Positions 1-64,000 of a stretch of DNA of 64,000 bases are shown one piece after another (positions within the stretch are counted from its first letter, which is position 1; the number at the start of each line of letters is the position of its first letter). Source of the stretch: Leptodesmis sichuanensis A121. GTDB taxonomy: Bacteria; Cyanobacteriota; Cyanobacteriia; Leptolyngbyales; Leptolyngbyaceae. The notes under the pieces are model-generated. The model did not search any database, was not told where the DNA came from, and was given only the letters and a program-made list of their open reading frames with translations. Location: the NCBI RefSeq assembly GCF_021379005.1, contig NZ_CP075171.1, positions 744,001 through 808,000 of the forward strand. Direction: 5' to 3'. A program made the translations under genes and the position numbers.

Positions 1-523
1 AATTCGGCAGATCAATTCAGCCATCCAAATTGAAGTGTTAACGCCAGACTTTTGGGGCGGACGGGATGGCAGGGAAGCCGGACTTACCCCAGATGATTTG
101 CAACAGCAACGGATTGCCACGGTAGTAGAAGCACAACCTGCCTGCTATAACCACAACATTGAAACGGTGGGCAGACTGCAAGGAATGGTGCGCCGGGGAG
201 CCAGGTATGACCGATCGCTGCGGGTTCTCAAGTTAGTCAAAGACCTGGATGCGACAATTCCCACTAAATCCGGCTTGATGCTGGGACACGGCGAAACGTT
301 AGAGGAAGTGGTGGAAACGCTGCAGGATCTACGGGCAGTGGGCTGCGATCGGGTCACCATCGGCCAATATATGCGTCCCTCCCTGGAGCATCTCCCTGTT
401 CGGAAATATTGGATCCCAGAGGAGTTTGAGCATTTAGGCGCGATCGCTCGTGAAATCGGCTTTTCCCATGTTCGCTCTGGTCCCCTCGTTCGCAGTTCCT
501 ACCATGCAGGAGAAGAGAAGTAG
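1..523 (+). CDS. lipA: Lipoyl synthase, C-terminal part (5' truncated by window edge)
   Basis: The frame is open from base 2 to the stop at 521-523, so the gene starts before the window. The residues match the C-terminal half of lipoyl synthase, the radical-SAM enzyme that inserts two sulfurs into octanoyl groups on lipoyl-dependent enzymes. Visible family signatures are [10 protein letters not shown] near the start, the YNHNIETV segment, [10 protein letters not shown], and [11 protein letters not shown] followed by the RSSYHA tail. The radical-SAM cysteine motif lies outside the window. psaX follows 141 bp downstream on the same strand with its own strong ribosome-binding site, so the two need not be co-transcribed. 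Confidence 0.95.
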
Positions 524-664
524 GGGCGACGTTTCACTGGACATCTCCACTGACTTCTCCTCTGTCTTACGGGACACGTTAAGATTCCTCCACAGGTGAT
601 AACAATTGTGTCGCTTGTCTGGTATTTCTAGAAGGAGCTAACCATTTGAGGAGGTACCCTTCTG

Positions 665-790
665 ATGTCGCAGCCCCAAACTTTTGCCAAGACGAACAAA
701 CCCACCTATGTTTTTCGTGCTAGCTGGGCGTTATTGTTACTGGGAATCAACTTCCTGGTAGCTGCCTGGTATCACGGCATTTTGAAATAA
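665..790 (+). CDS. psaX: Photosystem I subunit PsaX (41 aa)
   Basis: This 41-residue protein has a short polar N-terminus and a single membrane helix, with the pattern KPTYVFRASWALLLLGINF followed by LVAAWYHGILK. From memory this closely resembles thermophilic cyanobacterial PsaX (KPTYAFRTFWAVLLLAINF), a one-helix peripheral subunit of photosystem I present in only some cyanobacteria. A GGAGG box at 649-653 lies 11 bases before the ATG and fixes the start. An intrinsic terminator follows directly, which suggests a monocistronic unit. The assignment rests on remembered similarity over most of its length. Confidence 0.88.
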   Translation: MSQPQTFAKTNKPTYVFRASWALLLLGINFLVAAWYHGILK

Positions 791-821
791 CCTTAAACAT
801 TTCCCTGAAAAGCCCTTACGG

Positions 822-864
822 AGCCGAGATGAGGAGGGATTTTTCCAGCCTGATTTCGGCTTTT
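822..864 (+). terminator. Intrinsic terminator after psaX
   Basis: The arms at 822-834 and 849-861 pair over 13 positions with one mismatch and one G-T wobble, the loop is 14 bases, and a T run follows. It lies 31 bp after the psaX stop. Confidence 0.75.
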
Positions 865-971
865 AATGATTTTTAAGAGCATTTTTCTAGCAGCTACCTT
901 AACCCTCCTTAAGCAGCTACCGCGTACACACAGGTCATTCAGACGTGGCTGCCATCGAAATCAACAGTAAA

Positions 972-1040
972 CTTCTTGCAAATTGGAAAAAACGTCGGAT
1001 CGGCAAAGGGAAACGTTCCATCCGGTTATTCTGGCTGATT
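972..1040 (+). repeat. 69-bp inverted repeat, left copy (partner 3086-3154)
   Basis: This segment is the reverse complement of 3086-3154 with about three mismatches over 69 bp. The two copies enclose the divergent natD/natC pair. It contains an inner inverted repeat CGGAT...ATCCG around GGAAACGTTCC. It overlaps a spurious 60-codon frame (945-1127) and lies in the otherwise gene-free 865-1141 stretch. A TGGGCA...TGCCCA hairpin follows at about 1044-1071. Confidence 0.85.
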
Positions 1041-1141
1041 GGAATGGGCACGCCAAGCTCTGCCCATCCTACTGATGATATTGAGTCTAATAGGCAAGAG
1101 TTCCAATATTTGAAGTCCCCTTTTTAGGGATTCAGGGAGAT

Positions 1142-2008
1142 CTAAACCGTTCCTTTAAATAAGCCCTGGGGTTTCAAAAGCAGCACCAGGATCATAATTA
1201 CCAGAGCAACCGCGAGTTTATATTCCGTTCGCAGCCAGTAGGTGCTGACTTCCTGGGCAATCCCAATCACAAAGGCTCCTGCGATCGCCCCATAGGGATT
1301 ACCAATGCCTCCCAGAATTACCGCTGCAAACATAGGCAAAATCAGGAACCAGCCCATATTCGGTCGCACTGCTTCGACCAGGCCCAGCATACTTCCTCCC
1401 AGGGCAGTTAAGCCAGCCGCAATGATCCATGTCCACAAAATCACCCGGTCTACCCGAATTCCCGTCACCCGTGCCAGATCCAGATCATCGGCAACGGCCC
1501 GCATCGCTTTACCAATTTTGGTATTTTGCAACAGGTAATGCAGACCAAAGATGGTAACGATCGCCAGCCCCACCACCACCAGGCCATAAAAGGGCAGGCG
1601 TACTGGGCCAAGTTGCAGGGCTTCTTTTACAGGCAATTTGTAACTCTGGTTATTGCCGCCCCAGAACAAGATAATGCCGTTACGGATGAACAGGGCGAGT
1701 CCGATGGAAATAATAATCAGGGTTGCGGAGGTGGCCCGTCGAGCACGCATGGGTGCCCAGATAATTTTTTCACTCAGCAGGGCAGCCCCGATCGTGGCGA
1801 TCGCGCCAATCACCATAGCAATCCAGATATTAATCCCCAGGGCATTGGCCAGTAGGGTAATATAAGCTCCCAACGTCATGAAATCACCGTGCGCAAAGTT
1901 GGAGAGTCGCAGAATACAGTAGGTGAGCGTCAGGCCAACCGCTCCCAGGGCGATAATACTGCTGATGGCAATACCATTGACAAACAGTTGCAGAAGTTGG
2001 GGATCCAT
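1142..2008 (-). CDS. natD: Branched-chain/neutral amino-acid ABC transporter permease (LivH/NatD type)
   Basis: This 288-residue, highly hydrophobic protein has the LivH-family pattern: an N-terminal GAVGLTLTYCILRLSNFAHGDFM segment split over helices, NTKIGKAMRAVADDLDLARVTGI in the cytoplasmic coupling loop, and the C-terminal GGIGNPYGAIAGAFVIGIAQE motif. It forms one half of the membrane channel of a branched-chain or neutral amino-acid importer (cyanobacterial N-I/Nat system). It is divergent from the LivM/NatC-type permease with 119 bp between starts. No ATPase or binding-protein gene is next to it, as is usual in cyanobacteria where nat genes are scattered. A urea (UrtB) role is less likely because urt genes normally cluster. 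Confidence 0.85.
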   Translation of the reverse strand: MDPQLLQLFVNGIAISSIIALGAVGLTLTYCILRLSNFAHGDFMTLGAYITLLANALGINIWIAMVIGAIATIGAALLSEKIIWAPMRARRATSATLIIISIGLALFIRNGIILFWGGNNQSYKLPVKEALQLGPVRLPFYGLVVVGLAIVTIFGLHYLLQNTKIGKAMRAVADDLDLARVTGIRVDRVILWTWIIAAGLTALGGSMLGLVEAVRPNMGWFLILPMFAAVILGGIGNPYGAIAGAFVIGIAQEVSTYWLRTEYKLAVALVIMILVLLLKPQGLFKGTV

Positions 2009-2127
2009 TCCGACATTCTTAGAAAATTTATTGCTCCTGATTGTCCAGGAATTTGCACCGATTTGGAAGAGGGGGCAGTTGCACGGTACTTTATAGCCTA
2101 TACTCTGTCTTTGCTAATGTGTCTTCC

Positions 2128-3051
2128 ATGACTGATTTCTTCTCCAACTACGGATTCCTGCTAGTCTCAATGGTGTTGGGAGCCATGTTGGGGTTGTCTT
2201 TATACCTGCCCCTGATGGCGGGACAATTATCCCTCGCCAGTCCGGGGTTTTATGCATTGGGCGGCTACATGGCGGCGATTTTATCCACGAAGGTCTTTCC
2301 TCCCACTCAGGGACTATTTCCGTTGCCACTGTTAGGACTGGAGATGTTGCTGGCCGCGATCGCCTGTGGAGTGTTGGGCATTGTGGTTGGGATTCCGGCT
2401 TTGCGGTTGCGGGGCATTTATCTGGCGATCGCGACGATCGCCTTTGTGGAGATTCTGCGGATCCTCTGTCTGAACCTGGAGATTACGGGTGGAGCGGTGG
2501 GTATCTTTGGTATTCCGCAGCCTTTCTCAGAACCAATTAGCTACCTCTGGGTGGCCCTGCCCCTGTTGCTGCTCAGTATGGGCTTTTTTTACCGTCTGGA
2601 AAAGATTCGGGTGGGGCGAGCCTTCATTGCCATTCGGGAGGATGAACTGGCAGCGGATGCGATGGGCATTAATCCTACCTACTTCAAGGTACTGGCCTTT
2701 ACGCTAGGAGCAATTCTGGCAGGCATGGTAGGAGCGATTAGCGCCCACTTTCTGAATACCTGGAACACGCGCCAGGGCACCTTTGATGCCAGCATTATTT
2801 ACCTCACCTTTGTGTTAATTGGTGGCTCCAGGACATTTTGGGGGCCAGTCCTGGGAGGGATGGTATTTACGGCCCTGCCAGAAATTCTGCGCGTCATGGC
2901 CGACATTCCAGGACTACCTAACTGGTTAGCTCAGTTTCTACGGGATGGCCGTCTGATCATTTTTGGTCTGTTGATTGTGATTGGTACGATCTTTTTCCCA
3001 CAGGGACTAATCACTCCCGATACCTTCAAGCGGCAGCGATCGAAGCCCTAA
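2128..3051 (+). CDS. natC: Branched-chain/neutral amino-acid ABC transporter permease (LivM/NatC type)
   Basis: The protein has about 307 residues when begun at the ATG at 2128 (MTDFFSNYG). An in-frame upstream codon at 2041 would add 29 residues that do not look like family sequence. LivM features include GQLSLASPGFYALGGYMAA near the N-terminus, GIPALRLRGIYLAIATIAF, the coupling-loop IREDELAADAMGI and a C-terminal GGSRTFWGPVLGG. It should pair with the divergent NatD-type permease to form the translocation pore. Both genes lie between the arms of a 69-bp inverted repeat. Confidence 0.85.
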   Translation: MTDFFSNYGFLLVSMVLGAMLGLSLYLPLMAGQLSLASPGFYALGGYMAAILSTKVFPPTQGLFPLPLLGLEMLLAAIACGVLGIVVGIPALRLRGIYLAIATIAFVEILRILCLNLEITGGAVGIFGIPQPFSEPISYLWVALPLLLLSMGFFYRLEKIRVGRAFIAIREDELAADAMGINPTYFKVLAFTLGAILAGMVGAISAHFLNTWNTRQGTFDASIIYLTFVLIGGSRTFWGPVLGGMVFTALPEILRVMADIPGLPNWLAQFLRDGRLIIFGLLIVIGTIFFPQGLITPDTFKRQRSKP

Positions 3052-3085
3052 ACATTGCAGTAGCTAATCGGCGAACTGGCGATCA

Positions 3086-3154
3086 AATCAGCCAGAATGA
3101 CCGGATGGAACGTTTCCCTTTGCCCATCCGACATTTTTTCCAATTTGCAAGAAG
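3086..3154 (-). repeat. 69-bp inverted repeat, right copy (partner 972-1040)
   Basis: Reverse complement of 972-1040 with about three differences. It lies between the convergent 3' ends of natC and the aldehyde dehydrogenase gene. The inner GGATGG...CCATCC arms could form a hairpin, so it may also act as a shared terminator. Confidence 0.85.
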
Positions 3155-3159
3155 CCTAA

Positions 3160-4524
3160 TCACTTAATCCAGACGGTCTTGATATTTACAAACTCATGGA
3201 TGCCCTGAATCCCTAGTTCGCGACCAAAGCCCGATCGCTTAATCCCACCAAAGGGTAGGCGGGGATCGGACTTAACCATGCCGTTAATAAACACGGCTCC
3301 CGCTTCAATGCCGTTAATTAGCAGTTCCTGTTCTTCGGGATCATTCGTCCAGGCACTACCACCCAGTCCAAAGGGAATATTATTGGCGACCTGAATCGCT
3401 TCATGCACATCGGCAACCCGGAACAGCAGGGCAACTGGGCCAAAGAACTCTTCTCGCGCCATTTTGCTGGTGGCGGGAATATCGGTGACGATCGTCGGCA
3501 GGTAATAGTTTCCTGGCCCGTCTAGAGCTTTACCACCGATCAGCACTCGTGCCCCTTCGTTGACGATCGCTTGCACCTGTTCATCTAGCTCTTTGACAAT
3601 CAACCGAGTGGCTAGGGGGCCGATATCGGTGTCAGGTTGCATAGGATCCCCAACTTTTAATTCCTTGTATTTGGCGACCAGTTTTTCCTCAAATTCATCG
3701 GCAATAGAGTTCGCAATAATGAAGCGTTTGGCGGCAATGCAAGATTGGCCGTTATTGATCAAGCGGGCAGTGACAGCCGTATGCACAGCCGTCTCTAAAT
3801 CCGCACTGGGCATCACGACAAAGGGATCACTACCTCCCAGTTCCAGGACAACCTTCTTGATTTCTTTGCCAGCCGCCATGGCCAGACTAGCTCCTGCAGG
3901 TTCGCTACCCGTCAGGGTTCCAGCTTTGATGCGATCGTCAGCCATCAGTCCAGCTACTTTGTTAGCTCCAATCAGCAGAGTCTGGAATACACCACAGGGA
4001 AAACCTGATTCCTGAAAGATTTGCTCAATCGCCAGGGCAGACTGCGGTACATTGGAGGCGTGTTTCAGTAGACCCACATTGCCTGCCATCAGGGCCGGAG
4101 CCGCAAATCGGAAGACTTGCCAGAAGGGAAAGTTCCAGGGCATGACGGCTAAGACAATTCCCAGGGGCTGGTAGCGCACAAAGCTACGACTGGCATCGGT
4201 TTCACCGGGCACATCGGCCAGGAAGTTGGCGGCATTTTCGGCGTAGTAGCGACACACCCAGGCGCATTTCTCAACCTCTGCGATCGCTGACTTCAAGGTT
4301 TTCCCCATCTCCAGGGTCATCATCTTGCCGAAGTGCTCTTTCTCAGTTTCTAGCAAATTAGCCGCTGCCGTCATCCACTGCGATCGCTGCTCAAAGGTCG
4401 TCTGGCGATAGCTTTCAAACGCTTGCTGAGCCAGCGCTACCTTGTTTTCAATCTCCCAGTCCGCTAGCGGCTCATAGGTCTTTACAGTTTCTCCAGTCGC
4501 CGGGTTAATCGTGGCAATACCCAT
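3160..4524 (-). CDS. gabD: NAD(P)-dependent succinate-semialdehyde dehydrogenase
   Basis: This is a full-length (454 aa) aldehyde dehydrogenase that oxidises succinate semialdehyde to succinate in the GABA shunt or 2-oxoglutarate bypass of the cyanobacterial TCA cycle. Visible motifs are MPWNFPFWQ (substrate and cofactor channel), TGSEPAGASLA, the general base in VLELGGSDPFVV, and the catalytic cysteine in NNGQSCIAAKRF. The C-terminal PFGGIKRSGFGRELG is typical of the SSADH group. It is transcribed leftward, 102 bp downstream of the small Ser-rich gene, probably independently of the peptide cassette. Another aldehyde substrate is possible, but the closest family is SSADH. Confidence 0.9.
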   Translation of the reverse strand: MGIATINPATGETVKTYEPLADWEIENKVALAQQAFESYRQTTFEQRSQWMTAAANLLETEKEHFGKMMTLEMGKTLKSAIAEVEKCAWVCRYYAENAANFLADVPGETDASRSFVRYQPLGIVLAVMPWNFPFWQVFRFAAPALMAGNVGLLKHASNVPQSALAIEQIFQESGFPCGVFQTLLIGANKVAGLMADDRIKAGTLTGSEPAGASLAMAAGKEIKKVVLELGGSDPFVVMPSADLETAVHTAVTARLINNGQSCIAAKRFIIANSIADEFEEKLVAKYKELKVGDPMQPDTDIGPLATRLIVKELDEQVQAIVNEGARVLIGGKALDGPGNYYLPTIVTDIPATSKMAREEFFGPVALLFRVADVHEAIQVANNIPFGLGGSAWTNDPEEQELLINGIEAGAVFINGMVKSDPRLPFGGIKRSGFGRELGIQGIHEFVNIKTVWIK

Positions 4525-4626
4525 ATCGACTCTCCTTGAATTTGTTCCCTTCTGTGCCCCATTCTAGACACTGCTCTCCTATCCCCGGACAAATCCAAGC
4601 TTTTTCTTAGGTTTGGGTTGCAAAAT

Positions 4627-4827
4627 CTAAGAACTGGCCGAATAACTGGAAGAGCTACTCCCATGATTACTGGTGCGGCTGTTACTTGATGAAGAAATAT
4701 GAATAGTCATCGACTGTGCAACAGTACTACTGGCATCACCTGCTGTGAAAACCTCGCTTCTTGCCTCCGCGATCGCTCGTCCATCTGCCGAAACGACTCG
4801 CTTAAAGATGACTCTGTACTTACTCAT
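4627..4827 (-). CDS. Small Ser-rich protein ending the peptide-export cassette
   Basis: This is a 66-residue protein whose start overlaps the end of the upstream isomerase gene by 8 bp, so translation is probably coupled. The N-terminal half (MSKYRVIFKRVVSADGRAIA) looks folded and basic. The C-terminal half is almost only Ser, with Thr, Asn and His. There is no cysteine and no leader motif of the type found in the four small proteins upstream. I do not recognise the family. By position it belongs to the export cassette, perhaps as a substrate or accessory factor. Confidence 0.65.
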   Translation of the reverse strand: MSKYRVIFKRVVSADGRAIAEARSEVFTAGDASSTVAQSMTIHISSSSNSRTSNHGSSSSSYSASS

Positions 4828-5593
4828 TTTTTTGTTCTCCCAGGTTGTAAGGATTGAGCCAGTAATTCAGTTCTCCATTCAGCCATTCTCGGAACAATCG
4901 CTGGAGAATTTCCTGCCGGGTTTCAGGGGTGAGTTGGGCAGTAATAAATTCTTCGACTCGCAACAGGTGAAAACCTTGCTCCGTTTGCACGGGAGGAATA
5001 ATCTGTCTAGGGTCGGCAGCAAACACGACAGCGGCAATCTCTGGTTTCAAACTCCAGCGATACAATTTTCCTTCATAGCCGCAGTACTGTCGGCGATTAG
5101 GGTCAATATCATACAGGTGGGCGGCTTCAAAAAAGCTAATTTCTGATTCCTCAATTTGATAAAACAATTCAGTGGCCAACTGTTCGTAAGGCACAATGAT
5201 TTGATAGAGCACCACCTGATCAAAGTCCAAGCGATTCTGGACAAAATAGCTTTCAACCTCATTGCCGAACAGGTTCTCTATCAACTTTTGAGTCAACAAG
5301 CGATCGCGAATTCCCGCCTCCCACTCTTCTGCTGTGATCTGTTGATTAGACAACCAGGCCAAGGTATCTGCTGCCCGCTCTAAATGACGCTCTCGACGCT
5401 GGCGATCGGCTTCTGCTTGAATTTCTGGTTGATCCACCTCAATTCCCCTGGCGGCAGCGGCTCGATTCACAATCGCCTGTTGCAGCACCCCTAACCGGAC
5501 CTCCTGGTACTGAAGGTTTTTTTTCAGAAAGCTCACAAGCTCCTCTGGACTGATACTGCCACTGCGATCGCCCACCATCTCAAGTACCTGCAT
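4820..5593 (-). CDS. Parvulin/SurA-like peptidylprolyl isomerase of the peptide-export cassette
   Basis: The protein has 257 residues and no signal peptide or membrane helix, so it should act in the cytoplasm. The N-terminal 120 residues are helical, SurA/trigger-like, with QREERxLE-type charged stretches. Residues about 130-225 fit a parvulin domain (QIIVPYEQLATELF, then GYEGKLYRWSLKPEIAAVVF, then PVQTEQGFHLLRVEE). Isomerases of this type are known beside HlyD and C39 ABC exporters in cyanobacterial bacteriocin-type clusters, where they may keep precursors export-competent (inference). It overlaps the Ser-rich gene downstream and follows the fourth leader-peptide gene. Confidence 0.8.
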   Translation of the reverse strand: MQVLEMVGDRSGSISPEELVSFLKKNLQYQEVRLGVLQQAIVNRAAAARGIEVDQPEIQAEADRQRRERHLERAADTLAWLSNQQITAEEWEAGIRDRLLTQKLIENLFGNEVESYFVQNRLDFDQVVLYQIIVPYEQLATELFYQIEESEISFFEAAHLYDIDPNRRQYCGYEGKLYRWSLKPEIAAVVFAADPRQIIPPVQTEQGFHLLRVEEFITAQLTPETRQEILQRLFREWLNGELNYWLNPYNLGEQKNE

Positions 5594-5740
5594 GGTTAAA
5601 CACCCATACTTACTACTCTGATCTTGCCTTGCCTCTCCTTATTGTCTTTACCACAATCTGTTACTCAGGAGCATAATAAAGCTCCGGTCAGGAAAATACA
5701 TGATATTGTCATTCTTTTAAGATAATTTGATGCATAAACT

Positions 5741-6049
5741 TTAAATGGTTGTACCGAAATATAAAGACTTGCTTGAAACCCTAGAAGAGGAATAACCTGT
5801 GCTATCCGTTGAAATGGCACTGGCTTTTGCGGAAGCAGAAGTGAAGTCAGTATAGGGGGTTATGGGGCGAATAGTAACTGTAGTTTTGGTGGCTGTTACA
5901 GTACTGTCTCCGAGGGCAAGTCCTGCGGCTGTGGCATAACCAAATCCTTGCCCTGCGTAGGTGGTAGCTGAAGCATAGGTGTAGCCGCTTCCAAATAATG
6001 CATTTTGCGGTGAAATAGATTCTAGATAATCTAATTCATCTAGTCTCAT
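5741..6049 (-). CDS. Double-glycine-type leader small protein D
   Basis: This 102-residue protein starts with a leader resembling those of its three neighbours: LDELDYLES near the N-terminus, then FGSG as the likely cut site after about residue 22. The remainder is rich in Ser, Thr, Ala, Gly and Tyr, lacks Cys, and contains TATKTTVTIRP, which recurs in protein B. A GAGGG box lies about 8-12 bases before the ATG. It lies downstream of a large RNA hairpin (6085-6142). The expected fate is cleavage by the C39 domain of the HetC-like transporter and secretion; this follows from leader form and context only. Confidence 0.7.
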   Translation of the reverse strand: MRLDELDYLESISPQNALFGSGYTYASATTYAGQGFGYATAAGLALGDSTVTATKTTVTIRPITPYTDFTSASAKASAISTDSTGYSSSRVSSKSLYFGTTI

Positions 6050-6084
6050 AGAAGCCCTCAGTAGAATAGTAATTGATTGTAGAA

Positions 6085-6142
6085 AGGAGGGAAAAGCAGC
6101 AAATTACCTTCATAGATAGTTGCCAACTACCTTTTCCCTCCT
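6085..6142 (-). promoter_or_regulatory. Stem-loop in the leader of small-protein gene D
   Basis: AGGAGGGAAAAG at 6085-6096 is the exact reverse complement of 6131-6142, giving a perfect 12-bp stem with a 34-base loop. The loop holds a smaller TAGTT/AACTA hairpin. It is transcribed between the stop of protein C and the start of protein D. No U-run follows the stem, so it is not a simple terminator. It could be an attenuator, a processing site or an RNA-stability element. Confidence 0.6.
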
Positions 6143-6176
6143 AAGGTTTTAGGCTTTTGTTAGCAAAGTCACTTTA

Positions 6177-6491
6177 CTAACGATATGTAGCCGCAGCAGA
6201 GGTGCTAGAGGAATAAGAACCTACCTGATAAGGAGCCCCCAAAGCTAAACCGCCTGCAAGGCCAGCAGCGGCAACCGTTGAAGTAGTAGTGGTGCTGGCA
6301 CCATCAATATAGTAAGGTGCAGCGGCTGCATCAGCTTCAGCAGTGGCACTGGAAGAGAAAGGGGTAAGTTTGACAAAAGAATAGATCTTGGTGGCAAACT
6401 TAATTTTTGCACTGTAGTCGATAGGAGTTGTGAAACCACCACCAACTTCTCCTTGTGCAGCTTCCATGTAGTTCAGATCAGAAATAATCAT
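6177..6491 (-). CDS. Double-glycine-type leader small protein C
   Basis: This is a 104-residue protein with leader ISDLNYMEAAQGEVGGG at its N-terminus, so the predicted cut is after residue 18-19. The core is rich in Ala, Ser, Thr, Gly and Tyr, has no Cys, and ends in a Ser/Ala/Tyr tail. A GGAG box lies 8 bases before the ATG. A TGCCA-N3-TGGCA palindrome sits about 92 bp upstream of the start. It probably is a substrate of the HetC-like peptidase transporter encoded 5 kb upstream in the same direction (inference). Confidence 0.72.
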   Translation of the reverse strand: MIISDLNYMEAAQGEVGGGFTTPIDYSAKIKFATKIYSFVKLTPFSSSATAEADAAAAPYYIDGASTTTTSTVAAAGLAGGLALGAPYQVGSYSSSTSAAATYR

Positions 6492-6582
6492 TGGAAATCT
6501 CCTTGAGTGATTACTGTTCTTTTTGTTCCAACTCTTTTATTTGAGTTGCTATCTATAACATAACTAATTCATTTTCTTGAAG

Positions 6583-6597
6583 TTGCCATTTTGGCAA
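6583..6597. promoter_or_regulatory. Palindrome TTGCCA-N3-TGGCAA upstream of small-protein gene C
   Basis: This 15-bp dyad has the same architecture as the sites at 7629-7641 and 11242-11256. It lies 92 bp before the start of gene C. A shared operator is an inference from repetition and position. Confidence 0.5.
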
Positions 6598-6737
6598 TTT
6601 TGTTTATTTGTTATGTTCTTCGTCCAATTAAATTTATCCAATAAAATGAAGCTGTATTCTTGTAGATTGAGGTACAAAATTATTTCTAGTTGCTAATGTT
6701 TTTCATTAAAAAATACTCAACAAGATCTGGTTGACTG

Positions 6738-6848
6738 CTGGTTGACTGACAAATCTCCTGAACACCCGCTGCATCACCAGGAAATCAATTTCCTGGCTCA
6801 TCGCCAAAGTCATCTAAAGACGACTAGACAAGAGTTTCAGTCCATTTG
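6738..6848 (+). mobile_element. Truncated copy of the 200-bp hairpin MITE
   Basis: This is about 111 bp of the left half of the element that is complete at 7740-7939 and 61914-62113. It begins with the terminal sequence CTGGTTGACTGACAAA, preceded by a partial duplicate CTGGTTGACTG, and stops after AGTTTCAGTCCATTTG. The right terminal repeat is missing. It lies between small-protein genes B and C. Confidence 0.85.
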
Positions 6849-6864
6849 CATTTCTTCTAGGCTT

Positions 6865-7197
6865 CTAAGGTTTGTCAATTGCAATTACAAAACCTCTTGC
6901 AACCACCATATCTTTGTTCTCAAAGTAATGCACCTTTGTTTTCTCAATTACCTTATCCCCAGAGCCATATACATCAACCCCTGCAAGTGGATTGTCCCCG
7001 CTTGCGATAGCAATTCCACGCCCCTTTCCGATAGAGCCACCATTTCCTAATGGTCTAACTGTGGCAGTTGTTCTGGTCAAGGTGGCGGATGGATCGCCTG
7101 TAGCTATGGCATTAGCTATAACACCTACAAAAACTCCACCTGAAATGGCATAGATATCTAGAATACTTTCCAGGTAATTCAAGTTGTTGATCATCAT
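6865..7197 (-). CDS. Double-glycine-type leader small protein B
   Basis: This 110-residue protein has leader INNLNYLESILDIYAISGG at its N-terminus, so the likely cut is after residue 21. The first two codons are both ATG and either could be the start. The core contains LTRTTATVRP, matching ATKTTVTIRP of protein D, and then a more mixed C-terminus with charged residues. No Cys is present. The truncated MITE begins 16 bp after its stop. It probably is a secreted product of the HetC-like exporter. Confidence 0.7.
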   Translation of the reverse strand: MMINNLNYLESILDIYAISGGVFVGVIANAIATGDPSATLTRTTATVRPLGNGGSIGKGRGIAIASGDNPLAGVDVYGSGDKVIEKTKVHYFENKDMVVARGFVIAIDKP

Positions 7198-7242
7198 AGA
7201 AATGAAAACCTAATTACTACTACACAGTTTGATTGATAGATG

Positions 7243-7575
7243 CTAAACCCCAGGAACTAGCGTAGAAGTTCCAGTGAGAATGAATAAGCCATCGCTAACT
7301 GATACTTCTCTAAAGTCCACGCTGACTAAGGATTGGGTAGTTCCATTAATGGTTTGAGTGCTACTGGAAACGGCAACGCCAGACACCCCGATCGCGGAAA
7401 CAGAAATTCCGGTCGGTACAGTTGGCAGCGTTGTCTGAAACAAGAGTTGAGAACCCAGGTATAAGGCAAGTGCCGTATCCTGAATAGATAGCAGTAAACC
7501 ATCAGAGCCATTGCCACCAGAAAAGACCAGCTTCTGATTGATGATTTCCAGGTGAGACAGATCCTTGATTAGCAT
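7243..7575 (-). CDS. Double-glycine-type leader small protein A
   Basis: The start at 7575 is chosen because it places the leader IKDLSHLEIINQKLVFSGG at the N-terminus, as in the other three. An upstream in-frame ATG at 7695 would add 40 residues with no such pattern. The mature part of about 89 residues has repeated Ser/Val/Gly strands such as VSGVAVSSS and SLVSVDFREVSVSDG, suggesting beta structure, and no Cys. A TGCCA-N3-TGGCA palindrome lies 54 bp upstream. It is the first leader gene after the HetP-like gene, separated from it by the complete MITE. Confidence 0.68.
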   Translation of the reverse strand: MLIKDLSHLEIINQKLVFSGGNGSDGLLLSIQDTALALYLGSQLLFQTTLPTVPTGISVSAIGVSGVAVSSSTQTINGTTQSLVSVDFREVSVSDGLFILTGTSTLVPGV

Positions 7576-7628
7576 AGGGATACTCTTAAGACGTATGGCT
7601 AGCTTAATCAATTCACTAGAAACGATGG

Positions 7629-7641
7629 TGCCACTTTGGCA
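7629..7641. promoter_or_regulatory. Palindrome TGCCA-N3-TGGCA upstream of small-protein gene A
   Basis: Thirteen-base dyad, 54 bp before the start of gene A, with the same half-sites and spacing as 6583-6597 and 11242-11256. Possible operator. Confidence 0.5.
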
Positions 7642-7739
7642 GTTTTTTGAGTATCGATCAAAACCTTTGACTGCCATTAAATGCCAAGTTGCCACGTTGC
7701 TCCTGATAAGTTGCTGTTATTTTAATTAGAGCAGCGGAC

Positions 7740-7939
7740 CTGATTGACTGACAAAAGTTCCGAAAGGCTCATGTCTCTGTTGTCAACCCGCCCTAAAATA
7801 AATTTTGGGCTAACAGCGCAAGTCCATTCAAATGGACTAAAACTATTGTCCAGTCATCTTTAGATGACTTTGGCGATGAGCCAGGAAATTGATTTCCTGG
7901 TGATGCAGCGGGTGTTCAGGAGATTTGTCAGTCAACCAG
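7740..7939 (-). mobile_element. 200-bp hairpin MITE, complete copy with 9-bp target duplication
   Basis: The ends are CTGATTGACTGACAAAA at 7740 and its near-complement ending CAACCAG at 7939. The element is flanked by exact 9-bp direct repeats GCAGCGGAC at 7731-7739 and 7940-7948, the mark of transposition. Inside are four short hairpins in a row: GCCCTAAAAT/ATTTTGGGC, AGTCCATT/AATGGACT, AGTCATCT/AGATGACT and CCAGGAAAT/ATTTCCTGG. It carries no gene, so a transposase must act in trans. It is inverted relative to the copies at 6738 and 61914. Confidence 0.92.
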
Positions 7940-8056
7940 GCAGCGGACTGGGGTATCTGCCTTGTTCTGCTAAAGCCAGCGGATGACTTCGGGTGCTTGG
8001 ATAGGAGACTTGATGGAGGATAGGGAGGATAGACTGGGGGCCACAATGGCATTATT

Positions 8057-8479
8057 TCAGCCAATTAGCCAGTTCTTTAGCCAGATCAACCGATACCCAC
8101 CGACAACTCGGTGCTGCTCATGGGCAGCTTCAAGATAAGCCAAATCTTGTATTTGATGTAGTGGTTTTTGATGAGGTTTTGAAAAAGCTTCTTGATCAAT
8201 TTCTGGAGAAATTTCTTTTTGTGATTTTTGAATTTTATTTATTTTTTTGACTTCCTTGGGGGACGATCGTGCGTGCATGTTGTCTTTAATCAGGCGGTTG
8301 TAGGTTCGGTAGGGAATGTAGTGAAGTGGATTATATCCAGCAAACCGTAAGATTAAAACACAAGCCCACGAGTACTTACCAGCCAGGATAGCCTCAACGA
8401 CTTGAGCAAACTGATCCGCTTCCATAACTTTATCGACCTTGATACGTGTAGTTTCGGAGTAGGACGTTTGATAGTTCAT
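8057..8479 (-). CDS. HetP-family protein with C-terminal leader-like motif
   Basis: This is a 140-residue protein. Residues about 20-67 carry the conserved HetP signature ([20 protein letters not shown] then [17 protein letters not shown]). HetP proteins control commitment to heterocyst formation in Anabaena, where hetP lies beside hetC; homologues occur in cyanobacteria without heterocysts. The linker is Lys/Glu-rich. Near the C-terminus is [19 protein letters not shown] followed by a 13-residue tail, which matches the leaders of the four small proteins downstream. A GGGAG box precedes the ATG. hlyD ends 58 bp upstream, so one operon is likely. The biochemical role is unknown here. Confidence 0.85.
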
Positions 8480-8537
8480 AAATTCTTCTCCCAGTACGGT
8501 AGATCCAGTAGATGCAATGTCTGAGCCGTTGTCGATG

Positions 8538-9869
8538 CTATAAATTGGTTTCGCCCTGGAGCTTCTTCAGGGGATCTAGCAGCACATCCGCAATGCGGCG
8601 ACGACGAGTGACGATTTCAGCGACAGCCGTTTGTCCCGGTTTAAATTTGAACGTTTGCCCTTTGGCGTTTACATAGTCTCGGTTTAAAGCCACTTCGACT
8701 CGATAAATCTGTCCCAACTGCTGATCGGGTTTGCTATCGGAAGAGATGGCACTGACTCGACCCGAAACAATCCCGTAATCTTGATAGGGGTAGGCATCCA
8801 GCTTGACATTCACAGGCAGCCCCACTTTGACAAACCCCATTTCGGAACTGGGTAAGCTAGCAGAAATTACCAGGGGTTGGCCTTGAGGGGCAATTTCAGC
8901 GATCGTTTGCCCCGGTTGAGTATAGACACCACTGCGACGCACATTGAGCGCGAGGATCACGCCGTTCGCGGGTGCCCGCAGGAACCGCTGCCTCAGCTTA
9001 GCTTTGGTCTCCTCCAGCAGGATTTGAGTTTCTTTCACTTTTGCTTGCAGTTCAGTCAGTTTTACGGTGAGTTGCTGAATTTGCTGTTGAGCTTCTAATT
9101 GGCTTTGGCGAGCTTCCTCCTGCTTTTGAGCTAACTCAATTTGTAATCGACTAGCCTCAGCTTGAGTTTGTTGCAAAGCATTTTGTCGTTCTGTAATGCT
9201 GCGCTGGCGATCGCGCAATTGCTGTTCTGCTGCAAATAAGTTTTCCTGAGAAATAGCACCTTGTTCGGTCAGGGGTTTTAACCGTTGCAAGCGTTCCTCC
9301 TGAGCACGGGCATCGGTTTGAAATTGCGAGAGCAAATCCTGATTATTCACCGCATTGTTTTTAGATTGAGCGATCGTGGCTTCCTGCATATTGATAGTTG
9401 TTTTCGCGATCGCGGCACGGGTTTCCGCCTGTAATTGGGTTTTATCCAGCAGAGATTGAGTCTGTAACAATTCCATTTGTGAGGTTTGCAACAGGTGCTC
9501 CAGTCGCTCCACATCTTTCCGGGCCAGTTCCGTATCCAACTCGACTAACACCTGTCCGGCTGCTACAGTTTGCCCCTCTTGCACCGCAATGCGAACCACC
9601 TTGCCAGAATCGACAGCATGAACCTGGAAAACTTCCCCTTTGGGGATCAACTTCCCTCTGGCTTGAGCCACTTCATCTGTATGTCCAATCCAGGCCCACG
9701 TTGCGAACAGTAAGCCAAACACAGTTCCCCCCAGCATGAATCGGATGGGCAGATTAGAAGGAGGCTGATCTAGAACAGTTTGCAGGGGTAACGACCATTG
9801 GGGAGATGCTGTAGAAGAGAGAGATTTTGTCTGTTCCTCTTGCAGGGGGGGTTTGGGCGTAAAAACCAT
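8538..9869 (-). CDS. HlyD-family membrane fusion protein of the peptide exporter
   Basis: This 443-residue adaptor subunit links an inner-membrane ABC exporter to the envelope. There is one membrane helix at about residues 43-62 ([18 protein letters not shown]), a biotinyl-lipoyl-like hairpin domain ([24 protein letters not shown]), a long Gln/Glu/Leu-rich coiled coil at about 115-290, and a second lipoyl half ([18 protein letters not shown]), followed by the beta-barrel part. It is the natural partner of the C39 ABC transporter at 11280-14504, from which an IS630 element now separates it by about 1.4 kb. Confidence 0.9.
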
Positions 9870-9905
9870 ACATTAGTCCGAAGAGTTTGTGTGAGTACGA
9901 ACCTA

Positions 9906-11031
9906 TTGCCTCGGCAATAAAATAGAATGCATTCTACAACGCAGCATAAGCAATCAATGGATGCTTGAAATAATTTCTAATCCGAGCAGGTAGCTTCTGT
10001 AACTTCCGCAATTGAGATAACACTCGCCCTTTCAACTGCTTCAAATTACGACTCGGTGGTTTGTCATGCACGCCCTGCTTCACATCACCATTGAAGTATT
10101 CAGTTGGATTCAATTCTGGCGAATAGGAGGGTAAGTAAAATAACTCAATCTGCTCGAGGTGTTCTCGTAACCACTGTTTCACGCTCTGTTGCCGATGCAC
10201 GGGATGCCGGTCCACAATCCAAAATAGTTTCCGCTGGCGCTTGGCGATCAACCGCTGGCAAAATCGGATGAACAGTTCTGCTGCCAACGTGCAAGTGTAG
10301 AGCATAAACTGGACTCCTCCCTGGTTACTCACACTGGCAATGTAATTGACGCGCTCTCGGTTGCGCTCACTGGGACGAATCTCAGGAGACGTGCCCAGCA
10401 AGGCATACCCTCGTCCGCCATACTCAGTCGAGGACACGCCTGATTCATCCCCCCAAGCAATCTCTGCTCCTTCGGTTTTGGCCCGTTGCTCAATCTCCGG
10501 ATACTCGTGTTCCAACCACCGTTGTACCGTCTTTGGGTCTTGCTCGTAGGCTCGCTCTACGGGTTTCTTGGGCGTGTACCCCCAGCGTTTCAAATACTCT
10601 CCCACCGTGCGAATTGGCATTTTCACCTGACACACTTGCTCCATTAATGCCTGCACCGCTCGTCTTGTCCACAGGGCACTATCAATCTGGTAATCTTCCG
10701 GAAAATGATCTTGCATCGCCGTTTGCACGGCCTCTTCCTGCCAGCGCTCCAAGGTTCGCCCCTCCCCCACTTGTCGTCCCCGCTCTAACTGATAGAGAGC
10801 ATCCTCTCCATAATGTTCATACTCCCACCACCATTCCCATACCGTGTTGCGGTGAACGCCCAAATACTCACTAATGTCTTTAACCCGTTTGCCCTGCTCT
10901 CGGAGGCGAATCGCTTGCTGCCGCAGGTAGTTTTGGGTTTCTATCGAGAGGTGCCTGGCATCTGGTTTATCCATCACAAACCTCCTTGTGCCTGTATATT
11001 CATTATGTCTTGTGTTTAGTTGCCGGAGCAA
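9906..11031 (-). mobile_element. IS630-family insertion sequence
   Basis: The ends are TTGCCTCGGCAATAAA and the inverse of TTGCTCCGGCAACTAAA, flanked on both sides by TA (9904-9905 and 11032-11033), the usual IS630 target duplication. The length of 1126 bp fits the family. It contains one intact transposase gene. It lies between hlyD and the HetC-like transporter gene, both leftward. Confidence 0.85.
9934..10974 (-). CDS. IS630-family transposase
   Basis: The protein has about 346 residues when begun at the ATG at 10974 (MDKPDARHL); an upstream in-frame start at 11031 overlaps the terminal repeat and is unlikely. An N-terminal helix-turn-helix (VKDISEYLGVHRNTVWEWW) is followed by a winged part with RTVGEYLKRWGYTPKKP. 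The DDE catalytic residues are visible in WGDESGV, WIVDRHPVH and SPELNPTEYFN. The frame is intact, so the element may still be active. Confidence 0.93.
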   Translation of the reverse strand: MDKPDARHLSIETQNYLRQQAIRLREQGKRVKDISEYLGVHRNTVWEWWWEYEHYGEDALYQLERGRQVGEGRTLERWQEEAVQTAMQDHFPEDYQIDSALWTRRAVQALMEQVCQVKMPIRTVGEYLKRWGYTPKKPVERAYEQDPKTVQRWLEHEYPEIEQRAKTEGAEIAWGDESGVSSTEYGGRGYALLGTSPEIRPSERNRERVNYIASVSNQGGVQFMLYTCTLAAELFIRFCQRLIAKRQRKLFWIVDRHPVHRQQSVKQWLREHLEQIELFYLPSYSPELNPTEYFNGDVKQGVHDKPPSRNLKQLKGRVLSQLRKLQKLPARIRNYFKHPLIAYAAL

Positions 11032-11241
11032 TATCTGAACCAGCCAGCACTAAATTGCTAGACAACATTTGCAGTTTTTTTGAGGAACTCAAGGATTGGA
11101 GCGTCAATCGTTGAAAATATCAGTGCTGAAGTTATTTGAGGAGTAGACCTCTGAGGCGAGTCTGTTGAATTAAGACAGAGTTTGCTACATCCATACAAGA
11201 TTTACTTCATCATCCATAGTAATAGTGCGATAGGCTCAATT

Positions 11242-11256
11242 CTGCCAAATTGGCAG
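11242..11256. promoter_or_regulatory. Palindrome CTGCCA-N3-TGGCAG between transporter gene and hlyD
   Basis: Fifteen-base dyad of the same TGCCA-N3-TGGCA type as those before genes A and C. Without the IS630 element it would lie about 245 bp upstream of hlyD. The rest of 11032-11279 shows no gene. Confidence 0.45.
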
Positions 11257-11279
11257 GTTTATCGGTTAGTTCTCTCAAT

Positions 11280-14200
11280 CTATAGATTCAGTTGCTGTTG
11301 TGCCAGGTGGTAGTACAGTCCTCGCTCTGCAATCAGTTCTACATGAGTGCCTTGTTCAACTAACACGCCCCGATCGAGCACCAGAATCCGATCCGCGTGC
11401 TGTACGGTAGACAAACGATGAGCAATGATGAAGGTAGTACGATCGCGGCTGATGCGGGCTAAGTTCTGTTGAAAGCGCCGTTCAGATTCTGTATCGAGAG
11501 AACTGGTGGCTTCATCCAGCAACAGAATCACAGGATTTCCCAATAGAGCACGGGCGATCGCAATGCGTTGTCGCTGTCCACCGGATAAATTGGCACCGCG
11601 TTCACCCACCTTAGTGTTGTATCCCAGCGGCAGATCTTGAATGAAGCCATGCGCTTCCGCCAGCTTGGACACCTGCACTACATCTTCCAACGTAAACTCT
11701 GGACGGAACAGGGTGATGTTTTCCAGAATCGTGCCGGAGAACAAAAAGCACTCTTGCGGCACCACACCCAATTGCGATCGCAATGAGGGCGGGGAAACAT
11801 GACGAATATCGTGGCCATCAATCCAGATGCGGCCAGTGGTGGGATGATACAGCCCCTGCAGCAGTTTGATGAAGGTACTTTTTCCCGATCCACTACGTCC
11901 GACAATGGCGATCGTTTGACCGGGCTGCACCTCTAGAGAAATGTTTTGCAGAACATTTTTCTCAGTGTCCTGATAGCGGAAGGTAATATCCTCAAACCGC
12001 ACCTCTCCCTTCAAGGGGGGCAGTACCAGCATGGGATTCCGAGGAGACTCTTCCGGTGGAGTCGAGAATACATCATTCAGCCGTTCTACGGAAACCAGCA
12101 CTTCCTGACATTCATCCCACAATCCCACTAAGGCCAGAATCGGGCCAGTGACATTACCAATCAGCATATTGAAGGCAACAAATTGGCCGATCGTCAGCTG
12201 ATCTTGAATCACTAACCTGGCTCCAAACCACAGGAGCAGTGTACTCCCCAGGGTATTGATCAGGCCGCTGGTCGTTTGCAGACCCAAGGCAAACTTTTGT
12301 CCCCGGAACCGCTCGTTCAGCATCCGGGTAAAGCGATCTTCCCATAACCAGCGCATCTCATACTCAGCAGCAGTTGCCTTTACAGTTGCAACGCCGCTGA
12401 TCATCTCGACCAGCGAGGAATTCTGAGCAGCCGCCTCTTTGAAAATGGCACGAGAAATACGACGCAAAAAGGGGCTGGCAGCAACCGTCAGGATAATGAT
12501 CGGCGGTAAAAGGGCCAACACCAGCAGCGTCAGTTGCCAGTTGTAATACGCCATCAAGCCAATATAGACCACTGCTGTTAGCGCATTTAACCAGGCCGTG
12601 ACAGCCTGACGAGTCAAAAACAATTGAATTTTTTGATTCTCTTGTACCCGTGTGATGATGTCACCCACATGACGTGATTCAAAGAATTGCAAGGGTAGCT
12701 TTAAGGTGTGGTTAATGAAAGCGCTAATAAAACTGAGATCCAGCCGATTGGAGAAATAGTCCAGCAAATACTGGCGTACAGCCGTTAGCCCAATCTGCCA
12801 AACACTGAATAGCACTAACCCAATCACAAACACATTTAAAACGGCCATGCTTTTTTGGACAATCACCCGATCGAGAATGATCTGGGTAAACAGGGGGGTA
12901 ACTAGACCAAAAACCTGCAGCAGCAAGGAAGCCAGAACAATTTGCAGAAGCACAGAATGGTAAGGCAGCACCGCAGACCAAAACCGTCCCAGAGAAAGTT
13001 TCTCGCTTTCTATCGATTGAAACCGTTCACTCGGCTCCAGTAACAGGGCATATCCTGTCCAATTCGCCTGAAACTCTTCTAACGTCAGTGATTGTTTGCC
13101 AACTGCCGGATCCGCAATCAAAATTCGATGACGACGAGTGCGATATACCACCACATAATGATCGCCCTGCCAGTGAGCAATCCAGGGATTATCCAGCTCT
13201 GCTAACCGTCCTAAACTGGCTCGCACAGGACGGGTTTGAAATCCTACTCGTTCAGCCGCTCCAGCTAAGTTTTTGAGAGAAGCACCCGATCGCCCTACGT
13301 TCGCCAAATTTCGCAAGGTATTGATGCTCAAGCGTTTACCCCAATACTGGCTGATCATGGCTAGACAGGCTACACCACAGTCGGAAGTGCTCTGCTGTTC
13401 GATAAAGGGATAGGACGGCCAGAAACGCCTGCGCGATCGCTGCCGCGTCGGAGCCGGAAACACGACCTCTGGTTGTTCAGGAATCAGCTCTGGCGATCGT
13501 TCTGCCTCTGCTACCGCAGCAACAGGGTGAATAGCAGGAATGACCTTTGTAGCAGCAGAAATAGAACGGGGGGTGAACTGTGAGATGACGAGAGGCGATG
13601 GAGAACTGCCTGTATTGCCCCGGTTTTTCACTCCTGTTGCATGGGAAGTTGCATCTGATACACCGCTAATGACAGCCTTCTGACTCAGGATGGGAGCAAT
13701 TGCAACTGCGGCTTGCCAGTGTTCTTCGGGTAGCTTATAAAGCGTTAGTTCTGTTTCAGCCAGCCAGTCAGAGGGCACCGGATCAGGATACCCCCAGGAA
13801 TCTCCGATCTGAGGAACCTGTGCCGTATTCTCTGGACTAGCAATATGCCCATACCGCAACCAGCAATGGCTTCCCTGGGAAAGGTGAGAATCAGCTAACC
13901 GTTCTCCTGCGGCAATTCGATCTTCTGCTAGCAGGGGTAACAAATGTTGGAGTTGATGGCTGGGTAGCGATCGCAACAGGGTGGAGGTTTTGAAAAAGAT
14001 GAGATGCTCCCGTCGTCGGGTCTGCTGCTCTAAAAAATCCCGTAGATCGGGTAATTGTTGCAACCAGGGCTGCACTTTGTCGTGACTGAGGCGGGCAATT
14101 TGAGTTGGGGAGGCCGCGATCGCCTGATAGGGCAGCGGTGTGCTAGAAAACAACTGGTCTGCACCAAAGATGTCACCAACCTCTAAACTCTTGACCGAAA

Positions 14201-14504
14201 CCAGTCGTTGCCGCTGGGCATCAAACGCCAGTAAGCGCACCCGCCCCTGACAAACGATCAACAAATCCGTTGCATCAGCCCTGTTCTGTTCACCAGGAGC
14301 AAAATCAATGCTGTGACTATTGGTATGTTGGATTAAGATTAACTGGCCCAAGTCAAGCTGGAGTAACTCAAACTCCCGGGAAAAATGTACCAGTAACTCT
14401 GGCTCCACCTGAGACAGGGGAAGTTGCTTTAAAAGTTCGGGGATAGCGGCTAGATTTTCCTCTCGAAGTCGGGAAAGCGAATCGGTCTGCACACCTAAAT
14501 TCAT
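11280..14504 (-). CDS. HetC-like peptidase-containing ABC transporter (cNMP-binding, C39 peptidase, ABC)
   Basis: This 1074-residue exporter cuts leader peptides and moves the cores across the inner membrane. Residues about 35-260 look like one or two cyclic-nucleotide-binding-type folds (FAPGEQNRADATDLLIVCQG, VGDIFGADQLFSS). The C39 peptidase spans about 365-490 with the catalytic Cys in QQSTSDCGVACLAM, His in GDHYVVVY and Asp in IADPAVG. The membrane domain covers about 505-790. The ATPase has Walker A VGRSGSGKST, signature LSGGQRQRIAIARA, Walker B VILLLDEATSSLD and the switch His in IIAHRLSTV, so all catalytic parts are present. This order is that of HetC, needed early in heterocyst differentiation, and of cyanobacterial bacteriocin exporters. 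Substrates are probably the leader proteins 3-8 kb downstream. Confidence 0.92.
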   Translation of the reverse strand: MNLGVQTDSLSRLREENLAAIPELLKQLPLSQVEPELLVHFSREFELLQLDLGQLILIQHTNSHSIDFAPGEQNRADATDLLIVCQGRVRLLAFDAQRQRLVSVKSLEVGDIFGADQLFSSTPLPYQAIAASPTQIARLSHDKVQPWLQQLPDLRDFLEQQTRRREHLIFFKTSTLLRSLPSHQLQHLLPLLAEDRIAAGERLADSHLSQGSHCWLRYGHIASPENTAQVPQIGDSWGYPDPVPSDWLAETELTLYKLPEEHWQAAVAIAPILSQKAVISGVSDATSHATGVKNRGNTGSSPSPLVISQFTPRSISAATKVIPAIHPVAAVAEAERSPELIPEQPEVVFPAPTRQRSRRRFWPSYPFIEQQSTSDCGVACLAMISQYWGKRLSINTLRNLANVGRSGASLKNLAGAAERVGFQTRPVRASLGRLAELDNPWIAHWQGDHYVVVYRTRRHRILIADPAVGKQSLTLEEFQANWTGYALLLEPSERFQSIESEKLSLGRFWSAVLPYHSVLLQIVLASLLLQVFGLVTPLFTQIILDRVIVQKSMAVLNVFVIGLVLFSVWQIGLTAVRQYLLDYFSNRLDLSFISAFINHTLKLPLQFFESRHVGDIITRVQENQKIQLFLTRQAVTAWLNALTAVVYIGLMAYYNWQLTLLVLALLPPIIILTVAASPFLRRISRAIFKEAAAQNSSLVEMISGVATVKATAAEYEMRWLWEDRFTRMLNERFRGQKFALGLQTTSGLINTLGSTLLLWFGARLVIQDQLTIGQFVAFNMLIGNVTGPILALVGLWDECQEVLVSVERLNDVFSTPPEESPRNPMLVLPPLKGEVRFEDITFRYQDTEKNVLQNISLEVQPGQTIAIVGRSGSGKSTFIKLLQGLYHPTTGRIWIDGHDIRHVSPPSLRSQLGVVPQECFLFSGTILENITLFRPEFTLEDVVQVSKLAEAHGFIQDLPLGYNTKVGERGANLSGGQRQRIAIARALLGNPVILLLDEATSSLDTESERRFQQNLARISRDRTTFIIAHRLSTVQHADRILVLDRGVLVEQGTHVELIAERGLYYHLAQQQLNL

Positions 14505-15053
14505 AGTTGCAACCTTGTATTGAGTGTTTAGGCGAAATCGGGGCTACCTACACTGGAATCATGCTTAGATTTGGCCATGTGAGAACCCTGACCAGTCAGC
14601 GTTAATCAATTACTGGTTGAGCTTGATTGCTGATTAGTACCTTGAAACTACAACGTCAGGTGGATCGGTATCCAGATCAGCGTCTACAAGCCTCTTTTCT
14701 GGTAAGAATGCTTGAGGGCAGTGGTTTGAGGTGGTATCGAAGAGCACCTGCATGACCAAAATCTCCTTGCTTTACAGGACTAGGGGCGTAACCTGAAATT
14801 CGATCCTCAGCATTTACTGGTGATGTTCACTCTGTGCCTTATGCCTTCATGCTTTATTCTCTTTAGGTTTCTAAAAGACCTCTGAAGCAAACAAACTAAG
14901 ACTAACATTGAAAAATTCAGTCTGTCTGTATAGAACATTAAGTTTTTTTAGTAAATCCACTCTTTCCGCTACTAACTCATCAGAAAATCTATCCGGAGAG
15001 GGATATTAAAGATATCAGAGTAAAAAGATATCAGAGTAAAACGAACCGGGATT
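14505..15053. other. Intergenic region upstream of the HetC-like transporter
   Basis: About 550 bp without a credible gene. It should contain the promoter of the leftward peptide-export cassette. I see no clear repressor palindrome of the TGCCA type here and no HetR-type GAGGGG inverted repeat. Confidence 0.5.
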
Positions 15054-15205
15054 GAACTGACCCCCAAATTGATACTTCGGACAGGAAGCTAAGAGTAGTA
15101 TCCTTGTTCTATAGGAGGGGCAATTATGATCAGCAGCCGTCAATATAGTGCCGAGTTCAACGCTAAAGTGGTGCTGCAAGTGCTCAGTGGGGAGACAAAC
15201 CCAGT
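15054..15205 (+). pseudogene. IS3-family remnant (end plus N-terminus of OrfA)
   Basis: The sequence TGAACTGACCCCCAAATTG resembles an IS3-family terminal end. It is followed by a good ribosome-binding site (AGGAGGGG) and an ATG at 15126 that opens with SRQYSAEFNAKVVLQVLSGE, the start of an IS3 OrfA. After about 27 residues the frame runs into unrelated sequence and stops at 15308. OrfA's remainder, OrfB and the other end are missing. Confidence 0.75.
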
Positions 15206-15275
15206 CACCTCAACTCCTCGATCGGGGAGCCAAACCCTGAAACTCAAATACATAACCTTAGCTCAGAGCCTGTTT

Positions 15276-15659
15276 CTAGTCCTGAATATACTCCTGACCA
15301 CTGAGTAAAGCCGCCTCTGCCCGTTGAAATTCGCGTCCCAAGTAAGAAGCATGATCCAGGCGTGATACCGGGCAGGGGTTTGTTTGCTCAAAGAGCTTGA
15401 CGCAAATTTCTTTAGCCGTTCTACCCGTAAAAATTTGAGTTGGAATGCGTTCAACCTTCCCATTACAGGGAATCGGTTTTCCTGTTTCTGGATCACAGGC
15501 TAATCCGCGATCGTCAATAAAATTTGTGAAATGTTTGGCACAAATTAACTTATTTTGAGGGTCAATATAAATGATGAAATAACCCTCCGGATCAAGCTCA
15601 ATAAATCGGTTGGAAAGCTCCTGATCTAGCGTGGTGGTGTCTGCGAGAATTTGATTCAT
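15276..15659 (-). CDS. DUF4346-type cyanobacterial protein
   Basis: This is a soluble protein of 127 residues. The central part (RFIELDPEGYFIIYID, LICAKHFTN, GLACDPETGKPIPC) is what I recall as DUF4346, a family found mostly in cyanobacteria. Three Cys residues (LICAKH, LACDPE, IPCNGK) are spaced as if they could bind a metal or cofactor, but this is not known. Its function is unknown. It stands alone between an IS3 remnant and a rightward hypothetical gene. Confidence 0.75.
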   Translation of the reverse strand: MNQILADTTTLDQELSNRFIELDPEGYFIIYIDPQNKLICAKHFTNFIDDRGLACDPETGKPIPCNGKVERIPTQIFTGRTAKEICVKLFEQTNPCPVSRLDHASYLGREFQRAEAALLSGQEYIQD

Positions 15660-15893
15660 AGAAGGCTTAACTGTTATTTCCTAATTCCCTAGTCGCTTTT
15701 TCCATCTTAAGGGGCGGGTGAGAATGGTAAAAGCCCCACTTCCCTATTTAGTCGCTTCCCTTTATCCTAACGTTACTGATGGTTCACGGTTTCGTAAGTG
15801 GTTAACCACAAAAGTTGTCGAATTAACCACAACTCTGGGAAGCCTAACTCCAACTTGTCCTTGATCTCGTTCTTTTGAAGGAACTACGCTCCC

Positions 15894-16445
15894 ATGATTG
15901 ACTCCTTCATATCCTCCGATTTGGCTGTTGCTCCTAATCCTCTTGGGTTGGTATCCAGTTTGAAGTTGCTGACGATTCCGGTTGATTCTCAAACTTTTTT
16001 TGAATTGTGGGCACCAATCGCTGATGACCCCTTATTAGCTGAGGAGGCCATGCTGCTCAGAGGCGATCGTCCCCGTTTAGAAGAAATTTGTGAAAAATTA
16101 ACCTGGCTATTTGGTGCAACTTCCTCGGATCAGGAAACCGTCTGTAGTCAAGAACCGGATTATGATTGGCTCCATTTAATGGGACAACTGGAACAATCAG
16201 GAGCGCACTTTGATGCTCTGACGATAGATTGCTTACCTCAAGCTATATTACCTAATGCCAGTCTGGATGGAATTACGACAGCCTGGACAGTGCGTCCCTT
16301 AACCTGGCAAATTCATTTTTGGAAGTTAGAACCAGTCGGGCGAGGATATAAACCAGTACAGCTTCCTACTGGCTTGAGCATTACTCATGGTCAACCGATT
16401 ACTCGCCAACTTAAGGCAGAAATGGTTGTCACACGCTCGGTTTAA
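15894..16445 (+). CDS. Hypothetical protein, 183 aa
   Basis: I do not recognise this protein. It is soluble and acidic, with Trp-rich patches (WAPIADDPLLAEEAML, WTVRPLTWQIHFWKLEPVG). Codon use is like that of neighbouring genes, and the ATG at 15894 follows a GGAACTACG stretch with only a weak ribosome-binding site. The following 400 bp look like decayed coding sequence, so the area may be a degrading locus. Confidence 0.6.
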   Translation: MIDSFISSDLAVAPNPLGLVSSLKLLTIPVDSQTFFELWAPIADDPLLAEEAMLLRGDRPRLEEICEKLTWLFGATSSDQETVCSQEPDYDWLHLMGQLEQSGAHFDALTIDCLPQAILPNASLDGITTAWTVRPLTWQIHFWKLEPVGRGYKPVQLPTGLSITHGQPITRQLKAEMVVTRSV

Positions 16446-16854
16446 AGCGTCATTTGCGAGAAATTACACTAATCCTAGCAAGCAAGAGTACTTATGTGGG
16501 TATCTCTACGCTTGAATTATGCTGCTCCTGATTACTGGGTGCCGAAAGGGTCTAAAGGCTGGGCAACGTTTCAGAAACTGTGCCAAGCAGGGTAGATGCT
16601 GCTGTCCTGTGAAGAGGCTCAGCAGTCTTTGTCTGTGGAGGCTCTGGCAGGATAACGCTATTCGCGATCTCTACCCGTTATAGCCCCTGATCCCTCCTTA
16701 GAATTACAGAGAACTCTGCAAGCGGTTCAAAAAGATTCCGCAATCCTCACCAAGGTAATCTTTTTCAAGTCTGCCATTGTATTAGGTGGTAGACCACTCA
16801 ACAGGAGATGTTTGGGTTGCTACTGCCTACACCCGCTATCGAACTACTGTAACT
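16446..16854 (+). other. Gene-poor stretch with possibly decayed coding sequence
   Basis: From the ATG at 16494 a frame reads MWVSLRLNYAAPDYWVPKGS and so on for 33 codons to a TAG, then continues after it for another 17 codons to a TAA. The residue pattern is protein-like, so this may be a broken gene. No family is recognisable. Confidence 0.3.
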
Positions 16855-17034
16855 ATGTCTGCAAAGTACTCTCTCATGCAATTTCCACTGTGGAAATACC
16901 TGAAGCAACCCGTGTTTGAGCCTAATTCAAAAACGATTTTGGATCCTCGTCGCTACTGGCGGCGCTACCAGGTTGAGATGTTGGAGCGCTGTCTTGCGAT
17001 CGAGTTTACTTCTAAAGATTTGGGACGTGATTAG
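16855..17034 (+). CDS. Small hypothetical protein (59 aa)
   Basis: From the ATG at 16855 the protein begins MSAKYSLMQFPLWKYLKQPV. A C-terminal part with DPRRYWRRYQVEMLERCLAIE is amphipathic and basic. A longer form could begin at 16786, but the added residues look like noncoding translation. I do not recognise it with certainty; it resembles short conserved cyanobacterial proteins with a PRRYWRRYQ-type motif. Confidence 0.4.
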   Translation: MSAKYSLMQFPLWKYLKQPVFEPNSKTILDPRRYWRRYQVEMLERCLAIEFTSKDLGRD

Positions 17035-17125
17035 AAAACCAGAATTCCAGATGAGTCATGGTTTGTGGGAAACGGTAGAGCGATCGCCCTACCGTTTTTG
17101 TGCTTAAACTCAGGCCAGTGATCGA

Positions 17126-18424
<1,299 letters not shown>

Positions 18425-18457
18425 TCAATACAAATTAACAAGGCTTAAACCAGGCTC

Positions 18458-18518
18458 AGCTAGAGAAAGGTCGTTTTCCGATCAGGGAAACTCCGGTTCT
18501 AGACTTGGGCAAGGTTTA
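18458..18518 (-). repeat. 61-bp dispersed repeat, copy 1 (before ahcY)
   Basis: Nearly identical in inverse to 21111-21171, and related to 52821-52883. The core includes GGTTCTAGACTTGG and a GTTTTCC/GGGAAAC hairpin with loop GATCA. On the minus strand it precedes ahcY by 46 bp. The rest of 18413-18707 shows no gene, in particular no devA. Confidence 0.85.
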
Positions 18519-18707
18519 ATTCTACAGACTGCAGAATTTGGTTTTCCCTAACTCTATACTTTAGCCTTAGTTTGTCGCACGATCTGCAAGGGTGGGTTCA
18601 TTAAACTCTTACACATATCCCCAATCTGGCTGGCAAAGAACTGTGTTTCCACGGGGAAGTGAATCTTATCCAGTTCCAGAACCACCGTCTCTCTTGCTGG
18701 ACATGGT

Positions 18708-19865
18708 TTAGAAAATATCTGCTGGATCTGCATCCTGCACTTTACGAACGGCGATCGCGCCTGAAATTACACACATCACTACTGCCAGAACAAAAACCAG
18801 GATGGCGCGATCAACCGTCATCGCTATGGGTAAAGAGGTGGCATTCCGAGTCAGGGTGTACAGTCCCATTGCCAGCAACAAGCCAGGAATATAGCCCAAA
18901 ACCGATAGAATCACGGCTTCCTGAAATACAACTGAAAGCAAGTAAAGGTTACGATAGCCCATTGCCTTCAACGTGGCGTATTCCGGCAGGTGGTCAGTAA
19001 TATCGGTATAGAGAATCTGATACACAATGATCGTGCCGACTAAGAAGCCGATCGCGGTGCCCAGGGTGAAGATAAAGCCGATCGCCGTGCTACTGCGCCA
19101 GTAATTTTGCTCAAACTCAATGAATTCTTGTTTGGACAAGATTTTGACATCCTGAGTCACATCCTGCAGGTTTTTCCGCATTTCAGCCAGAACAGCTTGC
19201 ACATCTGTGCCCGGTTTCAGTTTAACCACCCCAACATCAATCAATCCTTTTTTCCGCTGATTAAACAGGCGTAAAAAATTTAAATCACTGGTAATGATGT
19301 TGCCATCGGCACCGAAGGAAGCTCCCAGGTCAAACAGACCACCCACCGTAACTCGCCGTCCGCCAATTTCGGTTTGTACTGGTTTTCCTTCGCCGTACAA
19401 CTGAGCGATCGGGCCAAACTCTTCGCGGGACTTGCGATCGAACAGAACCACATCCGGAATTTTAATCGGCGACAGATCAGGAACGAGATCTTTGGTAAAT
19501 AAGACTTCTGTTGGATCAAAGCCAATCACCAGAATACTGCGGGTACGTTGGTTCACTGGGTTCTTCCAGAGCGCTAATCCCAGGTAAACCGGATTAATGG
19601 ATTCCACGTTGGGATAGCCTGCCGCCTGATATAACCGCCGTTGCGAAAAACTCCGCATGGCAATCAAGGCGGTGGATTGAGGGCTGATCATAAAAATATC
19701 GCCCTGCATATTTTTGTGCAAATTCACTGCGCTATCAAACAACGCATCCTGAAACCCTAGCTGGATAAACATCAGGATCACCGCAAAGCCAATGCCAGCT
19801 AAGGCAATGAGCAGTCGGACTTTCTCACGCTGCAGTTGTAACCAGGCCAGGGGAATCGCAAACAT
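18708..19865 (-). CDS. devC: DevC-like ABC exporter permease (MacB/FtsX type)
   Basis: A 385-residue permease with one N-terminal helix (about 18-38), a large extracytoplasmic domain with DIFMISPQSTALIAMRSFSQ, and three C-terminal helices starting at about residue 265. LPEYATLKAMGYRNLYLLSVV is the coupling segment characteristic of DevC. In Anabaena, DevBCA with TolC exports heterocyst glycolipids; homologues in other cyanobacteria export envelope components. It lies 24 bp after devB, so the two form an operon. The expected ATPase gene devA is not downstream. Confidence 0.9.
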   Translation of the reverse strand: MFAIPLAWLQLQREKVRLLIALAGIGFAVILMFIQLGFQDALFDSAVNLHKNMQGDIFMISPQSTALIAMRSFSQRRLYQAAGYPNVESINPVYLGLALWKNPVNQRTRSILVIGFDPTEVLFTKDLVPDLSPIKIPDVVLFDRKSREEFGPIAQLYGEGKPVQTEIGGRRVTVGGLFDLGASFGADGNIITSDLNFLRLFNQRKKGLIDVGVVKLKPGTDVQAVLAEMRKNLQDVTQDVKILSKQEFIEFEQNYWRSSTAIGFIFTLGTAIGFLVGTIIVYQILYTDITDHLPEYATLKAMGYRNLYLLSVVFQEAVILSVLGYIPGLLLAMGLYTLTRNATSLPIAMTVDRAILVFVLAVVMCVISGAIAVRKVQDADPADIF

Positions 19866-19889
19866 TTTTTAGCCACTCATCCCTTTTAA

Positions 19890-21041
19890 CTAACTGTTTG
19901 TTTGGGGTTGAATTTTTACTTTTACCTGCAGGTTTGTGAAGTCTGCTACGCGGCGGCTATCATCCAGGCGGATTTTCACTTCCACAACACGGGCATCAGT
20001 ATCCGCTGCTGGGTCGGTATTCAAAACATCTTTTTTGCGAATCAACGCACCAATTTGCTCGACTTTACCGGTAATCTCTCCTGGGAAGGCATCACTGGCA
20101 ATGGTTGCTTTTTGTCCTCGCCTGACCCGTTGTACATCGGTTTCGTAGACTTCGGCGATCGCGTACATCTGGTTCGTATTTCCCACTTCAGCTACCCCAT
20201 CAGTGCCCACTTGCTCCCCAGGACGGGTGTGAATCTTAATCACCTGGCCATCAATGGGAGAACGAACAACAGAGGTTTCCAAATCTGCTTTGGCGCGTTG
20301 CAATTTAGCCAGCGCCACATTGACGGCTGCCTGCGCTTGTTGTAAGTCAGTCGGTCTAACTTCCGCCACACTGGATAATGTCTTCACGGCCTGCTCGTAC
20401 TCCCGCTTGACCTGATCCAACTCGCGTGCAGTTGTTTCGAACTTGAGTTGCCGATTTCTCAACTCCAGTTCCGAAATCGCCCCCGACTTAAACAGGGCCT
20501 GATACCGTTGATATTCCCACTTGGCGGTTTCCAGTTCTGATTGGAGTTTGGCGATCGAGGCTCTCCGGGCTTCCACCGTTGCGGCCTGGGCCTCAATATC
20601 ACCACGTTTTGCGCCTGCCTGTACCTGGGCTAAACGACTTTGGGCTTCCTGAACTCCTGCTTGAGCTTCTACGGCAGCGGCCATGAAGCGATCGTACACA
20701 TCCAGAACCGCAATCACCTGACCTGCTTTCACCTGTGCCCTCTCTGGAACCAGCAGACGGGCAACTCGCGGCGTACCAAAAATGGGAGTTACGGCTCCAG
20801 AGGTAGAAGGGGCAGCCACCTTAATCACCTCGCCTTCAGGTTCCAGGCGACCCAAGGCAGCAATTTCACCCCTCTGGGAAGCTGGATTACTGGCGGCTGG
20901 AGATGTTGATGCAGATGGACTCTGATTAGTTTGGGACGGACGTAGCGCCAGAAATATACCCAAACCTGCCAGGGTCAAGGCCGACGCAATCAGTACCGCA
21001 ATCCAGGCACCAGAAGATTTAAATAACTGTCGCTCGCCCAA
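19890..21041 (-). CDS. devB: DevB-like HlyD-family membrane fusion protein
   Basis: The protein has 383 residues, an N-terminal membrane anchor (about 13-33), then a Ser/Pro/Ala-rich linker, GEIAALGRLEPEGEVIKVAAP (typical of DevB), a lipoyl hairpin (VKAGQVIAVLDVYD), an Ala/Gln-rich coiled coil at about 120-235 and a second half-lipoyl unit (VRSPIDGQVIKIHTRPGE). It is the periplasmic adaptor for the DevC-type permease encoded next. A copy of the 61-bp repeat lies 70 bp upstream of its start. Confidence 0.9.
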   Translation of the reverse strand: MGERQLFKSSGAWIAVLIASALTLAGLGIFLALRPSQTNQSPSASTSPAASNPASQRGEIAALGRLEPEGEVIKVAAPSTSGAVTPIFGTPRVARLLVPERAQVKAGQVIAVLDVYDRFMAAAVEAQAGVQEAQSRLAQVQAGAKRGDIEAQAATVEARRASIAKLQSELETAKWEYQRYQALFKSGAISELELRNRQLKFETTARELDQVKREYEQAVKTLSSVAEVRPTDLQQAQAAVNVALAKLQRAKADLETSVVRSPIDGQVIKIHTRPGEQVGTDGVAEVGNTNQMYAIAEVYETDVQRVRRGQKATIASDAFPGEITGKVEQIGALIRKKDVLNTDPAADTDARVVEVKIRLDDSRRVADFTNLQVKVKIQPQTNS

Positions 21042-21110
21042 GAAGTTCCACCCTCTGTCACATCCAACGTTTATAGTCTTTCTGTTGCGACTCTCTTAAG
21101 GAGATTAATC

Positions 21111-21171
21111 TAAACCTTGTCCAAGTCTAGAACCGGAGTTTCTCTGATCGGAAAACGACCGTCCTCTAGCT
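21111..21171 (+). repeat. 61-bp dispersed repeat, copy 2 (before devB, inverted to copy 1)
   Basis: Reverse complement of 18458-18518 with only a few differences; the two enclose devB-devC. Orientation relative to devB is opposite to that of copy 1 relative to ahcY. Confidence 0.85.
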
Positions 21172-21260
21172 GGACTTGTTTTAGTTAGATGAATCCCAGC
21201 CTTTAACAGAAGTCTTTCGTTAACGATTGTGACACATATTGGCTGAAGCAAAGGGGAGAA

Positions 21261-22055
21261 CTACCCGTGAGCCATCCGAGTTGTTTTAAAGGTGACGTTG
21301 GAGCCTTCCTGGGTCTGCTCTAAGACCAGCAGTGGGGTTGGTTTAGCTTTTTGATCCCAACGCATATTTGCAATTCGTCCCTGAATGGTGGGTTGCCAGA
21401 TGCCGTTATCTCCACTCGGACTGAGGAAGGTTTCAATGCAATCAATAATCTGATTAATGGTAACGGAAGTCGGTTGAGTCGGCAGCTTGAAGATTTTGAT
21501 TTCAATGCGGAAGAGTACCCGTTTCGTACCTTTGGGCATATCTCCCGGTTCGTACTCCACATCAAAAATCTCGTCAATGTGCCGCCCGGTACTGGCAATC
21601 CCAATTTCACCCTGATTGCCCTGACCTGGACGCAAGGCAACGCTGATCTTATCCTTGACCTTCACCTTAATCTGGTTCAGGATGGCAAAGTGGAATAGTT
21701 CTTCTTCCATCCGCATCCGCAGATAATCCAGGTTGAATTCGCGGGAGTGGATCAGGTCGGGGTTGCGTTCCATCTTCCCGATCGTTTCCACCGCAAATTT
21801 CAGTTTCTTCTGGAGTTCTCGGTTTTTAAAGGTTTCAAACTTTAGTTGTTTAGCAATTTTATCGGTAGTTATTTTGGAAAAAACACCCAGACCGACTAAC
21901 AGTAGCAGCAAGGCACCAGAAGCCAGCAACCAGGGTTGGGTGGAACAGACTTCTGGCGGTTTAGGAGCTTCAACCGTTGTCGAGGTTTTAGGTTTAGCTC
22001 CGTTGTTAGTCACTTGGGCTAGCAGTGGTTCTGGGATAAAGATAGGCAGGGACAT
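21261..22055 (-). CDS. Conserved cyanobacterial membrane-anchored protein, unknown function
   Basis: A 264-residue protein with a short N-terminal part containing ILAQ-like hydrophobic residues, one clear membrane helix at about 43-61 (LLASGALLLLLVGLGVF), a coiled segment (KFETFKNRELQKKLKF), and a soluble C-terminal domain of about 150 residues with EEELFHFAILNQIKVKVKDK and FRIEIKIFKLP. I do not recognise a named family. It stands between devB and the M15-like gene, all leftward, with 107-220 bp gaps. Confidence 0.65.
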   Translation of the reverse strand: MSLPIFIPEPLLAQVTNNGAKPKTSTTVEAPKPPEVCSTQPWLLASGALLLLLVGLGVFSKITTDKIAKQLKFETFKNRELQKKLKFAVETIGKMERNPDLIHSREFNLDYLRMRMEEELFHFAILNQIKVKVKDKISVALRPGQGNQGEIGIASTGRHIDEIFDVEYEPGDMPKGTKRVLFRIEIKIFKLPTQPTSVTINQIIDCIETFLSPSGDNGIWQPTIQGRIANMRWDQKAKPTPLLVLEQTQEGSNVTFKTTRMAHG

Positions 22056-22162
22056 AGAATTTTTCTCGAAGGCTTGTTTCTATAACGTAGAGTTCCCAAA
22101 ATTCAACAGGGGCTGTAATAGATGTACCGGAAGTTCAAAAAAGTAGCTGAACAATTTACGTC

Positions 22163-23842
22163 CTATTCATATTGTGTCCAACGGGCACGATCGCTCCAAG
22201 CATCCACATAACACAGGTAAGGGTAGCGAATATAGCGGCCCAATCCGCCCCTCCACCAGGGATTGAGAGTCCAGTATAGTTGGTTCCCGGTCAGCCCGTG
22301 AGAATAGAACACGATCGCCAATCCCAGGGCATGACGTGAGGCGTGTGAAGGATCCGGCATGGCTGGCCCATCAGCAGGTTGATACCAGCGCACGATCGTC
22401 AGGGGACGACCCAGGCGATCGCGAGCCTGTTGTATCCGTGCAGCCGTTTGCACAATGGCTTCTATAAGAAGTTGATTGGTAGGCAGGTAAAGCCCCCCCT
22501 GAGTTGCCTCTGCCCAGGTAAAACTGCCACCGGGAAGAATGGGAGCCTGCAGTTGCAGATTATCCACTGTCCAATCAGCAGGACGGGGTAGCCGAGGCAG
22601 AGGCAGGGGCAGAGGCAGGGCATCGGGACTATCGCTATGAGCAGCCTCTATTTGCCGATAGTCTGCCAACAATGATTGGGCCGTCTGTTCTGGGGAAGCT
22701 ACGTCATACCAGAGTTGGGCCAAGTAAAGCAAAGCCTCTCGCTGAAGTTCTTTACCTAGATAAAGATCGGGGATGTGATGGATGAATTCTATAAGACCGC
22801 GATCGGTTTGGGTGGTGGCATTTTGTAGGTCGGCAGGTTCTGGAGTTGCGCCACTAAATAAATCAGGATTCACACCCAGCGCAACCAGGGCAGCAGGGCG
22901 GCTATCCAACTGATACCAGTGCCGAAAGCCTTCTACCAAAGCATTCCGCTGGGTTCCCTGTCCCTGATAGCGTTGGGGCAATTTCTGAATAAAAGCCATC
23001 ACAGCAGCATCCAGGGCCGTTGTGTCTGTTGCCGGATCAATCCCTTGTTGCAAAGCACAGATCGCCGCTTCGCGTGATTCTACTTGCTGCCAGGATTGCA
23101 CCAGGCTCAGCAATGCTTCTCGCTGATGGGGATAACCTACATAAGCGGATAATGCTTTGTGCAGAAACTGCAGTAGGGTGGTATCAAGGTTGAAGGGGCC
23201 GGAACTGGTTGATTTTGAATGAGCATCAGATAAAAGCGCGATCGCCCGTTCCCGATCATCTAACCCCAACCAGAGCCGCACAAGTTCCAACAAAGCATCC
23301 CGTTGATAGGATAAACCCAGATAATGATTGGCGAATTCCTGAGCTACAGACAGCAAAGCCGGATCGAGATAAATCTGATTGGCTGGTGCTCCTGCAGCCT
23401 GTAACTCAGCCGTCACCTGCTGGCAGTAAGTCTGTTGTAAAGCATTAAAATCACAGAGTTCCAACCGTGCAGCCAGGGGATCAGTAGGCGCGGGAATGTA
23501 TCCTTTGGCCACGATGCGGAGAAAGCGATCGCTGTAGCGCCCCTGTTCCCGGTTCCATAGATCGGGTTCCTGCCACCCCTGGGCAATCAGGGAGTAGATT
23601 AAACTCCGAACTGTGTCTGCCCCAAAGTTGACCTGGCCAATAAAGGAATTAACCTGTTCCGGGGAAATTCGATTGGCAGGGACAATTCCCAATCCCGTCT
23701 CTCCATCTAGCAAGCGAGGTTCCTGATGTACCTGATGGAGAGCCGCCAGAATTGGTTTGTGAATACCTGCTCGGTGAGCGGCTTTTTGAAATAAATCGCG
23801 ACGCTGGTCGGGAGAAAGGAAGGGCATAGGTGGACATCCCAT
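22163..23842 (-). CDS. Four-repeat protein with degenerate peptidase-M15A-like C-terminus
   Basis: This protein of up to 559 residues (a second ATG at 23827 is equally plausible) has four related segments at about 160-205, 220-265, 275-320 and 348-393. Each has the pattern Y-x-G-x-x-x-Q-R-x-A-L-x-x-x-x-x-x-W followed by a Ser/Asp-Arg pair and an Ala-rich helix. A Pro/Leu linker leads to a C-terminal domain (about 438-559) starting GGSFTWAEATQGG with RHALGLAI, the core of M15A cell-wall peptidases. The zinc-ligand Asp expected after HxxGxA and the later HxD His (YVDAW here) are replaced, so it is probably not catalytic. Confidence 0.65.
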   Translation of the reverse strand: MGCPPMPFLSPDQRRDLFQKAAHRAGIHKPILAALHQVHQEPRLLDGETGLGIVPANRISPEQVNSFIGQVNFGADTVRSLIYSLIAQGWQEPDLWNREQGRYSDRFLRIVAKGYIPAPTDPLAARLELCDFNALQQTYCQQVTAELQAAGAPANQIYLDPALLSVAQEFANHYLGLSYQRDALLELVRLWLGLDDRERAIALLSDAHSKSTSSGPFNLDTTLLQFLHKALSAYVGYPHQREALLSLVQSWQQVESREAAICALQQGIDPATDTTALDAAVMAFIQKLPQRYQGQGTQRNALVEGFRHWYQLDSRPAALVALGVNPDLFSGATPEPADLQNATTQTDRGLIEFIHHIPDLYLGKELQREALLYLAQLWYDVASPEQTAQSLLADYRQIEAAHSDSPDALPLPLPLPRLPRPADWTVDNLQLQAPILPGGSFTWAEATQGGLYLPTNQLLIEAIVQTAARIQQARDRLGRPLTIVRWYQPADGPAMPDPSHASRHALGLAIVFYSHGLTGNQLYWTLNPWWRGGLGRYIRYPYLCYVDAWSDRARWTQYE

Positions 23843-23895
23843 ACACTTAAAACTTAGAACTCAAAACTTTTCACTCTTAACTCTTTCCCCTCCCT

Positions 23896-24669
23896 ATGCC
23901 TCTTTCTCTTCTATCGCAGGTTGATATAAGTCGTCTGGATACTGTGCGCTTGGTCGCTACGGATATGGATGGGACATTAACGATCGCGGAAAAATTTAGC
24001 CCGGAAGTATTGCAGGCGTTGACAGCGCTGCAGGCTACCGGAACTCCAGTGGTGATTGTAACGGGAAGATCGGCTGGATGGGTGAGTGGGTTAGTGCATT
24101 ACTTGCCTGTGGCAGGAGCGCTGTGTGAAAACGGTGGCCTTTTCTATTCCGGCCAGGCGACATCCTTATTAGTGCCAATTTCCGACTTCAAGCATCACCG
24201 TCAGCAATTGGCAGAATTGTTCCAACGATTGCAGGCGGAATTTCCTCAGCTTCAAGAGTCGGACGATAACCGTTTTCGCCTGACAGATTGGACATTTGAC
24301 GTGCAGGGCTTAACAGACGTGGAACTGCAAAAAATGAGCGATCGCTGCCATCAGGAGGGCTGGGACTTTACCTACAGCACGGTGCAATGTCACCTGAAAC
24401 GGCCAGAGCAAAGTAAAGCGGCTGGACTGTTGCAGGTGATTGAGCACTATTTTCCCAACTTAAAACCGGAGCAAGTACTTACAGTCGGAGACAGCCCCAA
24501 CGACGAAAGCCTGTTTGACTCCAGCCTGTTTCCTCTATCCGTGGGAGTGGCGAATATCAGAAATTACTGCGATCGCCTGAAACACCAGCCTACTTACATC
24601 ACCACTGCTGCCGAAGGGGAAGGATTTTGTGAGCTAGCTCGAATGTTATGCCTCTCCTCGCACTTGTAA
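23896..24669 (+). CDS. HAD-superfamily (Cof/sucrose-phosphatase-like, class IIB) hydrolase
   Basis: A 257-residue cytoplasmic phosphatase-type protein. Motif I is ATDMDGTLT with the nucleophilic Asp, motif II is VTGRSAGWV, the conserved Lys lies in HLKRPEQSKAAGL, and motif IV is TVGDSPNDESLFD. The cap is of type IIB. The substrate is probably a sugar phosphate but cannot be read from sequence. Its 3' end overlaps the 3' end of the convergent DUF1830 gene by 24 bp. Confidence 0.85.
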   Translation: MPLSLLSQVDISRLDTVRLVATDMDGTLTIAEKFSPEVLQALTALQATGTPVVIVTGRSAGWVSGLVHYLPVAGALCENGGLFYSGQATSLLVPISDFKHHRQQLAELFQRLQAEFPQLQESDDNRFRLTDWTFDVQGLTDVELQKMSDRCHQEGWDFTYSTVQCHLKRPEQSKAAGLLQVIEHYFPNLKPEQVLTVGDSPNDESLFDSSLFPLSVGVANIRNYCDRLKHQPTYITTAAEGEGFCELARMLCLSSHL

Positions 24670-24909
24670 GGTTTTGCAGGAGATGCGATCGGCCAGGATG
24701 GCACTTGCCATTGAACCCACATGAACTTCTAAATGGGCTTCTGAAGGCGCTTCAAACATCAGTCTCTGGGCTGGAAAAACGACTCGCTCAAAGTACCAGT
24801 TTTGAATATTGCTAATCCTAATGACCTGAATTTGCCCGGTCTGGTTCGTGTAACAGCACAGAAGTTTGTGATCAGAGGAAGCAGGGAGAGGCGACAGCAA
24901 TTGATTCAT
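24646..24909 (-). CDS. DUF1830 cyanobacterial protein
   Basis: This 87-residue soluble protein matches what I know as DUF1830: KLLCCYTNQTGQIQVIRISN, then NWYFERVVFPAQRLMFEA and LEVHVGSMASAIL. The function is unknown. Its end overlaps that of the HAD hydrolase gene on the other strand. The two start regions of this gene and of mfd are about 260 bp apart and divergent. Confidence 0.85.
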   Translation of the reverse strand: MNQLLSPLPASSDHKLLCCYTNQTGQIQVIRISNIQNWYFERVVFPAQRLMFEAPSEAHLEVHVGSMASAILADRISCKTLQVRGEA

Positions 24910-25168
24910 GATTTTGTGAAAAGCCGTGTTTATTAAGGATCTTTTTCGTCAACCGCACTTCTATCAGCCTAAAAGTCTATAGATGCGAAAAAAGTCTAGT
25001 CTGATACATCCTAATGTTTATTCTTTATATCTTTTTAACTCTCTTAGAGAAAATATACAAAGTTCATTCAGCGGTTTTGCTATTCCCAATCGAGCAGTTG
25101 GCACTGTAGGGAGCGCTTTACAATGTGAAATACACTCATCTCTTGCCCTGTCGGTATTGGTCGGATCT

Positions 25169-28100
25169 ATGGCCCTGTCTTCTATTACTCGTGCCCTTGG
25201 GCGATCGCCCCTCACCTCGGAACTGCTGACAAAACTGGATCAGCAGCGGTGTCTGAAACTCACAGGCTTAGCGCGACTGCCCAAAGGATTAGTTAGTTCA
25301 ACCCTGGCTCAGGCAAAATCTCGCCCTTTGCTAGTCGTAACCGCCACTCTGGAAGAAGCAGGCCGCTGGAGTGCCCAACTAGAAATCATGGGCTGGCAGA
25401 CCGTCAACTTCTATCCCACTTCAGAATCCTCGCCCTACGAACCCTTTGATCCAGAAGCCGAAATTGCCTGGGGACAGCTACAGGTGCTGGCAGATTTGAT
25501 TCAGGGGGTGGGCATGGAAGATCAGGGAGCGGGGATTGAGGAAATTCAAAATCCAAAATCCAAAATCCAAAATTCTTTCGCGATCGTCGCTACCGAACGC
25601 GCCCTGCAACCTCACCTGCCGCCTGTTGAACAACTGCGGGCCTACTGTTTGACGTTAACGAAGGGCATGGAACTGAACCTGGGAACGCTGGGGGATGAAC
25701 TGGCGCGCCTGGGCTATGAGCGAGTTCCCCTGGTAGAGACGGAAGGGCAGTGGAGCCGTCGGGGAGACATTGTGGATGTGTTTCCGGTCGCATCGGAGTT
25801 GCCTGTCCGGTTGGAATTATTTGGGGATGAGTTAGATCAACTGCGGGAATTTGATCCGGCGACGCAGCGATCGCTCGATCGCATGGATCAGATTACGATC
25901 ACCCCCACCAGCTTTACGCCCCTGATTCAAGCGGCCTTAACAGGGAGCAGAGCGGAGCAGGTGAAAGCCTACCTATCCCCTGAAGACCAGGAACTGTTTG
26001 AGCAGGGACAGAGCCTGGAAGGAGCGCGTCGGTTTCTGGGTATTGCTTTTGATCGCCCCGCTTCCCTGCTGGATTACCTCCCGGACAATACCCTGGTTGC
26101 CATCGATGAACTGCAGCAATGTCAGGCCCACAGCGATCGCTGGTTTGAGCATGTGGAAGAGCAGTGGCAGGAATCAGGGATCAGGGATCGGGGATCGGAG
26201 ATCGGGAATCAGAAGTTGGGGGCCGATCCGTCATTGGTCATGGGTCACTCGTCATTGGCAGAAGATAGAGGACAAAGGACAAAGGACGAAGAACCATGCA
26301 AAATTCATCGCTCTTTTGCCGATTCCCTGGCTGATGTCGAACGGTTCGATTGTCTTCACCTCTCCGAACTCGCCGAAGACACAATCCAAAATCCAAAATC
26401 TAAAATCCCAAATTCCTCTATTAACCTTGCTAGTCGTCCTGTCCCTGCAATTCCTCACCAGTTTGCTCGGCTTGCAGAAACTTTGCGGGAGGAGCGCGAT
26501 CGCAATTTTGCCATCTGGCTCGTATCCGCGCAGCCTTCGCGATCGGTGGCGCTGTTGCAGGAGCATGATTGTCCGGCTCAGTTTGTCCCCAATCCCAGGG
26601 ACTATCTGGCGATCGACAAACTGCAGGTGCAGCATACTCCGGTAGCGGTCAAATACTCCGGACTGGCGGAACTGGAGGGGTTCATTCTGCCGACCTTCCG
26701 GTTGGTGGTGGTGACCGATCGAGAATTTTTTGGTCAGCATACTCTGGCGACTCCCAGTTACATTCGCAAACGACGACGGGCGGCTTCCAAGCAGGTTGAC
26801 CCGAATAAGTTGCAGCCGGGAGATTATGTGGTGCACCGGAATCATGGAATTGGCAAATTTCTGAAGCTGGAAAGTCTGGTCATTAACCATGAAACCCGTG
26901 AGTATCTGGTAATCCAGTACGCGGATGGCCTGTTGCGGGTGGCGGCAGATCAGTTAAATTCCCTGTCTCGGTTTCGGGCGGTGGGTGAGAAAGCTCCTGA
27001 ACTCAACAAAATGTCGGGGAAAGCCTGGGAAAAGACCAAGAGCAAAGTCCGCAAGGCGATCAAGAAGGTGGCAGTGGATCTGCTGCAACTGTATGCCCAG
27101 CGTGCCCAGCAGGTTGGTTTTACTTATCCCGCCGATATGCCCTGGCAGCAGGAGATGGAGGATTCCTTTCCCTACCAACCTACACCGGATCAGTTGAAGG
27201 CAACTCAAGACGTGAAGCAGGATATGGAGAGCGATCGCCCCATGGATCGGCTGGTCTGTGGAGATGTGGGCTTTGGCAAAACTGAGGTTGCCATTCGCGC
27301 CATTTTCAAAGCGGTAACGGCAGGTAAACAGGTGGCGTTGCTGGCTCCTACGACCATCCTTACCCAGCAGCATTACCATACGCTGAAAGAACGGTTTGCC
27401 CCCTACCCGATTCAGGTTGGCTTACTGAACCGCTTCCGCACGGCTCAGGAACGCAAAGATATTCTGCAACGGATGGGCACCGGAGAATTGGATGTGGTTG
27501 TAGGAACCCATCAACTGCTGGGAAAAGGGGTACAGTTCAAAGATTTGGGACTGCTGGTGGTGGATGAGGAACAGCGATTTGGGGTGAATCAGAAGGAGAA
27601 AATTAAATCTCTGCGAACGCAGGTCGATGTACTCACCCTGAGTGCCACTCCCATTCCTCGCACCCTTTACATGGCCCTGTCCGGTGTGCGGGAAATGAGT
27701 TTGATTACCACGCCACCGCCCTCTCGTCGTCCGATCAAAACTCACCTGGCTCCTTATGACCCCGAAGTGGTGCGCTCAGCCATTCGGCAGGAACTTGATC
27801 GGGGAGGACAGGTCTTTTATGTGGTGCCACGGGTAGAAGGGATTGAAGAAGTCTCGGCCCGGATTCGAGAAATGGTGCCCACGGCCCGGATTGCGATCGC
27901 CCACGGTCAGATGCAGGAGGGCGAACTGGAATCTACCATGCTGACCTTTAGCGAAGGGGAGGCAGAAATCCTGGTCTGTACCACCATCATTGAATCCGGC
28001 CTGGATATTCCCCGGGTGAATACCATTCTGATTGAAGACGCGCAACGCTTTGGCCTGTCCCAGCTTTATCAGTTGCGGGGACGAGTCGGGCGGGCAGGAA

Positions 28101-28825
28101 TTCAAGCCCATGCCTGGTTGTTCTATCCCAAAGCCAGCCAGTTGACGGATACGGCACGGCAACGCTTACGGGCAATTCAGGAATTCACCCAACTGGGCTC
28201 CGGCTATCAACTGGCGATGCGGGATATGGAAATTCGGGGCGTGGGCAATCTCCTGGGGGCGGAACAGTCAGGCCAGATGGATGCGGTGGGCTTTGATCTG
28301 TACGTGGAAATGCTGGAGGAGGCGATTCGAGAAATTCGCGGCCAGGAAATTCCCCAGGTCGAAGATACGCAAATCGATCTCAACCTGACGGCCTTCATTC
28401 CTGCCGATTACATCCCAGATCTGGATCAAAAGATGAGTGCCTATCGCACCGTCGCGATGGCCAATTCCAAACAGGAACTGGCTCAGATTGCCGCAGACTG
28501 GAGCGATCGCTATGGCCCCATTCCCGTGGCAGCTCAACAACTGTTGCGGGTGGTGGAACTGAAACAGGTGGCAAAGAAACTCGGCTTCTCTCGCATCAAA
28601 CCAGACGGCAATCAACACGTCGCAATGGAAACTCTGATGGAGGAACCCGCCTGGAATTTGTTGAAAGCCAATCTACCAGAGCACCTCCATTCTCGCTTTG
28701 TCTATTCCTCTGGCAAAGTAACCGTGCGCGGCCTGGGAGTGCTGAATGCCGATCAACAACTGGAAAACCTGATCAACTGGTTAAACAAAATGCAAGGCGC
28801 TTTACCAGAACCCGTTTTGGTGTAG
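25169..28825 (+). CDS. mfd: Transcription-repair coupling factor Mfd
   Basis: Mfd removes RNA polymerase stalled at DNA damage and recruits UvrA. The protein has 1218 residues from ATG 25169 ([15 protein letters not shown], the usual cyanobacterial start); upstream in-frame codons add 62 atypical residues. It has an N-terminal UvrB-like module, the RNA-polymerase-interacting domain ([16 protein letters not shown]), then a helicase with [11 protein letters not shown] (Walker A), VVDEEQRFG (DEEQ box) and [10 protein letters not shown], plus the C-terminal TRCF domain. Three blocks, at about residues 116-136, 334-380 and 403-419, consist of translated AAAATCC and GGGATCA heptamers ([10 protein letters not shown] type) and lengthen the N-terminal half. 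Confidence 0.96.
25545..25575 (+). repeat. AAAATCC heptamer repeats inside mfd
   Basis: About four tandem AAAATCC units, in frame within mfd, read as [10 protein letters not shown]. The same unit recurs at 26383-26415, 37896-37930, 42410-42431 and near 53003. Confidence 0.9.
26171..26212 (+). repeat. GGGATCA/GGGATCG heptamer repeats inside mfd
   Basis: About six degenerate heptamers in frame with mfd, encoding [12 protein letters not shown]-like residues. They are followed by other low-complexity sequence (GTCATTGG and GGACAAA units) up to about 26300. Confidence 0.85.
26383..26415 (+). repeat. AAAATCC heptamer repeats, second block in mfd
   Basis: Four to five units of AATCCAA/AAAATCC type, in frame, encoding [11 protein letters not shown]. 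Confidence 0.9.
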
Positions 28826-28867
28826 AGTCTGCATGGTGAGCACTAAACCATGGATAGGCAGTTAACA

Positions 28868-29293
28868 ATGCAATCTGGCCCTGGCTTTTTGCCGACCTTT
28901 CTTTATTACTTCGTCGGAACCACGTTGATTGTGGTGCTTCTGATTCATCAGGGTGTGGGTAATTCCGCTCTTGCAGATGGCTCTGGAAATCCCTTTACCG
29001 TAGGGATTCTGTTTGGCTTGCTGGCTGGAGGCGTGGGCGCTTATTTTAACCGGCACGAGCTACTCACAATCCCGATCGCAAATCAGAAAGCTTTCGCTCA
29101 GAAACTGAATACGGTGCTGGCAGAAATGGGCTTCACCGAAGCGGATCGAGTAGAACAGGTCACTGTGTATGAGCGTCCCATTCCCAGTCGTTTCTTCTCC
29201 GGCAAACTTTTTGTCCAGTTAGAGAAGGAAAGCCTTACGCTTTCGGGGCGATCGCGGCTTGTGCGATCCTTGCAAAGGCAATTACAGCGATGA
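28868..29293 (+). CDS. Conserved cyanobacterial membrane protein, unknown function
   Basis: A protein of about 141 residues from ATG 28868; an alternative ATG at 28850 adds six residues. Two membrane helices lie at about residues 7-26 and 44-61, followed by a soluble C-terminal part (NTVLAEMGFTEADRVEQVTV, FSGKLFVQLEKESLTLSGR). I know of no assigned function. It begins 43 bp after the mfd stop, so it may share its transcript. Confidence 0.65.
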   Translation: MQSGPGFLPTFLYYFVGTTLIVVLLIHQGVGNSALADGSGNPFTVGILFGLLAGGVGAYFNRHELLTIPIANQKAFAQKLNTVLAEMGFTEADRVEQVTVYERPIPSRFFSGKLFVQLEKESLTLSGRSRLVRSLQRQLQR

Positions 29294-29602
29294 AGTCTGC
29301 TCTTATTTAGTAGCCAGTTAAATAAGTGTCAGTTATATCAGTAGGGAGAAAACATTCGAACTCATACAATTCTCTTCAATCTGCACCAGTATTTTTATCT
29401 CCCAGGAAATAGCTTCTTCATACCACTTTGAACTCTAGAATTGCGATGTTGGATTGGGTAATCCGGGCTGTAAGCATATTTTCAGCAGGCAGCGATCGCG
29501 CCTATTGTTCGAATCGGTATCAATTCTTCTTGATTGGGCGTAAATCTTTGGGAGATTCCGACATCTTAATCAGGCGACTGTCTACCGAGGTTCCCCGCTA
29601 TC
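29294..29602. other. Intergenic region
   Basis: About 309 bp. A 75-codon frame at 29428-29655 overlaps the start of the next gene in another phase and looks spurious. Nothing else is visible apart from the probable promoter of the next gene. Confidence 0.4.
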
Positions 29603-30910
29603 ATGAGCATTCCTTATTACCGATCGTCCAGCCCCGAAGAACAACGGTTATATGACCATCTGATCACTTGCCGTAAGGTGGAAGCCCCAGATCAATTACT
29701 GGATCGGTTTCAATCCTTATTTATAGACGGGATTGAGTATCCCGATTCAGAGATTCTGGAGACCCTGCATACGCTGGTCATGGCCCGTTCCGCAGACGAA
29801 GAGTTTAAATTTATTCTCAATCGCTGCTGCCGGATTTTGATTAACTTCTGGTGGTTTCAGCCCTCATTCCGTTGGGCGATCGCAGAACTGGTGTATCTCC
29901 TGCAGGCGGCTCCCAGAGGGGGAGTTAACCTACCCGCCAACCAGCGGCTCAGACGACTGGTCTATCAGTTTTTGCAGACCGAGGAGTACCAATCACTCCA
30001 GCGATTAGCCTATGTAGTTGAAGAAGGGGAAGACTTTGATTATCCTGATTACGCCAGCAGTCGCCGCACTCACCGATTTTTCCAGTCTGAGGGCAGCGGA
30101 GACGGAGCACCCCGATCGCTGCGGAACCTGATCCATCGCTATCCCTATCTCTATCCTTACTGTCTGGGAAGTCACACTAGCGATCACGAATTTGAAACGA
30201 TTCGACACCTGCAGACGGAACGGCAACGCAAGTTTGAGCGGGATCTATCTCGCTACATGACATTCCTGGTACAACAAACCAATGGTACAGTTCGATCCTC
30301 CGGTATTGAAATCAAAAATCCGACTCTGCTCAGCGATTCTCAGTTAAGGAGAACGGTGAAGCATTTCATTGGCCCAGTGGAAGGCACCTGTACCTATCAG
30401 GATCTCGCCAGACGCTTTCAGATCTACAGCAATCAGCAGCAGCCCTATCGAGTCTTTAAGGATCATTTATATGGCTATCTGATTGCTTCCATTGATGCGG
30501 CTAAACCGGACTATGGCAAGCACCACTTCAACGGTTGGTTGTACACCCAGCTTAAAAATACCCTGCCTCAGAGCGATACCCAGAATCTAAACAAGTTCCT
30601 GGTCACTCGCACCTGCCATCAACTGGTTGATTCATTGATCGCCAATCCGCAACAGTTCAGCCACCACCTGACCTTTATTGACTTAATTAATAATGTGGGA
30701 GCAACTCTGACGATTGGGCTGCTGCTCAAACTACTGTTACTTTGCACCAGTGTGCGATCGAATTTGGAAAAACGATTTGCCTCACTGTATAAGCACTATG
30801 AACCCGTTGCTGATGGTATCGACTGGCTAATTGAATCTTTGGAGAATTTACAAATTGCTTTCTCGATCCACTTTGGTGAAGTGAAATTCCCCTGTACCAG
30901 TCAACTGTAG
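29603..30910 (+). CDS. Conserved cyanobacterial hypothetical protein, 435 aa
   Basis: I do not recognise a named family. The protein begins MSIPYYRSSSPEEQRLYDHL and is largely helical, with FNRCCRILINFWW-like aromatic stretches, a middle region RSLRNLIHRYPYLYPYCLG, and a C-terminal half with GATLTIGLLLKLLLLC, which is hydrophobic but short. Length and codon use indicate a genuine gene. The stop is immediately adjacent to the stop of the convergent GlmS-like gene. Confidence 0.75.
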   Translation: MSIPYYRSSSPEEQRLYDHLITCRKVEAPDQLLDRFQSLFIDGIEYPDSEILETLHTLVMARSADEEFKFILNRCCRILINFWWFQPSFRWAIAELVYLLQAAPRGGVNLPANQRLRRLVYQFLQTEEYQSLQRLAYVVEEGEDFDYPDYASSRRTHRFFQSEGSGDGAPRSLRNLIHRYPYLYPYCLGSHTSDHEFETIRHLQTERQRKFERDLSRYMTFLVQQTNGTVRSSGIEIKNPTLLSDSQLRRTVKHFIGPVEGTCTYQDLARRFQIYSNQQQPYRVFKDHLYGYLIASIDAAKPDYGKHHFNGWLYTQLKNTLPQSDTQNLNKFLVTRTCHQLVDSLIANPQQFSHHLTFIDLINNVGATLTIGLLLKLLLLCTSVRSNLEKRFASLYKHYEPVADGIDWLIESLENLQIAFSIHFGEVKFPCTSQL

Positions 30911-32023
30911 TTAAGCCAGGGTTTTTGTGATATTTCTGGGGCGATCGACATCCAATCCCCGCAAAACAGCTATATGATAAGCCAGCAATTGCAGGGGAAT
31001 CACCGTTAACAGGGGCGAAAGTCGATAGTCCAGGTCAGGCAGGATAATTTGGGAGTCAAATAACGATGTTGTTTGAGCGGCCAAATTCTGACTGACTAGG
31101 CCGATCGCTGGAGAACCATGGGCTTTAGCCTTTTTAACCGTAGCCAGCATTATCTCAGAGCTTGAATCATTAGGCACGATCATAACCACGGGCACCCTGG
31201 CATCGAGTAAAGCGATCGGGCCGTGCAAAAACTCTCCTCCGGAATATCCTTCGGCATGAAGATAAGTGGTTTCTTTCAGCTTCAAAGCACCTTCCAGTGC
31301 GATCGCGCGATTCACTCCCCGTCCCAGCAAAATGCAATGTTCTGCTGCAACCAACTGCTGAGCTAGATCCTGAATTGTTTTTTCTTGATCCAGAACTTGC
31401 TGCATCAACGCGGGGATCTGTGACAGGGCTGCCAGGAGTTGGGACAAGTTCTCCTCTGATATGACTCGCCGTTGAACCGCTAAATCCAGCGTTAAACAGA
31501 AAAACACTACAAGTTGAGCTGTAAACGTTTTAGTTGCCGCAACTCCAATCTCTGAACCTGCCAGAGTCAACAGGGTGTGATCAACTTCCTGAGTCAGGGT
31601 ACTTCCAGGCTGGTTGGTGATCCCCAACCAGAAGGACGGCTGGATATGCCCCGATTGATCGCGGCGAACTTTTTCTAATTGCAGAGCAGCCAGCGTATCT
31701 GCCGTTTCTCCAGATTGGGTAACTGCGATCGTCAGAGTATTTGGAGTCAGCGGCCAGGGAGCCTCTTGAAACTCAGCCGCCGATCGTACTCGCGTGGGAA
31801 TCCCAGCTAGTTGCTCTAGCCAGTACTGAGCCACCAATCCAGCATGACGACTGGAGCCACAGGCCAGAATGTGAATTTCGTTTTCCTGTTTCCCAATCCC
31901 TAGTTTCCAATCCCTAATCCCCACCCTCCCATATCTCTCCAAACACCTGCCAACCACTTCCGGCTGCTGATAAATCTCCTGCAGCATGAAGTGGGGCGAT
32001 GTTACACTCAATACCTCTTCCAC
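30911..32023 (-). CDS. SIS-domain sugar isomerase/deaminase (GlmS isomerase part only)
   Basis: A 370-residue protein corresponding to the linker and both SIS domains of glucosamine-6-phosphate synthase: HFMLQEIYQQPEVV linker, ACGSSRHAGL, TQSGETADTLAAL, GSEIGVAATKTFTAQ, HAEGYSGGEFLHGPIAL and the C-terminal DVDRPRNITKTLA. The N-terminal glutaminase domain with its Cys nucleophile is absent. It therefore cannot use glutamine itself; it could use ammonia or act as a deaminase. A heptamer-derived insert (VGIRDWKLGIGKQ) sits at about residues 34-46. It starts 24 bp after the cellulose-synthase-like gene and is probably co-transcribed. Confidence 0.82.
   Translation of the reverse strand: MEEVLSVTSPHFMLQEIYQQPEVVGRCLERYGRVGIRDWKLGIGKQENEIHILACGSSRHAGLVAQYWLEQLAGIPTRVRSAAEFQEAPWPLTPNTLTIAVTQSGETADTLAALQLEKVRRDQSGHIQPSFWLGITNQPGSTLTQEVDHTLLTLAGSEIGVAATKTFTAQLVVFFCLTLDLAVQRRVISEENLSQLLAALSQIPALMQQVLDQEKTIQDLAQQLVAAEHCILLGRGVNRAIALEGALKLKETTYLHAEGYSGGEFLHGPIALLDARVPVVMIVPNDSSSEIMLATVKKAKAHGSPAIGLVSQNLAAQTTSLFDSQIILPDLDYRLSPLLTVIPLQLLAYHIAVLRGLDVDRPRNITKTLA
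31891..31930 (-). repeat. GGGATTAG-type heptamer repeats inside the GlmS-like gene
   Basis: CCCAATCCC/TCCCTAATCC units in frame within the coding region, just before the first SIS domain. Confidence 0.75.
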
Positions 32024-32047
32024 CTGTAATTCCTCATGAGTGCTGGG

Positions 32048-34288
32048 CTACAGCGATCGCTTGACCCTGCCAGCCCGTTTAACCCATGTCTGTGGTCGCA
32101 ACAGACTTCGCAACAGCAATCCCAGCATTTGCAACTCTCCGGGTGCCAATTGTCGCTGCCACTGACCGGGGGTACAAAACAGTAGCTCAACTAGGGCACG
32201 ATACTGCTCAGGAGACAATGGCTCAAATGCCAATTGCATGGTGACCGAGTTAGAGCCTGGTTCAATAGTGACAATCCGGCTGTTGAGAATCAATACCTCC
32301 TGGGGAATATGCAACACCACGGAGTCTCCTGGCAACAGCGAGGTCAATTCTTCCTCTACGTATAGGCTTATTTCAGTCTTGACTTCGGACATCCAATTTG
32401 TCCTGCCCTCAATCAAGCGATCGCCCACATACAACTTAATCGGATAACAACGCTGTAGAGGGTAGTGGATGGAAAGTTTTGGGATATCGAAAAGACTGCG
32501 AATCACTAACCCCAGCACGACCAGATTATATCCACTCCAAACCAGTCCTAACTTGAAAAACTCAAGGGTTTCAGGTTTGAAGAAGGTTTCATTGGGGTGA
32601 AGCAAATGGTAGCTCTGCCACAGAAAGCTTAGGATGGTTAGAATGCTTAGTCCCATCAACGGTGCTGCCAGCTTCCACTGAAACACCACATCAGTAGGGC
32701 TGGCCCCTTTAGGCGTCACCTGAAATCCTCTGGCAAAGGGACGGAATAGGGTTTGCAGCACCGTTGCCGCGATCGGAAAACAGGTTGCCACAGCATAAAT
32801 TTCTTGGGCAAAAGCGGCACTGGCCCGGTGATTAAGCCAGGAAAGCGTTGCTACCTGAGCCACATAAAGCGGCAGGAAGTAGTAGATCCATTCGCGCAAA
32901 GTGCTGGTGAATGGAACAATCCCAAAGAAAATGACCGAGATCGGCAGGATCATAAAGACGATGCGGATCGGGCTATTGAACCACTGAAAAATCCCCTCCA
33001 TGTAAGCAATTCGTTGCCGCCAAGTTAATCCAGGAATAGTTAAAGGATTTTCCTTCACAAAAAAAGCCTGGATGCTGCCCCGGCTCCAGCGCTGTCGTTG
33101 CAGAATCTGGGATGGCATATCTTCCGGCACCAGACCAGCACTGAGATTTTCGTCCAGGTAAACGATCTGATATCCCAGCGCAGCAATCCGAATCCCGGTA
33201 TACAGATCCTCAGAAACACTGCGAGTAACAAATCCACCCGCTTCTGCCAGAACATCGCGCCGTACCACAAACGAACTGCCGTAACAGAGGGCGCTATTCG
33301 CTCCATCCCGAATAAGTTGATAGTGACGGGCAAAGATTTCGTTTTCATGGGGCACCTCTTTTTCAATGCCCAGATTGCAGGCCAGCGGATCGGGATTGTA
33401 GAAGCACTGATGAGTTTGTACCATGCCGATCGTGCGATTCTGGAAAAAACCAACGGTGCGGCTCAGGAAGTTTTTAGTGGGAATAAAGTCAGCATCGAAA
33501 ACCACAATTAGATCGCCGTGAGTTCGGGCGATCGCATAGTTCAAATTTCCAGCTTTGGCATGCCGATTGGAGGGACGAGAGATGTAGTGACAACCCAATT
33601 CTCGTGCCAGTTGTTGAACTTCTGGGCGATCGCCATCATCCAGCAAATAGACCTGCTTGTTGGCATAGTTCATTGCTTGACAACCAATCACCGTGCGCCG
33701 TAGAATCACTACCGGTTCGTTGTAAGTAGGGATCAGTACATCGACCGAGGGCTGAAATAAACCTTCATTGACAGCCACTGCATACTGATCAGCTTCGCGC
33801 CGTCGATCGCGCTCCCGCATCATCAAAAACAACTGCACTGAATAGCCTGTGATCATCACCATTTCCAGGCCAAACAGTACCAGACTGGTTATGCCATTGA
33901 CGGGTGACGAGAAGTTAAGTGTAGCCAGCGATCGCCACAGAACATAGCGCAGAACCAATGCCAGCAGCATTACAACTATTAGCAAGCGTGACCAAGCTCG
34001 TGGTTGAGGTGAGAGCCGGATGAGTGCTTGTGCAATTAGCAGCACAATCAAACAGAGTATCCAGCCCGCACCCTGGGATGAAGCCCGGAGATAGTTCGCG
34101 AATTCCTGATGCCACTCTGCGATTGCAGAAAACCAGGGAACAGCATTTTCTTGGCAGGAGCGAGTTAGCGCGATCGTTCCAAAGCTGATTGCAATACCAA
34201 GTAAGAACAGTCCTAGCCACTGGAATGGAAGTCTGATTCCCCCAGGATAAGATTTAGCTCGTCGAGCGTGATATCGTCTTGTAATCAC
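32048..34288 (-). CDS. Cellulose-synthase-like (BcsA/GT2) membrane glycosyltransferase
   Basis: This is a 746-residue processive family-2 glycosyltransferase with a GTG start. N-terminal membrane helices lie at about 20-40, 78-96 and 103-160. The GT-A domain shows VLIPTYNEP, LLDDGDRPE (about 214), VFDADFIP (about 264), SVSEDLYTG (about 357, where Ser replaces the usual Thr of TED) and the QRQRW acceptor motif (about 398). Four or more C-terminal helices follow, then a PilZ-like domain (about 600-700) that in BcsA binds cyclic-di-GMP; the RxxxR motif is not clear. It probably makes an extracellular beta-glucan. The neighbouring SIS protein hints at an amino-sugar link (inference). Confidence 0.88.
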   Translation of the reverse strand: MITRRYHARRAKSYPGGIRLPFQWLGLFLLGIAISFGTIALTRSCQENAVPWFSAIAEWHQEFANYLRASSQGAGWILCLIVLLIAQALIRLSPQPRAWSRLLIVVMLLALVLRYVLWRSLATLNFSSPVNGITSLVLFGLEMVMITGYSVQLFLMMRERDRRREADQYAVAVNEGLFQPSVDVLIPTYNEPVVILRRTVIGCQAMNYANKQVYLLDDGDRPEVQQLARELGCHYISRPSNRHAKAGNLNYAIARTHGDLIVVFDADFIPTKNFLSRTVGFFQNRTIGMVQTHQCFYNPDPLACNLGIEKEVPHENEIFARHYQLIRDGANSALCYGSSFVVRRDVLAEAGGFVTRSVSEDLYTGIRIAALGYQIVYLDENLSAGLVPEDMPSQILQRQRWSRGSIQAFFVKENPLTIPGLTWRQRIAYMEGIFQWFNSPIRIVFMILPISVIFFGIVPFTSTLREWIYYFLPLYVAQVATLSWLNHRASAAFAQEIYAVATCFPIAATVLQTLFRPFARGFQVTPKGASPTDVVFQWKLAAPLMGLSILTILSFLWQSYHLLHPNETFFKPETLEFFKLGLVWSGYNLVVLGLVIRSLFDIPKLSIHYPLQRCYPIKLYVGDRLIEGRTNWMSEVKTEISLYVEEELTSLLPGDSVVLHIPQEVLILNSRIVTIEPGSNSVTMQLAFEPLSPEQYRALVELLFCTPGQWQRQLAPGELQMLGLLLRSLLRPQTWVKRAGRVKRSL

Positions 34289-34733
34289 CGCAGTTAGCCT
34301 ATTGAAAATTCAGTGGGCAAAAATTTCTGGTCACTTATCACAAGGGAACGTATGGCTTTGTCACTCTTTGACAAATAGCCCTTAGATTTGTGTACACATG
34401 CAAATACGGGTAGGAGACGGTATCAGACGCGAAGGTTTACATATTTTAACAATTCTGGCTAGCAAATAAACGGTCTGAGACAACCTTTGAGAGACCCTAT
34501 CAGAAGATAGGAAGTCTGTCAGTTTTGTTCCCACTTCCAAAAAAGAACCTCAGGAGAATGTTAGAAACTTGATGAGCCGGAACTGTAATTGACTATCAGG
34601 TTAAGAAGCACCATAAAGAAAAATGGCAGAAGGCAGAGGATAGAGGGCTGAAGGAGTATTTTTGCCTTCTTCTACCTTCTGTCTTCTGCCTTCATCAACC
34701 AATGAATTAACCTTCGTTAGCAGTGAATTTGCT
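34289..34733. other. Intergenic region with a large imperfect hairpin
   Basis: 445 bp without a gene. At about 34624-34695, GAAGGCAGA-type repeats face TCTGCCTTC-type repeats across a TATTTTT loop, giving a long imperfect stem between the divergently oriented units. It could be an STRR cluster or a terminator of the kinase gene. Confidence 0.5.
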
Positions 34734-36185
34734 TTACTGTTCCTCAGTTGGCTCTGCCAGACGTGGCAAGGTAATGACATAGCGATATCCTGATTCAGGG
34801 GTACCCTGAATCGTAATTTTGCCTCCGTGAAACTCAGCTAATTGCTGGCTCAGCAGTAGCCCCAGATTTTTCCGAAGGGGTTCATTTGGCATTGCTGCTT
34901 CAGCGGTGGAAGTACTGAGCTTCGTAGCGCTATAGGTTTCATCGACCAACCCAATACTTGCTTGCAAGCATTGATTTGCAAGTTCCTCCTGCTTCATCAC
35001 GGTAGCAGCAGTTCCCACCAGGACTGTCGAATTATAGATTTCGGAGTAGGGAAGCCCTTCTCCTAACCAGGGATGCGATACCCAAATGGATAGATTTAAG
35101 CTGTTTTCTCGACGGGAAACATGCAACCGCACAATACTACCTGCTGTTGAAGTTTGAATCACGCTAAACATCAGGTGATACAGCATTTGCCGCACTTTAT
35201 CTTTATCAATTAGCCAGATCCGCCGCCCCGGTTCAACGGTCAATCGAATTTGCTGTTCTCGGCGTTGGGCTGCCTGCTCCAGGCTTGAAATTGCTTGCTG
35301 GCAAAGCATTTCAATGTCCACAGAGTTAAGATTCAAGCTCTGCTGATCGTCCTTCACTTCAGATAAATGAACAATTTCATTCATCAAAGATAGGAGATAT
35401 TGCCCACTGTTGTGGATGATGTTGAGATATTCCTTCTGTTTACTGGTTAATGGCCCGTAAATTTCTCGGAGCAGGACACTGGCCATCCCCATCACTGAAG
35501 TTAAAGGAGTTCGTAATTCCTGAGTTAAATGTCCGAGTAAATCGACCCTGGTTTGGTCAATGGATGGTAAACAAATAACATTGGGTACTGCAGCAGGAGT
35601 AGGTTCTGGCCGGGAAGCGATCGGCTCTGCTGGTTGAGAACGCTGTTGTTCAAACTCGCTCATGCACCAGCGAGCCATTAATTGTAAAAAGGCAATGTCT
35701 CGGGTGCCAAATTTGCGCGGGGTAACATCCAGAACGGCCAGGGTGCCAATGCAGAACCCCGTAGACATAATTAAAGGGACACCCAGGTAAGCCCGGATGC
35801 CGTACTGATAGACCAGTAGACTGTTGGCGAAAGCTGGATGAGCCAGGGTGTCTTCAATAATTAAGGTTTGCTGGCTATCCACCACATAGGTGCAAAAAGA
35901 ATCCAACCGGGGCAACTGACGAGAGGTTGCCAGGGCATTCATTAATCCCAGAGTCGATAGGCCAACCGCTGATTTAAATCGTTGGCGATCGCTCTCCATT
36001 ACTCCCAAAATACAGATCGGTATCTCTAAAGCTTGAGTGGCAGTTTGGGTAGCTTCTTCAAACACTGGGATACTCTCCATTTGCAGTAGCCCAAGGTCTG
36101 TAATGGCGCTCATGCGCTGCTCTTCTCGTGCTGCAGCGGTCAAGCCATCTAAGCGACAAAATAACCGATTTTCGTGACTGATCAT
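34734..36185 (-). CDS. GAF-domain histidine-kinase homologue lacking key catalytic residues
   Basis: The protein has about 483 residues from ATG 36185 (MISHENRLFCRLDGL); an earlier in-frame codon at 36251 is less typical. After an N-terminal helix (AAAREEQRMSAITDLGLL) comes a GAF domain at about 45-180 with DSFCTYVV and AYLGVPLIMSTGFCIGTLAV. The dimerisation helix reads LTQELRTPLTSVMGM, so the phosphoacceptor His before ELRTPL is Gln. In the ATPase domain the N-box Asn is Ser (HLMFSVIQTS), a DxGxG box is not visible, and only a weak GLG-like LGLLLSQ with FHGGKITIQG remains. It looks like a pseudokinase with a sensing or scaffolding role. Confidence 0.82.
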   Translation of the reverse strand: MISHENRLFCRLDGLTAAAREEQRMSAITDLGLLQMESIPVFEEATQTATQALEIPICILGVMESDRQRFKSAVGLSTLGLMNALATSRQLPRLDSFCTYVVDSQQTLIIEDTLAHPAFANSLLVYQYGIRAYLGVPLIMSTGFCIGTLAVLDVTPRKFGTRDIAFLQLMARWCMSEFEQQRSQPAEPIASRPEPTPAAVPNVICLPSIDQTRVDLLGHLTQELRTPLTSVMGMASVLLREIYGPLTSKQKEYLNIIHNSGQYLLSLMNEIVHLSEVKDDQQSLNLNSVDIEMLCQQAISSLEQAAQRREQQIRLTVEPGRRIWLIDKDKVRQMLYHLMFSVIQTSTAGSIVRLHVSRRENSLNLSIWVSHPWLGEGLPYSEIYNSTVLVGTAATVMKQEELANQCLQASIGLVDETYSATKLSTSTAEAAMPNEPLRKNLGLLLSQQLAEFHGGKITIQGTPESGYRYVITLPRLAEPTEEQ

Positions 36186-36390
36186 ACCGACCCATAACCC
36201 CCGTTTTATCTTCCACCAGAATTCCCGCCCAACTCCTGCAATGAACGGCAAGAAGACAGGGGAGAATACGGAATTTTGCAGGCTGGAATTCAGAAAAACA
36301 GGAAGATTTACGGAACTCGGTGAGCAGAATTAGAGAAAATCTTGGCACCAATTTAAAGTTCAAACTCTAAAATCCAAGATCCAAAAATTT

Positions 36391-37170
36391 TTATACCCAG
36401 GCTGGATGAGCCATCAGAGAGGCCATTACCCGTACTCCTCGCAACTGATTTGAAAGCGGCAAGTGGCCTCTAGGAGCGGTCAGGTTCCAGGTAAATTCCT
36501 GGGGATAGCGTGTCCAATTATTGCCCGTTTTCCAGCCAATTTTAGGCCAGAGTTTGTCCCAATTCTTGCCAACGCTTAACCAAATTTCTCGTTGCACCGA
36601 GAAGCCAAAAAGCCCTTCAGAATGAACCAGCCAGAGAGCATTAATGGTTTGTAAATCAGTGATGGGAAATTGATCGACCTCAGTAAAGTAAACCCATTTG
36701 CGCTGAACGGCTTGTGGCCCTGCCAATTCACACAGCTTCTGTAGAGTCAGTTGATCGGCTGCTTGAAAGTCTTGTTTCGCGAGGAGTTGTTGCAAAGGGC
36801 GGTAGGCGATCGCAGCCTGCGATCGCAACGGCACTACTCCATCTGGAAAATGCGTTTGCAAAAACTCAGCCGATTCTGGTGTATCAGCCGCCAACAGGCT
36901 TTGATAGGCCAACCCAGCAACCAGATTCGGTTTGAGAGGACTGGCAGAGGAATTGGAGGGTGAGTCTGCTAAACCCTGTAACTCTGCCGTTTGCTCTAAT
37001 AAAAACTGCCTCAATACGGCCAATCCTACCTCCCCCTTAGTAGCCAAATCTTTCACCTGTTGTAGTTGATTCTTCTCAGAGGCTGACTTAAGAGTGGTTA
37101 ACAGATCATCTAAATTTGTGGCACCGGATTCAGGCATAGAAGAAGCGGAATGGGTAGAAAAACTATTCAT
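36391..37170 (-). CDS. GUN4-domain protein
   Basis: This 259-residue protein has an N-terminal helical part (residues about 20-130, KGEVGLAVLRQFLLEQTAELQ) and a C-terminal GUN4 domain (about 130-259) with LQQLLAKQDFQAADQLT, INALWLVHSEGLFGFSVQREIW and NWDKLWPKIGWK. GUN4 binds protoporphyrins and stimulates magnesium chelatase in chlorophyll synthesis. Cyanobacteria have several GUN4-domain proteins, and this one has the two-part build of the genuine regulator. It is leftward, 205 bp upstream of the kinase-like gene. Confidence 0.88.
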   Translation of the reverse strand: MNSFSTHSASSMPESGATNLDDLLTTLKSASEKNQLQQVKDLATKGEVGLAVLRQFLLEQTAELQGLADSPSNSSASPLKPNLVAGLAYQSLLAADTPESAEFLQTHFPDGVVPLRSQAAIAYRPLQQLLAKQDFQAADQLTLQKLCELAGPQAVQRKWVYFTEVDQFPITDLQTINALWLVHSEGLFGFSVQREIWLSVGKNWDKLWPKIGWKTGNNWTRYPQEFTWNLTAPRGHLPLSNQLRGVRVMASLMAHPAWV

Positions 37171-37331
37171 TTACAAGCAGATAAAAGGACTTCTGAACGG
37201 GCATGGATCAGTCTAAATTCTACCGTTTACCGTCTGCCACTGCCCTTCTATTTGACTGTCTACGATAGTGTTTCAAATCTGTTGTTTTTGTCTGTAGAGC
37301 CGTTCCGCCGGAACGTCTTTACGAAATACCC

Positions 37332-37850
37332 CTAGCCTGCTACCTGCCGGATCCGCTGAATCAGGCCAGAGGTGGAACTGGGAATTTCAATCTGAATTAG
37401 CTCTACCCGCCCACCATAAGCATGAACAATTTGGGCTTCGGGAAGAGTGTCAATTCGATAGTCCCCACCTTTGACATAAATATCTGGCTGCAGAGCCGCA
37501 ATCAGGCCACTGGCGGTTGTCTCGTCAAACAGCACCACCCCATCCACCGCCTTGAGTGCCGCTAAAACTTCGGCTCGTTGGGCCTCTGGCACGATCGGAC
37601 GTGGTGGCAAACTAGCGGGCTGAGGCTTGATCGTGCGAACGGAGCGATCGCTATTGAGGCCAATCACCAACGTTTTTCCCAGCGCTCTCGCTGCTTTCAA
37701 GTAGCGCACATGACCTGCATGCAGCAAGTCAAAACAGCCGTTGGTAAATACCAGAGGCCGCCAGCGTTCCGGGTGTGTTGCGATCGCCGCCTGCAGTTCC
37801 GCCAACTCATACACCCCTTCAATTCTGTCCTTCACCTGTGAATCACCCAT
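37332..37850 (-). CDS. rfaE2: D-glycero-beta-D-manno-heptose 1-phosphate adenylyltransferase (RfaE2-like)
   Basis: A 172-residue nucleotidyltransferase of the cytidylyltransferase fold. VFTNGCFDLLHAGHVRYLKA holds the HxGH motif, LVIGLNSDRSVRTIKP follows, and PDIYVKGGDYRIDTLPEA is the second conserved block. It activates heptose for lipopolysaccharide core synthesis. The separate (non-fused) form is usual in cyanobacteria. Upstream (37896-37996) lies a block of heptamer repeats. Confidence 0.88.
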   Translation of the reverse strand: MGDSQVKDRIEGVYELAELQAAIATHPERWRPLVFTNGCFDLLHAGHVRYLKAARALGKTLVIGLNSDRSVRTIKPQPASLPPRPIVPEAQRAEVLAALKAVDGVVLFDETTASGLIAALQPDIYVKGGDYRIDTLPEAQIVHAYGGRVELIQIEIPSSTSGLIQRIRQVAG

Positions 37851-37895
37851 CTTTCTTGATTTCCATCACGTTCCTTTCGACTGAAACTCTATACC

Positions 37896-37996
37896 ATTTT
37901 GGATTTTAGATTTTGGATTTTGGATTTCTCCCCCCGATCCCTGATTCCTAATCCCTACTCCCCGATCCCTAATCCCCACCTCCCAATCCCTCTCCC
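37896..37996. repeat. Intergenic AAAATCC/TAATCCC heptamer repeat block
   Basis: AAATCCAAAATC-type units (as complement) followed by CCCCGATCCCTAATCCC-type units. The open frame at 37866-38087 is made of these repeats and is not a gene. The rest of 37997-38439 shows nothing definable. Confidence 0.9.
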
Positions 37997-38455
37997 GGAA
38001 TTCACATTTATTTAAGATTCTTCCAGTCATCCTGCGCGAATATACGCTAATCTTTCGTGAGGCAGAGTCTTGGGGTGTCTGGTTCACCTAAGCTTTGTTT
38101 AATAAATTCCATCTTTAAAGGTTTGAAAAGGGGCTATATCTGCCTTAGACCGATCCTCTAAGCTAGATGAACCTTTTTCAGAAATGGCTGTGAGGAGACG
38201 GGAATCAGTAGATGGAATCAGGCGTGCGTTGTAGGTGAATCCGAACCTGTCAGATTTACTACCCGTTCGTTACACTGCATTTTACTGATGTGGCTTTTCC
38301 CCGGATTAACAGGATCTCCGTAAGAAAACTGAGGTAACGCTCGATCGCTTACTGAAAGCCTGTAGATCCGCAGATGCAATCGATTAAAATAGCCTGCTTT
38401 AGTAGGCAATAACTCGTATCCACCCTGGTGTCCTGATTTAGGAGGTGAATTACTC

Positions 38456-38647
38456 GTGGGACCCTCAACCTATGCTCGACTCATTCGATTTCTTCAAGAA
38501 GACCTTGCTCTTTCAGCATCGTCGATTTCCATTGCCCTCCGCCATCTGGAGCAAGACCCCGGCCCCTTGCCAATGATCCTCTGGCAATATGGTTTAGTCA
38601 CGCTGGAGCAATTAGACCGGATTTACGACTGGTTGGAAAGTGCTTAG
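38456..38647 (+). CDS. DUF2949 cyanobacterial protein
   Basis: This is a 63-residue protein starting at GTG 38456, fixed by a GGAGG box at 38441-38445. It reads LIRFLQEDLALSASSISIAL then RHLEQDPGPLPMILWQYGLV, which I recognise as DUF2949. It is helical and small, of unknown function. A second small frame with its own ribosome-binding site and then a strong terminator follow. Confidence 0.85.
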   Translation: MGPSTYARLIRFLQEDLALSASSISIALRHLEQDPGPLPMILWQYGLVTLEQLDRIYDWLESA

Positions 38648-38691
38648 CTTAAGACTGCTTAGACCGATCTTGCCTTTTCAGGAGGATATGA

Positions 38692-38790
38692 ATGAATCCG
38701 TCAATTTGTTCTGGCACTTTACGTTCCGGGTGTGTTCCCTATCTGTTTGAGTTTGATTGCTGTAACAATTCAATACCAAACAATGATTAA
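38692..38790 (+). CDS. Possible small Cys-containing protein (32 aa)
   Basis: ATG at 38692 follows AGGAGG (38680-38685) by 6 bases, an unusually good ribosome-binding site. The frame of 32 residues contains four Cys (SICSG, SGCVPY, FDCCNN) and stops exactly where the terminator begins. No family is recognised. Translation is an inference from signals alone. Confidence 0.4.
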   Translation: MNPSICSGTLRSGCVPYLFEFDCCNNSIPNND

Positions 38791-38819
38791 GAGCGGGTCT
38801 GATGTCAGCCCGCTCTTTT
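38789..38819 (+). terminator. Strong intrinsic terminator, probably bidirectional
   Basis: AAGAGCGGG and CCCGCTCTT form a perfect stem with loop TCTGATGTCAG (partly paired), followed by TTTT and preceded by A-rich sequence. It lies between the convergent DUF2949 unit and the aminotransferase gene. Confidence 0.9.
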
Positions 38820-38822
38820 GAT

Positions 38823-39977
38823 TTATTGAAGACCCGCAATCACTTTAGCCGCTGCATTCACTCCAGCTCCGGGTGTGAACCGTTCGTAGCCCAGTTCCAG
38901 TAAGGTGGCTTCCAGCGCACTCACAGCAGTCAGAATATCGCGATCGCTGACAAACCCCAGATGCCCAATCCGGAAAATTTTGCCCTTCAGATGATCCTGA
39001 CCACCTGCTAAGGCAATATCAAACCGCTTCTTCATGATCGATCGCACCTTCTCCGCATCCACCGTGTCGGGAATCACCGCCGTAATTGCTGGACTGGCCG
39101 CCTCATCATCAGCAAAGAGAGGAAGGCCAAGCGCCTTCATGGCACTCCGAGTCGCCTGGGTTAATCGGGCATGGCGGGCAAAGATATTCTCTAGTCCTTC
39201 TGCCTTCATCATCCGTAAGGCCGCCTGTAGGGCGAAGAACATATTCACCGGAGGCGTGAAGGGGGTCGTATTCTTGGCCGCATCCTTTTTGTACTTACCC
39301 AAGTCCAGATAATACTTCGGTAGTTTGGCGGTCTTGTAAGCTTCCCAGGCTTTGGGACTGACAGCAACAAAGCCCAGACCAGGCGGAATCATATAGCCCT
39401 TCTGCGAACCGGAAGCCACTACATCCAGACCCCAGTCATCCACCGGAACGTTATAAGCCCCCAGGCTGGTTACGGTGTCTACCATCATCAAGGCTCCATG
39501 AGCTTTCACATGGCGGTTAATAGTTTCCAGATCATTCAAAACGCCAGTAGACGTTTCGCTATGGGTGACAATCACCGCTTTGATAGTTTTCCCGCTATCC
39601 GCCTCCAGCTTTTCCTGAAATTGAGCCGGATCCAGGGGCTTACCCCACTCCGCCGTAATTTTTTCCACCTGCAGCCCGTATGCCTCAGCAACTTCGGCCC
39701 AGCGATCGCCAAATTTCCCATTACAGCCTACCAGAACGCGATCGTTGGGACTGAGGAAGTTAATAATCCCGGCTTCCATTGCTCCCGTGCCGCTCGTCGT
39801 TAGGGTCAGGAGGTCATTCTGGGTCTGGTGCAACCATTTCAGCCCTTCAGTCACCTCTGCCATGATTGCAGAAAAATCGCCGCTTCGGTGGCCCATCGGG
39901 TGTTTCGCCATTGCCAGCAAGACCTGTTCGGGGACGGGCGTGGGTCCCGGAATCATCAGCATCAGTTTGTTGTCCAT
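38823..39977 (-). CDS. Class-V aminotransferase (serine/alanine-glyoxylate aminotransferase)
   Basis: A 384-residue PLP enzyme. MIPGPTPVPEQVLLAMAKHPMGHR is split over the N-terminus; TSGTGAMEAGIINFL, VDTVTSLGAYNVPVDDWGLD and the PLP-lysine segment SGSQKGYMIPPGLGF are all clear. In cyanobacteria this family moves amino groups from serine or alanine to glyoxylate in photorespiration; older annotations call it the soluble hydrogenase small subunit. It is monocistronic, with a terminator directly after its stop. Confidence 0.92.
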   Translation of the reverse strand: MDNKLMLMIPGPTPVPEQVLLAMAKHPMGHRSGDFSAIMAEVTEGLKWLHQTQNDLLTLTTSGTGAMEAGIINFLSPNDRVLVGCNGKFGDRWAEVAEAYGLQVEKITAEWGKPLDPAQFQEKLEADSGKTIKAVIVTHSETSTGVLNDLETINRHVKAHGALMMVDTVTSLGAYNVPVDDWGLDVVASGSQKGYMIPPGLGFVAVSPKAWEAYKTAKLPKYYLDLGKYKKDAAKNTTPFTPPVNMFFALQAALRMMKAEGLENIFARHARLTQATRSAMKALGLPLFADDEAASPAITAVIPDTVDAEKVRSIMKKRFDIALAGGQDHLKGKIFRIGHLGFVSDRDILTAVSALEATLLELGYERFTPGAGVNAAAKVIAGLQ

Positions 39978-40152
39978 GCTCTGTCCTAGCCTCTAGAAAA
40001 TTGAATACTTGCGCGGCCTGATCGAGGATTATAGCCTCAGCCTTCAGATCCCCTTCTGCCTGTATTGTTTGACTTAAGGATTGTCAGCCCCTCTTGAAGT
40101 CAATGCACAAGCGATCATTCATTGTAAGGCGGAGGGTCGATCGGCAACATTT

Positions 40153-40728
40153 TTATGCGTTTTCCCCCAAGGAAACATTTTCATAGAGGAGAGCGATCGG
40201 GAAACTAAAATCAATGCTTTCTAACGTGATCACATCTCCGTCGATGTAGGGATAGTACAGCCACAGCCTACCTTCTCCCCGGCGATAACACTCCACACCG
40301 ACTTTCTCCGATTCAATCAAGACATATTCTTGCAAAGTGGGACTGGAGCGGTAATGCGCAAATTTCTCACCTCGATCTTTGGCCTCTGTTCCTGGAGAGA
40401 GGACTTCCACAATCAGCTTCGGGTGACGCAGCAGTTTCCGGGCTGTAAGATCATCTGGATGACAACTGACAACCACATCCGGGTAGTAGTAAGGACTGTT
40501 GCTGTTCACCTCGACTTTGACATCGGCCACATTGATCCGACAGCCCTTGGAGCGAACCTGGGGATAGAGTGCACGGTAAAGGTTGAGAGCAATATCGTTG
40601 TGCGGAATCGTGCCCCCAGTCATCGCCATGACAGTGCCATGAATATATTCATAGCGGAGTTCCTGCAGCGGTTCCCACTCCAGATATTCGGCGATCGTCA
40701 TATTGGGAGGCTGAGGAGTGGCGATCAT
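40153..40728 (-). CDS. Uma2-family putative nuclease (DUF820)
   Basis: 191 residues with the restriction-endonuclease-like core: TIAEYLEWEPLQELRYEYIHG (leading Glu), YYYPDVVVSC (catalytic Asp), KLIVEVLSPGTEAKDRGEK (ExK-like) and LQEYVLIESE. Uma2 proteins are abundant in cyanobacteria and their function is not established. It is followed upstream by another Uma2 gene 36 bp away in the same direction, so the two may form a pair. Confidence 0.88.
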   Translation of the reverse strand: MIATPQPPNMTIAEYLEWEPLQELRYEYIHGTVMAMTGGTIPHNDIALNLYRALYPQVRSKGCRINVADVKVEVNSNSPYYYPDVVVSCHPDDLTARKLLRHPKLIVEVLSPGTEAKDRGEKFAHYRSSPTLQEYVLIESEKVGVECYRRGEGRLWLYYPYIDGDVITLESIDFSFPIALLYENVSLGENA

Positions 40729-40764
40729 AGCGAGGTCAAAGCTTTAGCCATTCAACTACTCAAT

Positions 40765-41352
40765 TCAGGCTGGCTGGAAAATGCTGGCAACTTTGATCTG
40801 GATTTGAGGAAAGACTCCGCAGAAAACGGTGTCGCCTTCAACATATACTTTTTCTTCGTACAGTCCTTCAACCAGGGACAACACGGTGACTTGATGGCGA
40901 TCGGGATCTACAATCCAGTACTCCAAAATCCCCCGTGCTGCGTATTCAGACCGTTTGTAGCGATAATCTCTGGCCTGGTTGGCGGTGCCGGGGGAGACGA
41001 CTTCAACAATGACCAGAGGAGGCGGCATATCCCGTGTAATGGTTCCCCGCGCTTTGCCCTGCAAAGCCGATCGGCACTCTTCGCCCAGAATCATTAGATC
41101 GGGCAATCTTGTTTTAGCCAGTCGTCCGCTGACTTCGATTTCTATCTCTTTGTAGCTAAGTAAGGTATAGGGAAGAACCTTCAGAAATTCCACCAATAAA
41201 TATCTGGCGATGTCACAGTTTTCAAGAGGTTCTGGAGGCACAGCCACTAATTCTCCATCAATTAGCTCATATTTCGTCTCTGTGCCGTCATCATAAGCCA
41301 GATATTCCTCGAAAGTAAAAATTTTAGGTTGGGGCGTGGCAGGCTGATTCAT
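40765..41352 (-). CDS. Uma2-family putative nuclease (DUF820)
   Basis: 195 residues. TFEEYLAYDDGTETKYELID, TRLPDLMILGEE, PLVIVEVVSPGTANQARDYR and ILEYWIVDPDRHQVTV are the family signatures. It is closer in pattern to the copy at 44143-44730 than to the adjacent 40153 copy, which suggests separate arrival rather than recent tandem duplication. Confidence 0.88.
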   Translation of the reverse strand: MNQPATPQPKIFTFEEYLAYDDGTETKYELIDGELVAVPPEPLENCDIARYLLVEFLKVLPYTLLSYKEIEIEVSGRLAKTRLPDLMILGEECRSALQGKARGTITRDMPPPLVIVEVVSPGTANQARDYRYKRSEYAARGILEYWIVDPDRHQVTVLSLVEGLYEEKVYVEGDTVFCGVFPQIQIKVASIFQPA

Positions 41353-41417
41353 AGAGTTGGCCTCATCCCTGGTTAGAACATCACCACAAGATAAATGTGG
41401 CTACCGCAATTCTAACG

Positions 41418-41651
41418 TTAAGGTAGTTTTTCCCACGCGACAGAGACGACTTCACTGAGCCAGTGACGCTGTTGAGCATCTAACAGGGCATCGTCGGCCA
41501 GGATTTCGGTTCTCAGGTCGTCTAAAGACTGTCCACTCAGGCGGGCAACGTTAATGACTCCGGCGATCGCGGCGGCAATCAGTTCCTCATTGACTGAGTT
41601 TTGCCGAAGCGCGACGACTTCTTGGGAATTGGCTGGAATAGGATATTTCAT
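41418..41651 (-). CDS. Small hypothetical protein (77 aa)
   Basis: Soluble, helical, acidic protein (NEELIAAAIAGVINVARLSG, LDDLRTEILADDALLDAQQR, then HWLSEVVSVAWEKLP). It resembles short proteins often found near cyanobacterial genes of unknown role, without a named family. The start at MKYPIPANSQEV is the only ATG in the upstream part. Confidence 0.55.
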   Translation of the reverse strand: MKYPIPANSQEVVALRQNSVNEELIAAAIAGVINVARLSGQSLDDLRTEILADDALLDAQQRHWLSEVVSVAWEKLP

Positions 41652-41822
41652 GACGGAATTTAATGGGGGCGACTGGAAAGAGGTAAGGGGAAAATTTTTA
41701 ATTGTTAAATCAATCTGAGAAAGGTGTAAAGTTTTTTAGCGTATCGCTAGAGAGTCTAGCCTAGATTAATCCCTTCTTAATCTAAAGTTTTTGTGAGATT
41801 CCATTGGAGTTTAGCTAAGCCG

Positions 41823-44018
41823 ATGCAGGAAATTCTCTATATAGAAGTCCCAACACCAGACACCACCTCGGTCGTAACCTGGTTACAGGATGTATTTAAC
41901 CCCGGTATCGGTGAGAAAATCACCACCCCAAGTGGGATTCGCATCATGTTCTCCAGGAATACATCTCAACCATCTGCCATTTCTGAAACCTCCATCGATT
42001 TAGCAGATGAACTCTCCATTTTTGTCTGGTCGCTGCAACGGACGACCTATTTGAAAGCCTTCCGCTGGGCAGAGAAACCCCTGCCCAACGAACAAGACAT
42101 TCTACGATACCTGATAAACACGATTCGGGAACAATTTCCTAACCAATATCCTGAGCCTCCGGCGATCGCCCCTGGACAGTCCATCTTTGCCGCCCTAGCC
42201 GAGCGCTATCCCTTAACCGTCAAATATTTTCAAAGAATGCCCAACGGCGAGTACGATCTGCAACGGGTCTACTGGTGGGAGCAACGCTGGCGCGAGAGTG
42301 TGAGGAATCCGCAGCAACCCCGGCAAGTGGTGTTTAGGGAAGGGGAGCAGGGGGCAGGGACTAGGGATCAGGAATTAGGAATTAGGGATCAGGAGCCAGA
42401 ATCCAAAATCCAAAATCCAAAATCCAAAATCCCCCCGATCTCCAATCCCCCCTATGACTTGATCTACCTCGGTGGCGCTCTCGGCGTAATTCATGCCGCA
42501 GTCATGGCTCGCTTGGGTTACAAAGTGCTGCTGATCGAGCGGTTGCCCTTTGGCCGGATGAATCGGGAGTGGAATATTTCTCGCAGTGAGTTTCAGAGCT
42601 TGATTGATCTGGGACTGTTTACTCCGGCAGAATTTGAGGATGTGATTGCACGGGAGTATATCGACGGGTTCCACAAGTTCTTTGATGCTAACAATCCACC
42701 GCAAGCGCAAGCCCCAGTGCTGCATACTCCCACGGTCTTAAATGTGGGCATTGATGCAGAGAAGTTGCTGCGGGTGTGTGGACAGAAGCTGCGAGAAAGC
42801 GGCGGAGAAATTTGGGATGAAACAGAATTTTTGCGGGTTGATGTGGGTGAAACAGACGTAACGGTTCATTGCCAGCATTTACCCACCCAGCAGATTAAGC
42901 AGGTCAGGGGACGGCTATTAGTGGATGCAATGGGAACTGCTTCTCCGATCGCGTGGCAGTTAAACGGAGGCCGCACCTTTGATAGCGTCTGTCCCACAGT
43001 GGGAGCCGTCGTTGCCAGTGGATTTGAACCGGGAGTTTGGGATGTCCAGTATGGCGATGTGCTGAACAGTCACGGAGATATTTCACGGGGACGACAGTTA
43101 ATTTGGGAACTGTTTCCGGCAGAAGGAGAAGAACTGACATTTTATCTATTCCACTACCATCAGGTGCATCCAGATAATCCGGGTTCGCTCCTGGAAATGT
43201 ATGAGGACTTTTTCACCATCCTGCCGGAGTATCGCCGCTGTGATGTGGACAAACTGGTTTGGAAGAAGCCGACCTTTGGCTATATTCCCGGCCATTTCAG
43301 TGTGGGTAGCCGCGATCGCCGGGTCGCGTTCGATCGATTGGTGGCGATCGGGGATGCCGCCTCGTTGCAATCTCCCCTGGTGTTTACGGGATTTGGTTCC
43401 CTGGTTCGCAACCTGCCTCGCCTGACTCATTTGTTGGACACCGCCCTGAAACACGACCTGCTAACTGCCCAGCATCTGAATCAAATTCGTGCCTTTCAAA
43501 GCAATATTGCCGTTACCTGGTTGTTCTCCAAAGGCATGATGGTGCCAACTGGAAAATTTCTGCCACCAGAACGCATTAACTCAATGTTGAATACTTTCTT
43601 TGGCATTCTGGCTGCAGAACCACCAGACTTGGCTGAAGCCTTTATTAAAGATCGGGTAAGCTGGCTATCCTTTAACCGGATGGCGCTCAAAGCCGCATGG
43701 CAAAATCCCTCACTGCTCCTGTGGATCTGGGAACTCGCTGGTCCCAAAGACTTGTTCCGCTGGCTGGGCAGCTACCTGGACTTCACCGTCAGTGCCTTTA
43801 TCAGTGCTCTGCTCCGGGGATGGTTTCCCCAATGGGTCGCTCAACTCCAATCCTGGATTGAACCCCGCTTTCCCGCTCTTTGGCTGTGGCTACTGGCTCA
43901 AAGCTATGCCGTCACCGATGGAGTGGGACAACCTCAACCCACAGGCTCTCAAGGAACGGGCTTCAGCTTAAAACCGTTGGCAACTTCTATAGAACATTCC
44001 AGGCAACTGGAACTATAG
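41823..44018 (+). CDS. cruP: FAD-dependent oxidoreductase of the CruA/CruP (lycopene-cyclase-like) family
   Basis: The protein has about 731 residues from ATG 41823 (MQEILYIEVPTPD). A GTG at 41793 would add ten residues. A roughly 190-residue N-terminal region precedes the flavin fold: YDLIYLGGALGVIHAAVMAR (dinucleotide-binding Gly-rich loop), LLIERLPFGRMNREWNISR, and VAIGDAASLQSPLVFTGFGS near the C-terminal part. CruA cyclises lycopene; CruP is a paralogue linked to oxidative-stress protection. The N-terminal extension favours CruP, but this is not certain. Residues about 178-209 are translated heptamer repeats ([20 protein letters not shown]). Confidence 0.75.
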   Translation: MQEILYIEVPTPDTTSVVTWLQDVFNPGIGEKITTPSGIRIMFSRNTSQPSAISETSIDLADELSIFVWSLQRTTYLKAFRWAEKPLPNEQDILRYLINTIREQFPNQYPEPPAIAPGQSIFAALAERYPLTVKYFQRMPNGEYDLQRVYWWEQRWRESVRNPQQPRQVVFREGEQGAGTRDQELGIRDQEPESKIQNPKSKIPPISNPPYDLIYLGGALGVIHAAVMARLGYKVLLIERLPFGRMNREWNISRSEFQSLIDLGLFTPAEFEDVIAREYIDGFHKFFDANNPPQAQAPVLHTPTVLNVGIDAEKLLRVCGQKLRESGGEIWDETEFLRVDVGETDVTVHCQHLPTQQIKQVRGRLLVDAMGTASPIAWQLNGGRTFDSVCPTVGAVVASGFEPGVWDVQYGDVLNSHGDISRGRQLIWELFPAEGEELTFYLFHYHQVHPDNPGSLLEMYEDFFTILPEYRRCDVDKLVWKKPTFGYIPGHFSVGSRDRRVAFDRLVAIGDAASLQSPLVFTGFGSLVRNLPRLTHLLDTALKHDLLTAQHLNQIRAFQSNIAVTWLFSKGMMVPTGKFLPPERINSMLNTFFGILAAEPPDLAEAFIKDRVSWLSFNRMALKAAWQNPSLLLWIWELAGPKDLFRWLGSYLDFTVSAFISALLRGWFPQWVAQLQSWIEPRFPALWLWLLAQSYAVTDGVGQPQPTGSQGTGFSLKPLATSIEHSRQLEL
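42355..42450 (+). repeat. Heptamer repeat block inside the CruP-like gene
   Basis: GGGATCAGGAATTAG-type units followed by four AAAATCC units and CCCCGATC, all kept in frame. Confidence 0.9.
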
Positions 44019-44142
44019 ACTGTCTGAGCATCTCATCCGATCCTTCAGACCTAGTCAGTGAAGCGTCAGCCATATTTGAGTGTTTCGATGTAATGATTGA
44101 ATAAAACCATGCAGGCAGGTAAAACTGAGGGCTGTTACTGCC

Positions 44143-44730
44143 ATGACCATTACAACGCGGAAGCTAACCTTTGCGGAGTATCTAACCTACGACGATGGCA
44201 CTGATACGCGCTATGAATTAGTGAACGGAGAATTAGTTGCCATGAGTTTGGGCACTGGACGGCATGGCAGAATCATCAAATTTATCGACGATGCGTTGAA
44301 TGCAGAAATTCAGCGATCGCAATTAGACTGGACATCTCAACGACTAACCGTGGGTGTGCCATCTCCTCGTGGCTATCGCTGGGACACCTGCCGTATTCCT
44401 GATGTCGTGGTTCTTACCCTGGAGCAGTGGGCAGACATGGACGATCGCGAAGCGGTCATTCTGGCTCATCAAGCTCCACCCAAATTAGTGGTAGAAGTCG
44501 TCAGTACCAGTACTCAAACGGACGATTACCGCGCTAAATGGGTAGAGTATGCTGCCCTCGATATTTTTGAGTACTGGATTGTGGATCCGATTCAAAATAT
44601 CGTGACAATTTGCGTCCTGGAGCAAGGCCGCTATCAGGATACGGTTTATCAGGGAAGTGAACTGATTATTTCTCCCACTTTCCCAAACATGACCTTAACC
44701 GCAGAACAGATTCTCAAAGCTGATTCATAA
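44143..44730 (+). CDS. Uma2-family putative nuclease (DUF820)
   Basis: 195 residues with TFAEYLTYDDGTDTRYELVN, CRIPDVVVLTLEQW, PKLVVEVVSTSTQTDDYRAK and IFEYWIVDPIQNIVTI. All core residues of the family are present. It lies between the CruP-like gene and a gene split by an insertion sequence. Confidence 0.9.
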   Translation: MTITTRKLTFAEYLTYDDGTDTRYELVNGELVAMSLGTGRHGRIIKFIDDALNAEIQRSQLDWTSQRLTVGVPSPRGYRWDTCRIPDVVVLTLEQWADMDDREAVILAHQAPPKLVVEVVSTSTQTDDYRAKWVEYAALDIFEYWIVDPIQNIVTICVLEQGRYQDTVYQGSELIISPTFPNMTLTAEQILKADS

Positions 44731-44963
44731 GGCTTTTTAAGGGGGCGCGATTGCTATTAAGAATTCAGAGTTTTTAAGGGTTCCGAATTCTCCACTTACA
44801 GTCGAGATGTCTTATGGAGATAGATTGGAAGCAGATCGCTGATACGTCTTGCGAACTAGATAAGGCGCTTCTTGGAATAGTTAAGAACCTGGGTTTGATC
44901 CTGGATGAGTTAGATGAAGCAGAATTGTGAAAATTCTTCCAGCAAACCCTCGACATACCGGCC

Positions 44964-46227
44964 CAGGGTAAACGCATCAAAAATCTGGTCAGGAATGTGC
45001 CTCAGACTGCGGCATACTGGCGCTGAGAATTTGCAGCATAAACTGGTCGTCTAGCCCTGCTCGATAGCGTTTCATCGCCAAACTGCCTTTCGATGGCTCC
45101 TGGCGCAGAAGGTTGAGTGCCAATCGACGCAGTACACTCATGTTCTGGGGAGCATGGTCTTTGCGAATGCGCGAAGCATCCTCGTTGAACACCACGTCCA
45201 GGCACCAATGGAGCTGATTTTCAACGCCCCAATGGGCGCGAATATAGCGAGCGAAGGTTTGGGCATCCGTGCTGAGCGAACTGAGGAAGTAGCGGGTCTC
45301 GACGGTGTCCTTGTTCCACAAGCGCCGCTGCGAATGGACGACAACCAACCTTTGCAAGCCTGCCCATTGCTCCAACTGGTCTTTGGAAAACACCTGGGTT
45401 GCCGGAATCTGCCAGATTGTCCTCGACTCGATGCGATGGTGTCCCGTCTCCGTTTCCTGATGCTGAGTGTGTTCTACGTCCTCCCATTGACGTGCTTGAG
45501 CGGTTTCAAATCCAGCTTGTGCCTGCGCTAACAGGGTTGGGTGATTGCCCTTGAGCGCCAGAATATAATCTGCGTCTCCCGTTGTGATCTGCTCGGCAAT
45601 CGCGCTTTGTGTGCCCGTCGCATCAATGCTGACAATGCAACCCGCCAGCGCTAACTGTTCGAGCAACACAGGGATAGCCGTAATTTCGTTGGACTTTGAG
45701 TCCACAGAGCACTGTCCCAGCACCAGTCGGTGCTCACTTGCCCATGCACTCACCAGTTGCAGGGCTTTGCTCCCCCCTTCTCGGTCGTAGGAACCTTTGG
45801 CGGTTTTGCCATCAATCGCAATCAGTTCAGCCTCCAGAGTGGATACCAGTGCTCTTATCCACTGCTGGAAACTTGCCTCAAGCGCTTTCGGGTCGAGTCG
45901 GGCAAAGACACGGGCGAAGATATCGTGCGAAGGAATCCCGTTGGGTAGGGCCAGGAAGGTTTCGAGCCAAGTGCGTTTAGCATTGCCGTAGGTCTCAATT
46001 GCCACCCAACCGTCTGCTCCAGACAGCACGGCAAACAAAGCGATAGTGATAATGTCTAGCAGTTGGTGGGCACGAGTGCGCTCTACACGCGGATCGGGGA
46101 TCTGTCCGAAACACTGCTCCAGACACGATTGCAGCATTTCTCGGTTGATACTGGAAGGCATGGGCAAGCGAAGAAGAACTCCTCATCCTACACCTTTTCA
46201 CGCTCCGTTTTAGATGCGTTTACCCTG
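44964..46227 (-). mobile_element. ISAs1-family insertion sequence
   Basis: Terminal inverted repeats CAGGGTAAACGCATC are perfect over 15 bp at both ends. A 10-bp target duplication CATACCGGCC flanks the element at 44954-44963 and 46228-46237. The length is 1264 bp, with one intact transposase. Confidence 0.95.
44989..46161 (-). CDS. ISAs1-family transposase
   Basis: The protein has 390 residues from ATG 46161; a TTG two codons upstream is possible. The N-terminus FGQIPDPRVERTRAHQLLDI with LFAVLSGADGW is typical of the family. DDE residues lie in ELIAIDGKTAKGS, IVSIDATGTQ and the YIRAHWGVENQLHWCLDVVF segment. The frame is intact, and the terminal repeats are close to identical, indicating a recent insertion. 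Confidence 0.94.
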   Translation of the reverse strand: MPSSINREMLQSCLEQCFGQIPDPRVERTRAHQLLDIITIALFAVLSGADGWVAIETYGNAKRTWLETFLALPNGIPSHDIFARVFARLDPKALEASFQQWIRALVSTLEAELIAIDGKTAKGSYDREGGSKALQLVSAWASEHRLVLGQCSVDSKSNEITAIPVLLEQLALAGCIVSIDATGTQSAIAEQITTGDADYILALKGNHPTLLAQAQAGFETAQARQWEDVEHTQHQETETGHHRIESRTIWQIPATQVFSKDQLEQWAGLQRLVVVHSQRRLWNKDTVETRYFLSSLSTDAQTFARYIRAHWGVENQLHWCLDVVFNEDASRIRKDHAPQNMSVLRRLALNLLRQEPSKGSLAMKRYRAGLDDQFMLQILSASMPQSEAHS

Positions 46228-47007
46228 CATACCGGCCGATCCAAACTTCAATGCAGACAGATTAATAGTTCGCCAACGTGAACTTCTCGAACAAGCACAG
46301 CAGTTTGCCCTCAATGCTTTGAATGTCGGTCGTGATTTATCTTGTGCTACGGCGCTAGCCAGTAATGAATCATGCATCGCAAAGCACAGGAAAACGGTTG
46401 CCAAGCGGTCTGAAAAGCTACGGGCTGGAACCGAAGCGCTTGAGGAGTTTTTGTCATTGGTGCAAGAGGCGATCGCAACTGATCCAGGACAACTGCTCCC
46501 ACTTGAGGCAGTCTATAACCTGGCTGTTTCACTCTTAAATGCCAACCTAACATTGTTGGTCATAGCGTCTAAATCCTGGCAGCAATCCTTACCTGTTTTG
46601 CCGCCAAGAGGTCATTTCAGTACCCTTCGCACCCCAATCACAGATCCTCAACTTTTGATCCTGTCTTTGGAACAGTTGGGCCTGACGGTTGAACGGGAAG
46701 GAGATGTTCGAGGTTTGGGTCAAACAGTAAAGGCAGACGTAGTTGCTGTTTTGAAGGGTGACTATGATATTGGGTGGTCAAGAAATGCAGATGGCGGTTT
46801 TGATATGATTGCCGACTTATGGGGACTATCTAAATTCCAGAACCATGAAGAACTAATCAAGTCAATTTACAGCCAGTATAAACAAAATGCTTCCTTGATA
46901 TAGTGCGATCGCTGACAGAAATTTACGCCTTCATTATATTTTCTAGTAAGAGTAAATCAGCCCCATGTCTCACCGAATGTTTCAGAAGCACTAAGGGCTT
47001 GGTGAAT

Positions 47008-47355
47008 TTATAGAGGTAAATACCAGACTTGATTTGCGAACTCCTCTGGTTTTCCCAGTTTTGCAACCAACTCTAACTCTGCTACACAGATCCCAATTGA
47101 AACTCTACCTTGACGAGCAAAGATAACCCCTGGAAATGTTGCTCCCAATTGTTGGTGATGATTGGCCTCAACTAGAAAATCTTGGTCCATTGAAAACACC
47201 ACTCGATTTAGTTGAACGGCACGATCAAATACTACTGGGTCAGGGTAACTGGTCAAACTATCTTCCTGCACAGTGAGAACATCAACTTGTCGAGATCGCA
47301 GTCCTTTTGTAATGGCAAGGGGCACGTTTTCGTCCATATAAAGCATTAAACTCAC
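47008..47355 (-). CDS. DUF5615 PIN-like protein (putative toxin)
   Basis: 115 residues. LYMDENVPLAITKGLRSRQV opens with the Asp-Glu of PIN-like nucleases, and FDRAVQLNRVVFSMDQDFLV carries the second acidic cluster. DUF5615 proteins are predicted RNases. The start overlaps the stop of the DUF433 gene by 4 bp (ATGA), the usual form of a toxin-antitoxin pair with the antitoxin first. Confidence 0.85.
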   Translation of the reverse strand: MSLMLYMDENVPLAITKGLRSRQVDVLTVQEDSLTSYPDPVVFDRAVQLNRVVFSMDQDFLVEANHHQQLGATFPGVIFARQGRVSIGICVAELELVAKLGKPEEFANQVWYLPL

Positions 47356-47669
47356 GGTAACAAGCCCTGGTCACGCAACCGAGTAGCGAATGGTGACTCA
47401 CCTGCGGCAGTTTCCAGTTCTGCGGAGTATTGTTCTCGTTGAGCGATCGCTGCATCAATTTCGGTTTGGTGATCCCAGTAATAGGCAAGTGCAGAATGAA
47501 TTTTGCTCAAGGTTAGATGAGGATAGTTTTCTAGCAACTGTTCAGGATTCCAACCATAAGCCTGTACCGAAGTGATTAATTCCGCCACTTTCATTGAAGT
47601 TCCTTCGATAAATGGAACCTGGCGATCGTCCAATTGGATATATCGATAGCTTGTGGTGACGACAGACAT
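47352..47669 (-). CDS. DUF433 protein (putative antitoxin)
   Basis: 105 residues with YIQLDDRQVPFIEGTSMKVA, VQAYGWNPEQLLENYPHLTL and IHSALAYYWDH, a winged-helix-like DUF433 fold. It probably binds DNA and neutralises the DUF5615 partner with which it overlaps. The C-terminal tail is charged and flexible, as is common in antitoxins. Confidence 0.85.
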   Translation of the reverse strand: MSVVTTSYRYIQLDDRQVPFIEGTSMKVAELITSVQAYGWNPEQLLENYPHLTLSKIHSALAYYWDHQTEIDAAIAQREQYSAELETAAGESPFATRLRDQGLLP

Positions 47670-47752
47670 TGGATTTGCTTCATCTTTCTATTGTTTTCAG
47701 TATGGCAGGCTTTAAGAATCTCCCGCAAAGGGTTGTTTAATCCTGGTAAGAA

Positions 47753-48388
47753 TCAAATTGATTGTTGTCGTACCCATTGGCGGAAGTTGATTTCGGCAGT
47801 AACTTCGTCAGCGAATGCAGCTTCCAGAAATTGGTATAGATCTGTCTTTTCAACCAGGGGAAAGGTGGGAGAGCGATCGCGCTCCACATACGCTCCATCA
47901 ACCAGAGACAAAATAGTCCAGGTGCGGCCATTGAACCGCCAGAACTCTGGTACGCTCATGCTGGCATAAAGTCGGTTTTTGTTAATGTCTGTGTGGGTGA
48001 TGTCTATTTCGACGACTAAATCTGGAGGCGGATCCTGGTCTAAATCGATTTCATGATCGGCCACCAGCGCGTAATTTTGAATGTAGTAACCGTTGTCCGG
48101 TTCGGCGCTTTTAAGCAGATCTTCGCGATCGAGCGTCGTGGAACCCATCGTCTTGATTTTCATGCCCAGTTCCACCACCAGAATCCGGATAAAGAGTTCG
48201 ATCAGCCTTGCACAGCGTTCGTGTCCTTCCAAGGGCATGGTGATTTCTAAGACTCCGTTGTCATAGGTGAAGCGGGCACGGGTGCGCTCGGTCAGCAGTT
48301 GCTGAATCTGTTTAAACGACTGCCAATCGAGATCACGAAAGGTGATTCGCTTTTCACCAATTGGTTTAGGAGGAGACTCTATCAGCAT
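47753..48388 (-). CDS. Uma2-family putative nuclease (DUF820)
   Basis: 211 residues of a divergent Uma2 subgroup: RARFTYDNGVLEITMPLEGH, NYALVADHEIDLDQDPPPDL (Asp), DLVVEIDITHTDINKNRLYA (ExD/xK-like) and VPEFWRFNGRTWTILSLVDG. It is complete and stands alone between the toxin-antitoxin pair and sqdX. Confidence 0.85.
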   Translation of the reverse strand: MLIESPPKPIGEKRITFRDLDWQSFKQIQQLLTERTRARFTYDNGVLEITMPLEGHERCARLIELFIRILVVELGMKIKTMGSTTLDREDLLKSAEPDNGYYIQNYALVADHEIDLDQDPPPDLVVEIDITHTDINKNRLYASMSVPEFWRFNGRTWTILSLVDGAYVERDRSPTFPLVEKTDLYQFLEAAFADEVTAEINFRQWVRQQSI

Positions 48389-48535
48389 GAAAATACTCTC
48401 AGATTGATCGCTCGATCAGTGCTATCCGACCAGTAGCAAGGCACGAACTATGCCTAATTATAGTGAGCGGGCGATCGCCAGCCTGAGGCGGTGGTACATC
48501 CTCAATCAACAGTGCAGTTTCAAGGCTGGGATGAA

Positions 48536-49669
48536 TCAGGCTACAGAAGAGAGGGTTTGGGAACCCACAATCGCCCGGTAGTAGTTCTGCAACTGCCGGG
48601 TGGCGGAAGACCAACCCCAGCGTTCTGCTTCTCGACGGGCATTGTGACGTAAGTTTTCCCGTTCTTGAGGATTTGCAAACAAACGTTGGGTGGCCACGAT
48701 CGCGCCATTCTCATCATTGGGATCAAACAGGAACCCATTTACCCCATCTTCCACAATGTCGGGAATGCCTCCGGATCGGGCTGCCACCACTGGACACCCT
48801 GCGGCCATCGCTTCCAGCAGGACTAATCCCAGGGTTTCGGTACGGGATGGGAAGATGAATGCATCGGCTGAGGCAAAGGCGGCTCCCAGTTCTAATCCCT
48901 GTAGATAGCCGACAAAATGGGTGGGCGTCCCTTCAAAGTGTTTTTCCAGTGCTTGTCGATGGGGGCCATCCCCAACCAGCGCCAGCCTCGCACCGGGAAT
49001 GGCTTCCATCACAGGTTTAATGCGATCGATTTCCTTTTCCGCAGACAGACGACCGACATAGAGAAGTAACGGGCTGTCGGAATGGCCTTGACTGAGGCGC
49101 GATCGCATTTCCCGACTGGCTAAGTGCGGCTGAAACAGTTCCGTATCCACACCCCGCTGCCATAAATCCACTCGCTCAATGCCGTGTTCCGTCAATGCCT
49201 GCATCATCGCCGTGGAGGTACAGAGGTTCAATTGCGCCTGATTATGACCAGCCTTCAACAGTTCCCACAGCAACCCTTCCAGCATTCCCAGACCGTAGTG
49301 TTGCAGGTATTCGGGTAAGTGAGTGTGATAAGAGGCAATCAGTGGAACGTCCATTGTCTTGGCGTAATACAGACCTGCCAATCCCAGAACCGCCGGATTC
49401 ACCACATGGATGAGATCCGGTTGGAAGAGTCGCAGGGCTTCCCCGATCGCCGGACGCGGTAACGCCAATTTCAATTCTGGATACAGCGGCAAGGGAAACC
49501 CAGATACACCGAAAATCTTCGCTCCCTGATACTCCGTCAGACCACCATCTGGCGAAACGACCAGCACCTGATCTCCTAACCGCTGTAGGTGATCAACGGT
49601 ATGTTTCAACCGAGTAACAATGCCATCAACTTTGGGTAGGAAGGTTTCGGTGAATAGGGCGATTCGCAT
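48536..49669 (-). CDS. sqdX: Sulfoquinovosyltransferase SqdX
   Basis: A 377-residue GT4-type glycosyltransferase that transfers sulfoquinovose from UDP-sulfoquinovose to diacylglycerol in the last step of sulfolipid (SQDG) synthesis. Visible segments: MRIALFTETFLPKVDGIVTR, VVSPDGGLTEYQGAKIFGVS, IASYHTHLPEYLQHYGLGML, LLYVGRLSAEKEIDRIKPVM and the nucleotide-binding FIFPSRTETLGLVLLEAMAA. The neighbour sqdB upstream, in the same direction, supports the name. The two are separated by 490 bp containing a decayed four-helix-bundle gene between heptamer repeats. Confidence 0.92.
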   Translation of the reverse strand: MRIALFTETFLPKVDGIVTRLKHTVDHLQRLGDQVLVVSPDGGLTEYQGAKIFGVSGFPLPLYPELKLALPRPAIGEALRLFQPDLIHVVNPAVLGLAGLYYAKTMDVPLIASYHTHLPEYLQHYGLGMLEGLLWELLKAGHNQAQLNLCTSTAMMQALTEHGIERVDLWQRGVDTELFQPHLASREMRSRLSQGHSDSPLLLYVGRLSAEKEIDRIKPVMEAIPGARLALVGDGPHRQALEKHFEGTPTHFVGYLQGLELGAAFASADAFIFPSRTETLGLVLLEAMAAGCPVVAARSGGIPDIVEDGVNGFLFDPNDENGAIVATQRLFANPQERENLRHNARREAERWGWSSATRQLQNYYRAIVGSQTLSSVA

Positions 49670-49779
49670 AAGGGGGATCGGGGATCAGGAATTAGGAATA
49701 CTAGAACTGGATAGGTGGTGATAAAAGATTTAGGGAGTGAAATGACTGCGGGGAAAGTAGGAGTTGATAGTTGGGTTGG

Positions 49780-50128
49780 AGAGATCTTGAGGTATGGATA
49801 AGGATCTCACCGATTAGTGCTTGAGCTTTATGAACTAACGAAGCAGTTTGCTGTTGAGCAAAGGTATCGTTTGGTGGATCAGATTTGTCGAGCAGCCGCA
49901 TCTGTTCCAACAAATATTGCAGAAGGCAAGGGACGAGGATCAACCAAGGAATATATCCACTTCCTGATAATGGCAAGGGGTTCAACCGAGGAGACTAAAT
50001 ACCTTCTGCTACTAGCGAGAGATTTGCATTATTTACAAAATGCAAAGTATTTGGAATTAACCAGCGAATATAGCCAGGTGAGCAGAATACTTAACGGCCT
50101 CATCAGTGCCCTCAAGCAAAAAGCCTGA
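49780..50128 (+). pseudogene. Four-helix-bundle (23S rRNA intervening-sequence type) protein, frameshifted at N-terminus
   Basis: From GTG 49817 a 103-residue frame reads LELYELTKQFAVEQRYRLVD, QICRAAASVPTNIAEGKGRG and STKEYIHFL, the family core. Family members usually begin about 20 residues earlier with a xxDLxVWxxSHRLV pattern. That pattern is found here split over two frames: RDLEVW in one (about 49786-49804) and SHRLVLELYE in the other, joined by a frameshift near 49800. So the gene is probably damaged, though a short form could be made. It runs opposite to sqdB and sqdX. Confidence 0.7.
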
Positions 50129-50160
50129 CCCCCGATCCCTGACCCCCGATCCCCCTTCAC

Positions 50161-51372
<1,212 letters not shown>

Positions 51373-51503
51373 CTACCAATTTGGTGTTATGGAAAAATTC
51401 AGATGGCGGGAGGGTGGGATGAGCAGATGAGGAGTTGCCAAGAATGCAAAACATCATCAAAGCCAGCGCAGACTTTGATGATGCAAACTATCCTGGAAGT
51501 AAT

Positions 51504-52781
51504 TTATAGGGAAGCGAAAGCTTGATCCACCGCCTGAATTGCCTGATCCACTTCTGCGGCATTCACAATTAGGGGTGGCACAAAGCGAACGACTTTGGGG
51601 CCTGCCGGAACCAATAAAACGCCCTGATCGATCGCAGATTGAACCACTTGAGCCGAAGTCAATTCCAGATCCGGTTTAATTTCTAAACCATTAATCAACC
51701 CCCATCCCCGGACTTCAGCCACTTTGTCGGGATAGCGGGCCGCGATCGACTGTAGACCCGCTCTTAACTGTTCCCCCCGTTCCTGCACATTGGCTAGCAA
51801 GTTCTCTCGTTCGATAAATTGACAGACTGCCAGGGCCACGGCACAGGCAAAGGGATTCCCCCCAAAGGTGCTGGCATGATCTCCGGGGTGAAAGACGTTG
51901 CAGAACTCCTTACACAGCATGGCTCCAATCGGAATGCCACCCCCTAAGCCCTTAGCAGAGGTGAAGATATCGGGTTCAATGCCCAGGTTCTCATAGCCCC
52001 AGAGTTTACCCGTCCGACCCATGCCTACCTGCACTTCATCACAGATCAGCAGAATGCCCTTCTGATCACAGATTTCCCGAATTCGCTGGAAGTAGGCTTG
52101 ATCGCCCGGACGCACGCCTCCTTCTCCTTGCAAGGCTTCCAGAAGAATCGCGGCAACTCGCCGTTCGTCTTTATCCAAGTCTGCGATCGCCTGTTCCAGG
52201 GCGGCCAAGTCGTTATAGGGTACGTAATGAAAACCGGGAACCAGCGGGCTGAAGTCTTTTTGATACTTGGGCTGTCCGGTGGCGGTGATCGTGGCTAATG
52301 TCCGACCGTGGAAGCTGGCATGGGCGGTAATAATCACCGGATCGGCAATCCCTAAAACGGTGTGGGCATACTTGCGGGCCAGCTTAATTGCTCCTTCGTT
52401 AGCCTCTGCCCCGGAGTTACAGAAGAAGGCGCGATCTGCACAGGAATGATTCACCAAACACTTCGCCAACTCACCCTGAGCGCTGGTGTAGTACAGATTA
52501 GAGACATGATGCAAAGTTTGAATCTGTTGCGTCACCGCCTCTACCATCACCGGATGAGCATGGCCCAGGGTACAGGTGGCAATTCCCGCCACAAAGTCCA
52601 AATATTCTCGTCCTTCTGTATCCCAAACCCGACAGCCTGCCCCTCGCTCTAAGGTAATCGGATAGCGAGCGTAGGTTTTCATCACATAGTCATCAAATTC
52701 CTCCGAGGTAAACGTAGAGGATACCCCGGTCGGTGATTCGGCAATGGCAGCAGCGGTTTGGAGTAAAGCTTCTGGACTCAC
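51504..52781 (-). CDS. argD: Acetylornithine aminotransferase
   Basis: A 425-residue class-III PLP aminotransferase of arginine synthesis. YPITLERGAGCRVWDTEGRE, FVAGIATCTLGHAHP, FCNSGAEANEGAIKLARKY, ICDEVQVGMGRTGKLW and the PLP lysine in TSAKGLGGGIPIGAM are all in place, and GDHASTFGGNPFACAVAL follows. The N-terminal 20 residues are variable. A related copy of the 61-bp dispersed repeat lies 40-102 bp upstream of the start. Confidence 0.94.
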   Translation of the reverse strand: MSPEALLQTAAAIAESPTGVSSTFTSEEFDDYVMKTYARYPITLERGAGCRVWDTEGREYLDFVAGIATCTLGHAHPVMVEAVTQQIQTLHHVSNLYYTSAQGELAKCLVNHSCADRAFFCNSGAEANEGAIKLARKYAHTVLGIADPVIITAHASFHGRTLATITATGQPKYQKDFSPLVPGFHYVPYNDLAALEQAIADLDKDERRVAAILLEALQGEGGVRPGDQAYFQRIREICDQKGILLICDEVQVGMGRTGKLWGYENLGIEPDIFTSAKGLGGGIPIGAMLCKEFCNVFHPGDHASTFGGNPFACAVALAVCQFIERENLLANVQERGEQLRAGLQSIAARYPDKVAEVRGWGLINGLEIKPDLELTSAQVVQSAIDQGVLLVPAGPKVVRFVPPLIVNAAEVDQAIQAVDQAFASL

Positions 52782-52820
52782 TGGAATAATTCCTTTACTG
52801 AACAGGCTATCAAATCAAGT

Positions 52821-52883
52821 CCAGATAGAAGGGAGTCCTTCCTTGAAAGGAAAACTACGGTTCTGGACTTGGACAAGGTTTAA
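52821..52883 (-). repeat. 61-bp dispersed repeat, diverged copy 3 (before argD)
   Basis: It shares GGTTCT(G/A)GACTTGGACAAGG and the CCAG(A/C)TAGA start with the copies at 18458 and 21111, with changes in the hairpin part. Orientation relative to the gene is the same as before ahcY. The remaining intergenic DNA to 53075 holds heptamer-like TTTTGGATTTTGGA and GTCCTTTGTC repeats. Confidence 0.7.
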
Positions 52884-53075
52884 CTTAGCAGAGTCAAGTC
52901 GCTTCGACTATCGACTCAACCCACCAGTTTTTACCATAGCCTACTGCTAGAAACTGGAACGAAACTATGCAGTCGGCGTTAAGCTCTCCTGACAATTTCG
53001 TGATTTTGGATTTTGGACTGTCCTTTGTCCTCTGTCCTTTGTCAATGACGAATGACCGATAACCAAAGACGAGTT

Positions 53076-55013
53076 TCAGAAAATCTCGAAGGAGAGCGCA
53101 TAGTCTCCGGGCTGGGTAGTAGAGACTTCGATCACGTAGTCTCCTTCCATTGGTAAGCGGCCCTTCCAATCCTTACTGGTAGTGGTGCTGCCACCAATCC
53201 GATCGCCGTTGGGCGCGATCGTGCTTAAACTCACCTGGCCCTGTAACACCTTCACCAGCACAATCTGTCCCTGACGGGCTTTTAACAGATATCGGCGAAT
53301 TTGATTGGGAGCAATGTTGCTAGTCACGGTTGTCCCATTGGTGCCCTTAGCGAAGGAAACGCGCTCGGTCATTTCCTGAGTGGGGCGAGAGGTCGGTGTG
53401 ACAGCGACTTCCAGCGTATAGGGGCCTGTTCCAGAAATTTGAATCAAGTAGTTATCATCGGCAGGCAGGGAACCGGTCCAATTACGAGTCTGATAGGCAG
53501 CAGCATCAACCCCTTCTTGATTCGATCGCAGCAGATTCATCACGACTCCAGATCCATCCAGGGTCGCCGTTAGAATCTGGCCTTGCGAGGCTTGCAGAAT
53601 GTAAGGCTGCAAATTGTATTGCTGCAGATTGCCCTGTAAAACCGTCGAAATCTTTCCAGTAGGAAACTGAATGGATTGAGGGGGAGCCGCTTTTGAGGTG
53701 GCTGAACTCCCTGCCCCAATACTGTTAGCCGAGGGTTGAATCGCTAAGTTCCCCGGATTCGTACCGGATGCACCAACAATTTGGGAGGCTTCTGATTCAG
53801 GCAATCGAGCACCGGAAACCCAAACCTCCCGATTGTTTGTCGGAGCCTCAGTGAATACCCGCCACAGGAATGAGCCAGCCAAAGCTGTACCCAACAAAAA
53901 AGCGGTGGCGATCGCAATCCGCATTCTCCGTACCGATGGCTGTCCAGTCTTTCTGTAGGTTGTTTGGGGCGGACGGGTTTCGGCAGGACTGGGAGCAGGC
54001 GTAGGAGGTAATGAGTTGATCTGTGGATGGGCAGACGCGGGATAGGGCAAGGGAAAGGCATGGGCCGATCGATGTTGCCCCAAGTTAGCTGGGAGTTCGA
54101 TCGGTTTCAGCTTGGGTGGCTGCAATTCTGTCAGTACCTGGGATGGGTCAATCAGGGGTTGCATATCTTGGAGAACCGCCTGCGCAGACTGGTAGCGATC
54201 GCCCGGATACACCGACAACATACGTAGCAGAATGACCGCTAATTCGTCGCTGATGCTGGCATAGGGTTGCCACTTCCATTCCAACGTTTGACTGTCCAGC
54301 AGCGATCGCGGTTCCTGCCCTGTCAACAACACAAAACTGGTGGCCGCTAAGGCATACAGATCACTGTTGGGATAAACCCGTCCCGTTTGCAGTTGTTCTG
54401 GAGGGGCATATCCAACCTTGCCGACCCGAGTAGTTGTGCTATTGACAGGCCAGTGGGTCGCCGCTTCCTTCACCGCACCAAAATCAATCAGAACGGGTAA
54501 ACCCGCTTCGGCCTGTAGCAAACCAGGAGCAGGGATTATACCCTGGCCTTTCAAAATGATGTTGTCAGGAGAAATATCCCGGTGAATAATGCCGCGATCG
54601 TGGATGTAACCCAGTACAGGCAACATGTGCATGAGAAAATGCAACACCTCTGCCTCTGAAAATACGGCACCTTGCTGCTTCCGTTCTTTTAACAGCGATC
54701 GATAGGTGGGGCCTTCCACAAAATCCTGTACCAGGAACAGGCGTTGCCCCTCCTCAAACGCAGCCCAAAAGCGGGGGATTTGAGGATGCTGGAGTTGATA
54801 AAGGGTGCTGGCTTCCCGCTGAAACAGAAGTTGAGATTTCTGAATCAGGGTTGGATCCTCGTAAGGGACAGAGAATTCCTTTAACACGCAGCGTTCATCG
54901 AATCGTTCCTGGTCGATCGCCAGATAGGTACGGCCAAAACCACCCTGTCCAAGCACTTGTTGAATCAGGTATCGCTGCCGTAGAAGGGTACCCAAGGGGA
55001 TGGGGGGAGACAT
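53076..55013 (-). CDS. Membrane-anchored serine/threonine protein kinase
   Basis: A 645-residue protein. The kinase domain spans about 14-285: LGQGGFGRTYLA (Gly loop), CVLKEF (Lys), GIIHRDISPDNIIL (catalytic loop), LIDFGAVKEAA (DFG) and GYAPPEQ. A Pro-rich linker leads to one membrane helix at about 365-388 (AIATAFLLGTALAGSFLW). Outside are two related beta domains (about 450-535 and 545-645), each with GQILTATLDGSGV- or GQIVLVKVLQGQV-like and WTGSLPADDNYLIQISG-like strands, like pre-peptidase C-terminal domains. It should sense envelope signals. The gene is monocistronic. Confidence 0.88.
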   Translation of the reverse strand: MSPPIPLGTLLRQRYLIQQVLGQGGFGRTYLAIDQERFDERCVLKEFSVPYEDPTLIQKSQLLFQREASTLYQLQHPQIPRFWAAFEEGQRLFLVQDFVEGPTYRSLLKERKQQGAVFSEAEVLHFLMHMLPVLGYIHDRGIIHRDISPDNIILKGQGIIPAPGLLQAEAGLPVLIDFGAVKEAATHWPVNSTTTRVGKVGYAPPEQLQTGRVYPNSDLYALAATSFVLLTGQEPRSLLDSQTLEWKWQPYASISDELAVILLRMLSVYPGDRYQSAQAVLQDMQPLIDPSQVLTELQPPKLKPIELPANLGQHRSAHAFPLPYPASAHPQINSLPPTPAPSPAETRPPQTTYRKTGQPSVRRMRIAIATAFLLGTALAGSFLWRVFTEAPTNNREVWVSGARLPESEASQIVGASGTNPGNLAIQPSANSIGAGSSATSKAAPPQSIQFPTGKISTVLQGNLQQYNLQPYILQASQGQILTATLDGSGVVMNLLRSNQEGVDAAAYQTRNWTGSLPADDNYLIQISGTGPYTLEVAVTPTSRPTQEMTERVSFAKGTNGTTVTSNIAPNQIRRYLLKARQGQIVLVKVLQGQVSLSTIAPNGDRIGGSTTTSKDWKGRLPMEGDYVIEVSTTQPGDYALSFEIF

Positions 55014-55122
55014 AGGTTATAACAGTTGATTCAAAAAATCACACTAATGGGTGTAGCCATTTTTACCTATGTTTGTAGATAATTACTACGGTGTCTCACC
55101 CCCCAGGGGAGGATAGCAGTTG

Positions 55123-56163
55123 CTATCGCACAAATTGAGGCATGACTTCGGCAGCAGTCAGAACTCCGTAAACGCCACGACGATGGAGGGCAATGCCTGC
55201 TTTCAGATAGCCAAAGGCTGGGCCACAGACATTGGCAGCCATACTGGTTTCATCACCTAACGTAAAGGTGTGAGTAGAGATTTTACCCTCAAAGGTCCGT
55301 CCAGTAATTTGGACATTGGTGCTGAGTGGTTTCTTGGGATTGCGAGTGTCTACCACGCCGCCCACCATGACCCGATCGCGATCACAAATGCCAGCTAACT
55401 CCAGCATGATGTCATCGGCATGTTCCATATTTTCCAGGGTCAGTAAGCCATTTGTCTGGTCTAGCAAGGCTTCCACTTCGGCATCGCTCATGGCTCTGGC
55501 TTGTTCCACGGTATAGCCTGGAAGATGAGCAATATCTTCCCGAATGGTGGCCCGGTACGCTTCCCAATTGGCAATTCCCACGCCAAAGGTAATCTTCACG
55601 CGATGGACTTCGCTGTAGCTCTGGGCCGCCAGTGCCGCCGCTGCCGTTAACAGCCCTGGGGTAGCACCACATCCAGTTAAATAGGTAATGCCAGCCGCTT
55701 TCAGAGCTTCCGATAAGGCCAAAATCTGCTCAACGGCACTGGTTCGCTTGATGGCATCAACCAGAACGCCTTGCCAGCCCGATCGAATAAACTCTTCCGC
55801 TACAGAAGCCATAAAGGTATTAGGCAGATTGGGTAAGGCCAGGAAGTAACCATCCACTTGACGGGCCTGTCCAATTAATTCACGAATACTATCGCTAGAA
55901 AGGGTGCCTTCCCCATCCAGGTATCCCAGCGTTCCTTGAGACTGATAGGCTGTAATACAAGCATCAGCATTCAGCCCATCCGGGTTGTAGGCGTATCCTT
56001 TTTGATCTGCCGCCGCGACCCAACGCATTTCTCGTTTAGGAGCCAGTACCCGGCAGGCGGCTTGCCCCAATCCACCAAATCCCAGTACTCCGACTCGGAG
56101 GGGTTCTGCCAAATGGTTCTGCAATCCACCATTCACTGGCGCACTCATATATTGTTGCGGCAT
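55123..56163 (-). CDS. Saccharopine-dehydrogenase-like NAD(P)-binding oxidoreductase
   Basis: The 346 residues include an N-terminal Rossmann loop [20 protein letters not shown], then [33 protein letters not shown] and [20 protein letters not shown] in the middle, and [20 protein letters not shown] near the C-terminus. This is a family conserved in cyanobacteria and annotated as saccharopine-dehydrogenase-like; a substrate is not known. A start at the second ATG (MSAPVNGG, five codons on) is equally possible. Confidence 0.7.
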
Positions 56164-56584
56164 GTTTCACTTCACTCAAATCAAACAGACCTTCATTATC
56201 CAACTCAACCTTGTGGAATCCTTATAAAGATCCTTTTCACTGAAAGAAGATAATTTCCTGTAACGCGATCGCTGCTTCCATTAAGGATAGAGGCTAATGA
56301 ATGGCTAATTTTCGTAAATCTTTATGAACTTAATCCTTTGCCTTCTTTATCTTGACTACTCTCTAAAGTTAAGGGAGACTGTCAGATAATTGAGTACCTA
56401 CCCGCCCTATCTATAAAAATTGTTAAGGATCTTTATCCTGTCATTCGGGAGTTTAACCTGGATGTAACTTAGCAATAAGTGGGTTGGTTAAACCGACAGA
56501 ATTCAAAAATTTTCACTGTTAACTGGTTTGACGGAACTGGTTAGGTGTGAATTTTTGCAAGACCTACACTCGCTGGTTGAAAGC
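56164..56584. other. Intergenic region between divergent genes
   Basis: About 420 bp, AT-rich relative to its surroundings, probably holding divergent promoters for the oxidoreductase and the DUF2997-Ycf35-ferredoxin cluster. No repeats or genes were recognised. Confidence 0.4.
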
Positions 56585-56794
56585 ATGGAAACCCTGGAGT
56601 TCATTATTTATCCCGATGGTCGGGTGCAAGAGAAGGTGACAGGTATCATTGGCGCTTCCTGCGCTGAGGTGACTGCCGCCATTGAGGCTCAGCTTGGTCA
56701 AGTTCTTAGCCAGGAGATGACCTCGGAATACTTTGCCCAGAAGGTTGAACAATCGGCTGCGGCAACAACTCATGCCACTTTTAGTGAGTGGTAA
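56585..56794 (+). CDS. DUF2997 protein
   Basis: A 69-residue protein from ATG 56585 (METLEFIIYPDGRVQEKVTG); a TTG at 56528 would add 19 atypical residues. The segment GASCAEVTAAIEAQLGQVLS is characteristic of DUF2997. This family is regularly encoded beside Ycf35 and a ferredoxin in cyanobacteria. The role is unknown. The next gene begins 45 bp later. Confidence 0.88.
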   Translation: METLEFIIYPDGRVQEKVTGIIGASCAEVTAAIEAQLGQVLSQEMTSEYFAQKVEQSAAATTHATFSEW

Positions 56795-56839
56795 ACGCTT
56801 GAAAACTTTTGTCCATCTTCAGCTTGTTTAGAATTCACC

Positions 56840-57226
56840 ATGTCACACTTTAGCCAGATTAAAACTCAGATTCGTAACCTCTCTTCCTTGCAGGCCGCTC
56901 TGACTGATCTTGGAATTGACTGGAAGCCAGGACCAGAGCCAGTTCGTGGATACCGTGGGCAAACCCGTCAGGCTGATATCACCATTGAACAAGACAACGG
57001 CTATGACATTGGTTTTAGCTGGAATGGCAGTGAATATGAGCTAGTTGCTGACCTGCAATTCTGGAATCAACCCCTGACTGTTGATCGCTTCTTGAGCAAG
57101 GTCACTCAACGCTATGCTTTCCAAACCGTGATGAGTGAAACCACCCAGCGGGGCTTTCAGGTGACTGAGCAGCAGCAAAATCAAGACGGCTCCATCCGCC
57201 TGGTTCTCCAACGCTGGAGCGCTTAA
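56840..57226 (+). CDS. ycf35: Ycf35 (DUF1257) protein
   Basis: A 128-residue protein matching the chloroplast- and cyanobacterium-encoded Ycf35: MSHFSQIKTQIRNLSSLQAA, then RGQTRQADITIEQDNGYDIG, NGSEYELVADLQFW and LSKVTQRYAFQTVMSE. It lies between DUF2997 and a ferredoxin gene in the same direction. The function is not established. A related domain is carried by the broken gene at 44814-46903. Confidence 0.92.
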   Translation: MSHFSQIKTQIRNLSSLQAALTDLGIDWKPGPEPVRGYRGQTRQADITIEQDNGYDIGFSWNGSEYELVADLQFWNQPLTVDRFLSKVTQRYAFQTVMSETTQRGFQVTEQQQNQDGSIRLVLQRWSA

Positions 57227-57430
57227 GTTTGTGGCATTGTAGAGTGTGTTAGGCGGTAGCCATAACGCATCGCTATGGGTAATGCCTGACTCAGGTGAAA
57301 CAGTGAGTTAACACTATTCAAGCTATTTTGAGGGGCAGAGCATCCGTGACAAGCAACCCTGTGGTTTCGCTGGTTCCGATGATTTGCCCCTCGCTTGCCA
57401 TTACAAACCATTGAGTCTGATCCAATTCCT

Positions 57431-57901
57431 ATGACGGACTTTACTGCTGCTTTTCAACCCGAATCTGAACGTACGGGTTTAGAACCAGAACTGGGTGGCT
57501 TTCTGCGAGAGGCACCAGAGCGCTCAGGACTGGAACCGGAATTGGGCGGAGTGCTGCGCCAAAAGGGAGTTTATGTCGATGAAATCACCTGCATCGGCTG
57601 CAAGCACTGTGCTCATGTCGCCCGCAATACCTTCTACATTGAGCCAGACTATGGCCGATCGCGAGTAGTCAGACAAGACGGCGATCCAGAAGAATTGATC
57701 CAGGAAGCGATCGATACCTGTCCGGTAGACTGCATTCACTGGGTAGATTACACGGAACTCAAGAAACTGGAAGAAGAGCGGCAGTATCAAGTCATTCCGT
57801 TAATTGGCTTCCCGATCGACTATGCGCTGGTGCGGCAGAAGGTCAAGCAGAAGAAGCTGAGAAAAAAGCAGCGCCAGTCTGACTACCGCTCAACGCCCTA
57901 A
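57431..57901 (+). CDS. 4Fe-4S ferredoxin-like protein with duplicated N-terminal motif
   Basis: The protein has 156 residues from ATG 57431 (MTDFTAAFQPESE). The N-terminus holds two tandem 17-residue units, ERTGLEPELGGFLREAP and ERSGLEPELGGVLRQKG. The iron-sulfur part is CIGCKHCAHVARNTFYIEP with a fourth Cys in DTCPVDCIHWVDY, so one 4Fe-4S cluster. A Lys/Arg-rich C-terminus follows. It closes the DUF2997-Ycf35-ferredoxin cluster. Confidence 0.9.
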   Translation: MTDFTAAFQPESERTGLEPELGGFLREAPERSGLEPELGGVLRQKGVYVDEITCIGCKHCAHVARNTFYIEPDYGRSRVVRQDGDPEELIQEAIDTCPVDCIHWVDYTELKKLEEERQYQVIPLIGFPIDYALVRQKVKQKKLRKKQRQSDYRSTP

Positions 57902-57964
57902 TTACTGAATTCAGTAGTATGGGAATGAGGTGTCTGTAGCATAGCCTCGACAAGAGAACCTTAA

Positions 57965-58114
57965 CTGGTACAGATTCCTGCCAGACCTCTGACATTGGAT
58001 GAGTTTCTGAAACTTCCAGAAACAGAGCCTGCTAGCGAGTATATTGATGGTCAGATTGTTCAAAAACCCATGTCACAAGGGGAACATAGTACGCTATTTA
58101 GTCGTCGTCAATAA
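57965..58114 (+). pseudogene. Truncated Uma2-family gene remnant
   Basis: The frame reads VQIPARPLTLDEFLKLPE and SEYIDGQIVQKPMSQGEHS, the N-terminal quarter of a Uma2 protein, then ends in SRRQ and a stop. The expected ATG is CTG here, and a stop precedes it. Its end overlaps the 3' end of the methyltransferase gene on the other strand, which probably marks the deletion junction. Confidence 0.8.
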
Positions 58115-59005
58115 TCCAAATCGCACCAGGCCCGTTTCGTAGCCTCGCTTCATTAAGCCAAGGGAGAGGGCGGCTTGAATCGTTGTCCAGCCCGATCGCA
58201 GCAATCCCCAAATTGCTCCTGGGGTTAGAGCTGAATCAATGACGCTGTCCCAGAACGGTGCAACGGCTGTTGACCAATCAGCAGTACGAATATTTTTGAA
58301 ATTCAGGAACTGAGCGATCGCTTCATACTCCGGCAGAGAAATCACATAAGGCAGGCAGTAGACCCGGTAAATATCCTGTAAGTGCTGCTGCTCCTCATTC
58401 GTTAGAGGCTGTCGATCGATCGGTCGGTGGCACCAGGTTACAAATAGCAACGTACCACCCGGTTTTAAGACCCGGTAACACTCCTGCAAGAATTTCGTCT
58501 TATCCGGTATATGTTCCCCGCTCTCTAAAGACCACACCAGGTCGAAGGAGTCGTCCGCGAAGGGCATATTGAGGGCATCGGCAACTAGGAATCGAGCAGA
58601 GGGTGAAGAGGGTGGTGGCGGAGAAGGGATGGGGAGGGTAGAGGAGAGGGGAATGCTGAGTTCTTGGGCGCGTTCGCTGGCACGGTTGGCCTGGACGGGA
58701 CTGAGGGTGATGCCGGTAACAGCGGCTGGCAATTTTTGTGCCAGGTATAGACTGCTGCCACCAATGCCACAGCCCACATCCAGAATTTGGGTAGCCTGCT
58801 GAACATTTCCCCAGTGCAGCAATTCCTCAATTAAATCAATCTGGGCTTGCCGCCGTTCCTTCTTCTCTTGGCCATCCACACCGTAATAGCCATGGTGCAT
58901 ATGCTCTCCCCAAATCTGCTCCCACAGGGTTGAAGAAGCATCATAAAACTGCTGAATGGATTGGTTGAGGGGCAGGTGTAATGAGGTATTGGTCATAGTT
59001 TCCAT
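58094..59005 (-). CDS. Tocopherol O-methyltransferase (gamma-TMT-like)
   Basis: 303 residues. IQQFYDASSTLWEQIWGEHM, HHGYYGVDG and ERRQAQIDLIEELLHW are hallmarks of the gamma-tocopherol methyltransferase group. The SAM motif is ILDVGCGIGGSSLYLAQKLP, then LVWSLESGEHIPDKTKFLQE, TWCHRPIDRQPLTNEEQ and VYCLPYVISLPEYEAIA. It methylates gamma- to alpha-tocopherol. A short Ser/Pro-rich insert (about 122-136) separates SAM motifs. Its start overlaps the end of the DUF4333 lipoprotein gene by 13 bp. Confidence 0.87.
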   Translation of the reverse strand: METMTNTSLHLPLNQSIQQFYDASSTLWEQIWGEHMHHGYYGVDGQEKKERRQAQIDLIEELLHWGNVQQATQILDVGCGIGGSSLYLAQKLPAAVTGITLSPVQANRASERAQELSIPLSSTLPIPSPPPPSSPSARFLVADALNMPFADDSFDLVWSLESGEHIPDKTKFLQECYRVLKPGGTLLFVTWCHRPIDRQPLTNEEQQHLQDIYRVYCLPYVISLPEYEAIAQFLNFKNIRTADWSTAVAPFWDSVIDSALTPGAIWGLLRSGWTTIQAALSLGLMKRGYETGLVRFGLLTTTK

Positions 59006-59577
59006 GTCACGTTTCCTTTTTCGTCATCCACGCGGACGTTAACGGTCAGGGTTTGGCCTTTGGGATCGGTGACTTTACAGGCAAAGGTTTCTCCGGGTTT
59101 AGCTAAGCGAATTTTGCCGCCACAGTTGGTTTTTACAAGCAGCCCAAATTGCTCCTGGATGCCTTGCTGAATGTTCTTTTCCAGCTTGGGCAAGACCAGT
59201 AAATCCTTAGTACTCCACTGCAAGCCCTTCTTTTTATTCTCCAGATTAATGGCCAGCGGAAAGGTCTTGCCTTCGGCGGTGGCCTGACAGGTAAAGGTTT
59301 TAGTTGTTTCTAGATTAATGTTGGCTGGACATTTGACCGATCGCACCGGAACTGCGGCTGTTTTCGACACATCAACCTGAAGTTTCTGCTCCAGGTCTTG
59401 AATTGCTCTGGCTTTTTCTGGGGATGCCGTCACCGTTGGACTGACGAAGGAGACTTGAGGGGAAGAGGATAGGGTAGGAGTGGGTGGAGTCGAGGGCGAT
59501 CGTCCAGAGCAGCCAGCCAGACTACTGACCAGGAGCAAAACCGTAAAGCTGAGTGGAGCGATAGACAAACGAATCAT
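58993..59577 (-). CDS. Lipoprotein with two DUF4333-like domains
   Basis: 194 residues with a lipoprotein signal (LLLVSSLAGCSG, lipobox LAGC, Cys at about residue 23), a Ser/Thr/Pro linker, and two similar halves. The first has VPVRSVKCPANINLETTKTF and TCQATAEGKTFPLAINLENK; the second has VKTNCGGKIRLAKPGETF and ACKVTDPKGQTLTVNVRVDD. Each half has a Cys pair of the DUF4333 type. It should sit on the periplasmic side of a membrane. It overlaps the methyltransferase gene and is likely co-transcribed. Confidence 0.82.
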   Translation of the reverse strand: MIRLSIAPLSFTVLLLVSSLAGCSGRSPSTPPTPTLSSSPQVSFVSPTVTASPEKARAIQDLEQKLQVDVSKTAAVPVRSVKCPANINLETTKTFTCQATAEGKTFPLAINLENKKKGLQWSTKDLLVLPKLEKNIQQGIQEQFGLLVKTNCGGKIRLAKPGETFACKVTDPKGQTLTVNVRVDDEKGNVTWKL

Positions 59578-59721
59578 GGTGGAGATTTAAAAATTAAAAA
59601 ATGCAAAAATATAGTGCCTGGGATTTCAGGAATCAAGTCCAGCGATAAAACTGTGAGTTCTTCTGGAGAAGCAGCAGTTTTGAACCTGGACGAGTTTAAT
59701 TTACCGTTTACTTCTGATCCA

Positions 59722-61068
59722 ATGACTGTCTCCCGCACAATCTGTCTGGGGTTTCTTGCCGTGATTAGCATTGGCACCCTGTTACTCGCCATGCCCTTCT
59801 CCCTCACCAATGGGGAATGGAGTTGGGAAAACCTGATCGTAGCGCTATTTACAGCTACCTCTGCGGTTTGTGTTACTGGACATATTGTGGTAGACACGGC
59901 GACGTACTTTTCTACCTGGGGACATATTTTTATCATTATGCTGATCCAGGTAGGGGGGTTGGGGTACATGACCGCGACCACCTTTCTGTTGATTTTACTG
60001 GGACGGCGCATGGGGTTGCGAGATAAGGTGGCGATTCAACAAGCCCTCGATCGCACCGGAATTGAGGGAGTGGCTCAACTGATTCGATCAATTATCGCCA
60101 CCACCCTGATTTTTGAGATTACCGGCCTGTTTCTGCTGTTGCCAGTCTTCGTTCCCCAATATGGTCTGGATCAGGGATTGTGGCTGGCTCTATTTCACAG
60201 CGTCAGTGCCTGGAATAATGCGGGGTTCAGCGTATTTTCGGATAGTCTGGTTGGGTATCAGTCCTCTCTTTTAGTGAATCTTGTGATTCCTGGACTGATT
60301 ATTTTTGGCGGCATTGGTTACGACGTAATTTTTGAAATGTATCTGTGGTTGCGGGAGCGCCTTTCGCGAGAGAAACGGCATATTGTGTTGTCCCTCAACT
60401 TCAAGGTCGCCGTCAGCACGACCCTGATTTTGTTAATTATGGGAACGATCGCCTTCTTTCTCGTCGAATTACGCAATCCCAGCATTCTGGCCGGGAAAGA
60501 TTTGCAAACTCAGATTCTGGCAGCCTGGTTCCAATCCGTGACCTCCCGCACCGCCGGGTTTAATACGATCGATATCGGCAAAATGACCACTGCCGGATTG
60601 TTTATTACGATCGCCCTGATGTTCATTGGCGGCAATCCGGGAGGAACCGCAGGCGGCATTAAGACAACGACTTTGCGTGTATTGACCAGTTGCACCAAAA
60701 CAATTTTGCAGGGACGGGAAGAAGTATACCTGTATGAACGACAAATCCCTGTATCCCTGGTACTCAAAGCGGTTGGAGTAGTGGTTGGGTCGTTAGCGCT
60801 CGTGATTGTGATGACAATTCTGATTGCGCTATCCGATCCGGAGTTTGACTTCATCCAGATTCTATTTGAGGTCGTCTCTGCCTTTGCCACTGTCGGGCTA
60901 TCTACCGGAGCAACTCTGGATGCTCAGTTTTCTACCTTTGCCAAATTGGTACTAGTAGCGACGATGTATATTGGTCGGCTCGGGGTGTTATTGCTGATGT
61001 CTGCGGCTCTGGGTGATCCGAAACCCAGTTTTGTCCGCTATCCGGAGGAAAACTTACTGGTTGGCTAA
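59722..61068 (+). CDS. ktrB: Potassium uptake channel subunit KtrB (TrkH/NtpJ family)
   Basis: The protein has 448 residues from ATG 59722 (MTVSRTICLGFL), the start that matches family length; a GTG at 59614 would add 36 residues and leave only 36 bp to the divergent lipoprotein gene. Four pore repeats carry selectivity-filter segments: TSAVCVTGHIVVD, HSVSAWNNAGFSVF, SVTSRTAGFNTID and FATVGLSTGATLD. GGNPGGTAGGIKTTT follows the third. It forms the membrane part of a Ktr-type K+ system with the KtrA gene 135 bp downstream. Confidence 0.9.
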   Translation: MTVSRTICLGFLAVISIGTLLLAMPFSLTNGEWSWENLIVALFTATSAVCVTGHIVVDTATYFSTWGHIFIIMLIQVGGLGYMTATTFLLILLGRRMGLRDKVAIQQALDRTGIEGVAQLIRSIIATTLIFEITGLFLLLPVFVPQYGLDQGLWLALFHSVSAWNNAGFSVFSDSLVGYQSSLLVNLVIPGLIIFGGIGYDVIFEMYLWLRERLSREKRHIVLSLNFKVAVSTTLILLIMGTIAFFLVELRNPSILAGKDLQTQILAAWFQSVTSRTAGFNTIDIGKMTTAGLFITIALMFIGGNPGGTAGGIKTTTLRVLTSCTKTILQGREEVYLYERQIPVSLVLKAVGVVVGSLALVIVMTILIALSDPEFDFIQILFEVVSAFATVGLSTGATLDAQFSTFAKLVLVATMYIGRLGVLLLMSAALGDPKPSFVRYPEENLLVG

Positions 61069-61203
61069 AACCGATTTCTTCACTTCATCACATTCTGTTA
61101 AGTTAGATTAAAAGAAATCTCTCTGTCATAAGATGTTTGACTGAATCAACTTTTAGGAGGCGGCACTGTTTCCTGACTCTGGAAAGTTTGTGCCGAATGG
61201 CCA

Positions 61204-61908
61204 TTGGTTAATCTATCTTCCTTAAACTTCTTTCAAAGCCTGCGGGCCAGCAAAAAAAGCAAGCAGTTTGCCGTGATTGGCTTGGGACGCTTTGGGAGAG
61301 CCGTTGCTGGAACATTAAGTCGGCAGGGATACGATGTCCTCTGTGTGGATACCAATGAGGCGAGAGTGGCGCAAATTTTGTCTGACCAGATTGCCACCCA
61401 TGCTCGCCAGTTGGACTCTACCCAGCCAGCGGCCCTCAGAGAAGCGGGAATTTTTGAGCAGGATACGGTGATTGTAGCGATCGGCAACTTCGTCCAAGAA
61501 AGCATCATCACCACCCTGAATGTGAAAGAAGGAGGCGTTCCCCACGTCGTTGCCAAAGCCTCTTCCGAAGTCCACATGAAACTGCTGCAAAAAGTAGGAG
61601 CCGATCACGTTGTTTTTCCAGAGCACGAATGTGGCTGTGCCCTGGCGACATCCCTGATTCAACCCGGCATTCTGGAACGGTTTGAACTCGATCCCGATAA
61701 CAGCATCGTGGAAATTCTGGTGCCTGATGAATTTGATGGCAAGACGATCGCTGAATTGAGATTACGCAGTACTTATGGCCTGAATTTATTAGCCGTTAGC
61801 CATGATGGCCGCTTTGAAATCAATCCCCCGGCCAGCACCCGCCTCAAAAAAGGAACTGCAATGGTGGTGATTGGAGCCAATCAAAATTTGAATCGATTAA
61901 CGGTATAG
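61204..61908 (+). CDS. ktrA: Potassium uptake regulatory subunit KtrA (RCK domain)
   Basis: 234 residues from a TTG at 61204; no ATG or GTG exists between it and the upstream in-frame stop. QFAVIGLGRFGRAVAGTL is the nucleotide-binding Rossmann loop, VCVDTNEARVAQILSD has the ribose-binding Asp, and RCK_C follows from about residue 155 (SIVEILVPDEFDGKTIAELR). KtrA gates KtrB in response to nucleotides. An AGGAGG at about 61154 is too far away to serve this start. A MITE copy begins 6 bp after the stop. Confidence 0.9.
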   Translation: MVNLSSLNFFQSLRASKKSKQFAVIGLGRFGRAVAGTLSRQGYDVLCVDTNEARVAQILSDQIATHARQLDSTQPAALREAGIFEQDTVIVAIGNFVQESIITTLNVKEGGVPHVVAKASSEVHMKLLQKVGADHVVFPEHECGCALATSLIQPGILERFELDPDNSIVEILVPDEFDGKTIAELRLRSTYGLNLLAVSHDGRFEINPPASTRLKKGTAMVVIGANQNLNRLTV

Positions 61909-61913
61909 GGGAG

Positions 61914-62113
61914 CTGGTTGACTGACAAATCTCCTGAACACCCACTGCATCACCAGGAAATCAATTTCCTGGCTCATCGCCAAAGTCATCTCAAGATGAC
62001 TGGACAAGAGTTTCAGTCCATTTGAATGGACTTGCGCTGTTAGCCCAAAATTTATTTTAGGGCGGGTGGACAACAGAGCCATGAGCCTTTCGGAACTTTT
62101 GTCAGTCAATCAG
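61914..62113 (+). mobile_element. 200-bp hairpin MITE, complete copy
   Basis: It has the same 200-bp length, terminal repeats (CTGGTTGACTGACAAA ... TTTTGTCAGTCAATCAG) and four inner hairpins as the copy at 7740-7939, in the opposite orientation. No 9-bp target duplication is visible; instead the flanking GAG/CTC extends the inverted repeat. A TGGGCA/TGCCCA hairpin lies just beyond (62133-62155). Confidence 0.92.
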
Positions 62114-62201
62114 CTCATCCAGATGGGCACACTTTGTTTTGCCCATTCTCCTTCTATTGTTTGAATCTAATTTGCAAGAGTGCATCCCAGTTTTGTAAGA
62201 C

Positions 62202-63029
62202 TCATTTTGAGAATTGCCCATTAAGGTAAGCACAGCGTTGCTTCAGCACCTGTGGTACGTTACCCTTTTCCCACTGCGCCCCCGATATCTTGACGCGCCG
62301 CCCGACTTGTTTGACCGTTGATTCAATTGCACCAGAACCAATGGAAATGCCTTCGGCTTGATAATAGCCATAGTTGACAATCCGCTGTCGATGCTTGTTG
62401 AGATAGGCAATGAAAGTCGCAACCCGCTCGTGTTGCCAATCCTCAAACTGGATGATCGCTCCCTCGACATCGCCCTGCCACAAGCAGGCTTCCACCACCG
62501 CTAAACGTTGCTGGGAACCACCCACCTTGCCCAAATTCTCGATGAGGTGATACCAATCCAAAATCTCCCGTCTTTGGGTCGTGGTGCCGATCTGGGCATA
62601 AATATTCCAGATCCCATCGTGCCCATCTCCTAAGCAAGTGAGCGGGTCAGACAAGGGTTGAGGGTTGACCCAGTTAACCAATTGCTCGTTATCCTGGAAA
62701 AAAGCAGCCACACAGCACTCGTGCAGATTCACCCCCTTGTAATCTCGCCATTCACTCGGTTGTCCTTGAGGGGTTCGCAATCGTACTTTGCCGCCGTCTA
62801 CACTCATCTCCTCAACCACTCCTGCCACTTGCGGTAACTCGAAGGTTTGACGATGGACTAATCGTTGTTGAGTGCTGTGAGTAACCTTCACCCCAGTCAA
62901 CACTTCGATGTCTTCTGCCGCTCGCTCATACGACTCGTTGGCACTGAGCAACAAACAACACTGCTCCAGGTAAGGACTCCAGCGTGTGTAGGCTTTCACC
63001 TCCAGAATTTGTGCCTGTTTCTCGCTCAA
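62202..63029 (-). CDS. ISKra4-type transposase, catalytic part
   Basis: 275 residues of the catalytic section: VEEMSVDGGKVRLRTPQGQP (first Asp), LGDGHDGIWNIYAQIG, EILDWYHLIENLGKV and GISIGSGAIESTVKQVGRR (Glu). The apparent start is a TTG within the overlap. Upstream residues GRLHLSEKQAQILE continue the domain in this frame, so it is probably translated as a fusion with the 63026-63262 frame through frameshifting. Confidence 0.88.
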   Translation of the reverse strand: MSEKQAQILEVKAYTRWSPYLEQCCLLLSANESYERAAEDIEVLTGVKVTHSTQQRLVHRQTFELPQVAGVVEEMSVDGGKVRLRTPQGQPSEWRDYKGVNLHECCVAAFFQDNEQLVNWVNPQPLSDPLTCLGDGHDGIWNIYAQIGTTTQRREILDWYHLIENLGKVGGSQQRLAVVEACLWQGDVEGAIIQFEDWQHERVATFIAYLNKHRQRIVNYGYYQAEGISIGSGAIESTVKQVGRRVKISGAQWEKGNVPQVLKQRCAYLNGQFSK

Positions 63030-63262
63030 GTGCAGTCGTCCGACGATACTGTCGAGGCTGCGCTTTCGTCCACTTGTGGTGCCGCTGCTTGTTGCAATAA
63101 AAAATCCCCGAGTTCTGGACCGACGTGTTCCAGCAGATGCCCTCTTACTGCTACCTCAATCCCTGCTAATGTTTTTACTTGCTCCGGGTCGGTTTCCTCG
63201 TACAGCAGAGCGGCAAGGGCACGAGCATGGGCTTGAATTTGGGCTTTTTTCTCAGCGTCCAT
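63026..63262 (-). CDS. ISKra4-type transposase, N-terminal part
   Basis: 78 residues (AQIQAHARALAALLYEETDP, GHLLEHVGPELGDFLLQQ) that form the N-terminus of the transposase. It ends in STVSSDDCT and a TGA while the other frame reads SIVGRLHLSEK through the same DNA. Either a programmed shift or a mutation separates the two. Confidence 0.8.
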   Translation of the reverse strand: MDAEKKAQIQAHARALAALLYEETDPEQVKTLAGIEVAVRGHLLEHVGPELGDFLLQQAAAPQVDESAASTVSSDDCT

Positions 63263-63402
63263 TGGAGTTATCGGCTAAAGGTGGAATGCTCAAAGTTTAG
63301 CGTTGTCTCCCAAACATAGCCCTAAGCACTTATACTCATCGCAAATGTGGGATGCACTCATTTGCAAGAATTCCAATCGTGAATCTGCAGAATTTCTCCC
63401 AT

Positions 63403-64000
63403 CTACTGACTTACGGCTGAAAACAGCGCTGAGTAATCTTTATCCGCCAAGCCCAATTCCAGGGTTTTGGTCAGGATGGATTGAACAGCCATTACGAGTT
63501 CGGGATTCAGTCCCAGGGATTGGGCTTCCGTGAGAAACAGGCCCATATCTTTCGCCAGGTGTTTGGTGGGGAAGTTGGGATGTTCGTAGTTGCGATCGAG
63601 CATCCGTTGCAGTTTCTTGTCAAAGGTGGGGGCATACAGAGCGCTTTCCCGCAAAATCTCCATAAACAGATCCACACTGGCGTGCTGCCGTTGAATAAAT
63701 CCCAGGCTGGTGGCAAAGGCAGAGGTGAGAGAACCGATCAACTGATTCAGAGCCAGTTTAACTGCAGCGGCAGCACCCACAGGGCCAATTAATCGAGGAT
63801 TAGGGCCAAAGCAACTGAGGACTTCCTGCCATTGCTCAAATTGTTCTGAAGTGGCTCCCACCATGACGATCAATTTGCCGCTCTGCGCTTCAGGAATGCT
63901 GCCCAAAACAGGGGCTTCCAGGTAATCGCCACCAGCCGCGAGAATATCGGCTTGCAGGGCACGGCTTTCTGCAGGGGCGATCGTTCCCATTTGAATCACC
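63403..64000 (-). CDS. NAD(P)-dependent beta-hydroxyacid dehydrogenase (3-hydroxyisobutyrate dehydrogenase-like), N-terminus outside window
   Basis: The frame is open to the right edge. The visible 198 residues start with MIQMGTIAPAESRALQADIL and include DYLEAPVLGSIPEAQSGKLI (substrate motif with APVxGS), IGPVGAAAAVKLALNQLIGS with the catalytic Lys (KLALNQ) and KHLAKDMGLFLTEAQSLGL near the C-terminus. It fits the glyoxylate/succinate-semialdehyde reductase branch as well as HIBADH; the NAD loop that would help decide is outside the window. Confidence 0.88.
   Translation of the reverse strand, partial: VIQMGTIAPAESRALQADILAAGGDYLEAPVLGSIPEAQSGKLIVMVGATSEQFEQWQEVLSCFGPNPRLIGPVGAAAAVKLALNQLIGSLTSAFATSLGFIQRQHASVDLFMEILRESALYAPTFDKKLQRMLDRNYEHPNFPTKHLAKDMGLFLTEAQSLGLNPELVMAVQSILTKTLELGLADKDYSALFSAVSQ

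Follow-up and report, generated by a model that had tools for sequence, protein, structure and literature searches.

A C-terminal double-glycine leader-like motif in cyanobacterial HetP proteins accompanies the HetC peptidase-exporter

In the window, which is the whole 64,000-nucleotide stretch of Leptodesmis sichuanensis A121 DNA that was analysed, a HetP-like protein encoded beside a C39 exporter carries near its C-terminus a motif resembling the double-glycine leaders of exported peptides. Across cyanobacteria this motif is kept where class-1 HetC is present and mostly lost where it is not, and comparison of the sequences makes HetP the best candidate for HetC's target. HetP helps cyanobacteria commit to nitrogen-fixing cells (heterocysts). 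The double-glycine leaders known to us are N-terminal.

The C39 exporter cluster is on the minus strand and consists of a hetC-like gene, an IS630-type transposase gene, hlyD, hetP, four small leader genes and a PpiC-type rotamase gene, with the following features.

8057..8479, minus strand: hetP-like gene, 140 aa (NCBIfam NF037966 HetP family, E 3.9e-34)
8279..8449, minus strand: HetP domain, residues 11-67 (NF037966 match; AlphaFold2 helical blocks)
8096..8152, minus strand: C-terminal double-glycine leader-like motif, residues 110-128 (leader HMM, 10.4 bits)
8060..8095, minus strand: 12-residue tail after the GG of HetP (translation)
11280..14504, minus strand: hetC homologue with cNMP-binding, C39 peptidase and ABC exporter regions (Pfam)
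13026..13412, minus strand: C39 peptidase domain of the hetC homologue, C376/H449/D465 (PF03412, E 5.2e-43)
8538..9869, minus strand: HlyD-type membrane fusion protein (TIGR01843, above cut-off)
7243..7575, minus strand: small protein, N-terminal leader MLIKDLSHLEIINQKLVFSGG (sequence)
6865..7197, minus strand: small protein, N-terminal leader MMINNLNYLESILDIYAISGG (sequence)
6177..6491, minus strand: small protein, N-terminal leader MIISDLNYMEAAQGEVGGG (sequence)
5741..6049, minus strand: small protein, N-terminal leader MRLDELDYLESISPQNALFGS (sequence)
4820..5593, minus strand: PpiC/SurA-type rotamase, related to the peptide-maturation protein TIGR04500 (family models)

The hetC homologue is the genome's top match to a Nostocaceae HetC (54% identity) and has the HetC-type architecture of cNMP-binding, C39, transmembrane and ATPase domains, with the C39 triad C376/H449/D465 intact. 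In the window hlyD adjoins hetP, and the order hetC-hlyD-hetP is found there as well as in loci L012, L013, L018, L023 and L046, so HetP is encoded beside a C39 exporter. Genes for PpiC/SurA-type rotamases are also present in other HetC clusters. An IS630-type (DDE_3) transposase gene at 9934-11031 sits between hetC and hlyD-hetP; in FACHB-63 (L012), the closest relative, hetC and hlyD-hetP are contiguous. Between hetP and the first small gene, at 7739-7940, is a 202-bp element that has 26-bp terminal inverted repeats; 40 copies of it, 95-100% identical, were obtained from a search of the genome. With a 114-bp inverted partial copy of this element at 6738-6851, inverted arms flank two of the small leader genes. 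The small protein encoded after PpiC, at 4627-4827, has a serine-rich C-terminus and gave no match in the family search.

The HetP open-reading frame scored 116.1 bits against NF037966, for which the curated cut-off is 45, and is the sole HetP match in its own genome. AlphaFold2 placed residues 21-70 in helical blocks at pLDDT 87-95, the prediction being confident for this N-terminal helical domain only, with the linker, motif and tail all of low confidence; a Foldseek search of the HetP fold against the PDB gave no match with E below 5. The motif is leader-like and ends in GG, as expected of a double-glycine substrate, and is found after the HetP domain rather than at the N-terminus of a short precursor. 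A leader profile was built from 41 N-terminal leaders of small ORFs in the surveyed loci, with HetP excluded, and searched across the surveyed hetC/hetP loci. The window HetP reached 10.4 bits at residues 110-128, a score reached by 3 of 20,000 shuffles of its sequence, confirming the leader-like motif that the earlier note had described at the HetP C-terminus. The N-terminal leaders it had described on the four small proteins are likewise present in all four (MLIKDLSHLE..SGG, MMINNLNYLE..SGG, MIISDLNYME..GGG and MRLDELDYLE..GSG), while the tail, which it had put at 13 residues, is one residue shorter in translation.

With the same profile, 52% of 184 different HetP C-termini scored at least 4 bits, compared to 0.05% of shuffles. 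Among the 31,775 other ORFs in the loci, 73 reached 7 bits or more; 71 matches were N-terminal in short ORFs, and the other two were one 37-residue ORF and one weak match in a 30-residue ORF. This indicates that, among the sequences searched, HetP is the sole family with a C-terminal leader. An alignment of 38 HetPs showed the start Met, I110, D112, L113, Y115, E117, G127 and G128 as near-invariant outside the HetP domain; the motif accounts for almost all such positions. Neither HetP nor the four small proteins matched the NHLP or Nif11 precursor models (NCBIfam, E<=1). No DNA similarity above chance was found between the hetP motif and the four small-protein leaders, and the likeness is at the protein level only.

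Class-1 HetC was defined by whole-gene similarity and, where read, has a Cys-to-Walker-B-Glu spacing of 623, as in PCC 7120 (C347/E970); its gene immediately precedes hetP or hlyD-hetP. A first survey covered HetP copies across the phylum, with motifs called by regular expression and five (L005, L187, L008, L179 and L189) assigned by eye. GG was present in 41 of 44 HetPs from genomes with class-1 HetC, the remainder being two GS and one GR, and in 6 of 29 from genomes without it. In a replicate in named genomes, core and GG occurred together in 41 of 43 HetPs with HetC upstream (exceptions L072, no motif, and L075, GA), compared to 3 of 23 where HetC was absent genome-wide; Fisher's test gave 9e-12 with the kinship of species uncorrected, and such P values overstate the association because the species are related. 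Whole-genome search found no class-1 HetC in the 23 genomes without an upstream HetC, and four matches there just past threshold, at 41-42% identity, resembled class-2 exporters. An extra 12 kb upstream and whole-genome searches ruled out that, in some Nostocaceae, hetC simply lay beyond the stretch examined.

The hetC-less rows form several groups on the HetP tree and, by our own reading of the tree and of names, give roughly seven to nine lineage contrasts, most in one direction. Among one set of relatives, the reading is DLAYLEVVGKKKTEIRGG in Tolypothrix and Scytonema, which have HetC, and RSG, RGS or DRPLLE in Brasilonema, HT-58-2 and S. tolypothrichoides, which lack it. The HetP domain is intact despite HetC loss, and several of the top NF037966 scores belong to hetC-less genomes. 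Paralogues of HetP away from hetC almost always have a short C-terminus that lacks the motif; L136, L159 and L206 depart from this in part or in full, and L159 has its own HetC. The motif is absent although HetC is adjacent in L199, L180, L208 and L072, and GG is kept in the hetC-less lineages G058/L089 (with a hetC fragment), G094, G192, G307, G356, L045 and L051. DLAYLEV is retained in a large hetC-less clade, which suggests that this segment may also serve another role. After the GG, the tail runs to 12 residues in the window HetP and to about 36 in most hetC-bearing Nostocales; by script count, all 41 HetPs of hetC-bearing named-genome loci have an aromatic residue at most 10 residues after GG, which includes Trp in 39.

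About 20 Nostocaceae genomes that form a clade (G050, G078, G098, G100, G104, G254, G256, G328, G350, G407 and others) lack class-1 HetC, in contrast to PCC 7120, where HetC is essential for heterocysts. One contig filed as a Candidatus Gracilibacteria MAG (L032) holds a cyanobacterial-type hetC-hetP pair and is probably mis-binned.

Erosion of the motif was also seen where HetC persists with a defective peptidase. When 116 C39 domains were aligned, two were without the catalytic cysteine and three were incomplete. Both cysteine-less domains belong to genus g83, in which a third genome likewise has Cys to Ser, and the g83 HetPs beside a Cys-less HetC end at RGSGLDN or RGGGLDN, followed by the stop, or stop before GG. 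The catalytic Cys is replaced with Ser in the HetCs of L175, L291 and L305, and L175 also has His to Asp. Class-1 HetC was not found in two further g83 genomes, one of them G307, and its absence from Nodularia spumigena CCY9414 is published. In the PCC 7120-like genus, HetC is present in 13 of 13 genomes, every HetP read there keeps GG and a long tail, and C-H-D is the C39 triad wherever it was checked. Three genomes of this genus (loci L307, L309 and L311) have a second class-1 HetC with an intact triad, HetP being absent from the stretch examined.

Ordinary N-terminal leader proteins are also held by 18 of 23 non-heterocystous hetC loci. In 31 heterocystous hetC loci the leader profile found no convincing leader gene beside hetC other than HetP, two hits classed as other genes being HetP itself; this leaves HetP as the one convincing carrier of the motif seen beside hetC in heterocyst formers. 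Many Nostocaceae have a class-2 C39 exporter, accompanied by HlyD and PpiC, either 2-5 kb downstream of hetP or next to a HetP paralogue (L255-L263, L266, L267 and L269), indicating that the neighbourhood of HetP and C39 exporters is wider than the hetC-hetP pair.

These comparisons bear on the two explanations offered in the earlier note, namely that the C39 transporter recognises or clips HetP, or that a leader gene was fused to hetP. The first is well supported at the comparative level, with a family-wide motif that tracks HetC and decays with loss of HetC or of its catalytic cysteine. The second is unsupported as a recent or strain-specific event: the C-termini of HetP homologues carry the motif in many cyanobacterial families, so that it is neither confined to this strain nor lacking from its homologues, and a recent origin from one of the neighbouring leader genes, by fusion or duplication, is rejected, the DNA likeness to those leaders being at chance level. 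An ancient fusion of a leader gene to hetP may have occurred.

We consider it probable that HetP is a HetC substrate. HetP would consist of a folded N-terminal helical domain and a disordered linker, followed near the C-terminus by a copy of the double-glycine leader type found on the small proteins that exporters of the same family secrete. From the motif, its profile-level identity with leaders, the C39 triad, the gene linkage and the co-loss, we infer docking, cutting and an effect of cutting as follows. The DLxYLE segment of the motif peptide, DLAYLEVVGKQKTEIRGG, a proposed binder of the HetC N-terminal domain, would dock onto the C39 domain; the bond after GG would then be cut, splitting the HetP domain, which would remain in the cell, from the Trp-containing tail, which would be freed. 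In heterocyst formers, cutting would most likely turn HetP into its active form, and the tail could possibly also be exported as a signal. The truncated tails of several hetC-less lineages fit a relaxed need for processing.

Published genetics can be set beside this proposal. HetC was earlier recognised as a probable peptidase-exporter required in heterocyst formation, and its cysteine and histidine are essential (C347/H420 required in vivo), its substrate being called unknown in 2024 (PMC10986499). Overexpressed HetP-GFP rescues a deletion of the HetC peptidase (PMC4133259), which suggests that the essential output of HetC passes through HetP and not through an exported peptide. Fusions of HetC and of HetP are both seen near the heterocyst poles, and HetP with GFP at its C-terminus is cytoplasmic and polar whether the HetC peptidase is present or deleted (PMC4133259), which speaks against the tail being fully removed or exported in those constructs. 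As a tentative extension, the HetC cut of HetP could be the proteolytic switch of heterocyst commitment, with loss of the tail freeing or activating HetP and HetC being dispensed with once the HetP site or tail is gone.

The rescue also bears on the proposal, made in the accessible text of Wang, Fewer and Sivonen 2011 (PMC3140520) and again in that of a 2015 study (PMC4558948), that HetP is a putative bacteriocin precursor, in which case the motif would release and export the tail peptide and the HetP domain would be an oversized leader. The HetP tails of non-heterocystous species, which are short and rich in aromatics, and the place of HetP in an exporter operon alongside other leader proteins are consistent with such a precursor. 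We regard it as rather unlikely, however, because after the rescue by HetP overexpression the essential output in PCC 7120 seems to be HetP itself, and because conservation is far higher in the HetP domain than in the tail. The localization results could instead reflect docking without cutting, the HetP leader mimic binding the HetC C39 domain uncleaved as a regulator or adaptor: HetP-GFP is polar with its C-terminal GFP intact and is unaltered in the HetC peptidase deletion strain, and the core outlasts GG in hetC-less species. Docking alone is unlikely, given that GG is kept in nearly all lineages with hetC and lost from most without it, that GG or the tail is eroded in HetPs beside a Cys-less HetC, and that HetC needs its catalytic C347/H420 in vivo (PMC10986499). 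Binding or cutting of the motif by another protein appears improbable, although an M16 peptidase was tentatively credited in the accessible 2011 text (PMC3140520) and many Nostocaceae encode a second C39 exporter, of class 2 and with HlyD and PpiC, close to hetP or a paralogue; across the C39 exporters surveyed, the motif tracks the presence and catalytic state of class-1 HetC and is lost in hetC-less genomes still holding class-2 exporters. Chance likeness, or an export-unrelated motif that happens to end in GG, might be suspected of so short a pattern but is close to excluded by the shuffle tests, the family-wide conservation and the co-loss with HetC.

The bare motif was already known, as KIXDLXYLEX10GG in HetP-type proteins was published in 2011 in the accessible text of PMC3140520 and repeated in that of the 2015 study, which concerns branching cyanobacteria (Subsection V; PMC4558948). 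In the accessible text of these two papers it is linked neither with the missing substrate of HetC nor with paralogues or the loss of HetC; it was not found joined to HetC in other literature located, and the 2014 and 2024 HetC papers leave it unused. New are the co-occurrence of motif and HetC, the erosion beside a Cys-less HetC, the motif-less paralogues and the standing of HetP as sole candidate beside hetC. The observation is real and partly known, cleavage is the step that we infer, and an open question becomes testable, the HetC substrate question now having a single testable candidate and a predicted cut site. It joins bacteriocin mining (2011) with heterocyst genetics (2014-2024), which in the texts found do not cite one another on the motif, and a natural experiment is offered by the many lineages that have lost HetC, or the catalytic cysteine in it, and whose HetP site has decayed. 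If HetC does cut HetP, a bacteriocin export enzyme would have been reused as a developmental processing protease acting on a C-terminal, not an N-terminal, leader.

Among known systems, the HetP-type motif in the accessible text of Wang et al. 2011 (PMC3140520) is the same motif in the same family, beside C39 exporter clusters as here. The window shares with HetC (Alr2817) and HetP (Alr2818) of Nostoc/Anabaena PCC 7120 the exporter architecture (cNMP, C39, ABC) and the HetP family, and the catalytic Cys-His spacing of 73 in the window HetC equals that of C347/H420. It differs in that HlyD, PpiC and ordinary leader proteins are encoded beside hetC, whereas the PCC 7120 papers describe neither a membrane fusion protein nor a leader gene at that place. 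PteB and EbfG1-4 of Synechococcus elongatus likewise pair a cyanobacterial C39 exporter with GG-motif proteins, and efficient secretion of the small EbfG proteins requires the PteB exporter cysteine (PMC4997328). The EbfG motifs, however, are N-terminal in short secreted proteins, whereas that of HetP is C-terminal in a regulator.

Follow-up and report, generated by a model that had tools for sequence, protein, structure and literature searches.

Features of the Locus

A gene encoding a putative pseudo-histidine kinase lies on the minus strand at positions 34734–36185 of a 64,000-nt stretch of Leptodesmis sichuanensis A121 DNA (contig NZ_CP075171.1, positions 744,001–808,000; termed the window). 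The open reading frame starts with an ATG at 36185, ends with a stop codon at 34734–34736 and encodes a 483 amino acid protein with the domain order GAF-DHp-pseudo-CA. The frame is open beyond the ATG (531 aa from stop to stop), and the Met at 36185 is the start that orthologues share in alignment.

The GAF domain (aa positions 41–175, nt 35661–36065, minus strand) is well kept, as an earlier note made from the letters alone had stated; it matches Pfam PF01590 with 55.7 bits, is also seen in the predicted fold, and is the sole input domain found by Pfam. The HisKA/DHp domain (aa 213–276, nt 35358–35549, minus strand) scores 54.6 bits with PF00512 (cut-off 26.9). The degenerate HATPase_c/CA domain (aa 285–476, nt 34758–35333, minus strand) scores 23.1 bits, below the cut-off of 26.4, with its predicted fold kept. 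Pfam scans display no receiver domain in the protein. No NCBIfam family fits: the best match is the HrmK-type hybrid histidine kinase NF038297, with its best stretch at aa positions 215–368, but the 121.4 bits are far under the cut-off of 725 and the window protein is without the catalytic residues.

The 5′ neighbour, 205 bp away, is GUN4 (GUN4_N plus GUN4; nt 36391–37170, minus strand; PF05419 222.7 bits, PF16416 55.8 bits). GUN4 is a regulator of chlorophyll synthesis. The next 5′ gene encodes an rfaE2-like nucleotidyltransferase (nt 37332–37850, minus strand; TIGR02199, 185.9 bits, cut-off 181.5). Scanning 34288–37340 for promoters and terminators gave counts of 2 (shuffle mean 4.3) and 4 (mean 3.2); these are not clearly above shuffles and thus provide no transcription-unit evidence in the window.

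An imperfect inverted repeat, GAAGGCAG...CTGCCTTC, is found at 34620–34695, 3′ of the pseudokinase gene; a 15-base piece of it occurs once in the window. Positions 40153–41352 hold a tandem pair of open reading frames that by eye are Uma2-type-like.

Loss of the Catalytic Residues

Gln222 (CAG, nt 35520–35522, minus strand) occupies the phosphoacceptor His position in the H-box, which reads LTQELRTPL. His337 and Ser341 take the places of the two N-box Asn residues (Ser341, nt 35163–35165, minus strand, is at the second Asn). The sequence SHPWLGEG (aa 370–377, nt 35055–35078, minus strand) stands in place of the G1 box DxGxG and is a conserved motif across the family. Thus the substitution of the His, the loss of the N-box Asn and the missing DxGxG are all as first read; in addition the G2 box is RKNLGL, and GxGLG is absent.

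The window protein is the only one with a Gln H-box among the best 30 of 68 HisKA matches in its own genome; 28 of the 29 others display a His H-box and one is unreadable by pattern. The GAF histidine kinases of the same genome have a similar domain order, the closest showing 27% identity over aa positions 116–354. Unlike the pseudokinase, they carry the His in those that were read, and the N-box and G-boxes in those that were aligned.

Distribution and Fixation in Cyanobacteria

The gene is present in 39 of 42 genomes of the window's own family (E ≤ 1e-50). A phylum-wide search with an orthologue profile detects it in 78 of 386 cyanobacterial genomes and 53 of 143 genera (E ≤ 1e-70). It is single copy in the 78 carriers, save for one genome where its halves are on two contigs. 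Carriers among the best 80 of 429 matches include Leptolyngbya, Phormidesmis, Stenomitos, Nostoc, Calothrix, Cylindrospermum and Coleofasciculus. It should be noted that the number of absences among draft genomes is an upper bound, since at least one of them (G027) seems to reflect the contig running out 150 bases past GUN4.

The family alignment has 114 rows, which are the members with the DHp part; two loci with no DHp (L073b and L113) were left out of the H-box counts and the tree. Residue 222 is Gln in 102 rows, His in 4, Glu in 4, Ile in 2, Met in 1 and Ser in 1, and a check of Gln fixation among orthologues, suggested by the earlier note, thus comes out in favor of a near-fixed Gln. In 80 named loci (the best 80 of 429 matches, with some genomes overlapping the 114 rows) it is Gln in 76, His in 3 and Glu in 1. 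A sequencing error as the source of Gln222 is ruled out, since Gln is fixed family-wide.

The ATP boxes are lost throughout: DxGxG and GxGLG are each found in 0/114 rows, and an Asn at position 341 in 1/114, vs 7/7 of the aligned own-genome kinases. The four His222 rows were considered as revertants to an active kinase and rejected as such; they are scattered on the tree and are not active survivors, because their N, G1 and G2 boxes are all degenerate. The three His-bearing named loci have no DxGxG-type residues at positions 371/372 (HP in 80/80 of the best 80 of 429). A search for orthologues that combine the His with intact boxes, which would have pointed to recent decay in this strain, found none among the 114 rows.

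In a quick tree made without column 222, the family is one clade vs seven own-genome kinases (SH-aLRT 100), its deepest branches carry Q222, and the non-Gln exceptions are dispersed. The tree program warns of long branches, and the inner order is unreliable. In branches f13, f6 and f20 much of the H-box is lost too. One orthologue, in a Symplocastrum torsivum MAG (L196:7001–8545), has an in-frame stop within the matched stretch, which may represent an assembly error or decay. As judged by these alignments, this is an old, well-preserved cyanobacterial pseudokinase family and its losses are evidently not strain decay.

Selection and Conserved Positions

Ratios of dN/dS were calculated per domain by NG86 over 17 close orthologue pairs. 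In the DHp domain the ratio is 0.16 or less in 15/17 pairs (of the other two, one is 0.398 at a dS of just 0.05 and the other has no defined value). It is below that of the pseudo-CA domain in 15/16 measurable pairs and below that of the GAF domain in 13/14. By these ratios the pseudokinase is subject to purifying selection, most of all in its DHp helices.

The replacement motif at the G1 site reads HP in 106/114 rows and HPWLG in 78/114. Cys145 of the GAF domain (nt 35751–35753, minus strand) is kept in 105/107 family rows, and other residues are found at this site in four aligned matches from own-genome paralogues, two of them from one protein. Cys145 may be a redox or ligand site.

Positions equivalent to the specificity residues of HK853 are conserved at 230, 233, 237 and 256 and vary at 258/259; position 233 is Gly in outgroup kinases as well. 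The conserved residues point only weakly to one fixed partner.

A GAF-less form is found in seven genomes of family code f11 (L100, L102–L106 and L108), as an open frame of about 297–312 aa adjoining ictB. These proteins have a Met start just ahead of the DHp domain and an H-box reading QELLTPL. Of the seven loci, four were examined for GAF remnants 5′ of the gene, and these show none or chance-level matches. Since the protein starts just before the DHp domain, the sensor half was dispensable there, with the dead-kinase half kept.

Predicted Structure and Relation to Known Systems

An AlphaFold2 model, built on 38 sequences, has a mean pLDDT of 75. The GAF and CA cores are well predicted; the segment 377–438, at the ATP lid site, is of low confidence. 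Prediction of the ATPase domain structure had been proposed as a check, and it shows the DHp-CA fold retained, with Z values of 15–19 to many kinases among solved structures. The matches include the active HK853 (Z 19.0), RetS 7n0e (Z 18.8, 3.7 Å over 189) and DivL 4q20 (Z 18.2); since these values are tied, the fold picks no mechanism, and the Foldseek/VIA tables likewise leave pseudokinase and kinase indistinguishable. As regards the bilin-binding GAF class of phytochromes and cyanobacteriochromes, which is marked by a chromophore-binding Cys, the predicted GAF fold matches the PixJ GAF (Z 15.9).

Two known proteins are close parallels. RetS of Pseudomonas aeruginosa also has a degenerate HATPase on a kept DHp-CA fold, with ExxT kept (PMC5992135, excerpt). 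It inhibits GacS and dephosphorylates the GacS receiver through its HExxT motif, according to the same excerpt. However, RetS has the H-box His and receiver domains, whereas the window protein has Gln222, a GAF input and no receiver; and RetS has GacS as a partner, while no GacS-like partner is known for the pseudokinase. In DivL of Caulobacter the phosphoacceptor His is also swapped for a fixed other residue on a kept DHp-CA fold, and its Tyr-substituted, kinase-independent core senses a phosphorylated regulator (PMC4211667, excerpt). DivL differs in having Tyr and PAS domains in contrast to Gln and GAF only. Its ATP site is workable, because autophosphorylation with ATP can be stimulated in a variant that has regained the His (same excerpt), whereas the ATP boxes of the pseudokinase are gone.

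A search of open-access PMC literature, judged by titles and the starts of abstracts, yielded no paper recognised as being on this family.

Gene Neighborhood: GUN4 and ictB

Sixty loci were fetched with up to about 7 kb per side, and sides with less than 1 kb beyond the gene were not counted. The ictB gene (identified by TIGR00947, 627.8 bits vs 366.4) lies directly 3′ of the pseudokinase on the same strand in 30/58 loci and 12/19 family codes. GUN4 is 5′ of it in 22/57 loci and 11/19 family codes. In the named set, which is drawn from the best 80 of 429 matches and is rich in Nostoc, ictB is within 1.5 kb on the 3′ side in 48/74 and GUN4 is 5′ in 17/74. Linkage to ictB is thus no less widespread than linkage to GUN4, which weakens the case for GUN4 being the only or principal partner.

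In the genome of the window ictB is remote from the pseudokinase (C1:2326143–2327582), so the IctB link is invisible from the window alone. The earlier note had raised a role in tetrapyrrole regulation from the adjacency to GUN4. That adjacency recurs across families and is no strain accident, which supports the idea in part; a tetrapyrrole or carbon role would be read from gene order only.

IctB is a membrane protein; its function is still described as unknown, and it is reportedly not the bicarbonate transporter of its name (PMC9366323, excerpt). Full deletion of ictB was not achieved in the work excerpted from PMC4594306. No paper naming both “ictB” and “gun4” was found in the open-access PMC literature. 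Among the identified neighbors of the pseudokinase there is no recurring response regulator or active kinase.

Interpretation

With the catalytic residues lost and the gene kept by selection, the protein falls, on residue and rate evidence, into the class of pseudo-histidine kinases. It retains the DHp-CA fold of an active HisKA kinase but lacks the His, the N-box, DxGxG and GxGLG, and autophosphorylation would be impossible for it. The designation of the gene as a signalling pseudokinase, first made as a probable one, is now well supported by the near-fixed Gln, the family-wide loss of ATP boxes, the kept fold and purifying selection.

It is moderately probable that the protein is a regulatory pseudo-histidine kinase that acts via its DHp surface on a putative two-component partner. 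The GAF domain would read a cytosolic signal, upon which the DHp four-helix bundle would shift its conformation. The putative partner, an active histidine kinase or else a response regulator, would then be bound by the DHp surface and thereby inhibited or titrated, after the fashion of DivL or RetS. The output may concern the GUN4/IctB neighborhood, i.e. chlorophyll supply and whatever IctB does, as suggested by gene order only. In favor of action through the DHp domain is the retention of the DHp-pseudo-CA half in f11 after loss of the GAF domain. Against it, the H-box loss in f13, f6 and f20 is not what a strict response-regulator-docking role would predict, the identified neighbors include no recurrent response regulator or active kinase, and the modelled fold is no more like RetS and DivL than like active kinases.

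An unlikely, but by no means negligible, explanation is that the neighborhood is uninformative, with the pseudokinase as a general regulator whose gene chanced into an old GUN4-ictB string. Twenty genomes were sampled from the 308 without the pseudokinase, and in five of the 20 inspected GUN4 and ictB are same-strand neighbors, directly in three (G074, G086 and G175; loci L269, L270 and L273) and with one unrelated open reading frame between them in two (G095 and G161; L271 and L272). The string is thus independent of the pseudokinase. GUN4-ictB is likely an old pairing into which the pseudokinase fits, because the linkage occurs both with and without it. Family f7 also agrees with an uninformative neighborhood, with GUN4 5′ in 0/12 and yet ictB 3′ in 9/12. 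On the other side, the pseudokinase has repeatedly been retained next to ictB across many families, and in f11 the form without GAF still adjoins ictB in 7/7.

A second explanation, given a rather low probability, is that of a RetS-like transmitter phosphatase: a dead kinase in which Thr226 (His+4) would position a water to dephosphorylate the receiver of a partner, with Gln222 replacing a helpful His. The E/D-x-x-T/N motif (E223 and T226 in the window protein) is kept in 99/114 rows and in 80/80 named loci (the best 80 of 429), and RetS employs the motif despite its degenerate ATPase domain (PMC5992135, excerpt). However, it is lost in 15/114 rows, and loss of the His lowers HisKA phosphatase activity (PMC3510030, excerpt). 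In HisKA proteins T/N is the phosphatase-specific residue and the adjacent acidic residue is needed for kinase, not phosphatase, activity (same excerpt). Here the kinase-specific acidic residue is no less conserved (E/D in 103/110 rows vs T/N in 99/110), so the Thr is not singled out. A phosphatase is thus a weakened and not the preferred explanation, but a possible one, since T/N is the phosphatase-specific residue and the motif is kept in 99/114. The confidences placed in it and in the preferred explanation overlap, as a phosphatase would be a DHp-acting regulator too.

It is likewise improbable that the protein is no longer part of a two-component system and has become an adaptor gated by its GAF domain, with GUN4 or IctB as direct binding partners whose activity or localisation it would set. 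The recurrence of ictB directly 3′ and GUN4 5′ in about equal numbers of family codes (12/19 and 11/19) agrees with this, as do the nearby genes with no recurring regulator, the new conserved motif HPWLG, and three loci (L107, L109 and L117) where the stop codon of the pseudokinase and the start codon of ictB lie no more than about 10 nt apart. Gene order, however, indicates co-expression at most, and ictB is not directly 3′ in 28/58 loci, the window included. Moreover, the sampled genomes lacking the pseudokinase carry ictB in 15/20 and GUN4 in 20/20; thus neither gene needs it. A more specific proposal, and a distinctly more doubtful one, is that of an ATP-independent GAF pseudokinase that would couple GUN4 tetrapyrrole supply to IctB by direct binding, where HPWLG and the fixed Gln would form a new ligand or partner site made from the dead ATP pocket.

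A cryptic kinase with other chemistry, e.g. one using His371 or an unusual nucleotide site, is very improbable: H371-P372 is near-invariant and His355 is present in 108 rows, but the N-box, G1 and G2 are jointly lost, and His371 is at the place of the ATP-binding Asp, off the DHp helix. Recent decay to a pseudogene in this strain, to which the missing catalytic residues and the stop codon in the Symplocastrum orthologue might point, is refuted by the orthologue set, as the same losses are family-wide, dN/dS is well below 1 and nearly all copies are open.

The DHp-acting regulator is placed within a class that is already known. Pseudo-histidine kinases have been described, but a family in which the phosphoacceptor and the ATP site are both lost, the Gln is kept and there is linkage to GUN4/IctB was not encountered in the open-access PMC literature searched. 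HisKA domains without the phosphoacceptor His are rare (0.9%, 722 of 76,471; PMC12632262, excerpt), and the pseudokinase is such a case, orthologous, widespread and in single copy, in which the ATP site is gone as well. It is tied by linkage to IctB, a protein of unknown function. If the direct coupling of GUN4 to IctB were true, the pseudokinase would be the handle on the role of IctB.
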